Assembly (NCBI RefSeq): GCF_003788585.1
Contig: NZ_AYKG01000006.1
Coordinates: forward strand, 1-64,000
From: Salinisphaera japonica YTM-1
Lineage (GTDB): Bacteria; Pseudomonadota; Gammaproteobacteria; Nevskiales; Salinisphaeraceae
Length of the DNA: 64,000 nucleotides
Direction: 5' to 3'
Within the stretch, counting starts at the first letter, position 1, and every line of letters begins with the position of its first letter. Shown here in pieces: positions 1 to 64,000 of this stretch. Under the pieces are notes generated by a model. That model was not told where the DNA came from. It did not search any database and was given only the letters and a program-made list of their open reading frames with translations. The position numbers and the translations under genes were made by a program.

Positions 1-19
1 CGCGGGGCATTAAACACGC

Positions 20-1015
20 CTATGCGCGGGTGGCCAGTATCAGCGAGTACGCCTGATTCTCGGCCTCGAAATGATCCATGGCGGCCATGTCGCAGCGCGC
101 GAGCAGATCATCAATGGTCTGTCGCGTGAATTTGCGGCTGATCTCGGTCAGGATGCCCTCGCCGGCCTGCATGACAAAGCCGGCATCGAGCGCGCTGAAG
201 TAGACCTCATGGGCCTGCTGGGCGACCAGCCACATCTCGATACGCTCGTCTTCTTCGTTGAACACGGCTTGATGACCATAGGCCTCGATCGGCATGTCGC
301 CGCCCAGCTCGCGGTTGAGCACGTTGATCACGTTGCGATTGAAGGCCGCGGTATGGCCGGCGCGGTCGTCGTAGGCCGCTTCCAGCACGCCCGGGTCCTT
401 CACGCGGTCCAACCCCAGCAAGAGCGCATCGCCCGGGTTCATCAAGGCACCGATCTCGTCGAGCATCGCCGCGGCGGCCTCGGGCTCGAAGTTACCCAGC
501 GTGCCGCCAAGAAACACGAACAGACGCCGCCCGCCGTCCTCAGCCAGCGGCAGGTTCGACAGCCCGCCCGTGTAATCGCCGCTCATGGCGTCCACGCGCA
601 GCCAGGGGTAGTCGTCGACCAGCGCATCGGCCGCATCGAGCATGATCTGGCTGCTGACCTCGAACGGCCAGTAGCGTGTGGCCACACCGGCCCGATGACA
701 GGCCGCGATCAGGTGTCGGGTCTTTTTCGAGCTGCCGCTGCCCAGCTCGATCAGATGATCGGGGGCCACGCGGGCGATGATGGCATCGCTGGCCTGAGCC
801 AGCAGTGCGTCCTCGGTGCGCGTCGGATAATACTCCGGTGTTTCGCAGATGGCCTCGAACAGCTGCGAGCCCCGGTCATCATAGAAGTATTTCGGCGGCA
901 GTGTTCTGGGTGCCTGTAGCAGGCTGGCGCGTACGTCGTCGATCAGGCTGGGGATTCGGCGCGTGGGCGTCACCCCGTGATGCACAACCCGTGCATCGCT
1001 GGGCATGTCTGACAT
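20..1015 (-). CDS. egtD: L-histidine N-alpha-methyltransferase (EgtD)
   Basis: 331-residue SAM-dependent methyltransferase that would trimethylate histidine to hercynine, the first step of ergothioneine synthesis in the cytoplasm. The SAM-binding loop reads ELGSGSSKKT (about residues 90-99). GGTLGNF (about 170-176) carries the Asn that family knowledge places at the substrate, and TEISRKF near residue 291 carries the Glu and Ser that contact histidine in characterised EgtD proteins. The length matches the family. It is divergent from egtC, with only about 70 bp between the two starts, so a shared promoter region is likely. The neighbours egtC and egtB make the assignment secure. Confidence 0.95.
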   Translation of the reverse strand: MSDMPSDARVVHHGVTPTRRIPSLIDDVRASLLQAPRTLPPKYFYDDRGSQLFEAICETPEYYPTRTEDALLAQASDAIIARVAPDHLIELGSGSSKKTRHLIAACHRAGVATRYWPFEVSSQIMLDAADALVDDYPWLRVDAMSGDYTGGLSNLPLAEDGGRRLFVFLGGTLGNFEPEAAAAMLDEIGALMNPGDALLLGLDRVKDPGVLEAAYDDRAGHTAAFNRNVINVLNRELGGDMPIEAYGHQAVFNEEDERIEMWLVAQQAHEVYFSALDAGFVMQAGEGILTEISRKFTRQTIDDLLARCDMAAMDHFEAENQAYSLILATRA

Positions 1016-1083
1016 GTCTCGTCCGATAAGAGAATTGCACTGACGTTATCATGGGCGGCTGCTGTATCGCCTGGACCGTTTTC

Positions 1084-1821
1084 ATGTGTCGTATCGCTGC
1101 TTTCATCGGCGCCCCGTGTCGTCTGGACACGTTCTTGAGCGCCCCGCCGCACAGCCTGGCGCGACAGGCCTGGGACGCGCGCGAGACAATCAGCTCGACC
1201 GTCAACGCCGACGGCTGGGGCGTGGCCTGGTACGACGATGCCCATGTGCCAGCGGTCTATCGTCATATCCTGCCGATCTGGGCCGACGGCAATCTCGACG
1301 CCCTGTCGCGCAGCCTCACCCGGCCCGTGTGGCTGGCCAACGTACGCAGCGCGACCAGCGGCCTGGGCACCGACCATGCCAACACCCAGCCGTTTACCGG
1401 CGACGGGCTGATCTTCGTGCATAACGGTTATATCGAGCGCTTTTCCGAGGGGATACGCGCCCGAATGCGCGCCGAGATCGATCCGGCCATCGAGGAAGAC
1501 ATCAACGGCAACACGGATTCCGAGTATCTGTTTGCCCTGCTGCGCTCCCAGCCCGGCACACCGGCCGAAAAACTGGCCCGCGCGCACGAGCGCACGCTGG
1601 CCCTGCTGGGCGAGACACCGTCGCGCAAGGCGCTGTTGAACATGATCGTGACCGACGGGCAGGCCATGACGGGCCTGCGCAGCAGCGTCAACGCGCCCGC
1701 CCCCTCGCTCTACGTGCATCACGATTGGCAGGGCGGGCAGGTCGTGGCCTCGGAAGCCTTCGATGATTCTCCAGGCTGGTCAGCCGTTAGTGCGGAAAGC
1801 TTTGTTACGGTGAGCGCATAA
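1084..1821 (+). CDS. egtC: Ergothioneine biosynthesis glutamine amidotransferase-like hydrolase (EgtC)
   Basis: Class II (Ntn-type) amidohydrolase expected to remove the gamma-glutamyl group from gamma-glutamyl-hercynylcysteine sulfoxide. The start at 1084 is chosen over the upstream ATG at 1051 because it gives MCRIAAF, placing the catalytic Cys at residue 2 as this family requires after Met removal. Family motifs follow: GWGVAWY near residue 44, then NVRSATSG, NTQPF and FVHNG. The stop lies 20 bp before egtB, so the two are probably co-transcribed. Its presence implies a pathway of the mycobacterial kind that uses gamma-glutamylcysteine as sulfur donor. That last point is inference. Confidence 0.92.
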   Translation: MCRIAAFIGAPCRLDTFLSAPPHSLARQAWDARETISSTVNADGWGVAWYDDAHVPAVYRHILPIWADGNLDALSRSLTRPVWLANVRSATSGLGTDHANTQPFTGDGLIFVHNGYIERFSEGIRARMRAEIDPAIEEDINGNTDSEYLFALLRSQPGTPAEKLARAHERTLALLGETPSRKALLNMIVTDGQAMTGLRSSVNAPAPSLYVHHDWQGGQVVASEAFDDSPGWSAVSAESFVTVSA

Positions 1822-1840
1822 CCAACATCAATGGCGCTTC

Positions 1841-2980
1841 ATGACCGCCAATCCCCCAACCCGTCTGGCCCGCCTGCGCGAACGTACACGTAGCGTCCTG
1901 GCCGCCTACGACGAGGCCACGCTGCGCCGCCAGGCGCATCCTGATCTTTCGCCGCTGCTCTGGCACGTCGGCCATATGTTCTTTGTCGAGAACTACTGGC
2001 TGGCCGAGCGTGTCTTCGGCGATACCACCGTCACCGACCCGTGGCGCACGCTCTACTTCCCCGAGCTCTGTACCAAGGGTGAGCGCAGTGCACGCCTGCC
2101 GGGCCCGACCGAGATGCGGGCCTGGACACAAGATATCGCCGCCATCAACGACGGCTACTGGGCGCGCGCCGAGCACACCCGGCATCCGTTGCTGGATAAC
2201 GGCTATCTGTTGTCGTTCGTGCGCCAGCACTACGCCCAGCACCTGGAAACCGTGCGCATGGCCGAAGCCCAGCTCGCGCTGGCAGCCTCGCCGAGCACGT
2301 CCCCCATCGTGGCCCGTGCGCTGGACACGCGTTTTGAAAGCCTGGCCGGTGCATCGGTCACACTCGGCACCGATCACGTGGATGCCTACGACAACGAGCA
2401 GCCGGTTCAAACGATCGCACTCGCGGCCTTTGCCATTGCCGATGCCCCGGTGACCAACGGCCAGTGGCTGGCCTTCATGAACGCCGGCGGCTATGACGAC
2501 CCCACCCTGTGGGATCCCGCCGGCTGGGCGTGGCGCTGCGAGCACGGTATTGATCGGCCACAGCACTGGCAGGCCGCGAGTACGGGCTGGCGCGTGAACG
2601 ATCTGGCCGGGCGTATCGGCACGACCAGCGACGACCCCGTACACGGCATCGGCTGGTATGAGGCCAGAGCGTTTGCCGCCTGGGCCGGCGCTCGCCTGCC
2701 GCGCGAGGCCGAATGGGAGGCCGCACGCCGCCGCGACAAGCTGGCTGCCACGGCCCAGGTCTGGGAATGGTGCGACGATGCCTTTGCCGCTTATCCCGGT
2801 TTTTCACCGTTTCCCTACGACGAGTATTCGCTGCCCTGGTTCGACGGCGCGCATTTCGTGGCCCGCGGGGCTTCGAGACACACCGAGGCCGATGTCATCC
2901 GCCCCGGCTTTCGTAACTTCTACCCGCCGACACACCGCCATGTCTTTGCCGGGCTGCGCCTGGCGCGCGACACGCGCTAG
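1841..2980 (+). CDS. egtB: Hercynine oxygenase, sulfoxide synthase (EgtB)
   Basis: 379-residue non-haem iron enzyme joining hercynine to a cysteine-containing thiol with O2. The N-terminal DinB-like half holds the iron ligands: H42 or H45 in WHVGH and the HxxxHxE motif HYAQHLE (H130, H134). The C-terminal half (from about residue 165) is a formylglycine-generating-enzyme/sulfatase-modifying fold, with VTNGQW, GIGWYEA and the terminal GLRLAR. It follows egtC closely and is convergent with the PLP lyase gene downstream. The length is slightly short for the family but both domains are complete. No strong ribosome-binding site is visible; an ATG ten bases upstream is out of frame. Confidence 0.93.
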   Translation: MTANPPTRLARLRERTRSVLAAYDEATLRRQAHPDLSPLLWHVGHMFFVENYWLAERVFGDTTVTDPWRTLYFPELCTKGERSARLPGPTEMRAWTQDIAAINDGYWARAEHTRHPLLDNGYLLSFVRQHYAQHLETVRMAEAQLALAASPSTSPIVARALDTRFESLAGASVTLGTDHVDAYDNEQPVQTIALAAFAIADAPVTNGQWLAFMNAGGYDDPTLWDPAGWAWRCEHGIDRPQHWQAASTGWRVNDLAGRIGTTSDDPVHGIGWYEARAFAAWAGARLPREAEWEAARRRDKLAATAQVWEWCDDAFAAYPGFSPFPYDEYSLPWFDGAHFVARGASRHTEADVIRPGFRNFYPPTHRHVFAGLRLARDTR

Positions 2981-2991
2981 TTGCCACGCCT

Positions 2992-3017
2992 CGCGCCGGG
3001 CATCACAGTCCGGCGCG
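2992..3017. terminator. Hairpin between convergent egtB and metC-like genes
   Basis: Eight-base perfect stem cgcgccgg/ccggcgcg with a 10-base loop lies at the meeting point of two convergent genes and overlaps the end of the minus-strand gene. There is no T run on either side, so it is at best a weak or Rho-assisted terminator. Confidence 0.35.
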
Positions 3018-4169
3018 GGCCAGCCCGGCGGCCATGTCGTCGACCAGATCGTCGATATGTTCGAGCCCGGCGTGAATGCGCAGTAACGGGCCATCGGTCT
3101 GCCAGGTCTTCGCGCTTCGGCTATGGCTCGGGTCCACCGGCAACACGAGGCTTTCATAGCCGCCCCAGGACGCGCCCAGGCCATAGAAGTCCAGGCCGTC
3201 GATCAGCTGGGCAAGCCGGGTGCGATCGATGGGCGCCAACTCGACGGCGAACAGCCCGCAGGCGCCCGAAAAATCACGCAGCCAGCGCTCGTGCTGTGGA
3301 TGATCCGCCCGCGCCGGGTGGATCACCCGCGCAACGCCGGGCTGTTCGGCCAGCCAGTTGGCCAGCGCCAGAGCGTTGGCCTCGTGTACCGGCAGACGCT
3401 GGCCCAGCGTGCGCAGCCCCCGGGCACCGAGATAGACATCGTCCGGCCCGGCACAGTAACCCAGCGCGATCGCGGTGCGCCGAATCCCCTGATAACGCGT
3501 CTCATCGACCGCGCTGATCGTGCCGAGCATGGCATCGGAATGGCCCACGATATACTTCGTGGCGGCATGCACCGATAGATCCACGCCGTGGGCCAGGCTG
3601 TCGAAATAGAGTGGCGTGCCCCAGGTGTTATCCGCGATCACGGTCAGGCCATGGGCATGGGCCGTGGCGGCCAGGCCCGGTACGTCGGCGATCTCGAAAG
3701 TCAGCGAGCCCGGCGCTTCGACAAACACGGCACAGGTCTCGGGCGTGATGTATCGCGCCAGTTCATCGGCCGCGATCAGCGGGTCGAAATACTCGGCAGT
3801 CACGCCGTAACGCGCCAGCAGGCCGTCACAGAACTTGCGCGTCGGGCCATAGACGTTATCGGCCACGAGAATATGCGCGCCCGCTCGCGCCACGCTCAGT
3901 ATCGCGATGGCGATGGCCGCCAGCCCCGAACAGGTCGAGACACAGCCATGCGCGCCTTCGATGTCGGCCACCGCCGCCTCGAAGGAAAACTGCGTGGGCG
4001 TGCCCAGGCGGCCATAGTGCACGCCCGTGAACGGGTCGCGCTCGGAGGCATCGAAATCGGCCAGGCTTTCAAACAGCACGGTCGAGGCGTGATAGACCGG
4101 CGTATTGACCATGCCGTGGTGCGCGGCCGGCGTACGGCCGGCGTGGGCGAGACGGGTCGCTGTCTTCAT
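3003..4169 (-). CDS. Cys/Met-metabolism PLP enzyme, cystathionine beta-lyase-like
   Basis: 388-residue fold-type I PLP enzyme of the Cys/Met metabolism family. Seen: HYGRLGTPT (residues 51-59, phosphate and active-site Tyr/Arg region), the PLP loop CSGLAAIAIA near 80, the DNTWGTP segment near 180, and the Schiff-base lysine K205 in SVHAATKYIVGHSD. The start at 4169 (MKTATRLAH) fits MetC proteins, which begin just before a TxLxHxG segment; an upstream in-frame start at 4457 would add an unrelated 96 residues. Most similar in style to MetC, a C-S beta-lyase making homocysteine, pyruvate and ammonia. Sitting beside egtBC it could also supply the EgtE-type C-S lyase step; that role is inference. 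Confidence 0.85.
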   Translation of the reverse strand: MKTATRLAHAGRTPAAHHGMVNTPVYHASTVLFESLADFDASERDPFTGVHYGRLGTPTQFSFEAAVADIEGAHGCVSTCSGLAAIAIAILSVARAGAHILVADNVYGPTRKFCDGLLARYGVTAEYFDPLIAADELARYITPETCAVFVEAPGSLTFEIADVPGLAATAHAHGLTVIADNTWGTPLYFDSLAHGVDLSVHAATKYIVGHSDAMLGTISAVDETRYQGIRRTAIALGYCAGPDDVYLGARGLRTLGQRLPVHEANALALANWLAEQPGVARVIHPARADHPQHERWLRDFSGACGLFAVELAPIDRTRLAQLIDGLDFYGLGASWGGYESLVLPVDPSHSRSAKTWQTDGPLLRIHAGLEHIDDLVDDMAAGLARAGL

Positions 4170-4263
4170 GCGTGAAAAAAGCCGCGGACTGAGGCCGCCC
4201 AGAATACGCCAGCCGCCGGCTCCGGGCATACTGCCGGCCACGCCCTCTTTTTCAGGACCGGCT

Positions 4264-5070
4264 TTGGCGCCCTGGCTCGAACATATTCTGCTTGCCGGCT
4301 GCGAACGGCTTGTGGGCCTGCGGGCCCACAAGCCGACGCCAGAGCAGCTGGCCCGCACCGTCATCGTGGCGCATCGCGGCGAGCGTGATGGCAAACAGAT
4401 CATTGAAAACACGCTGGCCGCCTTCGACCCGGTGGTGGCCGCCGGCGTGGGCGCCATCGAATTCGATATCCGCTATACCCGCGACGATGAGCCGGTCGTC
4501 CACCACGACGCGACCCTGGCCCGCACCTTCGACATCGATACCGCGATCGCTGATCTGAGCTGGGCCGAGCTGCAACGACAGGCGCCTGCCGTGGCGCATC
4601 TGAACACGATGATCGCGCGCTACGCCCGGCGCGCGGTGTTGATGATCGAGCTTAAGGAACGCGGCACGCCCGTGGCCGAGCAACGCCTGCACGCTGCCCT
4701 GCACGATCTGGTGCCGGTGCGCGATTATCGCTTCCTTTCGCTTGTACCGGCCCTGTTCGATGCCGTGGCCGATACGCCCGCCGCAGCACGCGTCATCGTG
4801 GCCAAGACCAACTGGCGCGACATGCGCGCGTGGTCGAAACAACACCCGTGTGGCGGCATCGCCGGCCCGTTTCTGTTCATTCGCCAGGCCGATATCGACA
4901 CGCTCACCGCCGACAATGCGTTTATCGGCAGCGGCTTTCTCACCCAACACAGCGCGCTGATGCACGAAATCGCCCGCGGCGTGCCCTGGATCTTCACCAA
5001 CCGGCCGTTGGCACTTCAGAGCATGGTCGACGCGGCGCTGGAAGAATCGTCCGCGAATGAACGCAAATAA
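4264..5070 (+). CDS. Glycerophosphodiester phosphodiesterase family protein
   Basis: Cytoplasmic GDPD-family TIM-barrel hydrolase that would split glycerophosphodiesters to glycerol-3-phosphate and an alcohol. Catalytic motifs are visible: AHRG (the His-Arg pair), IENT, EFDIRY, VVHHD and IELKERG. C-terminal IFTNRPL is also typical. The start is uncertain. TTG at 4264 has an AGGA six bases upstream and leaves a gap from the divergent PLP enzyme. ATG at 4105 or 4168 and GTG at 4312 are alternatives; the first two would overlap the divergent gene. No signal peptide is seen from this start. The substrate cannot be told from sequence. Confidence 0.82.
   Translation: MAPWLEHILLAGCERLVGLRAHKPTPEQLARTVIVAHRGERDGKQIIENTLAAFDPVVAAGVGAIEFDIRYTRDDEPVVHHDATLARTFDIDTAIADLSWAELQRQAPAVAHLNTMIARYARRAVLMIELKERGTPVAEQRLHAALHDLVPVRDYRFLSLVPALFDAVADTPAAARVIVAKTNWRDMRAWSKQHPCGGIAGPFLFIRQADIDTLTADNAFIGSGFLTQHSALMHEIARGVPWIFTNRPLALQSMVDAALEESSANERK
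4306..4335. other. Perfect 13-bp hairpin inside the 5' end of the GDPD gene
   Basis: The sequence cggcttgtgggcc, loop tgcg, then ggcccacaagccg is a perfect inverted repeat just downstream of the likeliest start codon and spanning the alternative GTG at 4312. It would form a very stable mRNA hairpin. There is no T run after it. Confidence 0.7.
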
Positions 5071-5530
5071 ACGCGAATAAGAAAAGACAATCCGCAGATT
5101 TCACAGATTGCGCAGATTGGTCAAGCGCCATGAGAGAGATCGGACTGCGACTAGAAGATCATCTTCTGAACTCTCGATTTCTTTTGCTTTTAATCTGTGC
5201 AATCTGCGTAATCTGCGGACAACCATCTGTATTCGTTCGCGTTTATTTGCGTTTATCCGCGGACGAATATTTCAGACACCATGCGATTCAAAGCGAATGA
5301 ATACAGGCAGTTATCCGCAGATGGACGCAGATTCAACGCAGATGACTCAAGCGATAGTTCCAAGCCTAGCGTCATAATTCACGCGACGCTGGACACGAGA
5401 AAGCTTTCAAGGATAAACGCGCTTCATATTGGGCCCAGAGAGCTATCCCATTCATCTTTTTTATCTGCGTTAATCGGCGTGGATCTGCGGATTGTCTTTC
5501 CTTAATTCGCGTTTATTCGCGGACGAGTAT
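5050..5530. repeat. Two large imperfect palindromes made of 'cgcgtttattcgcgga'-type repeats
   Basis: No gene is supported in this 460-bp space. About 5050-5270 forms one imperfect palindrome: the left arm contains ccgcgaatgaacgcaaataa and ccgcagatttcacagattgc, and the right arm contains their reverse complements with a few mismatches. About 5300-5530 forms a second: ttatccgcagatggacgcag on the left, tgcgttaatcggcgtggatc and gcgtttattcgcggacgagt on the right. Both right arms end in a near-identical tail (gcggacgaatatttcag and gcggacgagtatttcag). The left arm begins inside the last codons of the GDPD gene. Related words recur at 16342, 21471-23145 and 25385. Confidence 0.8.
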
Positions 5531-5531
5531 T

Positions 5532-6512
5532 TCAGGAACCATTCGACAAGCCCAGATGATCCCGCCCGTGCGGCGCATTAAAGTCGAGCGCTGGGCCCAG
5601 TGGAACGACGCCGCTTGGATTGATATCCGGATGGCTGCGGAAATAGTGCTGCTTGATATGGTTCATATCGACCGTTTCGGCCACGCCGGGCACTTGATAG
5701 AGCTCGCGTAGATAGCCCGACAGATGGGTGTAGTCGGCGATACGGCGCTCATTGCACTTGAAGTGGCTGTAGTAGACGGCGTCGAAGCGCACAAGAGTCA
5801 CGAAGATACGCCAGTCGGCCTCGGTGATGCGCCCGCCAGCAGCGTAGCGCTGATGCGCCAGGCGCGTGTCCAACCAGTCCAGGGTTTCGAAGACTTCGCC
5901 ATAGGCATTTTCGTAGGCTGCTTGCGAGGTGGCAAAACCGGCCTTGTAAACGCCGTTGTTCAACGGCTCATAGGTGGCTTCGTTCACCCGGTCGATCTCG
6001 GCCAGCAGCTCGGCGGGGACATAGTCAGCCTCCGGCTGCCCGGCCATATCGTCGAATACGCTGTTGAACATGCGGATGATATCGGCCGATTCGTTCGACA
6101 CGATGGTTTCGTGGCGCCTGTCCCAGAGCGTGGGCGTGGTCACGCGTCCGGTGTAATCGGGCGCGGCCTTCTGATACAGCTCGTGCAGATACGACAGGCC
6201 ATAGAGCGGATCCGGCACCGCGCCGCGTACGGTCGAGAACTGCCAGCCTTTTTCGCCCATGTACGGGTCGACAACCGACACGCCGATGATGTCTTCCAGG
6301 CCTTTCAAGCGGCGCAGGATCAGCGCGCGATGCGCCCACGGGCAAGCCAGCGATACGTATAGATGATACCGGCCGGCCTCGGGCGTGAACGGCTCGTCTT
6401 CACCGGCGCGTATCCAGTTACGAAACCCCGGCGACTCGCGTACGAATGCACCGCCGTGGGCCTCGGTGTCGTAGCCCTGGTCATGCCAGACGCCGTCGAT
6501 GAGCAGTCCCAT
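5532..6512 (-). CDS. yqjG: Glutathionyl-hydroquinone reductase (Xi-class GST, YqjG/EcfG family)
   Basis: 326-residue cytoplasmic enzyme that would reduce glutathionyl-hydroquinones with glutathione. The active-site segment SLACPWAH carries the family Cys in the CPWAH context; WDRRHETIVSNESADI and the C-terminal GST helical domain (NNGVYKAGFATSQ, ITEADWRIFVTLVRFD) are typical. The start at 6512 (MGLLIDG) is supported by AAAGGAG about seven bases upstream and by the family N-terminus, which has a VWHDQGY-type segment. It lies 11 bp after sppA on the same strand, so co-transcription is likely. The family assignment is firm; the natural substrate is not known. Confidence 0.92.
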   Translation of the reverse strand: MGLLIDGVWHDQGYDTEAHGGAFVRESPGFRNWIRAGEDEPFTPEAGRYHLYVSLACPWAHRALILRRLKGLEDIIGVSVVDPYMGEKGWQFSTVRGAVPDPLYGLSYLHELYQKAAPDYTGRVTTPTLWDRRHETIVSNESADIIRMFNSVFDDMAGQPEADYVPAELLAEIDRVNEATYEPLNNGVYKAGFATSQAAYENAYGEVFETLDWLDTRLAHQRYAAGGRITEADWRIFVTLVRFDAVYYSHFKCNERRIADYTHLSGYLRELYQVPGVAETVDMNHIKQHYFRSHPDINPSGVVPLGPALDFNAPHGRDHLGLSNGS

Positions 6513-6523
6513 ATGTGGCTCCT

Positions 6524-9513
<2,990 letters not shown>

Positions 9514-9523
9514 TTTGTTTTGT

Positions 9524-9550
9524 CCCTGCCCGGCACCGTGCTGGGCAGGG
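9524..9550 (+). terminator. Hairpin after trxB
   Basis: ccctgccc and gggcaggg pair around a short centre 11 bases after the trxB stop. The following bases (gttcctgcttta) are only moderately T-rich, so it is a plausible but not ideal intrinsic terminator. Confidence 0.5.
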
Positions 9551-9576
9551 GTTCCTGCTTTAGGCATCATGAGCCG

Positions 9577-10116
9577 ATGATGCGCTCGCACTCGATTCTG
9601 TCCATGTACAAACCCGTTGCCGGTCTTGCGGCCGTGACCCTGCTCGTTGCCGCCTGCGCCAGTTCGCCGACCACGTCACGCGTGGAAAAAAGCCTGGAAC
9701 AGACCACGCCCACGCGTCAGACCGTGGCCACGACCGCACTGGCCCAGGTCGGCGATGCCTATGCAACGAACATGGCCGGCCCGAATCAGTATGACGATGC
9801 CGGCCTGGCGTATTACGCCTATCGGCAGAACGGCCGTGCTCTGCCGCGGGCCTTGTCCGATCAGCTGGATGCCGGCCAACCGATCGCGCTGTCCGAAGCA
9901 CAGCCCGGCGATCTGGTCTTCTTGCGACTCGATGCACCCGACGGCTCGCGCCTGACGGTCGGCGTGCTGGCCGGGGCCAATCTGGCCGTGCTCGCCATGC
10001 CCGGCACGGCCCAGGCGGGCGGCGGCGTGCGGCGGGTATCACTGGCTGATGACTATTGGCGGGGGCGCTTCGTGGGCGTCAGCCGTATCCTGCCGCAGGC
10101 TGGCGCCGCGCGTTAG
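9577..10116 (+). CDS. NlpC/P60-like lipoprotein lacking the catalytic Cys and His
   Basis: About 179-residue predicted outer-membrane lipoprotein. The N-terminus has a positive start, a hydrophobic stretch and a lipobox ending VAAC, followed by a Ser/Thr-rich linker. The rest follows the NlpC/P60 (Spr, YafL) plan: a DxxGLxYYAYRxNGxxLPR segment, QLDAGQPI, then QPGDLVFLRL and a final YWRGRFVGVSR. The family's DCSGL motif is DDAGL here, so the nucleophilic Cys is missing, and the HVGIY-type motif is TVGVL, so the His is missing too. It is therefore probably a non-catalytic cell-wall-binding relative. ATG 9580 or 9604 are alternative starts. Confidence 0.8.
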   Translation: MMRSHSILSMYKPVAGLAAVTLLVAACASSPTTSRVEKSLEQTTPTRQTVATTALAQVGDAYATNMAGPNQYDDAGLAYYAYRQNGRALPRALSDQLDAGQPIALSEAQPGDLVFLRLDAPDGSRLTVGVLAGANLAVLAMPGTAQAGGGVRRVSLADDYWRGRFVGVSRILPQAGAAR

Positions 10117-10146
10117 ATGCCATCTCGCCCGCCTGAAGCCGAACAC

Positions 10147-10182
10147 AAAAAAGACGCCTCGATGATCGAGGCGCCTTTTTTT
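10147..10182. terminator. Bidirectional intrinsic terminator
   Basis: A run of A (10147-10152), a hairpin with stem gcctcga/tcgaggc and flanking complementary bases, then a run of seven T. It sits between the convergent lipoprotein gene and rplS and can serve both strands. Confidence 0.9.
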
Positions 10183-10224
10183 GATCTGCGGATCAGGCAA
10201 CCGTTGTTGCCCGGGCCGTTCAGC

Positions 10225-10578
10225 CTATTTCTTGAGCTTCTCGCGGATACGCGCCGACTTGCCACTGCGCTCACGCAGGTAGTACAGCTTGGCCCGACGT
10301 ACGTCACCGCGACGCAGCACCTTGATTTCAGCGATGCCGGGGGAGAACGTCTGGAAGACACGCTCCACGCCTTCGCCGTGGGAGACCTTGCGCACGGTGA
10401 ACGCCGAGTTCAGGCCGCGGTTGCGCTTGGCGATGACCACACCTTCGAAGGCCTGCAGACGCTCGCGGTCGCCTTCGACCACGCGCACCTGCACCACGAC
10501 GGTATCGCCGGCCGAGAAGTCCGGAATGTCTTTGCCGTTTGTCTGTTCGGCGTCGAGTTCGTCGATGATGTTGCTCAT
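10225..10578 (-). CDS. rplS: 50S ribosomal protein L19
   Basis: 117-residue L19 of the large subunit, at the 30S-50S interface. The N-terminus MSNIIDELD, the central [24 protein letters not shown] region and the C-terminal [18 protein letters not shown] block are diagnostic, and the length is normal. It is the last gene of rpsP-rimM-trmD-rplS, the conserved order in gammaproteobacteria, with a 113-bp gap after trmD. An intrinsic terminator lies 40 bp beyond its stop. Confidence 0.97.
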
Positions 10579-10691
10579 GGCCTGCCTCTGAATCGTGTTC
10601 GTCGAGCCGTGGGTCGGCGTTCAAAGTCGGCGGAGTATACCGGAAACAATCCGTGTTGTGACCCCGCAGAACGCGTTTTCACGCGTTTTTT

Positions 10692-11450
10692 TCACTCATC
10701 GTGCGTAGCGGTGTTCTGCTCGGCGATGAATTCTTTTAAAAGACGTGTCTGTGACTGGCTCAAGGCCATATCGGCCACACGCTCCGGACGTCTGAGCCAC
10801 GTCATGCCCAACGCCTGTTTCTCGCGCCAGGCCGCAATCGCTGCGTGATCGCCCGACAGCAGAACCGCCGGCACGTCACCGGCCTCGGCGTGGTCTGCCG
10901 GACGCGTATAGTGCGGATGATCCAGCGTATCGGCCGTGAACGAATCCTCGACCGCCGAGCGGGCATCGCCCAGCACCCCGTCCACCAGGCGCGCCACGGC
11001 ATCGATGACCGTCATGGCCGCCAGCTCTCCCCCGGACAGGACAAAATCCCCCATCGACAACTCGATATCGACATGCTGATCGATAAAACGCTGGTCGATA
11101 CCTTCATAACGCCCGGCGACGAGAATGAAGCCATCGCCTAGGGCCAGCCGCTCGGCCCAGCGCTGATCGAAGCGCTCGCCGGCTGGCGACATCAGAATGA
11201 CCGGTGCGCTGTCGCCCCGTGCCCGGCGAATCGCGTCCAGTGTTGCCGCCAACGGGCCGTACTGCATGACCATGCCCGGCCCGCCGCCATACGGGCGATC
11301 ATCAACCCGGCCATCGGCGCGCTGGCCGTGATCGCGCGGGTTCCAGCAGGCAAGCGTCAAGCGCTGCTCACGCAACCCTCGTCCGACCACGCCAAACGCC
11401 TCGAGCTGGCTGACCCAGTCCGGAAACAGCGTGATGACGTCGATACGCAC
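10692..11450 (-). CDS. trmD: tRNA (guanine-N1)-methyltransferase TrmD
   Basis: 252-residue SPOUT-class enzyme that methylates G37 of tRNAs reading CNN codons to prevent frameshifting. It begins MRIDVITLFP and contains YGGGPGMVMQ, the knot-forming LVAGRYEGIDQR and SMGDFVLSGGE, which form the SAM pocket. Length is standard. It starts 4 bp after the rimM stop, so translation is probably coupled. Confidence 0.97.
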   Translation of the reverse strand: MRIDVITLFPDWVSQLEAFGVVGRGLREQRLTLACWNPRDHGQRADGRVDDRPYGGGPGMVMQYGPLAATLDAIRRARGDSAPVILMSPAGERFDQRWAERLALGDGFILVAGRYEGIDQRFIDQHVDIELSMGDFVLSGGELAAMTVIDAVARLVDGVLGDARSAVEDSFTADTLDHPHYTRPADHAEAGDVPAVLLSGDHAAIAAWREKQALGMTWLRRPERVADMALSQSQTRLLKEFIAEQNTATHDE

Positions 11451-11454
11451 GATG

Positions 11455-11985
11455 CTAGAAGTCGGCGTCCCAGTCGACCGTCATCTGCCCGGCCTCGAAA
11501 TCGACATCAACGACAACGATATCGACCACCAGCGGAATCAAACGCTCGCGCTCGCCAGTGACGACCAATACATCGTTGGCGCCGGTTTCCATCATCGCGG
11601 TGACGGTGCCGAGCGCAACGTTTTGGGTATTGATGACCGTCAGGCCAAGAAGATCGACCCAGTAATATTCGCCGTCTTCGGGATCCGGAAGCTGGTCGCG
11701 TTCGACTGCGATATCCAGATCGAGCAAGGCAACGGCTGCATCGCGGTCCGGCAAGGGGTTGCCGTGATCATCGCCGAGCTGGGCGATCAGGGTCTTGCCC
11801 TGCATGCGACCGGCCAGGACACGAAACGGCCGCGCCTGGCTGGCGCGGCCGATCCACCACCGGTCATAGTCGAGAATAGCCTCGATCGGGCGTGTATGGG
11901 AATAGACCTTGATCCATCCCTTGACCCCGAACAGGCCATGCACCTGGCCGAGTACGACGGGCGTTTCTATACCCTGCCCGGCCAT
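11455..11985 (-). CDS. rimM: 16S rRNA processing protein RimM
   Basis: 176-residue 30S maturation factor. The N-terminal RimM domain shows VVLGQVHGLFGVKGWIKVYS. The C-terminal PRC-barrel contains GEYYWVDLLGLTV and ends with IPLVVDIVVVDVDFEAGQMTVDWD, which matches the usual end of the family. It lies between rpsP and trmD with gaps under 10 bp on both sides, in the conserved operon order. Confidence 0.96.
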   Translation of the reverse strand: MAGQGIETPVVLGQVHGLFGVKGWIKVYSHTRPIEAILDYDRWWIGRASQARPFRVLAGRMQGKTLIAQLGDDHGNPLPDRDAAVALLDLDIAVERDQLPDPEDGEYYWVDLLGLTVINTQNVALGTVTAMMETGANDVLVVTGERERLIPLVVDIVVVDVDFEAGQMTVDWDADF

Positions 11986-11994
11986 GACGGTGCG

Positions 11995-12402
11995 CTAGCT
12001 GGCGTTTTCGTCCAGACCGGACTCGTCGGTCTTGGCCTCGGCCGTTTCCGGGCCGGCCTCGGAGATATCGCCCGTGGCGCCTGCCGGCACCTGCTGGTTC
12101 TTGGCTTCCTTGACCTTGGACTCCGGCGGGGCCACGCGCTTGGCGGCTTCGCCTTCGCCATGCCGATTGAACGACTTGACCAGGTTGGTCACGCGCTCGG
12201 ACAGCTGGGCGCCCTGGCCCTGCCAGAACTCGACGCGCTCGACGTCCAGGCGCAGCGGCACTTCACCACCGACTGCCACGGGGTTGAAAAAGCCGAGACG
12301 CTCTAGGTAGCGGCCGTCGCGCGCGTTGCGCTTATCGGTCACCACAATATGGTAGAAGGGTTTTTTCTTCGCGCCGGAGCGTTGGAGCCGGATTTTGACC
12401 AT
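11995..12402 (-). CDS. rpsP: 30S ribosomal protein S16 with long C-terminal tail
   Basis: The first 80 or so residues are ordinary S16: [21 protein letters not shown] at the start, then [27 protein letters not shown] and the usual end near NLVKSF. The protein then runs on about 50 residues to 135 in total, with a Glu/Asp/Ala-rich tail containing [21 protein letters not shown]. coli S16 is about 82 residues. The tail is likely disordered. First gene of the rpsP-rimM-trmD-rplS operon, with a promoter about 90 bp upstream. Confidence 0.96.
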
Positions 12403-12489
12403 AGCGGGTTTCGTTTGTTGGGGCCGTGATTGGCTTCTAGATCATCAATGCCGGGCGTGCTTGCACGACGCGGCATTCAAAGATCGCGC

Positions 12490-12518
12490 ATTGTACGCTG
12501 ATTGGGCCAGATTGGAAG
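12490..12518 (-). promoter_or_regulatory. Likely sigma-70 promoter of the rpsP operon
   Basis: Read on the minus strand, TTCCAA (12512-12517) and TACAAT (12490-12495) are separated by 16 bases, about 90 bp upstream of rpsP. The -10 element is a 5/6 match and the -35 is weak. Confidence 0.6.
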
Positions 12519-12530
12519 ACGTGGCGACGA

Positions 12531-13934
12531 TCACCGCCCCATGCCGGGTGGCAGGCTGCCGCCGCCCATACCCGGCGGCATACCACCACCGCCGCCGCCC
12601 ATGCCCTGCATGGCGCGCATCATCTTCTTCATGCCGCCGCCTTTCATCTTCTTCATCATCTTGCGCATCTGGGTGTGCTGCTTGAGCAGGCGGTTGATGT
12701 CCTGCACCTGTGTGCCCGAGCCGGCCGCGATACGCCGCTTGCGCGAGGATTTGATGACATCCGGAAAGCTGCGCTCCTGCTTGGTCATGGAGTCCACGAT
12801 CGCCAGCATCTTGGTGACCTGGGTCTCGTCGGCGGCGCCGGCCATGCCCTTGGGCATCTGGGCCCCGCCGGGCATCTTTTCCATCAGCGCGCCGATACCG
12901 CCCATCTCCTGCATCTGGCGCAGCTGATCGGCCAGGTCATTCAGATCAAAGCCCTTGCCTTTCTTGAGCTTCTTGGCCAGCTTGTCGGCCTTGTCGCGAT
13001 CGACCTTGTGCTCGGCCTCCTCGACCAGCGAGAGCACGTCGCCCATGCCCAGGATGCGCGAGGCCACGCGATCCGGATGGAACGGCTCCAGGCCGTCGAG
13101 CTTTTCGCCCGTGCCCAGGAACTTGATCGGCTTGCCGGTGATCTCGCGCACCGAAAGCGCGGCACCGCCGCGGGCATCACCGTCGACCTTGGTCAACACC
13201 ACGCCGGTCAGGGGCAGCGCATCGCCAAAGGCCTTGGCGGTATTGGCTGCGTCCTGGCCGGTCATGGCATCCACCACAAACAGCGTCTCGATGGGGTCGA
13301 GCACGTTGTGCAGCTCGCGCACCTCGCCCATCATCTTCTCGTCGATACCCAGCCGGCCGGCGGTATCCACGATCAGCACGTCGTAAAAGCCCTTGCGCGC
13401 GGCCTCGAGTGCCGACTTGGCGATCTTGGCCGGCTTGTCGGTGGACGCACTGGGATGAAAACCGACGTCGACGTCGCCGGCCACCCGCTCGAGCTGGTCG
13501 ATGGCCGCCGGACGATAGACGTCGGTGGAAACCACCAGCACGGATTTCTTCTCGCGCTGCTTCAAGTAGCGCGCCAGCTTGCCCACCGACGTGGTCTTGC
13601 CTGCGCCCTGCAAACCGGCCATGAGCACGACCGCCGGCGGCTTGGTGCGCAGGTTCAGCGATTCGTTGGCCTCGCCCAGCAGCTTGGTCAGCTCATCGCG
13701 CACGATCTTGACCAGCGCCTGACCGGGCGTGAGGCTCGTCATGACCTCGGAGCCGACCGCCCGCTCACGGATATCGGCTATGAACTGTTTGACGACCGGC
13801 AGCGCGACGTCGGCCTCGAGCAAGGCCATGCGCACTTCGCGCAGCGTGGCCTTGATGTTGTCCTCGGTCAGCCGCCCTCGCCCGGAGAGCGTCTTGAAGC
13901 TGCGATTAAGCCGATCACTTAAGGAATCGAACAT
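12531..13934 (-). CDS. ffh: Signal recognition particle protein Ffh
   Basis: 467-residue SRP GTPase that targets inner-membrane proteins during translation. The N domain starts MFDSLSDRLN. The G domain has Walker A GLQGAGKTTSV, then STDVYRPAAIDQL, DTAGR and TKVDGDARGG. The M domain is Met-rich (MQEMGGIGALMEKMPGG) and holds the RNA-binding SGT region (RIAAGSGTQVQDINRLLKQ), then MRKMMKKMK. A Gly/Met-rich tail ends the protein. It lies upstream of the rpsP operon on the same strand, with 128 bp between them. A TATACT -10-like element is at 14061-14066. Confidence 0.97.
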   Translation of the reverse strand: MFDSLSDRLNRSFKTLSGRGRLTEDNIKATLREVRMALLEADVALPVVKQFIADIRERAVGSEVMTSLTPGQALVKIVRDELTKLLGEANESLNLRTKPPAVVLMAGLQGAGKTTSVGKLARYLKQREKKSVLVVSTDVYRPAAIDQLERVAGDVDVGFHPSASTDKPAKIAKSALEAARKGFYDVLIVDTAGRLGIDEKMMGEVRELHNVLDPIETLFVVDAMTGQDAANTAKAFGDALPLTGVVLTKVDGDARGGAALSVREITGKPIKFLGTGEKLDGLEPFHPDRVASRILGMGDVLSLVEEAEHKVDRDKADKLAKKLKKGKGFDLNDLADQLRQMQEMGGIGALMEKMPGGAQMPKGMAGAADETQVTKMLAIVDSMTKQERSFPDVIKSSRKRRIAAGSGTQVQDINRLLKQHTQMRKMMKKMKGGGMKKMMRAMQGMGGGGGGMPPGMGGGSLPPGMGR

Positions 13935-14149
13935 GCATCAATCCGTTGGTTTTTCGCGTGTCGCGCGGTTCTGGAATCGCGCCGGGCCGTCGGCGATCGT
14001 GCGCTGTCGGTGGCTTGGCCACACACAACCAGCACATCGCCGATCACCATCGAGCGCCCTAGTATAACGACGATCAGGCCGTCGTCGTTTCTCGAACGAT
14101 GAAATACGGCACAATACGGTGTTATGAAGCGTGTTCAAACGAGCAACTG

Positions 14150-14956
14150 ATGGCGTTCGTGGTCATCGAAGTCCTGCTGGCAGCCCTGGCCTACAGTGCG
14201 GCAACACGCGCGGTCTGGCAGCACCATGCCCAGGGCACGACCTATCTGCCGGTCACGCTATGGGCCGGGGCTGGGCTGGTGCTCCAGCTGGTATCGCTGG
14301 CTCATCTGACATTGTCGGCCGGGGCGATGATCATCGGCCTGGGCACCGCACTGTCGCTGTTCGCCTGGCAGGCCGCCCTGCTGCTGTGGCTGTTTTCACT
14401 CAAGGAATCGGTCGGCGCGCTGGGGCTGGTGATGTATCCGGTGGCGGCCATCTGTGCCGTGGCCGGGCTGCTGGTGCCCGACCCCAACGGCGCGCGCGAA
14501 GCGCTGGATTGGCCGATTCAGGCGCATATCCTGTTGTCGATACTCGCCTATGGGCTGCTCACGCTCGGCGCGGTACAGGCCGTGGTGCTCTCGCTGCAGC
14601 ACAGCCAGCTGCGCCGGCGCCCGCCCGCCGGGGTGTTCGCCACGCTCCCGCCGTTGCAGACGATGGAGACACTCCTGTTCCGTCTGATCGGCGCCGGGTT
14701 CTTCCTGTTGAGCCTTGCGATCGCCACCGGTGCGTTGTTCATCGACAACCTGTTCGCCCAACATCTCGCGCACAAGACAATCCTGTCGATCTTCGCCTGG
14801 CTGGTGTTTGCCACCCTGCTGTTTGGACGCTGGCGCTATGGTTGGCGCGGCCGGCTGGCCGTGCGCGGCGTGCTGGTGGGCTATGTCCTGCTTGTGATGG
14901 CTTACTTCGGCAGTAAATTGGTACTCGAGCTTATCTTGGGCGAACATTGGTCCTGA
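14150..14956 (+). CDS. ypjD: Inner-membrane protein of the CcsA/YpjD cytochrome c assembly family
   Basis: 268-residue polytopic protein with about eight hydrophobic segments, from the start (VVIEVLLAALAYSAA) to the end (GVLVGYVLLVMAYFGSKLVLELI). Loops carry family features (WxxALLLWLFSLKE; HxxLSILAYGLLTLGAVQAVVL; GWRGRLAVRGVLVGY). YpjD is related to CcmC/CcsA haem-handling proteins but its exact role is unsettled. ffh-ypjD-corB is the usual gammaproteobacterial order, here with ffh divergent. ATG 14150 is chosen because the membrane helix begins at once; ATG 14099 is in frame but adds a polar stretch without support. Confidence 0.87.
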   Translation: MAFVVIEVLLAALAYSAATRAVWQHHAQGTTYLPVTLWAGAGLVLQLVSLAHLTLSAGAMIIGLGTALSLFAWQAALLLWLFSLKESVGALGLVMYPVAAICAVAGLLVPDPNGAREALDWPIQAHILLSILAYGLLTLGAVQAVVLSLQHSQLRRRPPAGVFATLPPLQTMETLLFRLIGAGFFLLSLAIATGALFIDNLFAQHLAHKTILSIFAWLVFATLLFGRWRYGWRGRLAVRGVLVGYVLLVMAYFGSKLVLELILGEHWS

Positions 14957-15015
14957 GCTGAGAGGCCCGCCCGGCATCGCGCCGGGTATTCCATTTGTTC
15001 ACGAGTTATTAGTCC

Positions 15016-16311
15016 TTGGACGCGATTCCCTTATGGGTGCTGTTCTGCATCCTGATCGGCATGCTCATTCTGTCGGCATTCTTTTCCGGCTCGGAAACGG
15101 GTCTGATGACCCTGAACCGTTATCGCATGAAGCATCTGGCCCAGACCGGGCACGGCGGCGCGACGCGGGCCGCGGCCATGCTGGAGACCCCCGACAAGCT
15201 CATCGGGCTGATCCTGCTGGGCAACAATCTCGTCAATATCATCGCCTCGTCGCTGGCAACGGTGATCGGCATTCGTCTTTACGGCGATTTCGGCGTCGTG
15301 GTCTCCACGATCGCGCTGACCATCGTGGTGCTGATCTTCTCCGAGGTCACGCCGAAAACGCTCTCGGCGTTGTATCCCGAGCGTATCGCCTATCCGGCGG
15401 CTTATATCTACAAGCCGCTGCTCCGGGTGTTCTGGCCGCTCGTCTATCTGTTCAATTCGGCCGGGCGCGGCGTGCTGTGGCTGCTGCGGGTCTCACCCGA
15501 TGACGCCGCCAGCCATTCGCTGTCCTCGGAAGAGCTGCGCACGGTCGTGACCGAGGCCGGCGCCATGATTCCGCGTCGTCACCAGCAGATGCTGTTGTCG
15601 ATTCTGGATATGGAAAACGCCGCCATCGAAGACATCATGGTGCCGCGCAACGAGATCGTGGGCATCGATATCAGCAAGCCCTGGCCCGAGATCCTCGAAC
15701 AACTCGTACACAACCAGCACACCCGCCTGCCGCTCTATGACGGCTCGATCGACGAGATCCGCGGCATCGTGCACATGCGCCGCATGCTGGCGCTGGTGTC
15801 CAACAACGAGCTGGACAAGGAACATCTACTGTCCCTGGCGCGCGATCCGTATTTCATCCCGGAAAACACGCCGCTCAATCAGCAGCTCCTGAATTTCCAG
15901 AACCAGAAGCGCCGTATCGGCTTCGTGGTCGACGAATACGGCGATATCCAGGGCCTGGCCACGCTCGAGGATATCCTTGAAGAGATCGTGGGTGAGTTCA
16001 CCACCGACCCGCTCACTCGCGTGAAAAATGTCGCCATGGACGGCGAAAACAGCTATCTCGTCGACGGCACGGTGGCCATACGCTCGCTCAACCGGGCGCT
16101 CGGCTGGCGCCTGCCGGTCGACGGCCCGCGGACCGTCAACGGCCTGATCACCGAACAGACCGAAACCATCCCCGAGCCCGGCACCCGCTTGAAGATCGGA
16201 AAATATGTCTTCGAGATCGTCGAAACCGGCGCCAACCTCGTGCAAACCGTGCGGGTACGCCCGCCGCGCCGCAAGCGTCGCTCACGTGCTGTAGATACAG
16301 ACGACGGCTGA
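15016..16311 (+). CDS. CNNM/CorC-HlyC family transporter protein (YfjD/CorB type)
   Basis: 431-residue membrane protein. The N-terminal DUF21 domain has three to four transmembrane segments and the SAFFSGSETGLM motif (about residues 21-32). Two CBS domains follow (about 200-320; IEDIMVPRNEIVGID and RIGFVVDEYGDIQGLATLEDILEEIVGE), then a CorC_HlyC domain with VDGTVAIRSLNRALGW. Members are linked to magnesium or cobalt handling. The start is TTG at 15016, since the family N-terminus lines up there and no ATG is available. It follows ypjD by 59 bp. Confidence 0.9.
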   Translation: MDAIPLWVLFCILIGMLILSAFFSGSETGLMTLNRYRMKHLAQTGHGGATRAAAMLETPDKLIGLILLGNNLVNIIASSLATVIGIRLYGDFGVVVSTIALTIVVLIFSEVTPKTLSALYPERIAYPAAYIYKPLLRVFWPLVYLFNSAGRGVLWLLRVSPDDAASHSLSSEELRTVVTEAGAMIPRRHQQMLLSILDMENAAIEDIMVPRNEIVGIDISKPWPEILEQLVHNQHTRLPLYDGSIDEIRGIVHMRRMLALVSNNELDKEHLLSLARDPYFIPENTPLNQQLLNFQNQKRRIGFVVDEYGDIQGLATLEDILEEIVGEFTTDPLTRVKNVAMDGENSYLVDGTVAIRSLNRALGWRLPVDGPRTVNGLITEQTETIPEPGTRLKIGKYVFEIVETGANLVQTVRVRPPRRKRRSRAVDTDDG

Positions 16312-16341
16312 GTTTCGGGCCGCGTTCTTGTTATCGGCCGC

Positions 16342-16385
16342 ACGTGCATGTCAATTGGCGTGTATTTGCGGACCGGAAAAAATGG
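16342..16385. repeat. Solo fragment of the intergenic repeat family
   Basis: The stretch contains tgtcaattggcgtgtatttg followed by cggaccggaaaaaa. It matches the inverted-orientation unit seen at 22857 and 23110 (tctattggcgtgcattcgcgg). It lies in the 106-bp gap between the convergent corB-like gene and radA. Confidence 0.6.
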
Positions 16386-16417
16386 GCCGCGCCAACAAGC
16401 CGCCATGCCCGGCACAC

Positions 16418-17794
16418 CTAGGACGAGGTCACAGCCTCAATGGCATCGCCCAGGCGCGCCACGCCGACAACTTCCAGCTCGCCGACCCGCTTGGATTTGG
16501 GCGCGTTGGCCTTGGGCACGATCGCCCGAGTGAAACCGTGCTTGGCGGCCTCGGCCAGGCGCTCCTCGCCGCCGGGCACGGGCCGGATCTCACCGGCCAG
16601 GCCGACTTCGCCAAAGATGATCAGCCGCTCGCCCAGCGGCTTGTCACGAAAGCTGGACAGTGCGGCCAGAAGCACGGCCAGATCGGCCGCGGTTTCGGAT
16701 ACCCGCATACCGCCGACGACGTTGACGAAGACATCCTGATCGCCTAGCGGAATACCGCCGTGGCGATGCAATACCGCCAGCAACATGGCCAAACGCTGGG
16801 CGTCGGGACCCAGCGCGACGCGGCGCGGATTGGACAGCTGAGATTCGTCGACCAGCGCCTGTACCTCGACCAGCATCGGGCGCGATCCCTCGCGTGTGAC
16901 CATGACCGCGCTGCCCGGCACGGCGGTCTCGTGGCGCGATAGAAAGATCGCGCTGGGGTTGGTGACCTGTTTCAGCCCGGCGCCGGACATGGCGAACACG
17001 CCGAGTTCGTTGACGGCACCGAAGCGGTTCTTCACCGCGCGGATCACCCGGAAACGCGATGAGGCCTCGGCCTCGAAATAAAGCACGGTATCGACCATGT
17101 GCTCAAGCACACGCGGCCCGGCGATCGTGCCCTCCTTGGTCACATGCCCCACGAGAATGAGCGCGGTGCCCGTGGCCTTGGCAAACCGCACCAGCATCGA
17201 GGCAGACTCGCGCACCTGCGAGACACTGCCGGGCGCCGAGGAAAGTGCCTGGGAGAAGACAGTCTGAATCGAATCGATCACCAACAGCCGCGGCGCCTGG
17301 GGCTTGGCCAGGGCCAGCACGCGCTCGACGCAGGTTTCGGCCAGCACGGCCAGATCCGCATCAGCCACCCCAAGGCGCTGCGCACGCAGCTGGACCTGCT
17401 CCAGCGATTCTTCCCCGGTGTCATAGAGCGCCGGGATATCGGCCGATAACTGCGCCAGCACCTGGAGCAGCAGCGTGGACTTGCCGATACCGGGGTCCCC
17501 GCCGATGAGAATAACCGATCCCGGCACCAGCCCACCGCCCAGAACCCGGTCCAGCTCGGACAGGCCGGTCGGCGTGCGCGGCGTCTCGCGCGGCGTGATG
17601 GCGTTGAGCTTCTGTACCTGGGGCGTGGTGTCGCCAAACGAGACCGGCGGCGCCGCGGCCCCGGGCTTGGACGGCGCCGCCGGCACGGTCTCGGTCAACG
17701 TGTTCCAGGCGCCGCAGTCCGGGCATTGGCCCGACCATTTCGGCTGGGTGGCACCACAGGATTCACAGACGAACACGGTCTTGGATTTGGCCAT
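16418..17794 (-). CDS. radA: DNA repair protein RadA
   Basis: 458-residue RecA-like branch-migration ATPase. N-terminal zinc finger Cys at residues 10, 13, 24 and 27 (CESCG...CPDCG). Walker A GGDPGIGKST, the RadA-specific KNRFG motif (RAVKNRFGAVNE), and a C-terminal Lon-like domain with DLAVLLAALSSF and FGEVGLAGEIRPV. The start at 17794 (MAKSKTVFVCE) places the zinc finger at the usual distance; the longer frame from 17848 adds an unrelated leader. It is convergent with the corB-like gene and divergent from the hydrolase gene. Confidence 0.96.
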   Translation of the reverse strand: MAKSKTVFVCESCGATQPKWSGQCPDCGAWNTLTETVPAAPSKPGAAAPPVSFGDTTPQVQKLNAITPRETPRTPTGLSELDRVLGGGLVPGSVILIGGDPGIGKSTLLLQVLAQLSADIPALYDTGEESLEQVQLRAQRLGVADADLAVLAETCVERVLALAKPQAPRLLVIDSIQTVFSQALSSAPGSVSQVRESASMLVRFAKATGTALILVGHVTKEGTIAGPRVLEHMVDTVLYFEAEASSRFRVIRAVKNRFGAVNELGVFAMSGAGLKQVTNPSAIFLSRHETAVPGSAVMVTREGSRPMLVEVQALVDESQLSNPRRVALGPDAQRLAMLLAVLHRHGGIPLGDQDVFVNVVGGMRVSETAADLAVLLAALSSFRDKPLGERLIIFGEVGLAGEIRPVPGGEERLAEAAKHGFTRAIVPKANAPKSKRVGELEVVGVARLGDAIEAVTSS

Positions 17795-17877
17795 GCAGAA
17801 TCGGCTCGCGCTTGGCTGGCAAAAGCAAACGGGCATACTAGGGACCAAGACCTATCGATGCACGCGCTAGCCACCTA

Positions 17878-18837
17878 ATGACCGACGCCGCCATGCCCGC
17901 CGAGCCATCGTCTGATATCGACCGCGAGGACTTCGAGTTCGACAGTCATGGCACGACCTGTCGCGCCTGGTTCTATGCCGCACAGCATGAGGGCCGAATG
18001 GATGGGCGCGGCGTGCCCTGTATTGTCATGGCCCACGGCCTGGGCGGCACGCGCGATGCCGGTCTTGCGCCCTATGCCGCGGCCTTTGCCGAGGCCGGCT
18101 TCGCCGTACTGCTATTCGATTATCGTTATTTCGGGGCCAGCGATGGCCAGCCGCGCCAGCTGCTGAAGGTTTCGGCGCAGCAGGCCGACTGGCGTGCCGC
18201 GATCAAGGCGGCCCGCGCGGTCGACGGCGTGGACGCCGAGCGTATCGCACTGTGGGGCACGTCGTTCTCGGGCGGGCATGTGGTGGCCGCGGCCGCCGCC
18301 GATTCACGGATTGCTGCCGTGGTCTCCCAGGGCCCGATGCTGGACGGGCTGGCCTCGGTGTTGGAAGTGCTCAAGCAAAACGGGCTATGGCACGTGGCCA
18401 AACTCACCTTCGCCGCCCTGCGCGACCAGCTGGCGGATCTGGCCGGCGCGGCGCCTTATCGTATTCCGCTGGTTGGCCGCCCGGGCGAGCTGGCCGCCAT
18501 GAATACACCCGATGCTCGTGAGGGCTATCTGGCCATTGCCCCGGATGGTTTCGACAACCGTATGACCGCGCGCATGGTGGCTACGCTGGCGCTCTACCGG
18601 CCGGGCCGCAAGCTGGGCAAGATCCATTGCCCGGTGCTGGTCCAGATCTGCGATGACGACAGCGTGGCCCCGGCGGCGGCCTCCGAGGCCATGGTTGAGC
18701 ACGGCGACGACAACATCATCGAGCGTCATTATCACCTGGGCCATTTCGATATCTATCGCGGCGCTGGCTTTCGACGCGCCAACGCCGATCAACTCGACTT
18801 CTACAAGCGTGCCCTGGCACGTCGCCTAGATGTTTAG
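17878..18837 (+). CDS. Alpha/beta hydrolase
   Basis: 319-residue soluble hydrolase. The oxyanion region is MAHGLGGTRDAG, the nucleophile elbow is WGTSFSGGH (G-x-S-x-G), the acid is likely in QICDDDSVAP, and the His is in YHLGHFDIY near the C-terminus. The triad is therefore complete. No signal peptide is seen. The overall plan resembles acyl-thioester or dienelactone-type hydrolases, but the substrate cannot be assigned. It is divergent from radA and convergent with alr. Confidence 0.85.
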   Translation: MTDAAMPAEPSSDIDREDFEFDSHGTTCRAWFYAAQHEGRMDGRGVPCIVMAHGLGGTRDAGLAPYAAAFAEAGFAVLLFDYRYFGASDGQPRQLLKVSAQQADWRAAIKAARAVDGVDAERIALWGTSFSGGHVVAAAAADSRIAAVVSQGPMLDGLASVLEVLKQNGLWHVAKLTFAALRDQLADLAGAAPYRIPLVGRPGELAAMNTPDAREGYLAIAPDGFDNRMTARMVATLALYRPGRKLGKIHCPVLVQICDDDSVAPAAASEAMVEHGDDNIIERHYHLGHFDIYRGAGFRRANADQLDFYKRALARRLDV

Positions 18838-18847
18838 TCCCGACATT

Positions 18848-18875
18848 TGATGGGGCGACACGACAAGCCCCGTCA
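18848..18875. terminator. Hairpin between convergent hydrolase and alr genes
   Basis: tgatggggc and gccccgtca pair around a 10-base loop, with one G-T pair. No T run follows on either strand, so it is a weak candidate. Confidence 0.35.
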
Positions 18876-18896
18876 ACACGAAGACCGCCACATCCT

Positions 18897-19970
18897 CTAC
18901 AGAACGTCGAAACGCACTCGCGGGGTCAACCGGCAGAATAATTCATACGCGATGGTACCGGCGGCCTGGGCGACATCATCGACGGGCAGGCCGCGGCCCC
19001 AGAGCGTGGCACGGTCGCCGATGGCGGCATGGGGGGCTGCGCGCAAATCGACCGTGATCATGTCCATCGATACCCGCCCGACGAGCGGCACGATGGCATC
19101 GCCGATCGCGACTGGCGTACCCGAGGGCGCGTGGCGCGGATAGCCATCGCCATAACCGATGCCGATCACGCCGATCGGCATCGGCTCGGGCGTGAGCCAG
19201 GTCGCCCCATAACCGATTGGCTCACCCGCGCCCAGATCACGTCGGCTGATCAGCGGCGCGCTCAGGTGCATGACCGGTGCCAGATCCAGATCTGCGCTGG
19301 TGCGGTCGGTCATCGGCGAGCTGCCATAGAGCATAATGCCCGGACGCAACCGGTCGGCGTGGCTGGCCGGCCAGGCGATCACGCCGGCCGAATTGGCGAT
19401 CGAGCGCGGCATGTCCAGGCCGGTCAGCGCCTCGTCGAAACAGGCCAGCTGATGATGGGTCAGCGGATCACGCGGGTCATCGGCACAGCCCAGATGGGTC
19501 ATGCAGCCGGCCAGCCGTACCTGGGTCATGGCCTTGATATCGGCCGTCAGGGCACGTGCCTCGTAGGCCGGGAAGCCCAGACGATGCATGCCGGAGTCCA
19601 GTTTGAGCCAGGCGGCGAGTTCCGGCCCGCGATAATCGGCCAGCGCGGCCAGATGCGCGCGCTCGAAGATCACCGGCGTGATGCCGTGCTCGCCCATCGC
19701 CGCCAGTACGTCGGCGGTCAACGGTTGGGACAGCGTCATGATCGGCCGTGTAATACCGGCCCAGCGCAGCTGTAGGGCCTCGTCGAGGCTGGAGACCGCA
19801 AACCCGTCACAGCCGGCCTCGGCCAGCGCCGTGGCAACAACGCCCGCGCCGTGGCCATAGCCATCGGCCTTGACCGCAGCAAAGACCTCTCGCGCTGGTG
19901 CCAGGTCCCATACACGGGCCAGGTTATGCACGAGTGCGGCGCGATCGATTGTGGCAACAGCGCGTTCCAT
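18897..19970 (-). CDS. alr: Alanine racemase
   Basis: 357-residue PLP enzyme making D-alanine for peptidoglycan. The PLP lysine is K34 in AAVKADGYGHG. The catalytic Tyr lies in GEPIGYGATW, and GYGDGYPR and VSMDMITVDL are diagnostic. Length is normal. Its ATG overlaps the dnaB stop by one base (TGATG), so translation is probably coupled. The dnaB-alr pair is the usual gammaproteobacterial arrangement. Confidence 0.96.
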   Translation of the reverse strand: MERAVATIDRAALVHNLARVWDLAPAREVFAAVKADGYGHGAGVVATALAEAGCDGFAVSSLDEALQLRWAGITRPIMTLSQPLTADVLAAMGEHGITPVIFERAHLAALADYRGPELAAWLKLDSGMHRLGFPAYEARALTADIKAMTQVRLAGCMTHLGCADDPRDPLTHHQLACFDEALTGLDMPRSIANSAGVIAWPASHADRLRPGIMLYGSSPMTDRTSADLDLAPVMHLSAPLISRRDLGAGEPIGYGATWLTPEPMPIGVIGIGYGDGYPRHAPSGTPVAIGDAIVPLVGRVSMDMITVDLRAAPHAAIGDRATLWGRGLPVDDVAQAAGTIAYELFCRLTPRVRFDVL

Positions 19971-21325
19971 CAGTCGATGAAGTCCTCGTCGTAATGATCC
20001 TGCAGATTTTCGAAACGGGTCAGATGCGACAGGAACGCCGTGCGTGCCACGCCCAGCGGGCCGTTACGCTGCTTGCCGATGATGATCTCGGCCACGCCCT
20101 TGTCGTCGCTGTCTTCGTTGTAGACCTCGTCACGATAGACGAACAGGATCACGTCGGCGTCCTGCTCGATACCCCCGGACTCACGCAGATCCGACATGCG
20201 CGGGCGCTTGTTGTCACGCTGCTCGACCTGGCGGTTGAGCTGGGACAGGGCGATGACCGGCACGTTGAGCTCCTTGGCCATGGCCTTGAGCTGACGCGAG
20301 ATCTCCGAGATTTCGTTGGTCCGGTTTTCCTTGGTGCCGGGGACCTGCATGAGCTGCAGGTAATCGACCACGACCAGCCCGATATCGTGTTCGCGCTTGA
20401 GACGCCGCGCCCGGGCACGCATTTCCGACGGCGACAGGCCGGCCGTGTCGTCGATGAACAGTTTGGCGTTCTCGTTCATGATCCCGATGGCCGAGGTGAT
20501 CTTTGGCCAATCGTCCTCGGTCAGCCGGCCGGATCTCAGGCGCGACTGATCCACCCGCCCCCAGGACGAGATCATACGAATCACGAGCTGCTCGGCCGGC
20601 ATTTCCAGAGAGAACACGGCCACCGGAATCTTTTCCTTGATGGCGATGTTCTCCACGATGTTCATGGCCAGCGATGTCTTGCCCATCGAGGGCCGGCCGG
20701 CCAGGATCAACAGATCGGCCGGCTGCAAGCCATTGGTGAGCTTGTCGAACTCGGCCAGGCCGGTCGGCACGCCGGAGAACGCGCCTTCGCGCGCGACCAG
20801 CTGCTCGATGTGATTGACGGCCTTGGTCAGCAGGGCGTTGAGGCCGATCGGCCCTTCGCCGCCCTTGCGCCCGCGCTCGGCGATGGCAAAGATCTCTTTC
20901 TCGGCCCCGCCCAGCAATTCATCGGCCGTCTGGCCCTGCGGATCGAACGAGGACGTGGTGATCTGGTCGCCAGCGCGGATGAGCTGGCGCATGACCGATC
21001 GCTCGCGCACGATATCCGCATAGGCCTTGATATTGGCCGCGCTTGGAATATCCGCGGCCAACTGGCCGATATAGGTCGCCCCACCCGCTTTTTCGAGCAA
21101 GTCGTTGGTCCGCAACCACTCGGTCAGCGTGACCAGATCGCGCGGCTGGTTGCGATCCGCCAGATCCGCCAGGCCGCGATAGAGCAGGCGATGATCCTCG
21201 CGATAGAAATCGCCCTCGTGGATCGCCCCGGCCACGTCGTCCCAGGCTTTCTCAGACAACAACAGACCGCCGATGACCGATTGTTCGGCCTCGAGCGAAT
21301 GCGGGGGCAGCTTGGATTCGGCCAT
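19970..21325 (-). CDS. dnaB: Replicative DNA helicase DnaB
   Basis: 451-residue hexameric 5'-3' helicase. The N-terminal domain begins with PPHSLEAEQSVIGG. The RecA-like C-terminal domain has Walker A AGRPSMGKTSLA, Walker B VVVDYLQLM, ALSQLNRQVEQR and DLRESGGIEQDADVILF. There is no sign of an intein. Upstream, instead of joining rplI closely, it is separated by a long array of repeats. Confidence 0.97.
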   Translation of the reverse strand: MAESKLPPHSLEAEQSVIGGLLLSEKAWDDVAGAIHEGDFYREDHRLLYRGLADLADRNQPRDLVTLTEWLRTNDLLEKAGGATYIGQLAADIPSAANIKAYADIVRERSVMRQLIRAGDQITTSSFDPQGQTADELLGGAEKEIFAIAERGRKGGEGPIGLNALLTKAVNHIEQLVAREGAFSGVPTGLAEFDKLTNGLQPADLLILAGRPSMGKTSLAMNIVENIAIKEKIPVAVFSLEMPAEQLVIRMISSWGRVDQSRLRSGRLTEDDWPKITSAIGIMNENAKLFIDDTAGLSPSEMRARARRLKREHDIGLVVVDYLQLMQVPGTKENRTNEISEISRQLKAMAKELNVPVIALSQLNRQVEQRDNKRPRMSDLRESGGIEQDADVILFVYRDEVYNEDSDDKGVAEIIIGKQRNGPLGVARTAFLSHLTRFENLQDHYDEDFID

Positions 21326-21470
21326 GGGCAGGCGCGCTCGGTCGCTAAGGAACGCGCAGTTTACGTCAGGTGGCGTTGCGACTTCACGGCTTGTGATTCT
21401 CGCCGCCCTGCGCTCGCGTTATAGCCTGCGGTGGCCACTTGCGCCCTGTGCTCTCTTTGAGACTCGTGTA

Positions 21471-23145
21471 CTGCTTGTTGGCACGTTCCGCTTGGTTTTT
21501 CCGGTCCGCAAATGCACGCGAACAGACGCGAATATTGGGCGTGGCGAGGACTTTAGCTCGGGCGTTTTTGCTGGCTGCCTGCGGGCGCGGCGGGATGGTC
21601 GCAAGGCGATGGCTGGTTCGCGGACCTGTCGGCCAGTCGTTCGCAGGCGTTTCGATTTGGATGGCTTCGTTCCTGAATGATCGCGAATAAGCGCGCTCGC
21701 TTCAGGGTTAGACGGGCTTTGCGTGATTGTTTGTTGGTGCGTTCCGCTTTGTTCTTCCGGTCCGCAAATGCACGCCAATAGACGCGAATATTGGGCGTGG
21801 TGGGCACTCTAGTTCGGGCGTTTTGACTGGCTGCTTGCGGGAGGGGCGGGATGGTCGCAAGGCGATGGCTGGCTCGCGGACCTGTCGGCCGGTGTGGCGC
21901 AGGCGTGTAGATTTGGGGCTTCGTTCCTGAATAATCGCAAATAAGCGCGGGCGCTTTCGGATTTGCGGGACTTGGCGTCGTGGTTGGTTGGTGCGTTCCG
22001 TTTTGCTCTTCTCGTCCGCAAATGCACGCCAATAGACGCGAATATTGGGCGTGGTGGGTACTTTAGTTCGCGTGTTTTGACTAGCTGCTTGCGGGAGCGG
22101 CGGGATGGTCGCAAGGCGATGGCTGGCTCGGCCGGTCGTTCGCAGGCGTTTCGATTTGGATGGCTTCGTTCCTGAATGATCGCGAATAAGCGCGGGCACT
22201 TTCGGGTTCGCGGGACTTGGCGTGCTGGTTTTTTTGACGCGTTTTGCCTTATTTTTTCGGTCCGCAAATGCACGCCAATAGACGCGAATATTGGGCTTGG
22301 TGGGCACTCTAGTTCGCGTGTTTTGACTGGCTGCTTGCGGGAGCGGCGGGATGGTCGCAAGGCGATGGCTGGCCCGCGGACCTGTCGGCCAGTTGTTCGC
22401 AGGCGTTCGAGTTAGATGGCTTCGTCCCTGAATGAACGCGAATAAGAGCGGGCGTTTCTCGGTTTGAAGGATTGACGTGGCATGGGGCGACGACATATCG
22501 CGTTCATACATGCGCGTAGTCGGGCAGCGCGGTTGTCCCGCGCTACTGCTGACCGAAAACACGACGGGTATCGGCCCGCTTCAACGCTCGAAGTTTCTCG
22601 ATTTGAATCTGTGTCTATCCGCGTCCGTCTCCAGACAAATTAAGCCCGAGTACCTCGAAACCCAGCACGCCAGTCCCGCAAACCCGACCGAGCCTGCTCT
22701 TATTTGCGGTCATTCAGGACCGGAGCCGCAAATACACACGCCTGCACCACACCGGCCGACAAGTCCGCGGGCCAGCAAGCGCCCAACGACCATTCATCCG
22801 CGCCCGCAAGCATTTGACCCAAGCATTGAAACAACGAGCGCCACCAGGTCCAACATTCGCGTCTATTTGCGTACATTTGCGGACCGAAAAAAATAAGGCG
22901 AAACGCGCCAAAAAAACCAGCACGCCAAGTCCCGTAACCTCCGGGCGCCCGCTTTTATTTGCGGTCATTGAGGACCGAAGCCGCAAATTCACACGCCTGC
23001 ACCACACCGGCCGACGCGTCCGCGGGCCAGCAGGCGCTCGACGACCATTCATCCGCCGCCGCAAGCACTCAACCCAGGCGTCAGAACAACAAACACCACC
23101 CGGCCCAACATTCGCGTCTATTGGCGTGCATTCGCGGACTGATGC
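21471..23145. repeat. Array of six ~250-bp repeat units, four direct then two inverted
   Basis: No gene is supported in the 1.9-kb space 21326-23236. The word gtccgcaaatgcacg occurs at about 21504, 21760, 22014 and 22260, giving periods of 256, 254 and 246. Each unit also shares gacgcgaatattggg, gggatggtcgcaaggcgatgg, gcggacctgtcggcc and a cgttcctgaatgatcgcgaa tail. After a spacer (about 22480-22690) two units occur in reverse complement, with ttcgcgtctatt at about 22857 and 23110 (period 253). Unit sequences differ by substitutions and small indels, so the array is not recent. Reading frames that cross it arise from the repeat itself and look non-coding. Confidence 0.9.
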
Positions 23146-23180
23146 TTTCAGGAACAGCCGCCAAAACAGAACATCGGAAC

Positions 23181-23216
23181 AAAAAAAAACGCCGCCTTGG
23201 AGGGCGGCGTTTTTTC
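23181..23216. terminator. Intrinsic terminator downstream of rplI
   Basis: A run of nine A, a hairpin cgccgcc/ggcggcg with a five-base loop, then six T. On the minus strand it ends the rpsF-rpsR-rplI operon about 20 bp after the rplI stop; its symmetry also stops plus-strand reading. Confidence 0.9.
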
Positions 23217-23236
23217 TAGCGTACGAGAAGCGCGGT

Positions 23237-23842
23237 TTAGGGCTCTTCGCGCTCGCCGATCGGGGCATCAGCCTCGGTAGCCGAGGCATCGGCCGGCTCG
23301 CCGGCGTCTTCGACGCGCTCGCCTTCGACTTCTTCAGCCGTGGCATCGTCTTCGGTGTTCTCATTGATGCGCGCGGGCATGTTCACGCCCATATCAGTCT
23401 GTTGCGCAACAACGATTTCAATATCGACAACGACCTCGGCGTGCAACGTCAGCTCGGCGTTGTAGTAGCCAACCTGACGGATCGTGCCTTCGGTCAGCGT
23501 GACTTCACGCGGATCGAGCTCGATGCCGTCGTCATTGACCTTCTCGGCGATCTCCTGCGGGCCAACCGACCCGTAGAGCTTGCCTTCGTCCGAGGCACGC
23601 ATGGCGATCACGAAAGACTGGCCACGCAGCTGGCCGGCCCGCAGATTCGCGCGGTCTTCGCGCTCCTGCGATGCGGCTTCCAGCTCGGCGCGACGCTCTT
23701 GGAAGACGGCCATGTTGTTCTTCGTGGCCGGCAGGGCCATGCCACGCGGAAACAGATAGTTACGACCGTAACCGGCACGCACCTTCACGGTGTCGCCGAG
23801 ATCGCCCAGGTTGCGGATTTTCTGTAGCAGTACGACGTCCAC
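23237..23842 (-). CDS. rplI: 50S ribosomal protein L9 with acidic C-terminal tail
   Basis: 201-residue L9; most bacterial L9 proteins are about 150. The N-terminal domain is clear (MDVVLLQKIRNLGDLGDTV, RNYLFPRGMALPAT). A long helix and the C-terminal domain (LYGSVGPQEIAEKV, GYYNAELTLHAEV) follow. After about residue 150 it continues as a strongly acidic, Ala/Glu/Asp-rich tail (EDDATAEEVEGERVED). Last gene of rpsF-rpsR-rplI, 9 bp after rpsR. Confidence 0.96.
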   Translation of the reverse strand: MDVVLLQKIRNLGDLGDTVKVRAGYGRNYLFPRGMALPATKNNMAVFQERRAELEAASQEREDRANLRAGQLRGQSFVIAMRASDEGKLYGSVGPQEIAEKVNDDGIELDPREVTLTEGTIRQVGYYNAELTLHAEVVVDIEIVVAQQTDMGVNMPARINENTEDDATAEEVEGERVEDAGEPADASATEADAPIGEREEP

Positions 23843-23851
23843 AAATGCCTC

Positions 23852-24082
23852 CTACGACGAATGACGGTCGGTGTACGGGAGCAGCGCGAGAAAACGCGCG
23901 CGTTTGACGGCGGTCGACAGCTGACGCTGGTAGCGTGCGGCCGTGCCCGTGATACGGGAGGGAACGATCTTGCCGGTTTCGGTGACGTACTGCTTGAGCG
24001 TCTCGATATCCTTGTAATCGATCTCTTCAACGCCTTCGGCGGTGAACTTGCAGTAGCGACGGCGACGGAAAAAACGAGCCAT
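23852..24082 (-). CDS. rpsR: 30S ribosomal protein S18
   Basis: 76-residue S18, the standard size. [25 protein letters not shown] at the N-terminus and [30 protein letters not shown] at the C-terminus are unmistakable. It lies between rpsF (11-bp gap) and rplI (9-bp gap) in the conserved operon and binds next to S6 on the 30S platform. Confidence 0.97.
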
Positions 24083-24093
24083 TTGATGCTCCT

Positions 24094-24456
24094 TTAGCTG
24101 GCGGCCGGGGCCTTGGTGTCGGACTTCTCGGACTTCTCGGCGTTCTTGGACAACGGCGAGGGATCAACGTCGGCCTTGTGGCGCGCCACAACCAGATGGC
24201 GCAGCACCGCGTCGTTGAAACGGAACAGGTCTTCCAGTTCCTCGCGTGCTTCCTGTGAACACTCGATGTTCATCAGCACGTAGTGGGCCTTGTGGATCTT
24301 GGTGATCGGATAGGCCAGCTGACGACGGCCCCAGTCCTCATGGCGATGCACCTTGCCGCCGTCGTTTTCGACGACGCCTTGGTACTTCTCGACCATGGCG
24401 GGCACCTGCTCGCTCTGATCCGGATGGACCAGGAACACGATTTCATAATGTCGCAT
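24094..24456 (-). CDS. rpsF: 30S ribosomal protein S6
   Basis: 120-residue S6. It starts [19 protein letters not shown] and contains [11 protein letters not shown] and [12 protein letters not shown], the S6 core that binds S18. A Lys/Ser/Asp-rich tail follows the core from about residue 100. The start at 24456 is supported by AAGGAA about seven bases upstream and by the family N-terminus; an upstream in-frame start at 24531 is unrelated leader. First gene of its operon. Confidence 0.96.
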
Positions 24457-24539
24457 GGATATTCCTTGTGGTTGAAAGCCCCTGAGCCTTGACGGCCATG
24501 GAGCAAGGACATGCAGCCGTGGCGGCCGCAAGGCGCGCG

Positions 24540-24568
24540 ATTCTAGTCGCTTGCGCCGGTTATCGCAA
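24540..24568 (-). promoter_or_regulatory. Sigma-70-like promoter of rpsF-rpsR-rplI
   Basis: On the minus strand TTGCGA (24563-24568) and TAGAAT (24540-24545) are separated by exactly 17 bases, about 85 bp upstream of rpsF. Both boxes are close to consensus. Confidence 0.7.
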
Positions 24569-24582
24569 TCGTGATCATCATT

Positions 24583-25338
24583 TTAAGCCCTGGCCGCGCG
24601 CTGTCGTCGGGTTTCAAACAGCGCGATCGCCGTGGCCACCGAGACATTGAGGCTTTCCATCACCGGCTCCATGGGGATCGAGACCAGCAGATCACAGTGA
24701 TCAGCGGTGAGCGCCCGCAGACCGTCGGCCTCACCGCCGGCCACCCAGACAATCCGCGCCGGTAGATCGGTATCGTGAATCGAGGCATGGCTTTCTCCGG
24801 CCAGCCCGACCGCCCAGAACCCGTCGGCCTTGAGCCGCTCGATAGCCCGCGAGAGATTGGTCACCGGCACGAAGGGCACGATCTCGGCCCCGCCGGCCGC
24901 CACTTTTCTGGCCGCCCCGGTCAGCCCGGCGGCGCGCTTGCGCGGGGCGATGACCGCAGTCACACCGGCCGCAGCGGCACTACGCAGACAAGCACCCAGA
25001 TTATGTGGATCCTGAACCTGGTCGAGTGCCAGCACCCAGGGGGTGTCGGTGCGCGCCAACAGATCAGCCAATTCCGACTCGCGCAGGATATGGCCCGTCA
25101 CGATCTCGGCGGCACACCCCTGGTGATTGATATCAGGCAACGCCTTGTCGAGTGCGCCGCGATCGTGGCTCTCAACCGGCACACCGGCCGCCTCGGCCGC
25201 CGCGATCAATGCCCGCGTGCGGCCATCGGCCTTGTCGCGCGCCAAGCGGATACGAACGACCTTTTGCCCGGCATCCAATGCGGCCGTGACGGCGTGTACG
25301 CCACCGATCCAGTCTGTCGCCTGCCCCTTGTCGCTCAT
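24583..25338 (-). CDS. rlmB: 23S rRNA (guanosine-2'-O-)-methyltransferase RlmB
   Basis: 251-residue SPOUT-family enzyme that methylates G2251 of 23S rRNA. The N-terminal substrate-binding domain has IGGVHAVTAAL. The knot domain shows LALDQVQDPHNLGACLRSAAAAGV, WAVGLAGES, VWVAGGEADGLR and the terminal MESLNVSVATAIALFE. Length is normal. It follows rnr and the OmpA lipoprotein gene on the same strand, but a 296-bp repeat-bearing gap lies between. Confidence 0.95.
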   Translation of the reverse strand: MSDKGQATDWIGGVHAVTAALDAGQKVVRIRLARDKADGRTRALIAAAEAAGVPVESHDRGALDKALPDINHQGCAAEIVTGHILRESELADLLARTDTPWVLALDQVQDPHNLGACLRSAAAAGVTAVIAPRKRAAGLTGAARKVAAGGAEIVPFVPVTNLSRAIERLKADGFWAVGLAGESHASIHDTDLPARIVWVAGGEADGLRALTADHCDLLVSIPMEPVMESLNVSVATAIALFETRRQRAARA

Positions 25339-25384
25339 TCTTTTACTCTTTTTTCAGGGAGTTGGGGGCTGTTCTTCATGTTTT

Positions 25385-25560
25385 GTCCGCGAATGAATAC
25401 AGACAGGAATCCGCCGATGAACACCGATGGCCGCAGATAAAAGAAAAAACGATCACTGAATAAAACAAAGATCGTTTCGCCTCAAAACGAATAGAGCTCG
25501 TCGGATCAGCGTTGTCTTATCTGCGTGAATTCGCATTCATTTGCAGACAATGTTTAGCGA
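25385..25560. repeat. Palindromic copy of the intergenic repeat family
   Basis: The gap between rlmB and the OmpA lipoprotein gene has no supported gene. It has a left arm gtccgcgaatgaatacagac plus gatggccgcagataaaag and a right arm cttatctgcgtgaattcgca plus ttcatttgcagacaa, which are imperfect reverse complements. The words match those at 5050-5530. Confidence 0.7.
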
Positions 25561-25634
25561 ACGATCGAAAGAGCCGGACACAACTTTTTGTCTTTATCGG
25601 CGGCTCACGGCCCATCGGCGGATTGTCTTCGGCG

Positions 25635-26363
25635 CTACGGCGAATTGAACTGCGGATTGCCCAGATTCGGCGGCGCGGTGAAGGCCTGTTTTTCCTGGCC
25701 CTCGACGATCGGCTTGATGATGATCGCGACCCGACGGTTCTGGGCTCGGCCGGTCTCGGTATCGTTGGAGGCCACGAACTCGGTTTCACCACGGGCCCAT
25801 GTCAGCAGGCGCTGTGAGCTGACCCCGCGCGATCCCAGGAACTGCGCCACAGACTGTGCGCGGTTTTCCGAGAGCTCCAGATTATGCTGGGTGCTGCCGG
25901 TGCTATCGGTGAAGCCGACCACGTGAATCGCCGTTTTGTCGTAGTCCTTCAGAACATTGGCGATACTATTGAAGGTGTTTTGTGCGGTCGGGGTCAGGTT
26001 GGCGCTATCGACCGGAAACGAGGCATCGCTGGCCACACCGACCTGCAACGTGTTGTTGCCGAGCTCGGTGATCGATAGCTGGTCGGCCGCCTGTTGCTCG
26101 GCCAGTTTCTCGTTCAACTCGGCTTTTTGGCGATCCATGTAATGACCGACACCGGCGCCGGTGAGCGCGCCCACGGCCATGCCGATTGCGGTGTTGGTGG
26201 TCGAGTGGTCGCCCAGCAACGAGCCGATCGCCCCGCCAACGGCCGTGCCGACACCGCCGCCGATCTTGGCGCGGCGGTTGGGGTCGCCCGCACAGGCCGT
26301 GACGGCCAGCGTAGCGGTCAAAAGCGCAATGACGGGTGCGCGCGTCCGGCGTATCGAGATCAT
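25635..26363 (-). CDS. OmpA-family peptidoglycan-associated lipoprotein (YiaD-like)
   Basis: 242-residue predicted outer-membrane lipoprotein. The signal peptide ends in a lipobox AVTAC (about residue 24). A glycine-zipper region follows (GGGVGTAVGGAIGSLLG, IGMAVGALTGAGVG). The OmpA_C domain (about 115-225) shows FPVDSANLTPTAQ, the peptidoglycan-binding VVGFTDSTGS, LSENRAQSVAQFL and RAQNRRVAIII. This layout is that of YiaD. It lies just downstream of rnr (23-bp gap), so it may share its transcript. Confidence 0.9.
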   Translation of the reverse strand: MISIRRTRAPVIALLTATLAVTACAGDPNRRAKIGGGVGTAVGGAIGSLLGDHSTTNTAIGMAVGALTGAGVGHYMDRQKAELNEKLAEQQAADQLSITELGNNTLQVGVASDASFPVDSANLTPTAQNTFNSIANVLKDYDKTAIHVVGFTDSTGSTQHNLELSENRAQSVAQFLGSRGVSSQRLLTWARGETEFVASNDTETGRAQNRRVAIIIKPIVEGQEKQAFTAPPNLGNPQFNSP

Positions 26364-26386
26364 CGTCGAATCCTTTATGGGGTCAA

Positions 26387-28747
26387 TCAGGAAGAGTTTT
26401 TCTTCCGGCGATTACCGTTCTTGGACCGTCGATTATTGTTTTTGTTGCCGCCCTTGCCCGACGATTTGTTACCGCCGCCGGGCTTGTTGCCACCGCCGCT
26501 CTTGTTGTCGTCGGCGGGACTGGCAGCGTGTTCATCGTCACCACGAACACTGGCGCGTTCTTCGACCGGCTCGAAATCGATCTTGCGCTCGTCCAGATCC
26601 ACCCGAGCCACCTTGACCCGCATCTTGTCGGCCAGGCGATAGACCCGGCCCGAGCGCTCGCCTTTGAGTGCACGGGATTTCGCATCGAAGTGATAGAAAT
26701 CACTCGACAGGCTGGACACATGCACCAGGCCGGTGGCGAAGATGCCCTCGAGCTCGACAAACAGCCCGAAGCCGGTCACGCCGGTCACGGTGCCGTAGAA
26801 CATCTCGCCCAGGGAGTCGCGCATGTACTCGCACTTGAGGAAGTCATCGACATCACGCGTGGCGTCATCGGCGCGCCGCTCGGCCTCCGAGCATTGCTGA
26901 CCCAGCGCTTCCATGCCGGCCAGATCATAATCGAAGTTCAGCGGCTTGCCGCCGGCTTCCAAATGCTTGATGCCGCGATGCACCAACAGATCCGGATAAC
27001 GCCGGATCGGCGAGGTGAAATGCGCGTAGTCGTCCAACGCCAAGCCGAAATGGCCGTCGTTGTGCGGCGAATAGACCGCGCGCTGCATGCTGCGCAGCAT
27101 GACGGTCTGGATGAGATGCGAATCGGGCCGTGTGGCCGCCTGGGCCAACAGTTTGGCGTAATCGGCGGCCTCCGGATCATCCCCGCCGGTCAGCGTCAGA
27201 CCACGCTCGGACAGGAATGAGCGCAGGTCCTCCAGCGAATCGGCGGTGGGCGTGGCGTGCACGCGATACAACAACGGCATCTTGCGCTTGCCGAGGTATT
27301 TCGCGGTCGCGACGTTGGCCGCGATCATGCACTCCTCGATGATCTTGTGCGCCACGTTGCGCTCGGTGGGCACGATCCGCGCGATCTTGCGATCGGCGTT
27401 GAACTCGATCTTCGTGGCCTGGGTCTCGAACTCGATCGCCCCACGCTCGCGTCGCTGCTCCAGCATGGCCTGAAACAGACCATGGAGATCGTCCAGCGGC
27501 GTTTTCAGATCGGCGTGGCGGGCCGGCAGGTTGTCCGGGTTTTCCAGCCAATCGGCCACCTGCTCATAGAGCAGACGCGCATGCGACCGGATGACCGCGG
27601 AATAGAACTTCGAGGCCTGCAGCTCGCCGGCGGCATTGAAGCGCATCTCGCAGACCACCGACAGGCGGTCGACATCCGGATTGAGCGAGCACAGCCCGTT
27701 GGACAGGGCCTCGGGCAGCATCGGCACGACGTGATCGGGGAAATACACCGAGGTCGCGCGCTCAACGGCTTCGACGTCCAACGGCGAGTCTTTTCTCACG
27801 TAGTGCGACACATCGGCGATGGCGACCCACAGCTTGTAGCCACGCGGCGTCTTCTTGGCATAGACCGCGTCATCGAAATCACGCGCGTCCGCCCCGTCGA
27901 TGGTCACCAGCGGCAGATCGCGCAGATCCACCCGGTCTTTCTTGTCAGCCTCGGCGACTTCATCGCCACAGGTCTTGGCCTGTTCGATCACCTCGGCCGG
28001 GAACTCGTGGGGGATGCCGTGCGAGCGGATGGCGACCTCGATCTCCATGCCCGGCGCCATACGGTCGCCCAGCACTTCGATGACTTCGCCCACCGGCTCG
28101 CTGCGCTTCGACGGCGCTTCGATGATGCGCACCGTGACGACATCATTGTTCTCGGCCCCGCCACGCTTGCTCTCGGCGATACGGACTTCCTGAGGAATCC
28201 GTTGGTTGTCAGGCACGACCATCGACACGCCGGATTCGACCACGAACCGGCCCACGATGGTTTCGTTGACGCGCTCGAGCACTTCGACGATACGGCCTTC
28301 GCGACGCCCGCGCTGATCCCGCCCGGTCACATGCACCACGACACGATCACCGTGCATGACCTGACGCATCTGGCGCGGCGCCAGAAACACGTCGTCACCG
28401 CTGGTCTCGTCCGGCAATAGAAAACCGAAGCCGTCGCGATGGCCCTGAACGCGCCCGCGCACCAGATCCATCTTGTCGATGGGCCCGAGTGCGCCGCGGC
28501 GATTCTCCAGCAGCTGGCCGTCACGCAACATCGCGCGCAGCCGGTGCTCGAAAGCCTCGGCCGCGTCGTCATCGAGCGCGTAGTACTCGATGAGCTCGTC
28601 GTGGGTCATGGGATGGCCTTCAGCGGCCAGATCGTCCAGGACCAGCTGGCGACTGGGCACGGGGCTGTCGTAGGCGCCCTGCTCGGCCTGATGGTTGGGG
28701 TCGCGTTCGCGCCAGTCGGCGGCGCGATCGTCGTTTGGCTTACTCAA
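26387..28747 (-). CDS. rnr: Ribonuclease R
   Basis: 786-residue 3'-5' exoribonuclease active on structured RNA. In order: an N-terminal helix-turn-helix and cold-shock domains (VRGRVQGHRDGFGFLLPD), the RNB catalytic domain with DGADARDFDDAVYA (metal-binding Asp cluster) and HFTSPIRRYPDLLVHR, then an S1 domain (GTVTGVTGFGLFVELEGIFATGLVHVSSL). It ends with a Gly/Asn/Lys/Arg-rich basic tail of about 50 residues, common in RNase R and linked to RNA unwinding. It is divergent from tRNA-Leu. Confidence 0.97.
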   Translation of the reverse strand: MSKPNDDRAADWRERDPNHQAEQGAYDSPVPSRQLVLDDLAAEGHPMTHDELIEYYALDDDAAEAFEHRLRAMLRDGQLLENRRGALGPIDKMDLVRGRVQGHRDGFGFLLPDETSGDDVFLAPRQMRQVMHGDRVVVHVTGRDQRGRREGRIVEVLERVNETIVGRFVVESGVSMVVPDNQRIPQEVRIAESKRGGAENNDVVTVRIIEAPSKRSEPVGEVIEVLGDRMAPGMEIEVAIRSHGIPHEFPAEVIEQAKTCGDEVAEADKKDRVDLRDLPLVTIDGADARDFDDAVYAKKTPRGYKLWVAIADVSHYVRKDSPLDVEAVERATSVYFPDHVVPMLPEALSNGLCSLNPDVDRLSVVCEMRFNAAGELQASKFYSAVIRSHARLLYEQVADWLENPDNLPARHADLKTPLDDLHGLFQAMLEQRRERGAIEFETQATKIEFNADRKIARIVPTERNVAHKIIEECMIAANVATAKYLGKRKMPLLYRVHATPTADSLEDLRSFLSERGLTLTGGDDPEAADYAKLLAQAATRPDSHLIQTVMLRSMQRAVYSPHNDGHFGLALDDYAHFTSPIRRYPDLLVHRGIKHLEAGGKPLNFDYDLAGMEALGQQCSEAERRADDATRDVDDFLKCEYMRDSLGEMFYGTVTGVTGFGLFVELEGIFATGLVHVSSLSSDFYHFDAKSRALKGERSGRVYRLADKMRVKVARVDLDERKIDFEPVEERASVRGDDEHAASPADDNKSGGGNKPGGGNKSSGKGGNKNNNRRSKNGNRRKKNSS

Positions 28748-28804
28748 TATCTCGCTCCATAGACCGCGTACGATACCGGAAGTGAAAAAAGGCTCAAGCA
28801 GTAA

Positions 28805-28833
28805 TTGACAACCGGGGAGCCGACTACTACATT
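28805..28833 (+). promoter_or_regulatory. Sigma-70 promoter of tRNA-Leu
   Basis: TTGACA (28805-28810), a 17-base spacer, then TACATT (28828-28833), placing the start of transcription about 8 bases before the mature tRNA. Consensus -35 and near-consensus -10. Confidence 0.85.
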
Positions 28834-28847
28834 ACGCGCTCTTCGTT

Positions 28848-28934
28848 GCCCGGGTGGCGGAATTGGTAGACGCGCTAGCTTCAGGTGCTAGTGACCTAAC
28901 GGTCGTGGAGGTTCAAGTCCTCTCCCGGGCACCA
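28848..28934 (+). tRNA. tRNA-Leu(CAG)
   Basis: 87 nt with encoded CCA. The acceptor stem GCCCGGG pairs with CCCGGGC. The D-arm is GGCGGAATTGGTAGACGCGC, the anticodon loop CTTCAGG gives anticodon CAG, a class II variable arm follows, and the T-loop is GTTCAAGTC. It lies between divergent rnr and the deaminase gene and is followed by its own terminator. Confidence 0.97.
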
Positions 28935-28940
28935 GATTCG

Positions 28941-28982
28941 AAAAGGCCCGGATCGCTTAAATGCGGTCCGGGCTTTTTTTTT
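28941..28982 (+). terminator. Intrinsic terminator after tRNA-Leu
   Basis: gcccgga-cgc pairs with gcg-tccgggc around a short loop, followed by nine T. It lies just past the CCA end. Confidence 0.93.
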
Positions 28983-29045
28983 GCCCTGTATTCAGGCACT
29001 TGCATGCCGAACATCGCATCTCGCGATGATCCTGGAGCTTTGATC

Positions 29046-30047
29046 GTGAACAACAACTGGCTAATTGGCCTGCCCAAGGCCGAACTGCATCTGCATATCG
29101 AAGGCACGCTCACGCCCGAACAACAGTTCGAGCTGGCAAAGCGCAACGGCATCACCCTGGCCTACGACAGCGCCCAATCTTTGCGCGCGGCCTACGAGTT
29201 TGACGATCTTTCCGCGTTTCTTGCGCTGTATTACCAGGGCATGGACGTATTGATCACCCAGGATGATTTCTACGATCTGGCCATGGCCTACTTCGAGCGG
29301 GCCGCGGCTGACGGCGTACGCCATGCCGATATCTCGTTCGACCCGCAGGCACATCTGGCCCGCGGCGTCGCGCTGGACACCTGTTTCGACGGCCTGCTGA
29401 CCGCCATGCGCGATGCCCGGGCCCAGTTCGATGTCACCAGCGCCTTGATCATGAGCTTCATGCGTGATCGCGATGCCGATGAGGCGCTGGAAGTGCTTGA
29501 GGATGCCGCGCCTTGGTACGGCGAGATCGCGGCCATCGGCCTGGACAGCGCCGAGGTGGGCAACCCGCCCGAGAAGTTCCGTGAGGTGTTTGCCCGCGCG
29601 TGCGAGCTTGGTCTACCCCGCGTGGCGCATGCCGGCGAAGAAGGCGGGCCGGACTATGTCACGGGCGCGCTGGATATCCTGGATGTCTGTCGTATCGATC
29701 ACGGCGTGCGCGCGATGGAAGACGCCGACCTTGTGGACCGCCTGCGCGATAGCCAGATGCCGCTGACGGTCTGCCCGTTGTCCAACGTGTATCTGAAAGG
29801 CGTGGCACGCCTGGAGGACCACAACCTGCCCGACATGATCGCGGCTGGGTTGAACGTGAACATCAACTCGGATGATCCGGCTTATTTCGGTGGCGGCATG
29901 GTCAATAACTTCCTGGCCTGCGTGGCCGCCTTCGATTGGGATCAGGCCACCTGTCGGACCATCGCCGGCAATGGCCTGCGCGAGGCCTTCATGTCAGACG
30001 CACGCCGCGAGACACTCTTGGCGGCGCTGGCGGACTACGCAGATTAG
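29046..30047 (+). CDS. Adenine (or adenosine) deaminase
   Basis: 333-residue zinc amidohydrolase of the adenosine/adenine deaminase family. Metal ligands are in AELHLHIEG, the catalytic Glu is in VAHAGEEGG, and the zinc Asp is in NSDDPAYFGGG. The SDDPAYFGG form is characteristic of the adenine deaminase branch, which makes hypoxanthine, rather than the classical adenosine branch. GTG 29046 is the preferred start: GGAG lies 8 bases upstream and the protein then begins NNNWLIGLPKAELH, as in the family. ATG 29004 is an alternative. A purine permease gene follows convergently. Confidence 0.9.
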   Translation: MNNNWLIGLPKAELHLHIEGTLTPEQQFELAKRNGITLAYDSAQSLRAAYEFDDLSAFLALYYQGMDVLITQDDFYDLAMAYFERAAADGVRHADISFDPQAHLARGVALDTCFDGLLTAMRDARAQFDVTSALIMSFMRDRDADEALEVLEDAAPWYGEIAAIGLDSAEVGNPPEKFREVFARACELGLPRVAHAGEEGGPDYVTGALDILDVCRIDHGVRAMEDADLVDRLRDSQMPLTVCPLSNVYLKGVARLEDHNLPDMIAAGLNVNINSDDPAYFGGGMVNNFLACVAAFDWDQATCRTIAGNGLREAFMSDARRETLLAALADYAD

Positions 30048-30129
30048 ATCGCGTGCCCCGGCGGTCGCACCCGCGGCGGCCGGGGGAGTTATCAGGCGAA
30101 AGCGTTAGCTTAGGCCCTTAGACCAGGCG

Positions 30130-31485
30130 TTAGGCGAGAAACGCGAAATACGCCACGAACACCGCGAACAGGCCGTAGAGGATCGGGTGCAGCTCACGGG
30201 CCCGCCCGGCAAAGACCATCGTCACCGGATAGATCACCAGTCCCAGGGCGATGCCGTTGGCGATGCTGTAGGTGGCCGGCATCGCGATGAGCGTGAGAAA
30301 CGCCGGCACGGCGATCTCGAGGCGTTTCCAGTCGATCTCATCGAGTGCGGCCACCATCAGCACGCCCACGATGATCAGCGCTGGCGCGGTCACGTTGGCC
30401 GTCACCACAGCAAGCAGCGGCGAAAAGAAAAGTGCGGCCGCGAAGAACCCGGCCGTAATCAGCGCCGAAAAGCCGGTCCGTGCGCCGGTGGCCACACCCG
30501 CGGTGGACTCGATGTATGAGGTCGTCGGCGAGGTGCCGATCACCGCCGAGGCCACCACCGAGGATGAATCAGCCAACAGCGCGGCACGCGCCCGCTTCAT
30601 GCGATTGCCCTGCATCAGCCCGGCCTTGCTGGCCACGGCCATGAGCGTGCCCGCGGTATCGAAGAACTCCACGAACAGAAACGTCAGGACCACAACAGCC
30701 AGATTGAGGGTGAAAACCTCCTCCGGATGCGCGAACAGCTGCGTGACGGCCACGCCGAATACCGGCGCCACGGACGGAATGCCGGACACGATGGCACCCG
30801 GGACATCAATCACGCCCGTGGCCATGCCGGCCAATGAGGTGGCGACCATGCCGAAGAAGATCGCCCCGGGAAAGCGCCGCAACATGAGTGCGACCGATAA
30901 CACGAGTCCGAAGATCGTGAGCAGCGTGGCCGGCGCGGTCAGATCGCCGAGTGTGACCAGCGTGGCCTGGCTGTCGACGACAATGTTCGAATCCTCCAGG
31001 CCGATGAGCGCGATGAACAGCCCGATGCCACAGGCCGCGGCCAGCTTCAGATCCAGCGGAATGGCATCGAGAATCATCTCGCGGATACGAAAGAACGTGA
31101 TCGCCACGAAGATGATGCCGGAGAACAACACGCCAACCAGCGCGGTCTGCCAGGACACGCCCATGCCCAGGACCACGGAATAGGCAAAGAAAGCGTTCAA
31201 CCCCATGCTGGGCGCGATGCCCACGGGATAACGCGCGATCAGGCCCATGAGCGCCGTGCCCACTATCGCGGCCAGCGCCGTGGCCGTGAATACGGCCCCG
31301 CGATCCATGCCGGCGGCCGCGAGGATCGTGGGGTTCACGAACATGATGTAGGCCATGGCCAGGAAGGTGGTCAACCCGCCCAGCGTTTCGCGCCGAAAAT
31401 CGGTGCCCTCGCCCGCAAAATCGAAATGTCGGGCGATGGCACCAGCCATGCCGGTCCGTGAGGGTCCGTAGGGGGAATCGTTCAT
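30130..31485 (-). CDS. NCS2-family purine (adenine/guanine/hypoxanthine) permease, AzgA-like
   Basis: 451-residue permease with 12-14 hydrophobic segments. Typical AzgA-branch features are RETLGGLTTFLAMAYIMFVNP near the N-terminus, GLNAFFAYSVVLGMG (substrate region), LFVEFFDTAGTLMAVASKAGL and SPTTSYIESTAGVATGARTG. The start at 31485 (MNDSPYGP) is preferred to the TTG at 31500. Together with the convergent deaminase and nearby purA it suggests adenine uptake and salvage. Confidence 0.9.
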   Translation of the reverse strand: MNDSPYGPSRTGMAGAIARHFDFAGEGTDFRRETLGGLTTFLAMAYIMFVNPTILAAAGMDRGAVFTATALAAIVGTALMGLIARYPVGIAPSMGLNAFFAYSVVLGMGVSWQTALVGVLFSGIIFVAITFFRIREMILDAIPLDLKLAAACGIGLFIALIGLEDSNIVVDSQATLVTLGDLTAPATLLTIFGLVLSVALMLRRFPGAIFFGMVATSLAGMATGVIDVPGAIVSGIPSVAPVFGVAVTQLFAHPEEVFTLNLAVVVLTFLFVEFFDTAGTLMAVASKAGLMQGNRMKRARAALLADSSSVVASAVIGTSPTTSYIESTAGVATGARTGFSALITAGFFAAALFFSPLLAVVTANVTAPALIIVGVLMVAALDEIDWKRLEIAVPAFLTLIAMPATYSIANGIALGLVIYPVTMVFAGRARELHPILYGLFAVFVAYFAFLA

Positions 31486-31539
31486 GGCCGCAGGCAACAA
31501 ATGAAAAGCGGTGATCGACGCGCAGGTCGATGGCAGGCG

Positions 31540-31569
31540 CCCGGGCCGCGGTTATCTCGCCGGCCCGGG
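31540..31569. terminator. GC hairpin after purA
   Basis: cccgggccg and cggcccggg form a nine-base perfect stem with a 12-base loop immediately downstream of the purA stop (minus strand). No T run, so termination is uncertain. Confidence 0.4.
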
Positions 31570-31573
31570 ATAT

Positions 31574-34061
<2,488 letters not shown>

Positions 34062-34256
34062 CAATGGGCTCCGAGGCGCGCGCGGCACCCGCGCGGCGTG
34101 CGCTGTGCGGGTGCTGCAAACAAGACGTACTGAACTGCCAAGAACAAGCTGATCTCCCGATCACGAAGGTGTCGCGCCGCGAACGCTATCGCAAGACAGC
34201 GCGACAGGGAAGACCGCGCCGTCGAACAGCCGGAAAACCCGTTTCAGTAGACCCGT

Positions 34257-34442
34257 TTAATGCACGAGCTGAAGCACCACCACGCCGGCGGCGATCAACA
34301 CGCCGCCAAACAAACGCAGCCGTCGCGCGTCGATCTCGGCCAGCCGGATCATGGTGTCGCGCCACGCGCTGGGGGCGATGAACGGCGCCAGGCCCTCGAT
34401 CACCGCCACCAGGGCCAGCGCCCGGATCACATCAATCCACAC
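34257..34442 (-). CDS. yjeT: Small membrane protein, DUF2065 (YjeT)
   Basis: 61-residue inner-membrane protein with two helices: VIRALALVAVIEGLAPFIAP and LFGGVLIAAGVVVLQLV, separated by a polar loop (WRDTMIRLAEIDARRLR). This matches the DUF2065/YjeT family, which sits between hflC and hisZ/purA in many gammaproteobacteria, as here. The gap to hflC is 5 bp. Function is unknown. The adjoining stretch 34062-34256, up to hisZ, has no gene I can support. Confidence 0.9.
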   Translation of the reverse strand: MWIDVIRALALVAVIEGLAPFIAPSAWRDTMIRLAEIDARRLRLFGGVLIAAGVVVLQLVH

Positions 34443-34447
34443 GCGCC

Positions 34448-35332
34448 CTAGCCGCCGCTCGGCACACTGGCGCCCACGGCCGGGTTGAAGTACTGGAACA
34501 GCTCACCCTTGGGATCGAGCAGCAGGAAGTCGTCGCTACCGATGCTCTGGCGATAGGTTTCCATACTGCGATAGAAGCGATAGAACTCGGCGTCCTTGGT
34601 ATAGGCCTTGGCATAGATGCCGGCCGCGGTCGCATCACCCTCACCCCGAATCTGCTCGGCACGGTTATATGCCTTGGCCAGCACTTCCGTGCGCTCACGG
34701 TTGGCATCGGCTCGGATTTCCTTGGCCGCGGCCTCGCCCTGGGCACGCAGCGTACGGATCACTTCCTGACGCTCCGAGCGCATACGCTCGTAGACCGTAT
34801 CGCTGACCTTGTCCGGCAGGTCGAGCTTCATGATGCGCACATCCTGAATCTCGATGCCGAGCTGCTTGGCGGCCTGATTCACCTGAACCTGTACGGCCGC
34901 CACGATCTCGTTGCGATCATCCCCCACGGCCTGGCGGATGGTGCGCTTGGAGAATTCGGCCAGCACGTCGTTTTCGATCGACTCGGTCAACAACGAGCGG
35001 GCGCGACTGACATCGCCGTGCGTGGCCAGAAAATACTTGACCGGGTCGACGATGCGCCATTTCACGAAGTAATCGACCGACAGGTTCTTGTTCTCCGAGG
35101 TCAGCACACGCTCGATATCGCCGGTCAACGTCATCACACGACGATCGAAGCGATACACCGTCTGGATGACCGGCAGCTTGAAATGCAGCCCCGGGTCATA
35201 GTCAGCGCCGACGATTTCGCCCATCTGCACGAGCACGATGCGCTCGCGCGGGGTGACGGTGAACGTCGATGCGTAGGCAACCACGGCCGCCAGCAAGACG
35301 ACAACGATGATGGATATCTGCTTGGGATTCAT
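34448..35332 (-). CDS. hflC: FtsH protease modulator HflC
   Basis: 294-residue SPFH/prohibitin-family protein with one N-terminal membrane anchor (ISIIVVVLLAAVVAYAS) and a periplasmic body. VDYFVKWRIVDPVKYF and GIEIQDVRIMKLDLPDKVSDTVYERMRSER are diagnostic for HflC; the C-terminal helix (YRQSIGSDDFLLLDPKGELFQYF) is typical. With HflK it cages the FtsH protease and restrains it. It overlaps hflK by 4 bp. Confidence 0.96.
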   Translation of the reverse strand: MNPKQISIIVVVLLAAVVAYASTFTVTPRERIVLVQMGEIVGADYDPGLHFKLPVIQTVYRFDRRVMTLTGDIERVLTSENKNLSVDYFVKWRIVDPVKYFLATHGDVSRARSLLTESIENDVLAEFSKRTIRQAVGDDRNEIVAAVQVQVNQAAKQLGIEIQDVRIMKLDLPDKVSDTVYERMRSERQEVIRTLRAQGEAAAKEIRADANRERTEVLAKAYNRAEQIRGEGDATAAGIYAKAYTKDAEFYRFYRSMETYRQSIGSDDFLLLDPKGELFQYFNPAVGASVPSGG

Positions 35333-36732
35333 GAGTTGCGGCTCCGGCTGCGCAGGGCCTGGGATTCATAGTTCGACGTATCGCTCTGGCCATTGTTGCC
35401 GCTGGCCGAGTCGCCGTTGTTCTGTGACCCGCTGGACGACGACGGCGAAGACGGCATGTCACCACCGACGTTGTCGGAATCAGCACTCGGCGCGTTGTCG
35501 TTGGCCGGTTTCTTGGCGCCCGACTTGTCGATGATCTTGTCGAGCGGCAGATAGGTCATGGAATTGCCGTCGCCGGAATCCAACACCAGATGCGAGCCCG
35601 ACAGGACCTCGCCCATGGTTTCCAGATACAGCCGCGAGCGCGTGACCTCGGGGGCTTGTTCGTATTGCGTCAGCAGATCAGAGAAACGTGCGGCCTGACC
35701 TTCTGCGCGGTTGACCTTGCGTGACTTGTAGGCACGCGCCTCGGCGATCATCTGGGCTTTTTCACCCTGGGCCGTGGCCACCACCTCGCGGGCATAGGCT
35801 CGCGCGATGTTCTTGAGCCGTTCTTCTTCCTCGCGGGCCTTGATGGCCTCCTGGAAAGCGCCCTGAACCGGCTCGGGCGGCTGTGCGTACTGCACGTTGA
35901 CCGCCACGATCTGCACGCCGGCATCATACTTGTTCAATGTGAACTGCATGATCTTGCGCACGTTGGTGGGCAACTTGGCCCGTGAGCGATCGGTGATCTG
36001 CGGGTATTCGTTCTGTTTCTGCTTGATCTGGCCGACCAGCTCGCGATCGATGTCCTTCAGGCCGTCTTTCTTCTTCGGTTGGCCCGAGCCCTCTTTCAGA
36101 TCCACGTTGTTGATCGCGCGATCCTCGAGCTGGTTGACCTGCACGCCTTCCTGGATCACCTGATTCATGTTCGAGGTGCCCACGATCTCGCGCACGGCCG
36201 AGCGCAGAACCTGCTGCACGGTCTGATCCGGGTTTTCCAACTGGAACAGATAGTTCATGGCGTTGGAGATGCGGTATTGCGCGCTGATCTCCACATCCAC
36301 GATGTTCTCGTCCTTGGTCAACATGACCGCGCGGTTGCTCACGCGCCGCACCTGCTGCACATCCACCTTCGACACGGTGGCAATCGGATACGGCAGATGC
36401 CAGTGCCAACCGGGGCTGGCGGTATCGACATACTCGCCAAAGCGCAGCACCACGCCTTTTTCGCCGGGCTGGACGACATACAGCCCGCCGAAGACCAGCC
36501 AGGCGCCTGCGAGAATCGCGATCACCACGGCGATCAGCCCCGAGGGCACGCCGGCCCCGCCGGATCCCCCGTTGCCACCGCCCTGATTGCCCGAACCGCC
36601 GTTACCGCCGAATCGTTCACGAAAACGCTTCCAGATCTGGTCCAGATCCGGTGGCCCGTTGCCTTGGTTGTTCTTGTTGCGGTCGCCGCCGCCCCAGGAA
36701 TCCTTGCCCTTACCGGGCTCGTTCCATGCCAT
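35329..36732 (-). CDS. hflK: FtsH protease modulator HflK
   Basis: 467-residue SPFH protein, slightly longer than the E. coli protein. A Gly/Asn-rich N-terminus (residues 1-65) precedes one transmembrane segment (LIAVVIAILAGAWLVFGGLYVV). The prohibitin domain contains YVDTASPGWHWHLPYPI and VSAQYRI-like ISAQYRISNAMNYLF. The coiled-coil region has FQEAIKAREEEERLKN and ARAYKSRKVNRAEGQA. A Ser/Gly/Asn-rich C-terminus ends the protein. It heads hflK-hflC-yjeT, but hflX, normally adjacent, is about 600 bp away behind an inserted element. Confidence 0.96.
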   Translation of the reverse strand: MAWNEPGKGKDSWGGGDRNKNNQGNGPPDLDQIWKRFRERFGGNGGSGNQGGGNGGSGGAGVPSGLIAVVIAILAGAWLVFGGLYVVQPGEKGVVLRFGEYVDTASPGWHWHLPYPIATVSKVDVQQVRRVSNRAVMLTKDENIVDVEISAQYRISNAMNYLFQLENPDQTVQQVLRSAVREIVGTSNMNQVIQEGVQVNQLEDRAINNVDLKEGSGQPKKKDGLKDIDRELVGQIKQKQNEYPQITDRSRAKLPTNVRKIMQFTLNKYDAGVQIVAVNVQYAQPPEPVQGAFQEAIKAREEEERLKNIARAYAREVVATAQGEKAQMIAEARAYKSRKVNRAEGQAARFSDLLTQYEQAPEVTRSRLYLETMGEVLSGSHLVLDSGDGNSMTYLPLDKIIDKSGAKKPANDNAPSADSDNVGGDMPSSPSSSSGSQNNGDSASGNNGQSDTSNYESQALRSRSRNS

Positions 36733-36811
36733 GCGTCAAAGCCTCTGATCGAGTCGGATCGAGCCGGGCTATCGTCGTATGCCCGCTCGACTGCATCCAG
36801 CGCCCAGCGAT

Positions 36812-36848
36812 CGTATCTGGCCAGGCGTATCTGGCAGACCGTATCTGG
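36812..36848. promoter_or_regulatory. Three phased direct repeats upstream of hflK
   Basis: The 9-base word cgtatctgg occurs at 36812, 36826 and 36840, exactly 14 bases apart, 80-115 bp upstream of the hflK start. Regular spacing of short direct repeats near a promoter suggests a protein-binding array; the binding protein is unknown. Confidence 0.55.
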
Positions 36849-36971
36849 GGGAGTGTCCTGTCGTCGTTCGTTTGTTCTCGGCGCCCGGCTGGGCCGGCGC
36901 AGCTGACGGGTCGGCCCGGCAAACCGTTGTATAGGCCAGCCTGAAACCCGCCCTGCGACCGAGCGACAAGT

Positions 36972-37270
36972 CTAGGGCCTGTTGCCGTTTCATGCGAGCG
37001 CCGCGTTGGAGACCGCAAATCGGGGCCTGCCAGGCGCGAGTCGAAGCATCGTGGCGTGCCACGATCAAGACTCGCAACGCCGCAGGGCGCCCATCTTCAA
37101 TTTTTATGGGCGGCCCAACCCTTCGGGACAAGCGCCCTGAAATTAACGATACGTCGGCAATACAGCGTTCTAGCCCACTAGCGCAGAGTAACTGCGCGGC
37201 GTGAGCTACGCCTCGTCTTGCCGCAAAACAGCGCTTGGCGCGGGCTCGCATGAAACGGCAACAGGCCCTA
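36972..37270. mobile_element. 299-bp inverted-repeat element (MITE-like) between hflX and hflK
   Basis: The two ends are perfect inverted repeats of about 28 bp, beginning ctagggcctgttgccgtttc and continuing atgcgagc. Inside lies a second hairpin with atcgtggc/gccacgat near 37050. No transposase is encoded; a reading frame crosses the whole element but resembles no protein I know. A clear target-site duplication is not visible at the edges. It breaks an otherwise tight hfq-hflX-hflK-hflC gene string. The rest of the gap 36733-37328 holds only the phased repeats. Confidence 0.75.
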
Positions 37271-37328
37271 GCGAGCACGCCATACCCTGTCGAATGTCGC
37301 CCGGCCGGATAACACCGGCCGCGATCGC

Positions 37329-38666
37329 TCAGTCGGCGGTCACGTCGGCCATCTCGGCAGCGTCTACGCGAATCGGCCGGCGTTCGATGAGCACTTCGTC
37401 AAACACCAGCCCGGCCTGGGCCACGATTCGCTCCAGATCGGCCTGGGATGCCGTGACCGACAACAGCGCGTTGCCCTGGCTGTCGTAGTCCTCGGCCGCA
37501 ACCAGGCCCAGCTCGAACAACTGCGAGCGTAGCCAGCCCTCGGTGGGCGGCACACACAACGTGCCCTCGATGGTGTCGGGATAACAAAACGCCGCCAGGG
37601 CATGACGCAATGTTTCCATGCCGGCACCGGTGGCCGCCGATACATAGACCCGCAGAGGCCGGCCATGGGCGTCGTACTCGACCCGCGCGGTCTCTTCCTC
37701 GGTGCGATCGATCTTGTTGAAGACCTCAAGCTGCGGCACCTCGTGCGCGCCGATCTCGGCAAGCACGGCGTTGACCTCGCGTGCATGCGCACGCCGCTCC
37801 GGATCAGAGACATCAATGACGTGTACCAGCACATCCGCCTCACGGGTCTCTTCCAGCGTGGCACGAAACGCCGCGACCAGCTCGTGGGGCAGATCGCGAA
37901 TGAAGCCCACCGTGTCCGCCAGGATCAGCGGCTCACCGACCGGCACGTTCATGCGGCGCAGCGTGGGGTCCAGCGTGGCGAACAATTGATCGGCCGAATA
38001 GATGTCTTCGCCCGTCAGCTGGTTGAACAACGTGGATTTGCCGGCGTTGGTATAGCCGACTAACGACACCACCGGGGTACGCGCCCGGCGGCGCGAGGCT
38101 CGGCCCTGATCACGCCGGGCCAGCACCTTGTCCAGCCGATCACGCAGCATCTTGATGCGATCGTTGAGCAGGCGCCGGTCGGTTTCGAGCTGTGACTCAC
38201 CCGGCCCGCGCAGGCCGATGCCGCCTTTTTGACGCTCCAGATGCGACCAGCCGCGCACCAGGCGCGTGGCCAGATGCTGAAGCTGGGCCAGTTCGACCTG
38301 CAGCTTGCCTTCGTGCGAGCGCGCCCGACGCGCAAAGATATCGAGAATCAGCCCGGCCCGGTCGAGAACCCGGGCCTTGAGGCGTTTTTCCAGATTGCGT
38401 TCCTGGCTCGGCGACAGATCGTGGTTGAACACGACCAGCTCGGCGCCCAGCTCGGCCACGGCTTCGGTGACTTCATCCACCTTGCCGCCGCCGATGAAGT
38501 AACGCGGGTCAGGCACTCGGCGAGAACCGCCGATATGCGACAGCACATGCGCGTCCGCGGATTCCACGAGCTCGCGGAATTCGCGGTCGGCCTCGGCATA
38601 CTCATCGTTGCCGAAGGCCAGATGCACGATGACCGCCGCCTGGCCGGTCGGCGGGCGCTCAAACAT
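37329..38666 (-). CDS. hflX: Ribosome-associated GTPase HflX
   Basis: 445-residue GTPase that splits or rescues stalled ribosomes. The N-terminal HflX domain holds SRRVPDPRYFIGGGKVDE and VVFNHDLSPSQERNLE. The linker has LQHLATRLVRGWSHLERQKGG and RGPGESQLETDRR. The G domain has GYTNAGKSTLFNQLT, DTVGFIRDLPH and FNKID. Length is typical. It lies 12 bp downstream of hfq and is probably co-transcribed with it. Confidence 0.96.
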   Translation of the reverse strand: MFERPPTGQAAVIVHLAFGNDEYAEADREFRELVESADAHVLSHIGGSRRVPDPRYFIGGGKVDEVTEAVAELGAELVVFNHDLSPSQERNLEKRLKARVLDRAGLILDIFARRARSHEGKLQVELAQLQHLATRLVRGWSHLERQKGGIGLRGPGESQLETDRRLLNDRIKMLRDRLDKVLARRDQGRASRRRARTPVVSLVGYTNAGKSTLFNQLTGEDIYSADQLFATLDPTLRRMNVPVGEPLILADTVGFIRDLPHELVAAFRATLEETREADVLVHVIDVSDPERRAHAREVNAVLAEIGAHEVPQLEVFNKIDRTEEETARVEYDAHGRPLRVYVSAATGAGMETLRHALAAFCYPDTIEGTLCVPPTEGWLRSQLFELGLVAAEDYDSQGNALLSVTASQADLERIVAQAGLVFDEVLIERRPIRVDAAEMADVTAD

Positions 38667-38678
38667 GAGGCTTAAACA

Positions 38679-38948
38679 TCATTCGGGGCTCGCTGACGAA
38701 TCGTCGTCGGACTCCTGCGACATCTCGTCTCGTATCTCGCTACGTACGTTGCGCGACGGCACGATCGTGGAAATCGCGTGTTTATAGACCATCTGGCTCA
38801 CAGCATTGCGCAGCAGCACCACGAACTGATCGAACGATTCGATCTGGCCCTGCAGTTTGATGCCGTTGACGAGATAGATCGACACCGGCACGCGTTCCTT
38901 GCGCAGCGCGTTCAGGAAAGGTTCTTGTAATGTTTGGCCTTTTGCCAT
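38679..38948 (-). CDS. hfq: RNA chaperone Hfq
   Basis: 89-residue Sm-like hexameric RNA chaperone. [20 protein letters not shown], the Sm1 core [21 protein letters not shown] and the Sm2 motif YKHAIST are near identical to the gammaproteobacterial consensus. A short acidic Ser/Asp-rich tail follows (EDSS-type, [13 protein letters not shown]). It has its own AT-rich promoter region upstream and lies between miaA and hflX as usual. Confidence 0.97.
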
Positions 38949-38968
38949 GACCTAAGGCTCCGTAATTC

Positions 38969-38997
38969 TTATTAGATAAGGTTTAATAATTCGTTAA
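38969..38997 (-). promoter_or_regulatory. Likely hfq promoter
   Basis: On the minus strand TTAACG (38992-38997), a 17-base spacer and TAATAA (38969-38974), about 20 bp upstream of hfq. The 45-bp miaA-hfq gap is strikingly AT-rich in an otherwise GC-rich region. Confidence 0.55.
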
Positions 38998-39005
38998 GGA
39001 TATTA

Positions 39006-39965
39006 TCACGCGCGCCGCACGTCGGCGCCCGCGGTCACCTGCTCGATCAACGCTTCGACCCGTGATCGATTATCCCTGGCCTGGCTGTCCAGCCAGTGCG
39101 CGTCGTTCAGGCTGCGCAGCCAGGTCAACTGTCGCTTGGCCAGCTGTCTTGAGGCCGTGACGGCCAGGGCCTGGCCGGTGGCCAGATCGTGTTTGCCGTC
39201 GAGCACCTGCCAGAGCTGTCGATAGCCCACTGAGCGCATCGACGGCTGTGTGAGGTCGAGATCAGGTCGGGCATGAAGCTTTTCAACCTCTGCCAGGAAA
39301 CCCTGGTCCATCATCTGGTCGAAACGCTGCGCGATGCGTGCATGCAAGGCGTCACGTCGGCCCGGACAGACGATGATCTTGCTGATGACATCGTCGATCC
39401 GCCGGCCGGCGTCACGAGCATGAAGCACGCTTGGCGTTTCCCCCGTGATCTCGATGATCTCGAGCATGCGCTGAATACGCTGGGCATCGTTGGGGTGGAT
39501 GCGCCCCGCGGTCTTGCTGTCGGCCGCGGCCAGGCGGGCATGAAGACTGGCCCAGCCGATGGTCTCGGCCTCGGCGGTCAAACGGGCACGAATCGCCGGG
39601 TCACGCCCCGGCAACGCTGACAAACCGTGCTCGTAGGCCCGGAAATACATGGATGTGCCGCCGGTGAGAATCGGCAGCCGACCGTTGGCGCGGATACGGG
39701 CGATCTCGCGATCGGCATCGGCGACAAAATCAGCCGCCGAGTAGGCATCGGCCGGATCCCGCAGGTCAATGAGCGCATGCGGGGCAGCGGCCAGCGTGGC
39801 CGCATCGGGTTTGGCCGTGCCGATATCCATCCCGCGATAGACCATCGCCGAATCCACCGAGACGATCTCACCGATGCCGCGCGCCACGAGATCGACCGCC
39901 AGACCGGTCTTGCCCGAGGCGGTCGGGCCCATCAGGAAAAGCAGCGGGCCGTGTTCGGCCATCAC
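39006..39965 (-). CDS. miaA: tRNA dimethylallyltransferase MiaA
   Basis: 319-residue enzyme that prenylates A37 of tRNAs reading UNN codons. P-loop LMGPTASGKTGLAVDL, DSAMVYRGMDIGTAKPD, PILTGGTSMYFRA and the C-terminal ASRQLAKRQLTWLR region are diagnostic. Its start overlaps the mutL stop by 4 bp (ATGA type), so the two are translationally coupled. Normal length. Confidence 0.96.
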   Translation of the reverse strand: MMAEHGPLLFLMGPTASGKTGLAVDLVARGIGEIVSVDSAMVYRGMDIGTAKPDAATLAAAPHALIDLRDPADAYSAADFVADADREIARIRANGRLPILTGGTSMYFRAYEHGLSALPGRDPAIRARLTAEAETIGWASLHARLAAADSKTAGRIHPNDAQRIQRMLEIIEITGETPSVLHARDAGRRIDDVISKIIVCPGRRDALHARIAQRFDQMMDQGFLAEVEKLHARPDLDLTQPSMRSVGYRQLWQVLDGKHDLATGQALAVTASRQLAKRQLTWLRSLNDAHWLDSQARDNRSRVEALIEQVTAGADVRRA

Positions 39966-41845
39966 TGGCCCCGCATGAACAGACGATCGAGGGCGGCACG
40001 ATCCACGCTCACCCAGCTGGGCCGGCCGTGGTTGCAGTGCCCGGCCCGGTCGGTATGTTCCATATCACGCAGCAGCGCGTTCATCTCGGTCAGCGTCAGT
40101 CGTCGCCCGGCCTTGACCGCGGCCTTGCAGCCGATATCGGCCAACACATCGTCGAGTGCATCCCGCACCGTATCCGCCCCGCGCGCACCGTCGTCGATCT
40201 CGGCGATCACGTCGCGCGCCAGCGACAGATAGTCGCGCTGGGCCATCAGGCTCGGCACGCCGCGCAGCATCGCCTCGCAGGGCCCGCTTCGCGTCAGATC
40301 AAAGCCCACCTGGGCCAGTGCCTCGCTCGAGGTTTCGACGGTGGCAGCCTCGCTTTCCGACAGCGACAAGGCTTCGGGCACCAACAGGCGCGAGGCCTGA
40401 ATCCGGCCGGCTGAAAACTCGGCCTTGAGCCGCTCATAGAGCACCCGCTCATGGGCGGCGTGCATATCCACCAGGATCAGCCCCTCACGGTTCTGCGCCA
40501 GGATATAGATATCGTGGAGCTGGCCGATGGCATAACCGAGTGTCGGCGCTTCTGCCTCGGCTGTTTTATCGGTATTGGCCGTATCGTCATCATCAGTGTC
40601 GGCGGGCACCCCGCCCAACTCGGGCGTATGCGACGACATATCACGACCTGAAGACCCCGCTTCATGAGCCTGCCCTTCGGCGGCCGGTGCCTGAAATCGA
40701 TAGGCCGCCGCGTTTTCAGCCAGGCTCGATACCGCGCGCTGGCCGGCCGACGACAGATCCAGGCCGCGCGGCTTCATCGGGACCTGGGCGGGCGCTGCGC
40801 CCGTGGGCGCGGCCGCGGCTTCCAGCTCGATCGCACGGGATTCGGTGGGCGTGGATTCAGCGGCTTCCAGCGCCCGGGCCACGCTACGAAAAACGAAGTC
40901 GTGAACCAGGCGCGATTCACGAAAGCGCACCTCGGCCTTGGCCGGGTGCGCATTCACATCGACCTGACGCGGGTCCAGCTCCAAGTACAGCGCATAGGCC
41001 GGGTGACGCTGGTTGTGCAACAGATCCCGATAGGCCAGACGCACCGCATGATTGAAGATCTTGTCGCGAATCGGGCGATGATTGACATAGCTGAACTGAC
41101 GATCAGCCTGGCCACGCGAGAACCCCGGCGTGGCCACCCAGCCGGTCAGGCGCATGCCGGCCGCGCGCTCGTCCACGGGCACGGCGTGGGCATCGAACTC
41201 GGCGCCCAACACATCGGCGGCCCGGCGTTTGGCCTGCGCCGGCGACAGCGCCTGAGCCAATGCAACGCTTTCTACCCCGCCGTGGCTCAGACGAAACGCC
41301 ACATCAAAACGCGACAGGGCCAGCTGATGGAACGTCTGGCGGATATGCTTGAACTCCGTGGCCGGGGCGCGCAAGAACTTGCGCCGTGCCGGAATCCGCG
41401 CGAACAGCTCACGCACGTCTACCGACGTGCCCGGTGTGCCCACCGCCGGGCGCACGCTGGCCTCGCGCTGGGCCACCAGGCAACTGGCATGCTCGGCCTC
41501 GGCGGTCCGCGAGGTCAGGCTTAACTCGGCCACGGAGGCCATGCTGGCCAGCGCCTCGCCGCGAAACCCCAGGCTGGCCACGCGCTCGAGCCCGGCCAGC
41601 GAATCGATCTTGCTGGTGGCATGGCGGGCCAGCGCCAAGGGCAGCTGATCGGGCGTCATGCCATGGCCGTTATCGGTCACACAGATCCGGCGCAGCCCAC
41701 CCTCCTCGATCACCACCTCGATACGATCGGCTCCGGCATCGAGGCTGTTCTCTACCAGCTCCTTGACGATGGAGGCCGGGCGCTCGACCACTTCGCCGGC
41801 CGCGATCTGGCTGATCAATCGATCGTCGAGCAGTTGAATGGGCAT
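39962..41845 (-). CDS. mutL: DNA mismatch repair protein MutL
   Basis: 627-residue GHKL ATPase of mismatch repair. N-terminal ATPase motifs are LVENSLDAGA, VTDNGHGM and GFRGEALASM. After a disordered linker the C-terminal domain has DMHAAHERVLYE, close to the metal-binding DQHAxxExxxxE of nicking MutL proteins, plus AVKAGRRLT and CNHGRPSW. E. coli MutL lacks these, so this one may be an endonuclease of the Pseudomonas kind. The start at 41845 (MPIQLLDD) has AGAGG at good spacing and is the family N-terminus. Confidence 0.96.
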   Translation of the reverse strand: MPIQLLDDRLISQIAAGEVVERPASIVKELVENSLDAGADRIEVVIEEGGLRRICVTDNGHGMTPDQLPLALARHATSKIDSLAGLERVASLGFRGEALASMASVAELSLTSRTAEAEHASCLVAQREASVRPAVGTPGTSVDVRELFARIPARRKFLRAPATEFKHIRQTFHQLALSRFDVAFRLSHGGVESVALAQALSPAQAKRRAADVLGAEFDAHAVPVDERAAGMRLTGWVATPGFSRGQADRQFSYVNHRPIRDKIFNHAVRLAYRDLLHNQRHPAYALYLELDPRQVDVNAHPAKAEVRFRESRLVHDFVFRSVARALEAAESTPTESRAIELEAAAAPTGAAPAQVPMKPRGLDLSSAGQRAVSSLAENAAAYRFQAPAAEGQAHEAGSSGRDMSSHTPELGGVPADTDDDDTANTDKTAEAEAPTLGYAIGQLHDIYILAQNREGLILVDMHAAHERVLYERLKAEFSAGRIQASRLLVPEALSLSESEAATVETSSEALAQVGFDLTRSGPCEAMLRGVPSLMAQRDYLSLARDVIAEIDDGARGADTVRDALDDVLADIGCKAAVKAGRRLTLTEMNALLRDMEHTDRAGHCNHGRPSWVSVDRAALDRLFMRGQ

Positions 41846-41867
41846 GATTGCCTCTTGCGGAATCAGT

Positions 41868-42188
41868 TCAGGTCGCACGAACACGCCGCTGGGCGTTTCC
41901 GGCGTCGATATCGGTGACGTGGGCGCCCTGATGTTCAGGGTTGTTCGGGACGGCCGCCTGCAATGTACTCGATGCAAGAGCCTGTAGCCGGCACGAGGCC
42001 CGCGGTTCAAGGCTGATCGCCGTACGTGCTCGCATCACCTCGTCATCCATCCATTGGCGGTATTTCGAAACCAGCTGACGATAGCCGCGAGGCAGTGGCC
42101 CCGGCCGGATCGAGCCCTTGCCCCCGCGACGCCGACGTCGTCGTCGTCGTCGTGCTGCATGGTCATTGCCTCTTGGCGCGGAGGGCAC
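41868..42188 (-). CDS. Hypothetical small basic protein
   Basis: 106 codons from a GTG start, ending 22 bp before mutL. The translation has a run of nine Arg from a cgt/cga triplet repeat, then a reasonably protein-like stretch (LPRGYRQLVSKYRQWMDDEVMRARTAI). I do not recognise it. The next frame contains a 41-codon frame from ATG 42157 with a better ribosome-binding site but a poly-Asp start. Which frame is used cannot be settled by eye, and this entry may be spurious. Confidence 0.3.
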   Translation of the reverse strand: MPSAPRGNDHAARRRRRRRRRGGKGSIRPGPLPRGYRQLVSKYRQWMDDEVMRARTAISLEPRASCRLQALASSTLQAAVPNNPEHQGAHVTDIDAGNAQRRVRAT

Positions 42189-42252
42189 GGTTCATAGGCA
42201 GATGATCCTCGATCTCCGACGGTGTGCCAACGCCCGGCGTGCGTTCGGTCAT
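42163..42252 (-). CDS. Hypothetical 29-residue peptide or leader
   Basis: ATG to TGA frame reading MTERTPGVGTPSEIEDHLP and ending RALRAKRQ. The same open frame runs back without a stop to the sprT stop codon at 42496, but no ATG lies in between. It overlaps the start of the next small frame at 41868-42188. It could be a leader peptide, or the two frames could be one gene broken by a frameshift. The interval 42253-42495 otherwise holds nothing I can name. Confidence 0.25.
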   Translation of the reverse strand: MTERTPGVGTPSEIEDHLPMNRALRAKRQ

Positions 42253-42495
42253 CTCGAGATGGCTGACAACGGATAGCAATATACCAAAGCGAAGTATCAC
42301 CAGCCGGGCAAGCGATCCGACACGCTCACCTGCTTTTCCACGATGGCCGACGAGTCGGGTTTCATCGAGACAACGCAGGCGTGTCGTCAGTCGGCGCGCC
42401 GGTAACCGGGCCTGTAGATCGGCCCGTTCGAAACGCGCCGCGGCGCTGACGGGCCTTGCCTGATACGGCCGGCCGCCGCCATGCCGCGGCTCATT

Positions 42496-43044
42496 TCATG
42501 ACGACACGTCTTCGCCCGGATCAGCCACGAGCACCTGGCGACAGCGCCGACACTGATAGCGTGTGCCGGCCTTGGCGCGTCGGTGGCGGATACTCGTCAG
42601 CCAGGCCGGCTCGGCGCAGCCGCAGGTATAGCGGTACTGCGTGAGCCGGCGCGCGGGCGTGGTCGTCATGTTGTGGCAGGCCGCGGCATCGACGCCAAAA
42701 GCCGCCATCAAGGCTTTCCACTCGGCCCCGTGCGGCTTGGCCCGCATGCCGTAAAGCCGGTAGACCACGACATGGGCCACCTCATGCGGAACCGTCACGG
42801 CCAGCATGTCGTCAGGGTAGGCGGCCAACAGCCCGGCGTTGAACCGGATATGACAGCGCCGGCTGCGCTTGGCATACACGGCCTGGCCGGCCGAACGCCC
42901 GCGAAGATCGAAAAGCACCTCGGGTACCGGCAGGCGCCGCGGCGTGGCGCCGGTGATCTCGCGCGCGGCCACGATCCAGCGGGCCGTAGCTGCGCGAACG
43001 CGCTCGATCTGATCGTCGCTGGGGCTACGGGTTGCTGCGCTCAT
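42496..43044 (-). CDS. SprT-like zinc metalloprotease family protein
   Basis: 182-residue SprT/Spartan-like protein. The gluzincin motif HEVAHVVVYRLYG with downstream HGAEWKALMAAFG gives the zinc site. A C-terminal zinc ribbon has TCGC and YQCRRCRQVLV Cys pairs. E. coli SprT is similar in size. Members are linked to DNA-protein crosslink repair in eukaryotes; bacterial function is poorly known. It starts 4 bp before the stop of the upstream hypothetical gene (43049) on the same strand, so the two are likely an operon. Confidence 0.88.
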   Translation of the reverse strand: MSAATRSPSDDQIERVRAATARWIVAAREITGATPRRLPVPEVLFDLRGRSAGQAVYAKRSRRCHIRFNAGLLAAYPDDMLAVTVPHEVAHVVVYRLYGMRAKPHGAEWKALMAAFGVDAAACHNMTTTPARRLTQYRYTCGCAEPAWLTSIRHRRAKAGTRYQCRRCRQVLVADPGEDVSS

Positions 43045-43048
43045 CCCA

Positions 43049-43714
43049 CTACGATACGACAGCCGCGCGATCGTTGTCGGCCCCTGCGCGCCTCATGTTT
43101 TGTGTATTGGCGATCCGCTGACGGGCCAGCCATGCCGGGTCGGCTAGCTTGTCGCGCATGTTGAATGGAAAACTCTGGGCCATGGTCTCAAGGCGACGAT
43201 CGGCGGCATTACAGGCACGCGCCAACCGGGCATGCTCGCGCTGTAGTGATAGCCGATCGGCCGGCCAGCGGGCCATGCGAATCAGTGTGCGGGTTTCTGA
43301 CCAGGCCGTGACCAGCGCGCTGCGATCACCGCCGCGAAACGCGCGCACGATACGCTGCCAAAGCCCGTCGCCGATCTTGAGATAACCGTCCGGGGCGACT
43401 TCCGGGTGCACGAGCACGAGCAGGCTACGAAAAATCGTGCGCACGTCATCGGTTTCTGTCTTGGTCAGCCGCGGCCAGTCCTTGCGGGCCAGAAGCGTAT
43501 GCAAGGCGCCCGCGGCCTGGGTGGCATCCGGGGCGAGATCGCCCACGGCCTGCCAGTAGCGCGCCGCCCATTCCGGGCCGTCGTGATAGCGCCAGTCATA
43601 CTCGATGGCCAGCGCGTGGGCCAGGCGGTCGCGCAGCGCGCGGCTGGCAACATGAAGCTCGTGATCGGCCGGGGTGTCCAGCGGCAGACGGATTTGTTGG
43701 ATCGTATCGGGCAT
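43049..43714 (-). CDS. Hypothetical protein with a J-domain-like segment
   Basis: 221 residues, starting MPDTIQQIRLPLD at 43714 with GAGGA nine bases upstream; a longer frame from 44017 would run through the neighbouring gene. The middle (RTIFRSLLVLVHPEVAPDGYLKIGDGLWQRIVRAFRGGD) resembles a J-domain helix pair with HPE in place of HPD. N- and C-terminal parts are helical, with many Arg and Ala. It is probably co-transcribed with the SprT-like gene downstream. No function is assigned. Confidence 0.65.
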   Translation of the reverse strand: MPDTIQQIRLPLDTPADHELHVASRALRDRLAHALAIEYDWRYHDGPEWAARYWQAVGDLAPDATQAAGALHTLLARKDWPRLTKTETDDVRTIFRSLLVLVHPEVAPDGYLKIGDGLWQRIVRAFRGGDRSALVTAWSETRTLIRMARWPADRLSLQREHARLARACNAADRRLETMAQSFPFNMRDKLADPAWLARQRIANTQNMRRAGADNDRAAVVS

Positions 43715-43806
43715 GACGAAGTCCTCGCGTTGACACGGTGTATCGATCGTGTGAACACAGGATGCGCCCGGGGGTGGGTCAAATCGCGACCCGGAGCTGT
43801 ATGAAT

Positions 43807-44775
43807 TTACAACTCGTACAGGCGCGCGGCGGCCGCCAGGCGTTCGGCGATGGCATCGCGCAGGGACAGCGGCCCGATCACCTCGGCCTCGGGGCCGTAG
43901 GCCAGCACGTCGCGCAACAGCTCCTCGGCCGCGGCATACGGCACGCGCAGCTCGTAGCGCCCGTCGGGCAGGAACATGCCCTGCTGGTCGGGATGCCATT
44001 GCTCGTCGGCCACCCAACGCGCCGCGCGAGCCGAAAATCGCAGGATGGCTGTCGCCTCGGCCGGGCCGGAAAAGATGCCGTAGCCGGCACCGAGGGCGGT
44101 GTCCAGCGCGTCGGCGGTCATCTCGTGGGCAGCGCTATCGCGCACCTCGGCGGCCTCGATCCGGTCCAGCGAGAAACTGCGCAGGCCTTGCGCGTCATGA
44201 CACCAGGCATCGAGATACCAGTTGTCGCGGTAATACACCAGGCGCTGTGGCGAGACCTCGCGCTGGCTGCGGGTATCGCGTGCTCGCCCGTGGTAGGTGA
44301 TCTTCAGGCGACGGCGCAGAGCCAGCCCGCTGGCCACATCAGCAAAAGCGGCACCCGGCGCCCGTGCGGTGGCGCGTAGTACACGGGTGCGCTGTGACAG
44401 CTCGCCGGCGCCCATCGCCCGGCTGTCCAGAATCCGTTCCACCCGGCGCCGAACCGGCGCCAGATCGGCCGAGAGCAGCCCCGGCTGGACGGATTCCAGT
44501 AATTGATCGAGCGCTAACAGCGAGATCAGCTCGCCGGCGCTGAACCAGAGCCCGGGCAGCTCAAAGTGCGCATCGGTATCGCGATCGTAGTAATAGCCGT
44601 TGTATTCGCGGTCATACTCGATAGGCGCATCGAGATACAGGCGCATGTCACGAATCAGGCGCTTGACCGTGGCCGGCGAGCATTCAAGGCGGGCTTCCAG
44701 CGTGGCCTTGGCGATCGGCCGCCGGGCGCCGGCCAGCTGCTTGTGCAGCGCATAGATCCGGTCGAATACGTTCAT
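43807..44775 (-). CDS. WYL-domain transcriptional regulator (YafY family)
   Basis: 322 residues. The N-terminal winged helix-turn-helix (about 1-60; IAKATLEARLECSPATVKRLIRDMRLYLDAPI) is followed by the WYL domain (about 140-220; LKITYHGRARDTRSQREVSPQRLVYYRDNWYLDAWC) and a C-terminal WCX segment (AEELLRDVLAYGPEAEVIGP). Such proteins sense ligands, often nucleic acids, and commonly repress neighbours. It is divergent from the SRPBCC-SDR gene, and an inverted repeat lies in the gap. Confidence 0.9.
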   Translation of the reverse strand: MNVFDRIYALHKQLAGARRPIAKATLEARLECSPATVKRLIRDMRLYLDAPIEYDREYNGYYYDRDTDAHFELPGLWFSAGELISLLALDQLLESVQPGLLSADLAPVRRRVERILDSRAMGAGELSQRTRVLRATARAPGAAFADVASGLALRRRLKITYHGRARDTRSQREVSPQRLVYYRDNWYLDAWCHDAQGLRSFSLDRIEAAEVRDSAAHEMTADALDTALGAGYGIFSGPAEATAILRFSARAARWVADEQWHPDQQGMFLPDGRYELRVPYAAAEELLRDVLAYGPEAEVIGPLSLRDAIAERLAAAARLYEL

Positions 44776-44901
44776 GGCCCGAGTGTCGCACGACCCAAGC
44801 CCCGACGGACGCCGGCCAAAAGGCCGCGCCGAAGACGGGCGGATTCCCTGTTACGCAAAGCCCACGCCGCCCAAGCGTAAACCCGGCTGAACTTGATGGC
44901 G

Positions 44902-44944
44902 CGACAACAGGTCAACAGACTGCAATACTGTTCGACCCTTGTCG
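44902..44944. promoter_or_regulatory. Imperfect inverted repeat, possible operator of the WYL regulator
   Basis: Arms of 17 bases (cgacaacaggtcaacag and ctgttcgacccttgtcg) flank a 9-base centre. The outer six and inner five positions pair exactly. It lies 12 bp upstream of the SDR start and 127 bp from the regulator start. Operator function is inferred from position. Confidence 0.45.
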
Positions 44945-44955
44945 TATTGATTGAT

Positions 44956-46380
44956 ATGACGACGATAACTATAGAACGCGGCGCCACGGCCCCGCGGGCC
45001 ATCGCCGACTGCTATCGGTATCTCGCCGATTTCTCGACCTGTGAGCAGTGGGATCCGGCGGTCTATCGCGCCGAGAAACTAACGCCGGGCCCCCCGCGCC
45101 CCGGCACCGAGTTCCGGGTGATCGTCTCGATCGGGCCCAGACGCAAGACGTTGCGCTATCGCCTGGATGCCATCGCCCCCGGCGAGCGTCTCGAGCTGAC
45201 CGGTCGCGGCGCGGGCATCAAGACTCACGAAACGCTGACGTTCACGCCCGGCGAAGACGGGGCACGTACGCATATCGCCTATCACGGCGAGTTCTCGCTG
45301 CGCGGCCCGCTGGCCCGGGCCGCCCGGCTGGCCCGCCCCGCGATCAAGCGCATGACCGCCCAGGCCATGACCGGCCTGATTGACGCGCTGACCATCAAGA
45401 CCGCGACACCCCGCCAGGGCTGGCTGAGCTACGCCGCCGATCGCACGCTGCTACCCGGCGAGGCGCTGTATACCGATCGCGGCTATTTCGCCATGAGCGA
45501 TCGCGCGCACGCCGAATTCATGGATGACAAAACCGTGGCCATCACCGGAGCCACAGGCGGCATCGGGCGCACGATCGCCGCCGAATATGCCCGCCTGGGC
45601 GCGCGGGTGCTGCTTGTGGGGCGCGACAGCCAGCGCTTGGCCGCCGCTGCCGAGCACGTCCGCGGCGTGGCCGGCTGTGACCCGGAGCATATCGACACCG
45701 TCGAGGCCGATCTGGCCACCGTGGCCGCGGCCCAGGCCGCCGGCCAACAGATCGCCGCCCGCATGCCGCACCTGGATGTGCTGGTCAATAACGCGGGCGC
45801 TTTGTTCGAGTCCTACGGCCAGACCGCCGACGGGCACGAGCAGACGCTGGCGATCAATCTCATCGCCCCGTTCGTGCTCACCGAAACCCTCATGCCGGCG
45901 CTGACGGCCGCCCAGGGGCGTGTGATCAACATGTCCAGCGGCGGCATGTATGCCAAGGGCCTGGATCGCGGGGCGCTGGAACCCAGCGGCGACGATTACA
46001 ACGGGCTGGGCGCCTATGCCCGAACCAAACGGGCGCTGGTCGCACTCACCCGGCACTGGTTTCGGCGCTACGGCGATGAAGGCGTGCGCTTCAACGCCAT
46101 GCATCCCGGCTGGGTCGACACGCCCGGCGTGGCCGATGCCCTGCCCCGCTTCTATTACCTGCTGCGCCCGGTGCTGCGCGATACGCGCATGGGTGCGGAC
46201 ACGGCCGTATGGCTGGGCGCGGCGCGCCGGGCCGGCGCACTTAACGGTGCGTTCGTCTTTGATCGCACGCCGCGGCCCACGGCACTCTTGCCCGGTACGG
46301 CGGTCAAACCGTCCGAGGCACAGAGCCTGTATGGATGGCTTCGCAACAAGACAGGCATCGACGTTCATGGCCTCCGATAA
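44956..46380 (+). CDS. SRPBCC-domain / short-chain dehydrogenase fusion
   Basis: 474 residues. Residues 1-150 form an SRPBCC (START-like) lipid or polyketide-binding fold (CYRYLADFSTCEQWDPAVYRAEK, FTPGEDGARTHIAYHGEF). From about residue 190 a classical SDR follows: TGATGGIGRTIA (NAD(P) binding), NNAG, MSSGGMYAKG (catalytic Ser), YARTKRAL (Tyr-x-x-x-Lys) and HPGWVDTPGV. All catalytic residues are present. The start at 44956 (MTTITIERG) is preferred to 44893. The end overlaps the ABC1 kinase gene by 14 bp. A hydrophobic substrate presented by the first domain is inference. Confidence 0.88.
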   Translation: MTTITIERGATAPRAIADCYRYLADFSTCEQWDPAVYRAEKLTPGPPRPGTEFRVIVSIGPRRKTLRYRLDAIAPGERLELTGRGAGIKTHETLTFTPGEDGARTHIAYHGEFSLRGPLARAARLARPAIKRMTAQAMTGLIDALTIKTATPRQGWLSYAADRTLLPGEALYTDRGYFAMSDRAHAEFMDDKTVAITGATGGIGRTIAAEYARLGARVLLVGRDSQRLAAAAEHVRGVAGCDPEHIDTVEADLATVAAAQAAGQQIAARMPHLDVLVNNAGALFESYGQTADGHEQTLAINLIAPFVLTETLMPALTAAQGRVINMSSGGMYAKGLDRGALEPSGDDYNGLGAYARTKRALVALTRHWFRRYGDEGVRFNAMHPGWVDTPGVADALPRFYYLLRPVLRDTRMGADTAVWLGAARRAGALNGAFVFDRTPRPTALLPGTAVKPSEAQSLYGWLRNKTGIDVHGLR

Positions 46381-47641
46381 CAACGACTCGAAAACACGGC
46401 GCCGGCGACTGATCGGCGCCGGTATCCGCACACTCTCGCGCGGGGCGCTGCGCACCATGCCGGGCTATGACCGCGCCAAGAGCTGGCAGAAAACCGGCCA
46501 GGATTGGTACGACACGCTGGGCGGCATGAAAGGTGCGGCCATGAAGCTCGGCCAGATCGCCTCGCAGTACGAAGACGTGCTGCCGCCCCAGATCACCGAG
46601 CAGCTGGTACGCCTGCAGCGCGACGCCGAGCCGTGGGAATTCTCGCGCCTGGAAGGCGTGCTGGACGCCTACTGGACCGATGAAGAACGCGCCATGATCG
46701 CCGAGATCGATGAAACCGCGATCGCCGCGGCCTCGATCGGTCAGGTGCATGCCGCGCGCCTGACCGACGGCCGTGAGGTGGTGGTCAAGATTCGTTATCC
46801 GGGCGTGGCTGATTCTATCGATGCGGATGTCGCCAATCTGGCCCGCCTGCTCAAGTGGTCGCGCATGTTGCCGGTGGGCGGGGCGGATCTGGACAGTATC
46901 CTGGGCGAGCTGCGAGACCGCTTCGTCGAGGAGACCGACTATCGCCGCGAGCTGGCCAATCTGGATACGCTGCGCCAGCTCGATCTGGCGGGATTCGAGC
47001 TACCTACGGCCATCAAACCCCTCTGCAACGAGGCGATCTTCGTGAGCACTCGGCTGGATTCGCACCCGGTCGAGCAGGCCGATCCCGCCATGGGCCATGC
47101 CATCATCGAAGCCATCAACCGCCAGATCTTCGAGCTGGGTGCGCTGCACGCCGACCCGCACCCGGGCAACTACGGCGTGACCGAGCGCGGCACCATCGCG
47201 CTCTATGATTTCGGCTGCGTTAAATATCTCGATCACGACACGCGCCTGGCGCTGCGCGGCCTGCTTGAGCGGGCGTTTGTCTCGGACTGGGAAGGCGTGC
47301 ACCGGCATATGGAGGCACTGGGTGCGGTGCCGACCGGCCGCTGGGCCGAGGACGGCGAGGTCTATGCCGAGATCTATGCCCGCCATGCCGCCTCGGCGAT
47401 CGAGCCCTTGAAGGCCGAACGGCCCTATGTCTTCGAGCGCGATGCCCTGATCAGCTCGATCCGCGCCGAGATCGGGCGTTCGATGAAGTACTGGCGCTAT
47501 TTCCGCGCCGCCCCGGACATGGTCTTCGTATTGCGCACGCTCTCCGGGCTGTACTGGATCCTGCGCAGCATGCACGCCGAAGCCGATCTGTATGCCGGGC
47601 TGGAACGCATCGTGGCCGGCGAGTACGGGCCGCACGCCTAG
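46367..47641 (+). CDS. ABC1/UbiB-family atypical kinase
   Basis: 424 residues. The family-specific KxGQ motif is in MKLGQIASQYEDVLPP. ATP-site motifs are AAASIGQVHAARLTDG (Ala-rich loop), VVVKIRYPG (Lys), ALHADPHPGNY (catalytic Asp) and LYDFGCVK (metal Asp). There is no C-terminal membrane pair, unlike UbiB, so it is a soluble ABC1 member, possibly tied to isoprenoid-lipid or quinone handling. It overlaps the SRPBCC-SDR gene by 14 bp, indicating one operon. It is not necessarily the housekeeping ubiB. Confidence 0.9.
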   Translation: MASDNNDSKTRRRRLIGAGIRTLSRGALRTMPGYDRAKSWQKTGQDWYDTLGGMKGAAMKLGQIASQYEDVLPPQITEQLVRLQRDAEPWEFSRLEGVLDAYWTDEERAMIAEIDETAIAAASIGQVHAARLTDGREVVVKIRYPGVADSIDADVANLARLLKWSRMLPVGGADLDSILGELRDRFVEETDYRRELANLDTLRQLDLAGFELPTAIKPLCNEAIFVSTRLDSHPVEQADPAMGHAIIEAINRQIFELGALHADPHPGNYGVTERGTIALYDFGCVKYLDHDTRLALRGLLERAFVSDWEGVHRHMEALGAVPTGRWAEDGEVYAEIYARHAASAIEPLKAERPYVFERDALISSIRAEIGRSMKYWRYFRAAPDMVFVLRTLSGLYWILRSMHAEADLYAGLERIVAGEYGPHA

Positions 47642-47644
47642 GGC

Positions 47645-49753
<2,109 letters not shown>

Positions 49754-49791
49754 TTACGTGCGGCGCGCTGAGCGTGTGGTTTGGAAAACAC

Positions 49792-49823
49792 AAAAAAAGC
49801 CGGGGCTCATCCGAGCGCCCGGC
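49792..49823 (-). terminator. Intrinsic terminator of the lldP-glcG-like operon
   Basis: On the minus strand GCCGGG...CCCGGC with inner gctc/gagc pairing, followed by seven T, about 30 bp past the GlcG-like stop. Confidence 0.85.
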
Positions 49824-49850
49824 CTGGTCTTGCCGCAAAAACGCGCGCGA

Positions 49851-50255
49851 TCAGCCGATGGCGGCCACGCCGGCCTTGGCGGTCTGGGCATCCTGATCAG
49901 GCTTGACGCCGGAGACACCCACAGCGCCTACGACCTGGCCATCGACCATGACCGGCACGCCGCCAGTCATCGTGCCCTGCAGCACGGGCGCGGACAGAAA
50001 CGCGTTACGCCCGTTGTTGATCATTTCCTCGAAGACCTGGGTCTCCTTGCGGCCGAGTGCCGCCGAGCGGGCTTTTTCTGTGGCGATATAGCTGCCCATC
50101 GGCGCACAGTCGTCCAGGCGACGCAGAGCCAGCGGATGCCCGCCGTCGTCGACGACAGCGATCGCGACGTTCCAGCCCTGGGCCTCGGCTTCGGCCTGAG
50201 CCGCGTCGAGAATACGATTGACGTCGGCGAGGCCGAGCACGGCTTTCTGTTGCAT
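49851..50255 (-). CDS. GlcG/HbpS family protein (DUF336)
   Basis: 134-residue protein. The fold is shown by ADVNRILDAAQAEAEAQGWNVAIAVVDDGGHPLAL, EKARSAALGRKET and GGVPVMVDGQVVGAVGVSGVKPDQDAQ. The family includes GlcG of the glycolate locus and haem-binding HbpS. Ligand and function are uncertain. The start at 50255 (MQQKAVLG) has AAGGA upstream. It is the second gene after the lactate permease, with a terminator following, so a role tied to lactate or glycolate use is likely. Confidence 0.87.
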   Translation of the reverse strand: MQQKAVLGLADVNRILDAAQAEAEAQGWNVAIAVVDDGGHPLALRRLDDCAPMGSYIATEKARSAALGRKETQVFEEMINNGRNAFLSAPVLQGTMTGGVPVMVDGQVVGAVGVSGVKPDQDAQTAKAGVAAIG

Positions 50256-50344
50256 GAGAGTCCTTAAAACGAATGAATTCGGTGACACAAAATAACCCGG
50301 GCATTGCTGATTGACGATGCCCGGCCGGTATTACTGGCCGCGGA

Positions 50345-52048
50345 CTACGCCCCGGCCGTCAGCAACGGATCCGCCAGGCCCAGCAGATAAAAGCCGATCA
50401 GCCCGATCACCCCCGCCAGCACACAATAATAAAGCGTGGGCAACATGGTCTTGCGCAGGATCGTGCCCTCACGGCCCAACAAACCTACCGTAGCCGAAGC
50501 CGCCACCACGTTATGAATCGCGATCATGTTGCCGGCCGCCGCGCCCACGGCCTGCAAGGCCACCATGAAGGCGGTGGACAGCCCCAGCGCTTCGGCGATG
50601 TTGAACTGAAAGTCAGCGAGCATGAGGTTCGATACCGTATTCGACCCCGCGATGAAGGCGCCCAACGCGCCGACGGCCGGGGCGAACAACGGATAGATAT
50701 CACCCACCCCGTTGGCCACGAACTGCGCCATCGCCACCGGCATGGACGCCAGATCCGCCCCGTTGACGCCGGAATTGATCAGCACGCGCACCATGGGGAT
50801 GGTAAAGATCAGCACGAAACCCGCGCCCAGAATGGTCTGCGTGGATTCGGAAAACGCCTGGCGTGCGGCCGACAGCCGCATGCGATGGATACCCACCGTC
50901 AAAAGCACGGCGATCACGATGATCCCGCCCGGCAGATACAAGGGCTCGATCGAGCCGGAAATACCGGCCTCGCCCAGGATGTTGTTCCAAGACAGCGCGA
51001 CGGACTTCAGTGCCTCCTGAACCGGCGGCACCATGCGCGAGATCACCAGCAGCACGGCCAGCAGGCCGTAGGGCACCCAGCCCATCAGCGTGGACATGGG
51101 CGCGCGACCGGCCACATCCTCGAACTTGATCTCCATCGAGCCCATCCACTCGGCCGGCCACTGCTCGGCCGGGGCGAACTGCCAGCTCTTCTTGGGCATG
51201 AGAAAGCCGCGGCGCGCGGCGGGCACCACGATGGCAAGCCCCACCAGGGCGCCGATCATCGACGGGAACGAGGGGCCCAGAAAAATACCGGCCAGCGCGA
51301 ACGGGAGCGCAAAGGCCAGGCCGCCAAACAGGCAGAACGGCAGCACTTCGAAGCCGTGGGTCCATTTCTTGTCGGTGCCGAAAAAGCGCGTGAGGATCGT
51401 TACGAGAATGAACGGCATCGTCACGCCGCAGATCGCGTGGATGATGGCTACCTCGGACGTCACAAGCTGTAGATACTGGGCCCAGCTGGCGCCCTGCGCG
51501 GCCAGATCGGTGGCGATGGCTGACTGATGCACGCCGCCGGTCACCCCCACGATAATCGGCGTGCCGACCGCGCCGAAAGACACCGGCGTGGACTGGACCA
51601 TCAAACCCATGACCACCGCCGGCAGCGCCGGAAAGCCGAGAGCCACCAGCAGCGGCGAGGCCACCGCGGCCGTTGTGCCGAAACCCGAGGCGCCTTCGAT
51701 GAAGCAGCCGAACAGCCAGGCGGCGATCACCACCTGAATACGCCGATCATCCGTGATGCCGGAAAAGCCGTTACGAATCGCTGAAATACCGCCCGAATGC
51801 TTGAGCGTGTTCAGCAGCAGGATCGCCCCGAAGATGATCCACAGGATCGAGATCGTGAGCATCAAACCTTGCAGCGACGAGGCGATGACCCGCACGAACG
51901 GCATCTGCCAGGCCAGAATGGCCAACAGCACGGTATACAGATACACGATCGGCATGGCCGTACGCGCGGCGAGCCGCAGGCCGATCAACAAGATAGCGGC
52001 CAGCAGCAACGGCGTGAATGCCAGAAGCGACATCAGCGTCGAGGTCAT
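50345..52048 (-). CDS. lldP: L-lactate/glycolate permease LldP family
   Basis: 567-residue inner-membrane proton symporter with 12-14 hydrophobic segments. Family signatures are [58 protein letters not shown] and [16 protein letters not shown]. Length is normal. The start at 52048 ([13 protein letters not shown]) has AAGGA nine bases upstream. It forms an operon with the GlcG-like gene; no lactate dehydrogenase gene is in this window. Confidence 0.94.
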
Positions 52049-52372
52049 AGATTGTAATCCTTGATCCGATGACCGATTGCGCCCCAATGCTTCGACGGGC
52101 GACCGGTCTCGTTTGTTGTCTCCTCCACGAGCCCGCGGCTCGCCGCTCTATAAAGCATGAAAGCGCAGGCGCGCTCAATACGACCCAGCGATGGCCGACA
52201 GCGCACGATGCCCCCCGCTGGAAAGCCGGCACCCGCGATAGCCCGTGAGCCGGGCGCTCGCCACGATGAGCGGCTGCTAGGAGCCGAAAACACGCCGTGT
52301 TGCAAGATCGACAAATTGATTAGGCGACAGGCGCTATCGGCCCGGGCCATCAATTCGGTTTTGCGCGACCTG
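52049..52372. other. Intergenic region upstream of lldP
   Basis: 324 bp between the lldP start and the azlD stop. No gene, RNA or repeat is recognised. On the minus strand a TATAGA-like -10 element lies near 52150 but no convincing -35 accompanies it. Confidence 0.4.
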
Positions 52373-52690
52373 TCACGCCCCACAAAGGCGCAACAGGGCT
52401 GCCGTAGCCGCCGCACCCACAACGATCATCACCATCGTCTGACCGCGCCAGGCAAGCCCGGCGCCGACCGCCACACCCGCGATGCGGGCCGCATCAATCG
52501 ATACGCCGCGACTCTCTTCACCGCTCAACGTGGCAACGAGCGCGACACTGACCAGCAGTACAACGGGCGCGATCTCCGAAAGCTCGGCCAATGCGGTGCC
52601 CGGCTGCCATCGTGCACCGGCCAACGGCCCGATCAGGCGGAACAGATAGGTTCCCAGCGCAATCGCCGCGATCAGCCATAGCCAGCTCAT
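52373..52690 (-). CDS. azlD: AzlD family branched-chain amino acid exporter small subunit
   Basis: 105 residues with three to four membrane segments (LWLIAAIALGTYLFRLIGPLAG, IAPVVLLVSVALVAT, MVMIVVGAAATAALLRL). GTYLFR is typical of AzlD/YgaH. It forms a two-component exporter with AzlC; the start overlaps the azlC stop by 4 bp (ATGA type). The translocated amino acid is unknown. Confidence 0.9.
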   Translation of the reverse strand: MSWLWLIAAIALGTYLFRLIGPLAGARWQPGTALAELSEIAPVVLLVSVALVATLSGEESRGVSIDAARIAGVAVGAGLAWRGQTMVMIVVGAAATAALLRLCGA

Positions 52691-53394
52691 GGCTGGCCTT
52701 GCCACCCTGGCCGCCGGCAAGGCCACACCAGCACCACACAGCCGAGCAGCGAAGCCAGCACCGGCCAGCCCGGCGGTAGAACGGCCAGCCCGACCAGGCT
52801 GGCCAATGCCCCGGCACCTACGGCCGCGCGGACACGAGCGCCGTGAAGCGCGTCGGCCACCAGGGCAAGCAAAATTGTCGGCAACACGGCGTCCAGTCCC
52901 AGCGCATGCACGTCCCCCAGATGATCGCCCAGCATCACGCCCGCCAGCACGGCCATATTCCAGCAGACAAAGATCAAACCGCCGGCGCCCCAGAACAGAC
53001 GCCGCCGGCGACACGGGTCTGAGACGCCCAGCACGAGTGCGGTGTTCACGTCCGTGATCAGATGCGCGCCAAAGAACCGATGCCAGCGGTGCCGGCCCGT
53101 GGCATCCGCCACAGCGATACCATAAGCCAGCATGCGCGCATTGATGACCAACCCGGCCAGGATTGCCGCAACCAGACCGCCACCGCCCATCACGATCCCG
53201 ATGGCCGCAAACTGCGCACTGCCGGCGAACACTGCGGCCGACATGGCCGGCGCCACCCAGCCCGGTATGCCGGCCGATACCGTGATCGCGCCAAACGAGA
53301 TACCGACCAGGGCATAGGCCAGACAAATCGGGGCGACCTGGCGCCACAACACCGCCCCGACCGTCGCAACCGATGAATCATAAGATGAACGCAT
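52687..53394 (-). CDS. azlC: AzlC family branched-chain amino acid exporter large subunit
   Basis: 235 residues with about seven hydrophobic segments. Signatures are AYALVGISFGAITVSAG, FAGSAQFAAIGIV, LVINARMLAYGIAV and HLITDVNTALVLG, the AzlC/YgaZ pattern. The start at 53394 (MRSSYDSS) is chosen because the first helix follows soon; an upstream in-frame start at 53484 adds an unlikely leader that would reach into the divergent regulator. It pairs with azlD downstream, and the XRE-cupin gene divergent from it is probably its regulator. Confidence 0.9.
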   Translation of the reverse strand: MRSSYDSSVATVGAVLWRQVAPICLAYALVGISFGAITVSAGIPGWVAPAMSAAVFAGSAQFAAIGIVMGGGGLVAAILAGLVINARMLAYGIAVADATGRHRWHRFFGAHLITDVNTALVLGVSDPCRRRRLFWGAGGLIFVCWNMAVLAGVMLGDHLGDVHALGLDAVLPTILLALVADALHGARVRAAVGAGALASLVGLAVLPPGWPVLASLLGCVVLVWPCRRPGWQGQP

Positions 53395-53461
53395 CGTTCG
53401 ATATATAAAACACTTTTCGCTCAGTGTACGCTTTTCACCGCCTGCCGAAACTGCTTGTTCA

Positions 53462-54037
53462 ATGCCCGACGCGACCGACAACACACCCCAGAGTGCTTTG
53501 CTGGGGCATATCGCCGATCAATTGCGGCGTCTGCGCGCCTCGCGCGGGTTATCGGCCTCGGCGTTGGCACGACAGGCCGGGATTGCGAAATCGACTTTGA
53601 CCCAACTCGAGCTCGGCCGGGGCAATCCAGGCATCGAGACGCTATGGGCCCTGGCGAGCACATTGGGCGTGCCCTTCGCCGAGCTGATCACGGCCGCACC
53701 CGCGGATGTCGCGATCGTGCGCGCCGGTCAGGGAACGACCACCGAAGACGAGCAGGCCACGATGCAGGCCACGCTCATTGATACCGCCTGGTCCGGCCGA
53801 CGACAGTCGCTGTATCGCCTGCATTTGGCCGCCGGCGCGGTCCACGTCTCGCAGGCCCATCTGCCGGCGACGATAGAGCACCTGTACGTGATCTCCGGCC
53901 GTCTCAGTGCCGGCCCCCAGGATCAGCCTGTTGTGCTGGCACCCGGTGATTACATGCGATATGCCGGCGACGGCGCGCATGTCTACCAGGCCCATGAGAC
54001 AGACGCCGAGGCCCTGCTGATCATGACCTACGATTGA
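53462..54037 (+). CDS. XRE-family regulator with cupin domain
   Basis: 191 residues. Helix-turn-helix at about 15-70 (LRRLRASRGLSASALARQAGIAKSTLTQLELGRGNPGIETLWALA). C-terminal cupin at about 110-190 (VSQAHLPATIEHLYVISGRL, VLAPGDYMRYAGDGAHVYQA). Such regulators often control a divergent AzlCD-type exporter and sense its substrate. The 67-bp gap to azlC is AT-rich (gatatataaaacactttt) and is the likely site of action. The last 10 bp overlap the convergent acetyltransferase gene. Confidence 0.9.
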   Translation: MPDATDNTPQSALLGHIADQLRRLRASRGLSASALARQAGIAKSTLTQLELGRGNPGIETLWALASTLGVPFAELITAAPADVAIVRAGQGTTTEDEQATMQATLIDTAWSGRRQSLYRLHLAAGAVHVSQAHLPATIEHLYVISGRLSAGPQDQPVVLAPGDYMRYAGDGAHVYQAHETDAEALLIMTYD

Positions 54038-54531
54038 TCAGACGGGTCTGTAACCACCCGATCGACGCCGAAGCCGCGGGCCCGATAGTTGGCCAGCGCG
54101 TTGGGATGATCGAAGTTACAGGTGTGCAGCCATACCCGCTGTGTGCCCGGCAGCTGCCAGGCGGCAGCCACGCCGGCGGCGAGCACCGCCCCGCCGTAGC
54201 CGTGGCCCACGAAAGCCGGCAACAGACCAAAATAAGCGATCTCCACGCCACTCGCCTGATCCTGGGCCAGCTCACAAAACCCCACAGACCGGTCGGTTTC
54301 GGCCACCCATAACGACACGCCGGGCCGGCGCGCGCGGGCAGCCCAGTCTGCCGCCGACCAGCCCAGGCGATCACGCCATTGATAGGCCGCACCGACATCA
54401 TGATAGAACCCGCGCAGCCGATCCGGGTCGGCCGGCTGCACGCGATGAAAATCAAACGCCGGAACCACGCGCGGCCAGACCAGCGCTGACGGATCGGTCA
54501 TCGACAGGTAAGTGACGATTTCATCAGTCAT
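54028..54531 (-). CDS. GNAT-family N-acetyltransferase
   Basis: 167 residues. SLWVAETDRSVGFCELAQD, IAYFGLLPAFVGHGYGGAVLAAGVAAAW (acetyl-CoA pyrophosphate loop in GHGYGG form) and VWLHTCNFDHPNALANYRARGF make the GNAT fold plain. Substrate unknown. Convergent with the XRE-cupin regulator and overlapping its end by 10 bp. Confidence 0.87.
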   Translation of the reverse strand: MTDEIVTYLSMTDPSALVWPRVVPAFDFHRVQPADPDRLRGFYHDVGAAYQWRDRLGWSAADWAARARRPGVSLWVAETDRSVGFCELAQDQASGVEIAYFGLLPAFVGHGYGGAVLAAGVAAAWQLPGTQRVWLHTCNFDHPNALANYRARGFGVDRVVTDPSDQS

Positions 54532-54572
54532 GGCAGGCTATTCTGGCAAGACCTTCTAGAACGGGAAACCTC

Positions 54573-55043
54573 ATGGCCGATCTACTCACCCTGTGGCAAC
54601 GCGCCAATCGGCTGCCCGGCGGGCGCCACGTATTTTCGCGCGGCGTGGCTTGGCGTGCACCGTATTTCGCCACGATACGGCCCTTTTTTGAAAGCGTCAC
54701 GCGTGAGCGCTGTGTCGTGCACATGGCCAAGCGCCGGGCTGTTCAAAACCACATCGGCACCGTGCACGCGATCGCGATCTGCAATCTGGCCGAGGCCGCC
54801 GCCGGCGTGCTGGCCGAAGTAAGCGTGCCGCGTACGCACCGATGGATTCCCAAGGGCATGCAAGTCGCCTATGTGGCCAAGGCCACGACGGATATTCGCG
54901 CCACCGCGGTGGCCCGCACGCCCCGGCCGGTGTTCACCGACGGCATGGCCTACCCGATCGTCGTCGATCTTGAGGATACACACGGCACGACGGTCGTCTC
55001 GGCCGTGATTTCAATGTGGGTAACGGCACGCCCCACCCGCTAG
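54573..55043 (+). CDS. Hotdog-fold thioesterase-like protein (DUF4442)
   Basis: 156 residues. The plan is that of DUF4442 / PaaI-like hotdog proteins: a positively charged N-terminal segment, a central [22 protein letters not shown] helix (the hotdog sausage) and strands [23 protein letters not shown]. Probably acts on acyl-thioesters. It is 110 bp upstream of coaA on the same strand. Confidence 0.8.
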
Positions 55044-55153
55044 CCACACGGCTGGCCGCGCCCATCGGCATGACGAGATGGTTACACTGCGGCTTCACCG
55101 CGTCGGGGGCGTCGATCACCGCGCGCTCGTTTTGGCTTCAAGGAATCGTCGTC

Positions 55154-56098
55154 ATGCCCGAAAAGACGGCATACAGCCCCTACATGCATTTCTCGCGAGA
55201 TCAATGGGCCGCGCTTCGCAACGCGGTGCCCATGACGCTGACCGCGGACGAGATCGATACGTTGCGCGGTATCAACGAAGAACTCTCGATGGCCGAGGTC
55301 ACCGAAATCTACCTGCCCTTGGCCCGGCTGCTGGATCTGTATGCCAGCGCGCATCAGCAACGTTCGACCACGCTGGATCAGTTCCTGGGCAACCACGCTC
55401 GACGGCCCCCGTTCGTGATCGGCATCGCTGGGAGCGTGGCCGTGGGCAAGAGCACCACCGCCCGCGTGCTCCAGGCGCTGCTCGATCGCTGGCCGACCTC
55501 ACGGCGCGTCGCACTCGTGACCACCGATGGTTTTCTCTATCCCAATGCCACGCTGGATGCACGCGGTTTGATGGCCCGCAAGGGCTTTCCCGAATCGTTT
55601 GATATCGCTCGCCTGCTGGAGTTCGTCTCCGAGCTCAAGGCCGGCGCACCGAAACTCGAAGTCCCGCTATATTCGCACCTGGTTTATGACGTGCTCAGCG
55701 ATCGCACACAGATGGTTGATCAACCGGACATCGTGATTCTGGAAGGCCTCAACGTGCTGCAGTCCGGCATGGATTATCCGCAGAACGCCGATCATGTCTT
55801 CGTCTCCGACTTCCTGGACTTCTCGATCTATGTCGATGCCGATATTGATCATCTGAACGCCTGGTTCCTGAATCGCTTCATGACACTGCGTGAAAGCGTG
55901 TTCGCCGATCCGAACTCTTATTTCCACAAATATGCCCACCTATCGGAAACCGAGGCACAGGCAACCGCCAACCGCATCTGGCGAGACATCAACGAGAAGA
56001 ACCTCGTGGAAAACATCCTGCCCACCCGCGAGCGCGCCAGCCTGATTCTGACCAAGGGCGCCGAACACGCTGTCGAACAGGTCATGTTGCGCAAATAG
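55154..56098 (+). CDS. coaA: Pantothenate kinase, type I
   Basis: 314 residues. Catalyses the first, regulated step of coenzyme A synthesis. The Walker A is [18 protein letters not shown], followed by [19 protein letters not shown] and [29 protein letters not shown] near the N-terminus and [12 protein letters not shown] are typical. The start at 55154 (MPEKTAY) gives the usual length; the longer frame from 55016 overlaps the upstream gene. It is the last core gene before the genomic island. Confidence 0.96.
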
Positions 56099-56139
56099 TC
56101 CGCATGGCCTCGATGCCTGTGCCCGCGGGCACACGGTTT

Positions 56140-56240
56140 GATCAATTTCTGATCATCGATCGCAAAACCGTTGGCAGCCGGGGCTTGCGGCGCATGCACA
56201 CAGTGTTATCCACAGTTTTTGTGGGTTGTTGTGTGGATCG
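56140..56240. other. DnaA-box pair and GATC cluster downstream of coaA
   Basis: A perfect TTATCCACA lies at 56206-56214 and a facing 7/9 match (TGTGGATcg) at 56232-56240. Three GATC sites fall within 22 bases just upstream (56140, 56151, 56158). The rest of the gap 56099-56464 is GC-rich and holds no gene I can support. The usual oriC neighbours are absent, so this is unlikely to be the replication origin. Confidence 0.45.
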
Positions 56241-56464
56241 AGATGACCGACGGCGCCGGCCGGGGTCGACGAAACCGTCGGGCTAACGAGGCCGCCCGTC
56301 GCCGCAGCTGCGCTTGGCGCCCCCACGGGAGAGGTTATTCGCGGCTGCGCCGCTCACCTGTTCGGGGCCAGTACAGTGTGGCCGTCCTGTCCGGCTCAGC
56401 CATCCCGCGCGGTAAAGTAGCAGCCCGATCTGGAGTCCAATCCCCCGAAGCCTGGAGCTTGGAT

Positions 56465-56695
56465 ATGAAGAAGCGCTATATCGAAAACCAAATCATTGGT
56501 CTTCTGAAGAGGCCGAGACCGGTACACCGGTTAAAGAGTTATGCCGCCGACACGGGTTTTCCCGAGGCCAACTATTACACGTTTCAAAACAAGTTCAGCG
56601 GCATGGGCATACCGGGTGCCAAGTGGCTCAAGGCGCTCGAAAACAGTCGCTTGAAGCGGCTGTTGGCCGAGTCGATGCTCGAAAACGTGCAGTAG
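56465..56695 (+). pseudogene. IS3-family OrfA transposase remnant with compensating frameshifts
   Basis: 76-codon frame. The ends match IS3-group OrfA: MKKRY..NQIIGLLK at the start and NYYTFQNKFSGMGIP..KWLKALE..RLKRLLAESMLENVQ at the end. The middle (residues 16-32) is in the wrong frame. Restoring one base after codon 15 and removing one near 56565 gives EAETGTPVKELCRRHGFS, the expected helix-turn-helix. So a -1 and a +1 change cancel, leaving the frame open but the DNA-binding part scrambled. OrfB is missing. It marks the left edge of the island. Confidence 0.8.
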
Positions 56696-56700
56696 AACGA

Positions 56701-56829
56701 AGTCAGGTCTTGCATTACGACATTCAGCCGGGAAAACCTACCGCGTCGGTCCAACTTAGCTAATCAATTCGAGTCTCGCTTTTTATCGGTAGTTGGCTTA
56801 TCAAAATTGTGGCAATGCAAGACCTGACT
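56701..56829. mobile_element. 129-bp inverted-repeat element (REP/MITE-like)
   Basis: Perfect 16-bp terminal inverted repeats, agtcaggtcttgcatt at the left and its reverse complement at the right, enclose about 97 bp of AT-richer sequence without a gene. The 'gtcaggtcttgcatt' word is familiar to me from ends associated with Y1/REP-associated transposases; that link is from memory. It lies 6 bp past the IS3 remnant and 35 bp from the end of the DUF262 gene. Confidence 0.7.
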
Positions 56830-56863
56830 CCGTCACCCAGCCCCCTGCAGCAGATATTATCTT

Positions 56864-58666
56864 TCAAGCGGCCACATCGTTTTCAGCAATGCGCTTACCC
56901 ATGACTTTCTCGATCAGACTGAGCAGAAGTCGCCGACGCTCGTCGATAAAACCGTGGAAGTCGTCTTCCCGCAAACGCGCCGCTGGAACACAATGGCTAG
57001 CCAGAATCGTGTCCATCTCGGCATCGCTCATCTGCACCTGCGGATCGTTCTGTATCTTGTACAGATAATGCGACGGCGCATCGCCACCGATTTTGCGATT
57101 CGCCTTGTACGAAATCGGCGTCTTATTGAGGATGTTGTCGTATTGCTTGACTTGGATACTCTGTGTTTCGCACCAGTGGCTGGGAAATATATGGTGTATG
57201 TCCAAGGCGATCTCCTGGGCGTCGAGCTCCTGAATGCCGGCCTTCCAGAAGAAGTCCTCGGCCCCTTCGCGCAATACCAGAACGTTGATCGCCTTATAGG
57301 CCGCGCTATTGCGGGTGCGTAGCGAAGACAGACGCTCGGGTTGGAATGCCGCATCGGTCACGGTGCGCGGCACGGCCTCATCGTCGTCAAACCACTGCAT
57401 AAGCTCGTCCACGTCGTTCGCCACGCGTGTTTCCACGGCGCCACCGTAGAGCTCGCCCAGCACGCCGCACCAATACCACTGCGCCAGTTTTGCGTAGATA
57501 CGCGGCTCGCGCCAACGCTCACCGAGCAGCGTCATCACTGCGGCCAACGGAACCACCTGTGTGCCGTAGGGCACCTCGCGCGCGGCATAGAAGCACTCCT
57601 TGCGCAGGAAATGGGCGGCCCGCATATAGCCGGCCTCCACCGCATCCGCCCAGCGCTTATAAGCATCTAACGGCAGATCGAGCACGGCGGCACGCTTAGC
57701 GCTGACTGGCCGGATCTGCTTGCCCTGTCGGCCGTCCTGTATATCGGCCCGTTTGCGCTCGTGGGTGTGTAGTAGCGTGATCGCCTGCAAAAACTCGGTG
57801 GATTCCACGCCGTGCAACAACAAATCGCTCGTCAGACGGGTCCGGCGCGAGTCGACGTCGCGTAGGGAAGAGCCGTACCAGTCATCGCGCAGGTTATAGC
57901 CTTCCGCCGCATAGCCGGCGGTAATCAGCTCGAACACCGACAGCTGGACACCGCCGGTGTTCACCTTTTCGAACACCAGACACACCGCCTCCTTGCTCGT
58001 CTCCTTCTTAAGTTCGATGACCGGAACCTCGTAGTAACGAAAGGCGTTGATGACCTCACGGCGGAATCGCATATACATGCCAAACTGATCGGGCGCGTAC
58101 GCCTGCAACGCTTCTTCCCAAGCATCCGAGTTCAATATCTGGTCGCAGGGGAAATACAACTGCCGGCATTCCTGCTCCAGGGTCGATAGATCTAGTTCCA
58201 CATCCCGGCCGAAATTGCTTAGAATCTGGCGCTTTTCGTCCACCGCGACGAGCGCCTCTTCTAGGCGTTCCGGGCCGTCCAACGCGGTGGGAATATGCAG
58301 ATAATAGTGGCGTTTGATCTTCTTGCCCTTATTGGTCTGCGTATCCACGGGCGCAGCCAGCGCTACCGCCTGGGTCAGGCTAGTCAACCGCTGCTGGCCA
58401 TCAAGAATCAGTTTTTCCGGGTCGCGACTCTCTGCGCCGGAGTTCACGCCCTCCACGGGCCGCACCTGAAAGCGCACCTCGCCGCCGGTCTCCATGAGCA
58501 TCACCGCGCCCACGGGAAACGAGCGCGCGATGCTTACCAGCAGGCTGCGCACATGATCATCATCCCAGACCCAGCCGCGCTGGAAATCCGGCAACTGAAT
58601 CTTGCCTTCGGTAATCTGGCCCAGCAGCGCGGGCAGCGGTGTTTTAGTGCTGTCAAATGTTGTCAC
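56864..58666 (-). CDS. DUF262 (GmrSD-type) protein with C-terminal HNH-like motif
   Basis: 600 residues. The N-terminal DUF262/ParB-like domain has IQLPDFQRGWVW (23-34) and the nucleotide-binding DGQQRLTSL (89-97). A helical middle follows. The C-terminal part contains DIHHIFPSHW (from residue 489) and later ANRKIGG and PSHYL, the pattern of DUF1524/HNH nuclease ends in GmrSD-type IV restriction enzymes. Such proteins cut modified or foreign phage DNA in a nucleotide-dependent way. It is the last gene of the ZorA-ZorB-HNH operon (64-bp gap). It could act with Zorya or independently. Confidence 0.85.
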   Translation of the reverse strand: MTTFDSTKTPLPALLGQITEGKIQLPDFQRGWVWDDDHVRSLLVSIARSFPVGAVMLMETGGEVRFQVRPVEGVNSGAESRDPEKLILDGQQRLTSLTQAVALAAPVDTQTNKGKKIKRHYYLHIPTALDGPERLEEALVAVDEKRQILSNFGRDVELDLSTLEQECRQLYFPCDQILNSDAWEEALQAYAPDQFGMYMRFRREVINAFRYYEVPVIELKKETSKEAVCLVFEKVNTGGVQLSVFELITAGYAAEGYNLRDDWYGSSLRDVDSRRTRLTSDLLLHGVESTEFLQAITLLHTHERKRADIQDGRQGKQIRPVSAKRAAVLDLPLDAYKRWADAVEAGYMRAAHFLRKECFYAAREVPYGTQVVPLAAVMTLLGERWREPRIYAKLAQWYWCGVLGELYGGAVETRVANDVDELMQWFDDDEAVPRTVTDAAFQPERLSSLRTRNSAAYKAINVLVLREGAEDFFWKAGIQELDAQEIALDIHHIFPSHWCETQSIQVKQYDNILNKTPISYKANRKIGGDAPSHYLYKIQNDPQVQMSDAEMDTILASHCVPAARLREDDFHGFIDERRRLLLSLIEKVMGKRIAENDVAA

Positions 58667-58730
58667 GATCTACTCCCTGTCTTTATGAGGCGATATCCCG
58701 TCCAAGCGGCTTGGCTACCCACTCGACAAC

Positions 58731-59831
58731 TCAGCGTTGCAACACCTGCGTTACGAGCTGCGCGCGCCAGCCTGCAGTTTCGAGCAGCTGCACCTGTGCA
58801 CCGGTATCGACGATGGCTCGTTTTTTCGCCGGCCAGGACAATTCAGGCGTCAGGATCACTCCTTTGTCACCATCCAGGATATCGGCAGCCACTTCAGGCG
58901 CTGGATGGCCTTCGCGTAGCAATTTGAGCGCCACGCCCTCGTAGGCGGAGTCAATCAGATCCAGCACCTCATCCCAGCTGCCGGAGTCCGCGAGTACACC
59001 CTGTTGCTTGCGTCGCCGCTGGATGGTGGCCATATCATTGTTCTTGATCATCATCGTTCCGTGCATCGGCTGCTTACGATGACAGTCGACACAGAGCGCT
59101 TTAAGGTTGCTCGATTCGTTGTTCCTTTTATTGCCATCCACGTGATGCGTGTGGAGCAATCGACGCTCATCCGCGAGATTCACCAGACAGTTTTCACAGG
59201 TCCAATCTCGCTTGGCGCGAAAAGACTGGGATATCTGCTGCCAGTCCTCGGAATAGCCGCCGCCCCGGTCGGTAAAACGGCTTGGCAGACTTCGGAAACG
59301 AGTGCTGTAAGTCTTGAAGAACCTCTCCAAGGTAAATCCCTCAAAGATGGAACTCTTGCCGGGCCCGCCTTTCTGGTAGCCCTGGTAATTCAAAAATTTC
59401 AGGCAGTTTTTGCACACGCACAATTCCGCCTTTCCTTCCTGATAGCCCGCCACTGGATCAGTCCCCGAAACACTGAACACGCCACTCATATCGTTGGTGA
59501 CAACGTATCGCTCAAAACGCCCTCTACTGCGCATGGCATCCAGCGTATTGCACTCGGCGACGTGGAATTTCTTACCCTTTTCAGGGCTTTCGAGCACCTC
59601 GGAAATTCGTCTGCCCTGGTCCGGGATATACAACAGAACCTGGCGTCCTTGATAGGACAACAGGCCACTCGTGGTTTCTAGGTTGTCGAGGTCGACCTCG
59701 ATACCGCGCTCCAGCTCGGCATCGATCGCCAACTCCCCTTTGTTAACTGCCGAGAAGCGGAAGTCTCGATCGCTGGCGCCCATCATTTCAACACTGCGCC
59801 ACAGCGCATCGAAATCGACGCGTATCTTCAT
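58731..59831 (-). CDS. zorE: HNH endonuclease, ZorE-like
   Basis: 366 residues. An unrecognised N-terminal domain (1-135) is followed by a Cys cluster CVCKNC (138-143). The HNH domain has CENC (212-215), THHVDGNKRNNESSNLKALC (catalytic HH at 229-230, Asn near 238-242) and CVDCH (247-251). The C-terminal 90 residues (VILTPELSWPAKKRAIVD, LETAGWRAQLV) resemble the tail of PD-(D/E)xK-like modules, a weak match. Gene position after zorA-zorB fits the type II Zorya effector ZorE. The start overlaps the zorB stop by 4 bp. Family label by motif and context only. Confidence 0.78.
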   Translation of the reverse strand: MKIRVDFDALWRSVEMMGASDRDFRFSAVNKGELAIDAELERGIEVDLDNLETTSGLLSYQGRQVLLYIPDQGRRISEVLESPEKGKKFHVAECNTLDAMRSRGRFERYVVTNDMSGVFSVSGTDPVAGYQEGKAELCVCKNCLKFLNYQGYQKGGPGKSSIFEGFTLERFFKTYSTRFRSLPSRFTDRGGGYSEDWQQISQSFRAKRDWTCENCLVNLADERRLLHTHHVDGNKRNNESSNLKALCVDCHRKQPMHGTMMIKNNDMATIQRRRKQQGVLADSGSWDEVLDLIDSAYEGVALKLLREGHPAPEVAADILDGDKGVILTPELSWPAKKRAIVDTGAQVQLLETAGWRAQLVTQVLQR

Positions 59832-60535
59832 TGCACCGTTTCCAGAATCTGCTTGATCTTGATATCCGCGTTTGTAATCACTCGAAATGTCACCCGACGG
59901 CTCGCATCAAGATTTTCTTGATCCTGTGCGTCGAGCACGGGATGCGACGACGAAAACCCCACTGCGACCATATGTTTCTTGAGCCACGGACGAAATGAGT
60001 CCACATCCTGGAGCTTGTAGACGTACTGCAACACGTTTCGAGTGCGGCCTTGGGACAGCCGCATATTCAGAAAATAGGCCTCGGTGGGCGTCACATTCTG
60101 ATTCCATACGCTACTGGTATGCCCTTCGATCCGGACCTCCTCGATGGAATCTTCAAACTGGCTTAACACTTGAAGATAGCGGGGGAAAAAATTCGACAGC
60201 AACTGTTTGTATCGGTCGTTGAGCTCTTTCTTACCGGACTCGAAAAGAATATCGGGCGAGTTGAAGGTAAACGTCAGGGTCTGACGATCAATATCGGCGT
60301 TCCACTTCGACAGATCGTCTTCGAATTCAGCCATAAGCGCCTGATAGATAGCCACTTGATTTTCTTGGTAGGCCACGGCGACATTCTTGACCTTGTTTCG
60401 CTCGTCCTGCGTGTTAAGCATCATCGCAATGGCAATGAACAGAAACACCACCATCAGCCCCGACATCAAATCAGAGATCGACAGCCAATGGTGCTCCTCC
60501 TGCTCGGCCGCCCGGCTATTCAGCAAGTCAGACAT
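59828..60535 (-). CDS. zorB: ZorB-like MotB/OmpA-domain protein
   Basis: 235 residues. One N-terminal membrane helix (about 18-41, LSISDLMSGLMVVFLFIAIAMML) carries Asp22, at the place where MotB/ZorB proteins have the proton-binding Asp. The periplasmic part ends in an OmpA-like peptidoglycan-binding domain with IEGHT (136-140), LNMRLSQGRTRNVL (157-170) and ASRRVTFRVI. It would form the plug-and-anchor half of an ion-driven motor with ZorA. The gap to zorA is 11 bp. Confidence 0.87.
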   Translation of the reverse strand: MSDLLNSRAAEQEEHHWLSISDLMSGLMVVFLFIAIAMMLNTQDERNKVKNVAVAYQENQVAIYQALMAEFEDDLSKWNADIDRQTLTFTFNSPDILFESGKKELNDRYKQLLSNFFPRYLQVLSQFEDSIEEVRIEGHTSSVWNQNVTPTEAYFLNMRLSQGRTRNVLQYVYKLQDVDSFRPWLKKHMVAVGFSSSHPVLDAQDQENLDASRRVTFRVITNADIKIKQILETVQ

Positions 60536-60546
60536 CCCGATCAGCC

Positions 60547-62127
60547 TCAGGTGTTAACGACGTTGCGCATTTCACGGACCAGCTTTTGGTAATCGCCGGT
60601 AAACTGCTGGGATATCGTTCCGAGAGCACGGCCCATCTCGGTCATCACCTGACTGAGTTCCCGTTCCATTTGTGAGTCCAGCATACGAACCTGCTTGGTC
60701 ACGGCATCGCCAGTGTCCGAGAGCGCCCCCTCGATGGACCCGCGCAGGCTGCGGAAGACCTGCTGTGCTTCTTGGGTCTGACGTTCCGCCATATGTTCCA
60801 ACCCCTTCATCATCTCGCGCTGGGCATTGCCCAACTCCGTGGTCATGGTTTCGCCTGCGTCTTTGAATTGCTGTCCCAGTGCCTGATTCTGCTTTGCGAC
60901 CTCGGCCATCAAGTCTCGGAAATTATTGTTCATATCGCTGAGTAGATCATTGAACTGGGTCTTAACGTCCTCACTATTCTTGGCAATCACATCCGAGCTG
61001 CTTTGCAGGGATTGGTTGACGCGACCGGAGTTGTCCACAAACTCCTGCGCACCCTGAACGATGGCGCCCTGCAGCTTGTCGCCAGCATCCTTCATGCCGG
61101 TCGAGATATGTTCGGACGCCTCGTTCACCCCCTTGAGCGTGGCATCGATCTGGTCGTGAATCTGCGGCACGGCCTCCACGGCACGATCCCGAACGCTGGC
61201 AAAAGCCTTCAAATGCCGATTGAGTTCCGTAATCTGGTGCTGATTGACCTCCAGTACATCGCGCAGCGCCGCCAGTGACTCCGGGATCTTCTGCGTATCC
61301 GTGCTGATCGCCATGACTGCGGTTTCTGTCTGACCGATAGCTGAAACACCGAGCGCGTACTGCTCGACCATCTGGCCAAGCTGTTCCTTATAGCGCTCCT
61401 GCCACTCCACCAGTTTTTCCACTGACTCATTAAGCTGTTTGAAGTTTTCACCAAACTGCTCGGTCAGATTTTGGTTGAAATCGGCGATTACCTGATTCAG
61501 CGCTTCAATCACCTGCTCGGTCGCCGATTTGGACAACATATCGGCAAAATCCTGCAACTTGACCCAGAGATTTTCCTGAAACGCGGCGAACTCCTGGCGG
61601 CTCTGCTTGAAATGGTCGCCCATGTCGCCGCGCAGCAGCTTCATCTGCCCGGTCAGCGACGACTCGTCGCCGCTGCCGATCGCCTCGCGTAGGGACACGA
61701 CACCGTCCCGCTGTTCGGTCATCACCTGATACAGCTCGGCCACCCCGATGGCGTCTTCGTCGATGGCATCCTTCTCTCGCGGGCTGATCCAACCCACCGT
61801 TGCCAGCACTTTGTACACAATGCCAAAGAACATACCGGCCAGGCTGGTCAGAAACGCTGTTTTCATGCCGGCCAGCAGTGTCGAAATACTGCCGTCGATA
61901 TTATCAACGTTAAAATGGAGCAGGCCCGCGACGATCCCCGTGAATGTTCCCAGAATACCTAGGGTCGTCATCAGCGTTGGCGCGTAGTGGGTAAAGGCAT
62001 GTTGGCGGTTGCCGCGCTTCCAGACGCAGGCGAGCACAAATATGGCCAGGATGAGCACAATAAAGCCGTCGGTGAGATACGCCGCATCGACGCCCGATAC
62101 GGCCGCTTCAACAAAACTCGATAACAT
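60547..62127 (-). CDS. zorA: ZorA-like MotA/ExbB-domain protein with coiled-coil tail
   Basis: 526 residues. Three hydrophobic segments (about 20-36, 50-72 and 87-112) form the MotA/TolQ/ExbB channel module, with GILGTFTGIVAGL and GMKTAFLTSLAGMFFGIVYK typical of it. The remaining 400 residues are Gln/Glu/Lys-rich predicted coiled coil (QVIEALNQVIADFNQNLTEQ), the cytoplasmic tail by which ZorA signals phage entry. The length suits type II ZorA better than the longer type I. First of four genes in the defence operon. Confidence 0.87.
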   Translation of the reverse strand: MLSSFVEAAVSGVDAAYLTDGFIVLILAIFVLACVWKRGNRQHAFTHYAPTLMTTLGILGTFTGIVAGLLHFNVDNIDGSISTLLAGMKTAFLTSLAGMFFGIVYKVLATVGWISPREKDAIDEDAIGVAELYQVMTEQRDGVVSLREAIGSGDESSLTGQMKLLRGDMGDHFKQSRQEFAAFQENLWVKLQDFADMLSKSATEQVIEALNQVIADFNQNLTEQFGENFKQLNESVEKLVEWQERYKEQLGQMVEQYALGVSAIGQTETAVMAISTDTQKIPESLAALRDVLEVNQHQITELNRHLKAFASVRDRAVEAVPQIHDQIDATLKGVNEASEHISTGMKDAGDKLQGAIVQGAQEFVDNSGRVNQSLQSSSDVIAKNSEDVKTQFNDLLSDMNNNFRDLMAEVAKQNQALGQQFKDAGETMTTELGNAQREMMKGLEHMAERQTQEAQQVFRSLRGSIEGALSDTGDAVTKQVRMLDSQMERELSQVMTEMGRALGTISQQFTGDYQKLVREMRNVVNT

Positions 62128-62148
62128 CTAGCCCCCGGGGTGAAAAAA

Positions 62149-62391
62149 TCAGATTATTGTCATTGATTCGAAAAACGCCCACACGATGCGGTAATCGGCT
62201 TCGCGGTCGGTCTTGAAGAACGGCGCGACGTATTCCTCCGTGCGCTCACACGGGCCGCCCGTCAGGGTATGGTCCCAGTAGGTGTTGCTGACCGTGCCCT
62301 GTTGCAGATACTGGATATTTTCCCAGCCGATGGCAATGCCCTGCTCCTGTGTATCCGCTGATCGCAGGCCGTGACAAACCCCTTCGTCCAA
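62149..62391 (-). pseudogene. C-terminal fragment of an unidentified protein
   Basis: About 80 codons ending 21 bp before zorA. The readable part (IGWENIQYLQQGTVSNTYWDHTL, EEYVAPFFKTDREADYRIVWAFFE) looks like genuine protein, but the frame is closed by a stop 36 bp upstream of the first possible start and no upstream domain is present. Probably a truncated gene cut by the same events that left the IS remnant. A perfect 17-bp palindrome (ccccgggattcccgggg) lies at 62428-62444. Confidence 0.4.
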
Positions 62392-62567
62392 TTCGGACTT
62401 TTTGGCCTCGCGCGGCAGGCTGAATCACCCCGGGATTCCCGGGGACTCCAACTCTTGAGAGACTCAAGCCATAAAACAGAGCAACCGATATTCACCGGAA
62501 GTGCGACAGCGGGCGGTTCGCATGGTTTTTTGATTATCAAGGCGAGTATGCCTCGCAGAGGGCAGCT

Positions 62568-63057
62568 ATGGGCTCGATCACCGGCAAGTTCGGCTGTACG
62601 CCTGAGACATTGCGCAGCTCGGTTCACGAGGCGGAGCGCGATCGCGGACTGCGCGACGGCCAGACCACGGAAGAACGTGAACGCGCCAAAGCGCTTGAGT
62701 GAGAGAACCGCGAGCTAACGATATCCTTCGCAAGGCGTCCGCGTATTTTGCCCAATAGGGCCTCGACCGCCGAGGCAAGTGATGATCGATTTCATCGACG
62801 ATCACCGCGACGTCTACGGTGTCGAGCCAATCGGCAAGATCCTGCCGATGGCACCGTCGACGTGTCACGAAGCCAAGCGTCGAACGTCTGAGCCCAGCCG
62901 CCGATCGGCCCGCCAAAAGCGTGATGCCGAGCTACGTGACGTTATCCAGCAGACCCGGGAGGCTAACCTGTGCGTCTACGGTGCCCGAAAAAGCTGGCGC
63001 TAAGTTACAGCACGATCGCTGGCAAATCGCCCGTTGCGCGGTCGAACGATTGTTTAT
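62568..63057 (+). pseudogene. Degraded IS3-family transposase (OrfA and OrfB remnants)
   Basis: OrfA-like text (GKFGCTPETLRS, HEAERDRGLRDGQTTEERERAKALE) runs into a TGA, then ENREL, then loses frame with bases missing. OrfB begins near 62780 (MIDFIDDHRDVYGVEPIGKILPMAPSTCHEAKRR) and continues (RDAELRDVIQQTREANLCVYGARK) to a frameshift and stop near 63001; the following bases still encode LQHDRWQIARCAVERL in another frame. Both genes are truncated and inactive. It differs in subgroup from the remnant at 56465. It forms the right edge of the island next to tRNA-Arg. Confidence 0.85.
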
Positions 63058-63090
63058 GGGTCGGGAGTTCGAAATGAGTTGTCAGACAAT

Positions 63091-63125
63091 AAAAAAGGCC
63101 CACCTGAATCAGGAGGGCCTTTCTT
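63091..63125 (-). terminator. Terminator of the tRNA-Ser/tRNA-Arg transcript
   Basis: On the minus strand ggccctcct pairs with aggtgggcc (one mismatch-like G-T) and is followed by six T, just past the tRNA-Arg 3' end. Confidence 0.8.
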
Positions 63126-63129
63126 AGTG

Positions 63130-63206
63130 TGGTGCGCCCGGAGAGATTCGAACTCCCGACCTTGCGGTTCGTAGCCGCACGCTCTATCCAGCTGAGCTAC
63201 GGGCGC
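63130..63206 (-). tRNA. tRNA-Arg(ACG)
   Basis: 77 nt with encoded CCA. Acceptor GCGCCCG/CGGGCGC, D-loop AGCTGGATAG, anticodon loop CTACGAA giving ACG, T-loop GTTCGAATC. Twenty bases downstream of tRNA-Ser on the same strand. Confidence 0.97.
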
Positions 63207-63225
63207 ATTGCTCGTTTTGATTGTC

Positions 63226-63318
63226 TGGCGGAGAGGGAGGGATTCGAACCCTCGAAGAGGCTATAAACCCCTTACTCCCTTAGCAGGGGAGCGCCTTCGA
63301 CCACTCGGCCACCTCTCC
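63226..63318 (-). tRNA. tRNA-Ser(GCT)
   Basis: 93 nt with encoded CCA. Acceptor GGAGAGG/CCTCTCC, anticodon loop CTGCTAA giving GCT, long class II variable arm, T-loop GTTCGAATC. It is downstream of lysC; the tRNA-Ser-tRNA-Arg pair after lysC is common in gammaproteobacteria, usually with csrA between. Confidence 0.97.
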
Positions 63319-63514
63319 GATACTGACAATCTTCGCCTGATTCAACGCGAAAGGCCAAACCCAGCCCTTTGCATCGATTGGTCGAACAAAGCGACTATCA
63401 AATCGGCGGGGCTTTCGTGTGCGTCCGCGATCAATCAAGAGCGCAAATAATAGCCCTGAAACCGTTGTGACACAAGTCTTTTCGTTCGATTTTTCCAATA
63501 TCGTTGGTTTCATC

Positions 63515-63571
63515 CCGCCACGACCGGCCTGGCGGGTCCGCAGCCGATGACCTACGGCGTCTCGGCTGCGG
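63515..63571 (-). terminator. Two hairpins downstream of lysC
   Basis: A 10-bp perfect stem (ccgcagccga/tcggctgcgg, 63538-63571) and a 7-bp stem (cccgcca/tggcggg, 63515-63537) lie directly after the lysC stop. No T run follows, so termination is possible but unproven. The remaining gap to tRNA-Ser holds no gene. Confidence 0.45.
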
Positions 63572-63584
63572 ATCCAGCGCGCTC

Positions 63585-64000
63585 TTACTGCTCTTCGGTC
63601 GGTGTCAGCTCGGACTCGACCTTCTTCGGCTCTTCGTCGAGATCGAATTCGTCATGCAGCGCGCGCACGGCCAGTTCCAGGTACTTGTTCTCGACCACGA
63701 TCGAGATCTTGATCTCGGTGGTGGAGATCATGCGGATGTTGACGTTCTCGTCGGCCAGCACCTTGAACATGCGCGCGGCCACGTTGGCGTGCGAGCGCAT
63801 GCCCACGCCGACCAGCGAGACCTTGCAAACGTCCGGCACACCGGAGACGTCGCGCGCACCAATCTCGGGGGCGACCTTCTCGAGCATTTCCTTGGCCGCT
63901 TCGTAATCACGCTTGTGCACGGTGAAGGTGAAGTCGGTGAGCGTGTAATCGCTGGACGAATCGCCCGAGACGTTCTGCAGGATCATGTCGACTTCGATAT
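63585..64000 (-). CDS. lysC: Aspartate kinase, C-terminal part (runs off the window)
   Basis: About 138 residues of the C-terminus of a monofunctional aspartate kinase; the catalytic part lies beyond 64000. The two ACT regulatory folds are represented by VDMILQNVS near the edge and by VCKVSLVGVGMRSHANVAARMFKVLADENVNIRMISTTEIKISIVV, the feedback-binding segment. It phosphorylates aspartate for lysine, threonine and methionine synthesis. Not a bifunctional ThrA or MetL form, since the frame ends after the ACT domains. Confidence 0.94.
   Translation of the reverse strand, partial: IEVDMILQNVSGDSSSDYTLTDFTFTVHKRDYEAAKEMLEKVAPEIGARDVSGVPDVCKVSLVGVGMRSHANVAARMFKVLADENVNIRMISTTEIKISIVVENKYLELAVRALHDEFDLDEEPKKVESELTPTEEQ

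Follow-up and report, generated by a model that had tools for sequence, protein, structure and literature searches.

Why should the spacer between rplI and dnaB, a ribosomal-replication locus, hold an array of ~250-bp repeats in Salinisphaera japonica YTM-1? Within the window (the whole stretch of DNA analysed, 64,000 nucleotides; features in Table 1), the best ungapped 100-nt self-matches of 21400-23200 reached 96 in direct and 84 in inverted orientation against maxima of 51 (100 resamples) and 56 (40 resamples) for first-order Markov resamples, which bears out the periodicity claimed in the preliminary description. The repeat search identified four direct units of 214 nt each (starts 21407, 21663, 21917 and 22163; spacing 256, 254 and 246), whose identity to the reference copy at 21663 was 69, 88 and 70% for the other three, and two units of 230 nt in the inverted orientation that were 82% identical to each other; the four-plus-two arrangement and the direct spacings agree with what had first been described, while the inverted spacing is 255 rather than 253. 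Pairings between the direct and inverted groups extended over 195, 157 and 141 nt at 77, 71 and 82% complementarity. Each unit carries one 30-bp arm (A) in which a ~10-bp word is iterated three times, and a sister arm, B (ATCCGCAGATNNACGCAGAT), is often nested within A arms. The A core pattern was found at six places in the array, four in the plus then two in the minus orientation, i.e. facing each other. Outside the arm, ~200 bp of each array unit resembles nothing else found except, weakly, sequence in two other arrays of the same genome. The alignment with Salinisphaera sp. UBA1666, whose DnaB is 98% identical, breaks at window position 21406 and picks up again at 23180, so that the array is slightly wider than the 21471-23145 originally given.

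Table 1. Array, arms, short elements and flanking genes in the window, by position.
Feature	Position	Strand	Basis
Two ordinary short elements, adjacent (A+ B+ B- A-, then B+ B- A-)	5049..5534	.	arm scan and G011 comparison
Lone A arm, absent at the same place in G011	16354..16373	-	arm scan and G011 comparison
dnaB, flanking the array	19970-21325	minus	
Whole array, stretch absent from Salinisphaera UBA1666 (L054)	21407..23179	.	alignment gap and repeat search
A arm, direct unit 1	21504..21533	+	core pattern, 1 mismatch
A arm, direct unit 2	21760..21789	+	core pattern, 0 mismatches
A arm, direct unit 3	22014..22043	+	core pattern, 0 mismatches
A arm, direct unit 4	22260..22289	+	core pattern, 0 mismatches
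Degenerate second arm in unit 4; similar motif at the same place in the other units	22424..22443	+	arm scan for unit 4; repeat comparison for the others
Array centre, between direct and inverted units, unexplained	22479..22657	.	sequence reading
Inverted unit 1, A arm at 22855-22884	22658..22887	-	repeat search and core pattern
Inverted unit 2, A arm at 23110-23139	22913..23142	-	repeat search and core pattern
Terminator-like hairpin of rplI, outside the array, retained in relatives	23190..23209	-	sequence reading
rplI, flanking the array	23237-23842	minus	
Short element, B+ then A-	25409..25558	.	arm scan

None of the six open reading frames (ORFs) through the array matched Pfam at E 0.1, and the longest had no match in NCBIfam at E 0.001; the gaps between direct units were 1, 2, 8, 10 and 11 nt, and the variable columns across units fell on all three codon positions (19/76, 20/78 and 28/78). 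A coding sequence was ruled out on these grounds, and the array can be taken as non-coding. No Rfam family reached its gathering score at the array, so that a known RNA family was likewise rejected (at gathering scores only) and the earlier remark that no named family is known for such arrays holds. Elsewhere in the window, positions 62740-62856 matched the ALIL pseudoknot (RF01497, 84 bits), which serves IS3-type elements as a signal for frameshifting.

The rplI-dnaB spacer of nine close relatives (L054-L062, of which eight are labelled Salinisphaera and one Endozoicomonas sp. G2_2) was short, kept the terminator-like hairpin behind rplI and contained no A arm. The array, missing from this spacer in 9/9, is an insertion specific to its lineage and is as unusual for the locus as had been supposed. 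A short stretch in the UBA1666 spacer, ATCTGCGAAATCTGCGGTT, resembles the remnant of a B-type arm. Searches of plasmid and phage collections for a relative of the array (blastn, word size 11, E 0.01) gave no match in either, and this possibility was dropped. In Salinisphaera NP40, an array of four direct and one inverted arms with a spacing of 412-433 lies on the opposite side of dnaB (L057:8502-9886).

A genome-wide copy count of the unit consensus gave 22 matches, full-length only for the six array units, with the others covering 29-60 nt from the consensus start. The 30-nt A core (GTCCGCAAATNNACGCNAATNNACGCNAAT, up to three mismatches) occurred at 108 genome sites (51 + 57) and its reversed control at none. 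The common form of these elements is A+, ~42 bp, B+, loop, B-, ~43 bp, A-, ~230 bp in total; among the sites listed, same-type neighbours within 500 bp were facing in 40 cases and back-to-back in one for A, and in 46 and nine cases, respectively, for B. The linkers of the two arms (GAATACAGRCGGTT and AAAAGAAAGACA) differed from each other in most of the 20 elements listed, and the elements therefore seem to be polar. Further arrays in the same genome were found on contigs C13 (2 + 2) and C1 (2 + 2). Close to the ends of contigs C2, C11 and C55 (L140, L144 and L194), similar sequence occurs near AGGGCCTGTTGCCGTTTCATACGAG and is probably an insertion-sequence end breaking the assembly.

Comparison of window 5326-5533 with L212:1766-1973 of another genome of the genus (G011) revealed an element the opposite way round at the orthologous place, the window having one element more. 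Inversion between facing arms, as proposed earlier, is plausible in view of this switch in orientation, and none was seen for the array. The same description had also envisaged a giant cruciform and suggested a check for conserved RNA structure. Selection on the pairing itself would fit the array halves, which are complementary over long stretches; however, 150-nt stretches of three units folded like their shuffles (z = 0.04, 1.11 and -0.28), no Rfam family matched, and no co-variation of left and right arms was found at the variable arm columns. The agreement of A arms with their own partners was 0.575 vs 0.558 when shuffled (399/2000 shuffles as high), and that of B arms 0.419 vs 0.415 (736/2000 as high; some B rows out of register). 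A conserved hairpin was rejected on the folding and the arm comparison, and we regard selection on pairing, whether in RNA or in a cruciform, as extremely improbable.

The position of the arms relative to genes was strongly biased. Among the sites listed, 55 arm clusters had a predicted gene on both sides, 31 of them between convergent and 24 between codirectional genes with none between divergent genes, as opposed to six, 39 and 15, respectively, of 60 element-free spacers of at least 30 bp taken from the window and five other stretches (Fisher p 9e-8 for the convergent excess and 3e-5 for the divergent deficit). These counts derive from 59 clusters among the sites listed, four being dropped since they had a gene on one side only, with three contig-start sites outside the count, L017 left out as covered by L147, and L157, which overlaps a predicted gene by ~40 bp, entered as codirectional; genes were called with our own codon-usage finder, which missed the GxxExxY ORF inside cluster L146. 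Such a bias, together with the persistence of some clusters at orthologous places in G011, could be expected of a functional repeat under selection, for instance one that binds a nucleoid or topology protein or that signals the end of transcription where convergent genes meet. However, the arms are patchy in the genus (10/14 genomes), the array is absent in the nine relatives, the copy number, order and orientation of clusters change between species, and avoidance of promoters would yield the same context bias without function, which together make a selected function rather unlikely. A host role for the array is not needed, as sites behind the 3' ends of genes may simply be tolerated.

In the array's own genome, a facing pair at C16:30724-31172 brackets a gene (30795-31136) of the GxxExxY family (TIGR04256 / PF13366), which is named for its motif and to which the model title assigns no function; a second GxxExxY gene, likewise between arms, lies at C10:49842-50177. 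In its fuller form, the element consists of a GxxExxY gene of ~125 aa (PD-(D/E)XK fold family) between two facing arms. Since the array itself has no GxxExxY gene between its arms (no Pfam match, six ORFs), we term it a gene-less derivative. PF13366 was present in 9/14 genomes of the genus and the A arm, scored in its A spelling only, in 10/14; the four genomes without an A arm also had no GxxExxY gene (Fisher p 0.005), and one genome (G002) had 12 A-arm sites and no such gene. Five of the 15 GxxExxY genes in the genus, in the array's own genome and four relatives, had A arms on both sides, nine were flanked by B-like arms on at least one side, and one (G009) had arms of a third spelling, TCACGCAAAGGCGCAAAGACGC, the types of 13/15 loci being assigned by reading the flanks and three genomes (G007, G010 and G011) being only 81-87% complete. 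The five genomes with an A-type gene had the highest A-arm counts (14, 21, 60, 88 and 108 vs 0-12 in the other nine; exact p 0.0005, for a pattern spotted post hoc, after the data had been seen).

Both types of protein matched TIGR04256 (2e-43 for the A-type protein of L225 and 7e-41 for the B-type protein of L238). No solved protein chain resembled the GxxExxY protein by sequence (best E 2.6). The A-type genes of all five genomes sit between carA and carB, as shown at L225 by profile searches, which gave the small and large subunits of carbamoyl-phosphate synthase as neighbours, and as assigned elsewhere by reading similar flanks; the carA-carB element is absent in G011 (126 bp vs 480 bp between aligned flanks). 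The neighbours of the B-type gene of L238 matched positions 4-354 and 356-825 of a methionine synthase model, one on each side; at this and similar loci, metH is split in two and the gene sits exactly at the break, as though the element were its mark or its cause. In several GxxExxY genes the start codon lies within the left arm (e.g. ATGGACGCGAATGAAGAA, MDANEE, L226).

The association of gene and arms extends beyond the genus. PF13366 was detected in 37/229 genomes sampled from the class and 64/398 sampled from the phylum, and arms were scored as the best 24-nt ungapped match (threshold at least 18/24) between the 150 bp preceding a gene and the reverse-complemented 150 bp that follow the gene. 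In the class set (15 loci from the genus and 28 further loci, one of them, L234, unusable at a contig end), facing arms were found at 31/42 GxxExxY loci vs 7/237 shifted positions and 58/600 cross-locus pairings; in the phylum set, all from one bacterial family outside the class, they were found at 28/30 new loci vs 2/166 shifted and 102/600 cross-paired. The cross-locus pairings reach the threshold because words are common within lineages. Combined, 59/72 testable loci, the best-scoring ones from the searches, had matching facing arms vs 9/403 shifted controls, and the 13/72 below the threshold included some with arms visible by eye (L240) and others where one side showed none (L256, L267). 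Self-matching of the phylum-set arms peaked at lags 9 and 10 (0.38 and 0.39; 0.23-0.31 at most other lags and 0.34 at 16). The words (CACAGAG, GCAGAT, GCAAAG, GCGAAT, GCCAAG, CACGGAA, CACGAAG, ACAGGAT, AATCCTG) differ between lineages and agree at both ends of one gene. Arm similarity tracked protein identity (Mantel r 0.60, 0/5000 permutations, 31 loci), which speaks for one unit of inheritance and not for recognition because linked parts share a history, as arms and gene would even if the protein never touched the arms. Residues that, judged by the fold, are those of the PD-(D/E)XK catalytic site were kept in nearly all proteins (D 40/43, E 43/43, K 41/43). In the GxxExxY motif, E and Y were present in 43/43, as was a Q further along the protein.

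A second gene family, S23p (PF05635, 23S_rRNA_IVP), was present in 45/229 genomes of the class, with matching facing arms at 29/30 loci (L268-L297) vs 4/167 shifted positions and with arm words whose length, judged by eye, is often 7 nt; this layout fits that described for the Coxiella 23S intervening sequence. One genome (G121; one contig, 2.86 Mb) contained 11 sites of B spelling in compact facing pairs and no PF13366 match. Its elements (L201-L208) are hairpin-like and ~110 nt long, with AACCGCAGAT-type arms and AT-rich outer flanks.

The reading that we favour, and hold to be somewhat more probable than not, derives the array from an intervening-sequence-like selfish element whose fuller form carries the GxxExxY gene; the array would be a gene-less derivative, specific to this lineage and amplified locally. 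The iterated word of the arms would be the site at which the GxxExxY protein binds or cuts, and DNA flanked by these arms, gene-less copies included, could spread in trans by means of this protein. Once the element had inserted into the rplI-dnaB spacer, recombination among the repeats may have raised the number of ~250-bp units to the four direct and two inverted copies. The closest comparisons, at only about 90% identity and with strongly diverged junctions in the relatives, showed no target-site duplication.

Other modes of spread have to be weighed against this one. The facing arms, their location in spacers and their copy number would equally fit a miniature inverted-repeat transposable element (MITE) of a classical insertion sequence with iterated ends, for which the GxxExxY gene would be cargo, and sequence reading points to insertion-sequence-like ends near arms at three contig ends. 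However, inspection by eye and two family searches recognised no transposase between the facing arms of the stretches examined, and the arms track the GxxExxY lineage across the class, so that we consider this origin unlikely. The ORFs within a 1.9-kb facing pair of G005, where a transposase was sought, read by eye as other proteins. Facing pairs in spacers, tandem clusters and high copy number are also described for REPINs in the available text of PMC3116915, and genes of the RAYT family (PF01797) are present, both of which would fit REP/REPIN-type miniature elements moved by a RAYT (Y1) transposase. PF01797 was found, however, in 14/14 genomes of the genus including the four without an A arm, its presence being independent of the arms, and RAYT was therefore rejected as a driver that tracks them; furthermore, sequence reading shows the arm to be a direct iteration without the 5-13-bp stem or GTAG/CGTC tag given for REPs in the accessible part of PMC3733652. 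Movement by RAYT is, in our estimation, very unlikely.

Returning to the intervening-sequence-like element, we put forward tentatively, as a possibility that may well prove wrong, that a broad class of selfish elements exists outside rRNA genes. Its members would comprise a small ORF (a GxxExxY nuclease fold or an S23p four-helix bundle) between facing arms in which a 7-10-nt word is iterated; this word would be private to a lineage and read by the protein, which would move or copy whatever it flanks. Gene-less pairs and arrays would be passengers and debris, and a sizeable part of those intergenic repeats that consist of words such as CACAGAG, GCAGAT and GCAAAG and still lack an explanation might belong here. 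We know of no function assigned to GxxExxY and S23p proteins, which occur in many lineages. At most of the loci examined, they are encoded between facing, iterated arms specific to the lineage, which marks both as candidates for mobility proteins acting on a defined substrate. If the proposal is true, it provides an origin for scattered bacterial repeats, and the array is explained without a ribosomal or replication role. In the open-access literature (titles and opening abstracts, with preprints and most subscription journals outside), no tie between GxxExxY genes and such arms was found. Among the matches listed, no paper on intergenic repeats or on Salinisphaera concerned this arm family, and searches with the repeat words as text gave nothing about such repeats by title; passages naming GxxExxY-type families did not, in the portions available, deal with the gene flanks.

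The nearest known kinds are intervening sequence (IVS) elements and REPINs. MITEs consist of gene-less DNA between inverted ends that has multiplied in spacers, which also describes the gene-less elements here, although the ends of the latter are an iterated short word, and neither a target duplication nor a parent transposase was found in a limited search. REPs and REPINs, according to the parts of PMC3116915 and PMC3733652 available, are short repeats that form inverted pairs in spacers, occur in many copies, cluster in tandem and flank a partner gene. The elements in Salinisphaera resemble them in all of these respects but differ in that the arm has no REP tag or short palindrome and that RAYT presence does not track arm presence in the genus. 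The IVS of the Coxiella burnetii 23S rRNA gene is presented in the accessible text of PMC4990558 as a selfish element with one small S23p ORF within terminal inverted repeats, with tandem heptamers just before the start codon and an ORF under reductive evolution; such sequences lie inside rRNA genes and are excised from the RNA by RNase III. In contrast, the elements described here are found between protein genes (the array between rplI and dnaB, with no match to rRNA genes within the window), the gene is GxxExxY, and most copies, including the array, have no ORF. These points of difference aside, a single small ORF between inverted ends of an iterated word is the layout common to the Coxiella IVS and many of the GxxExxY and S23p loci, and the array, having no ORF, does not show it.
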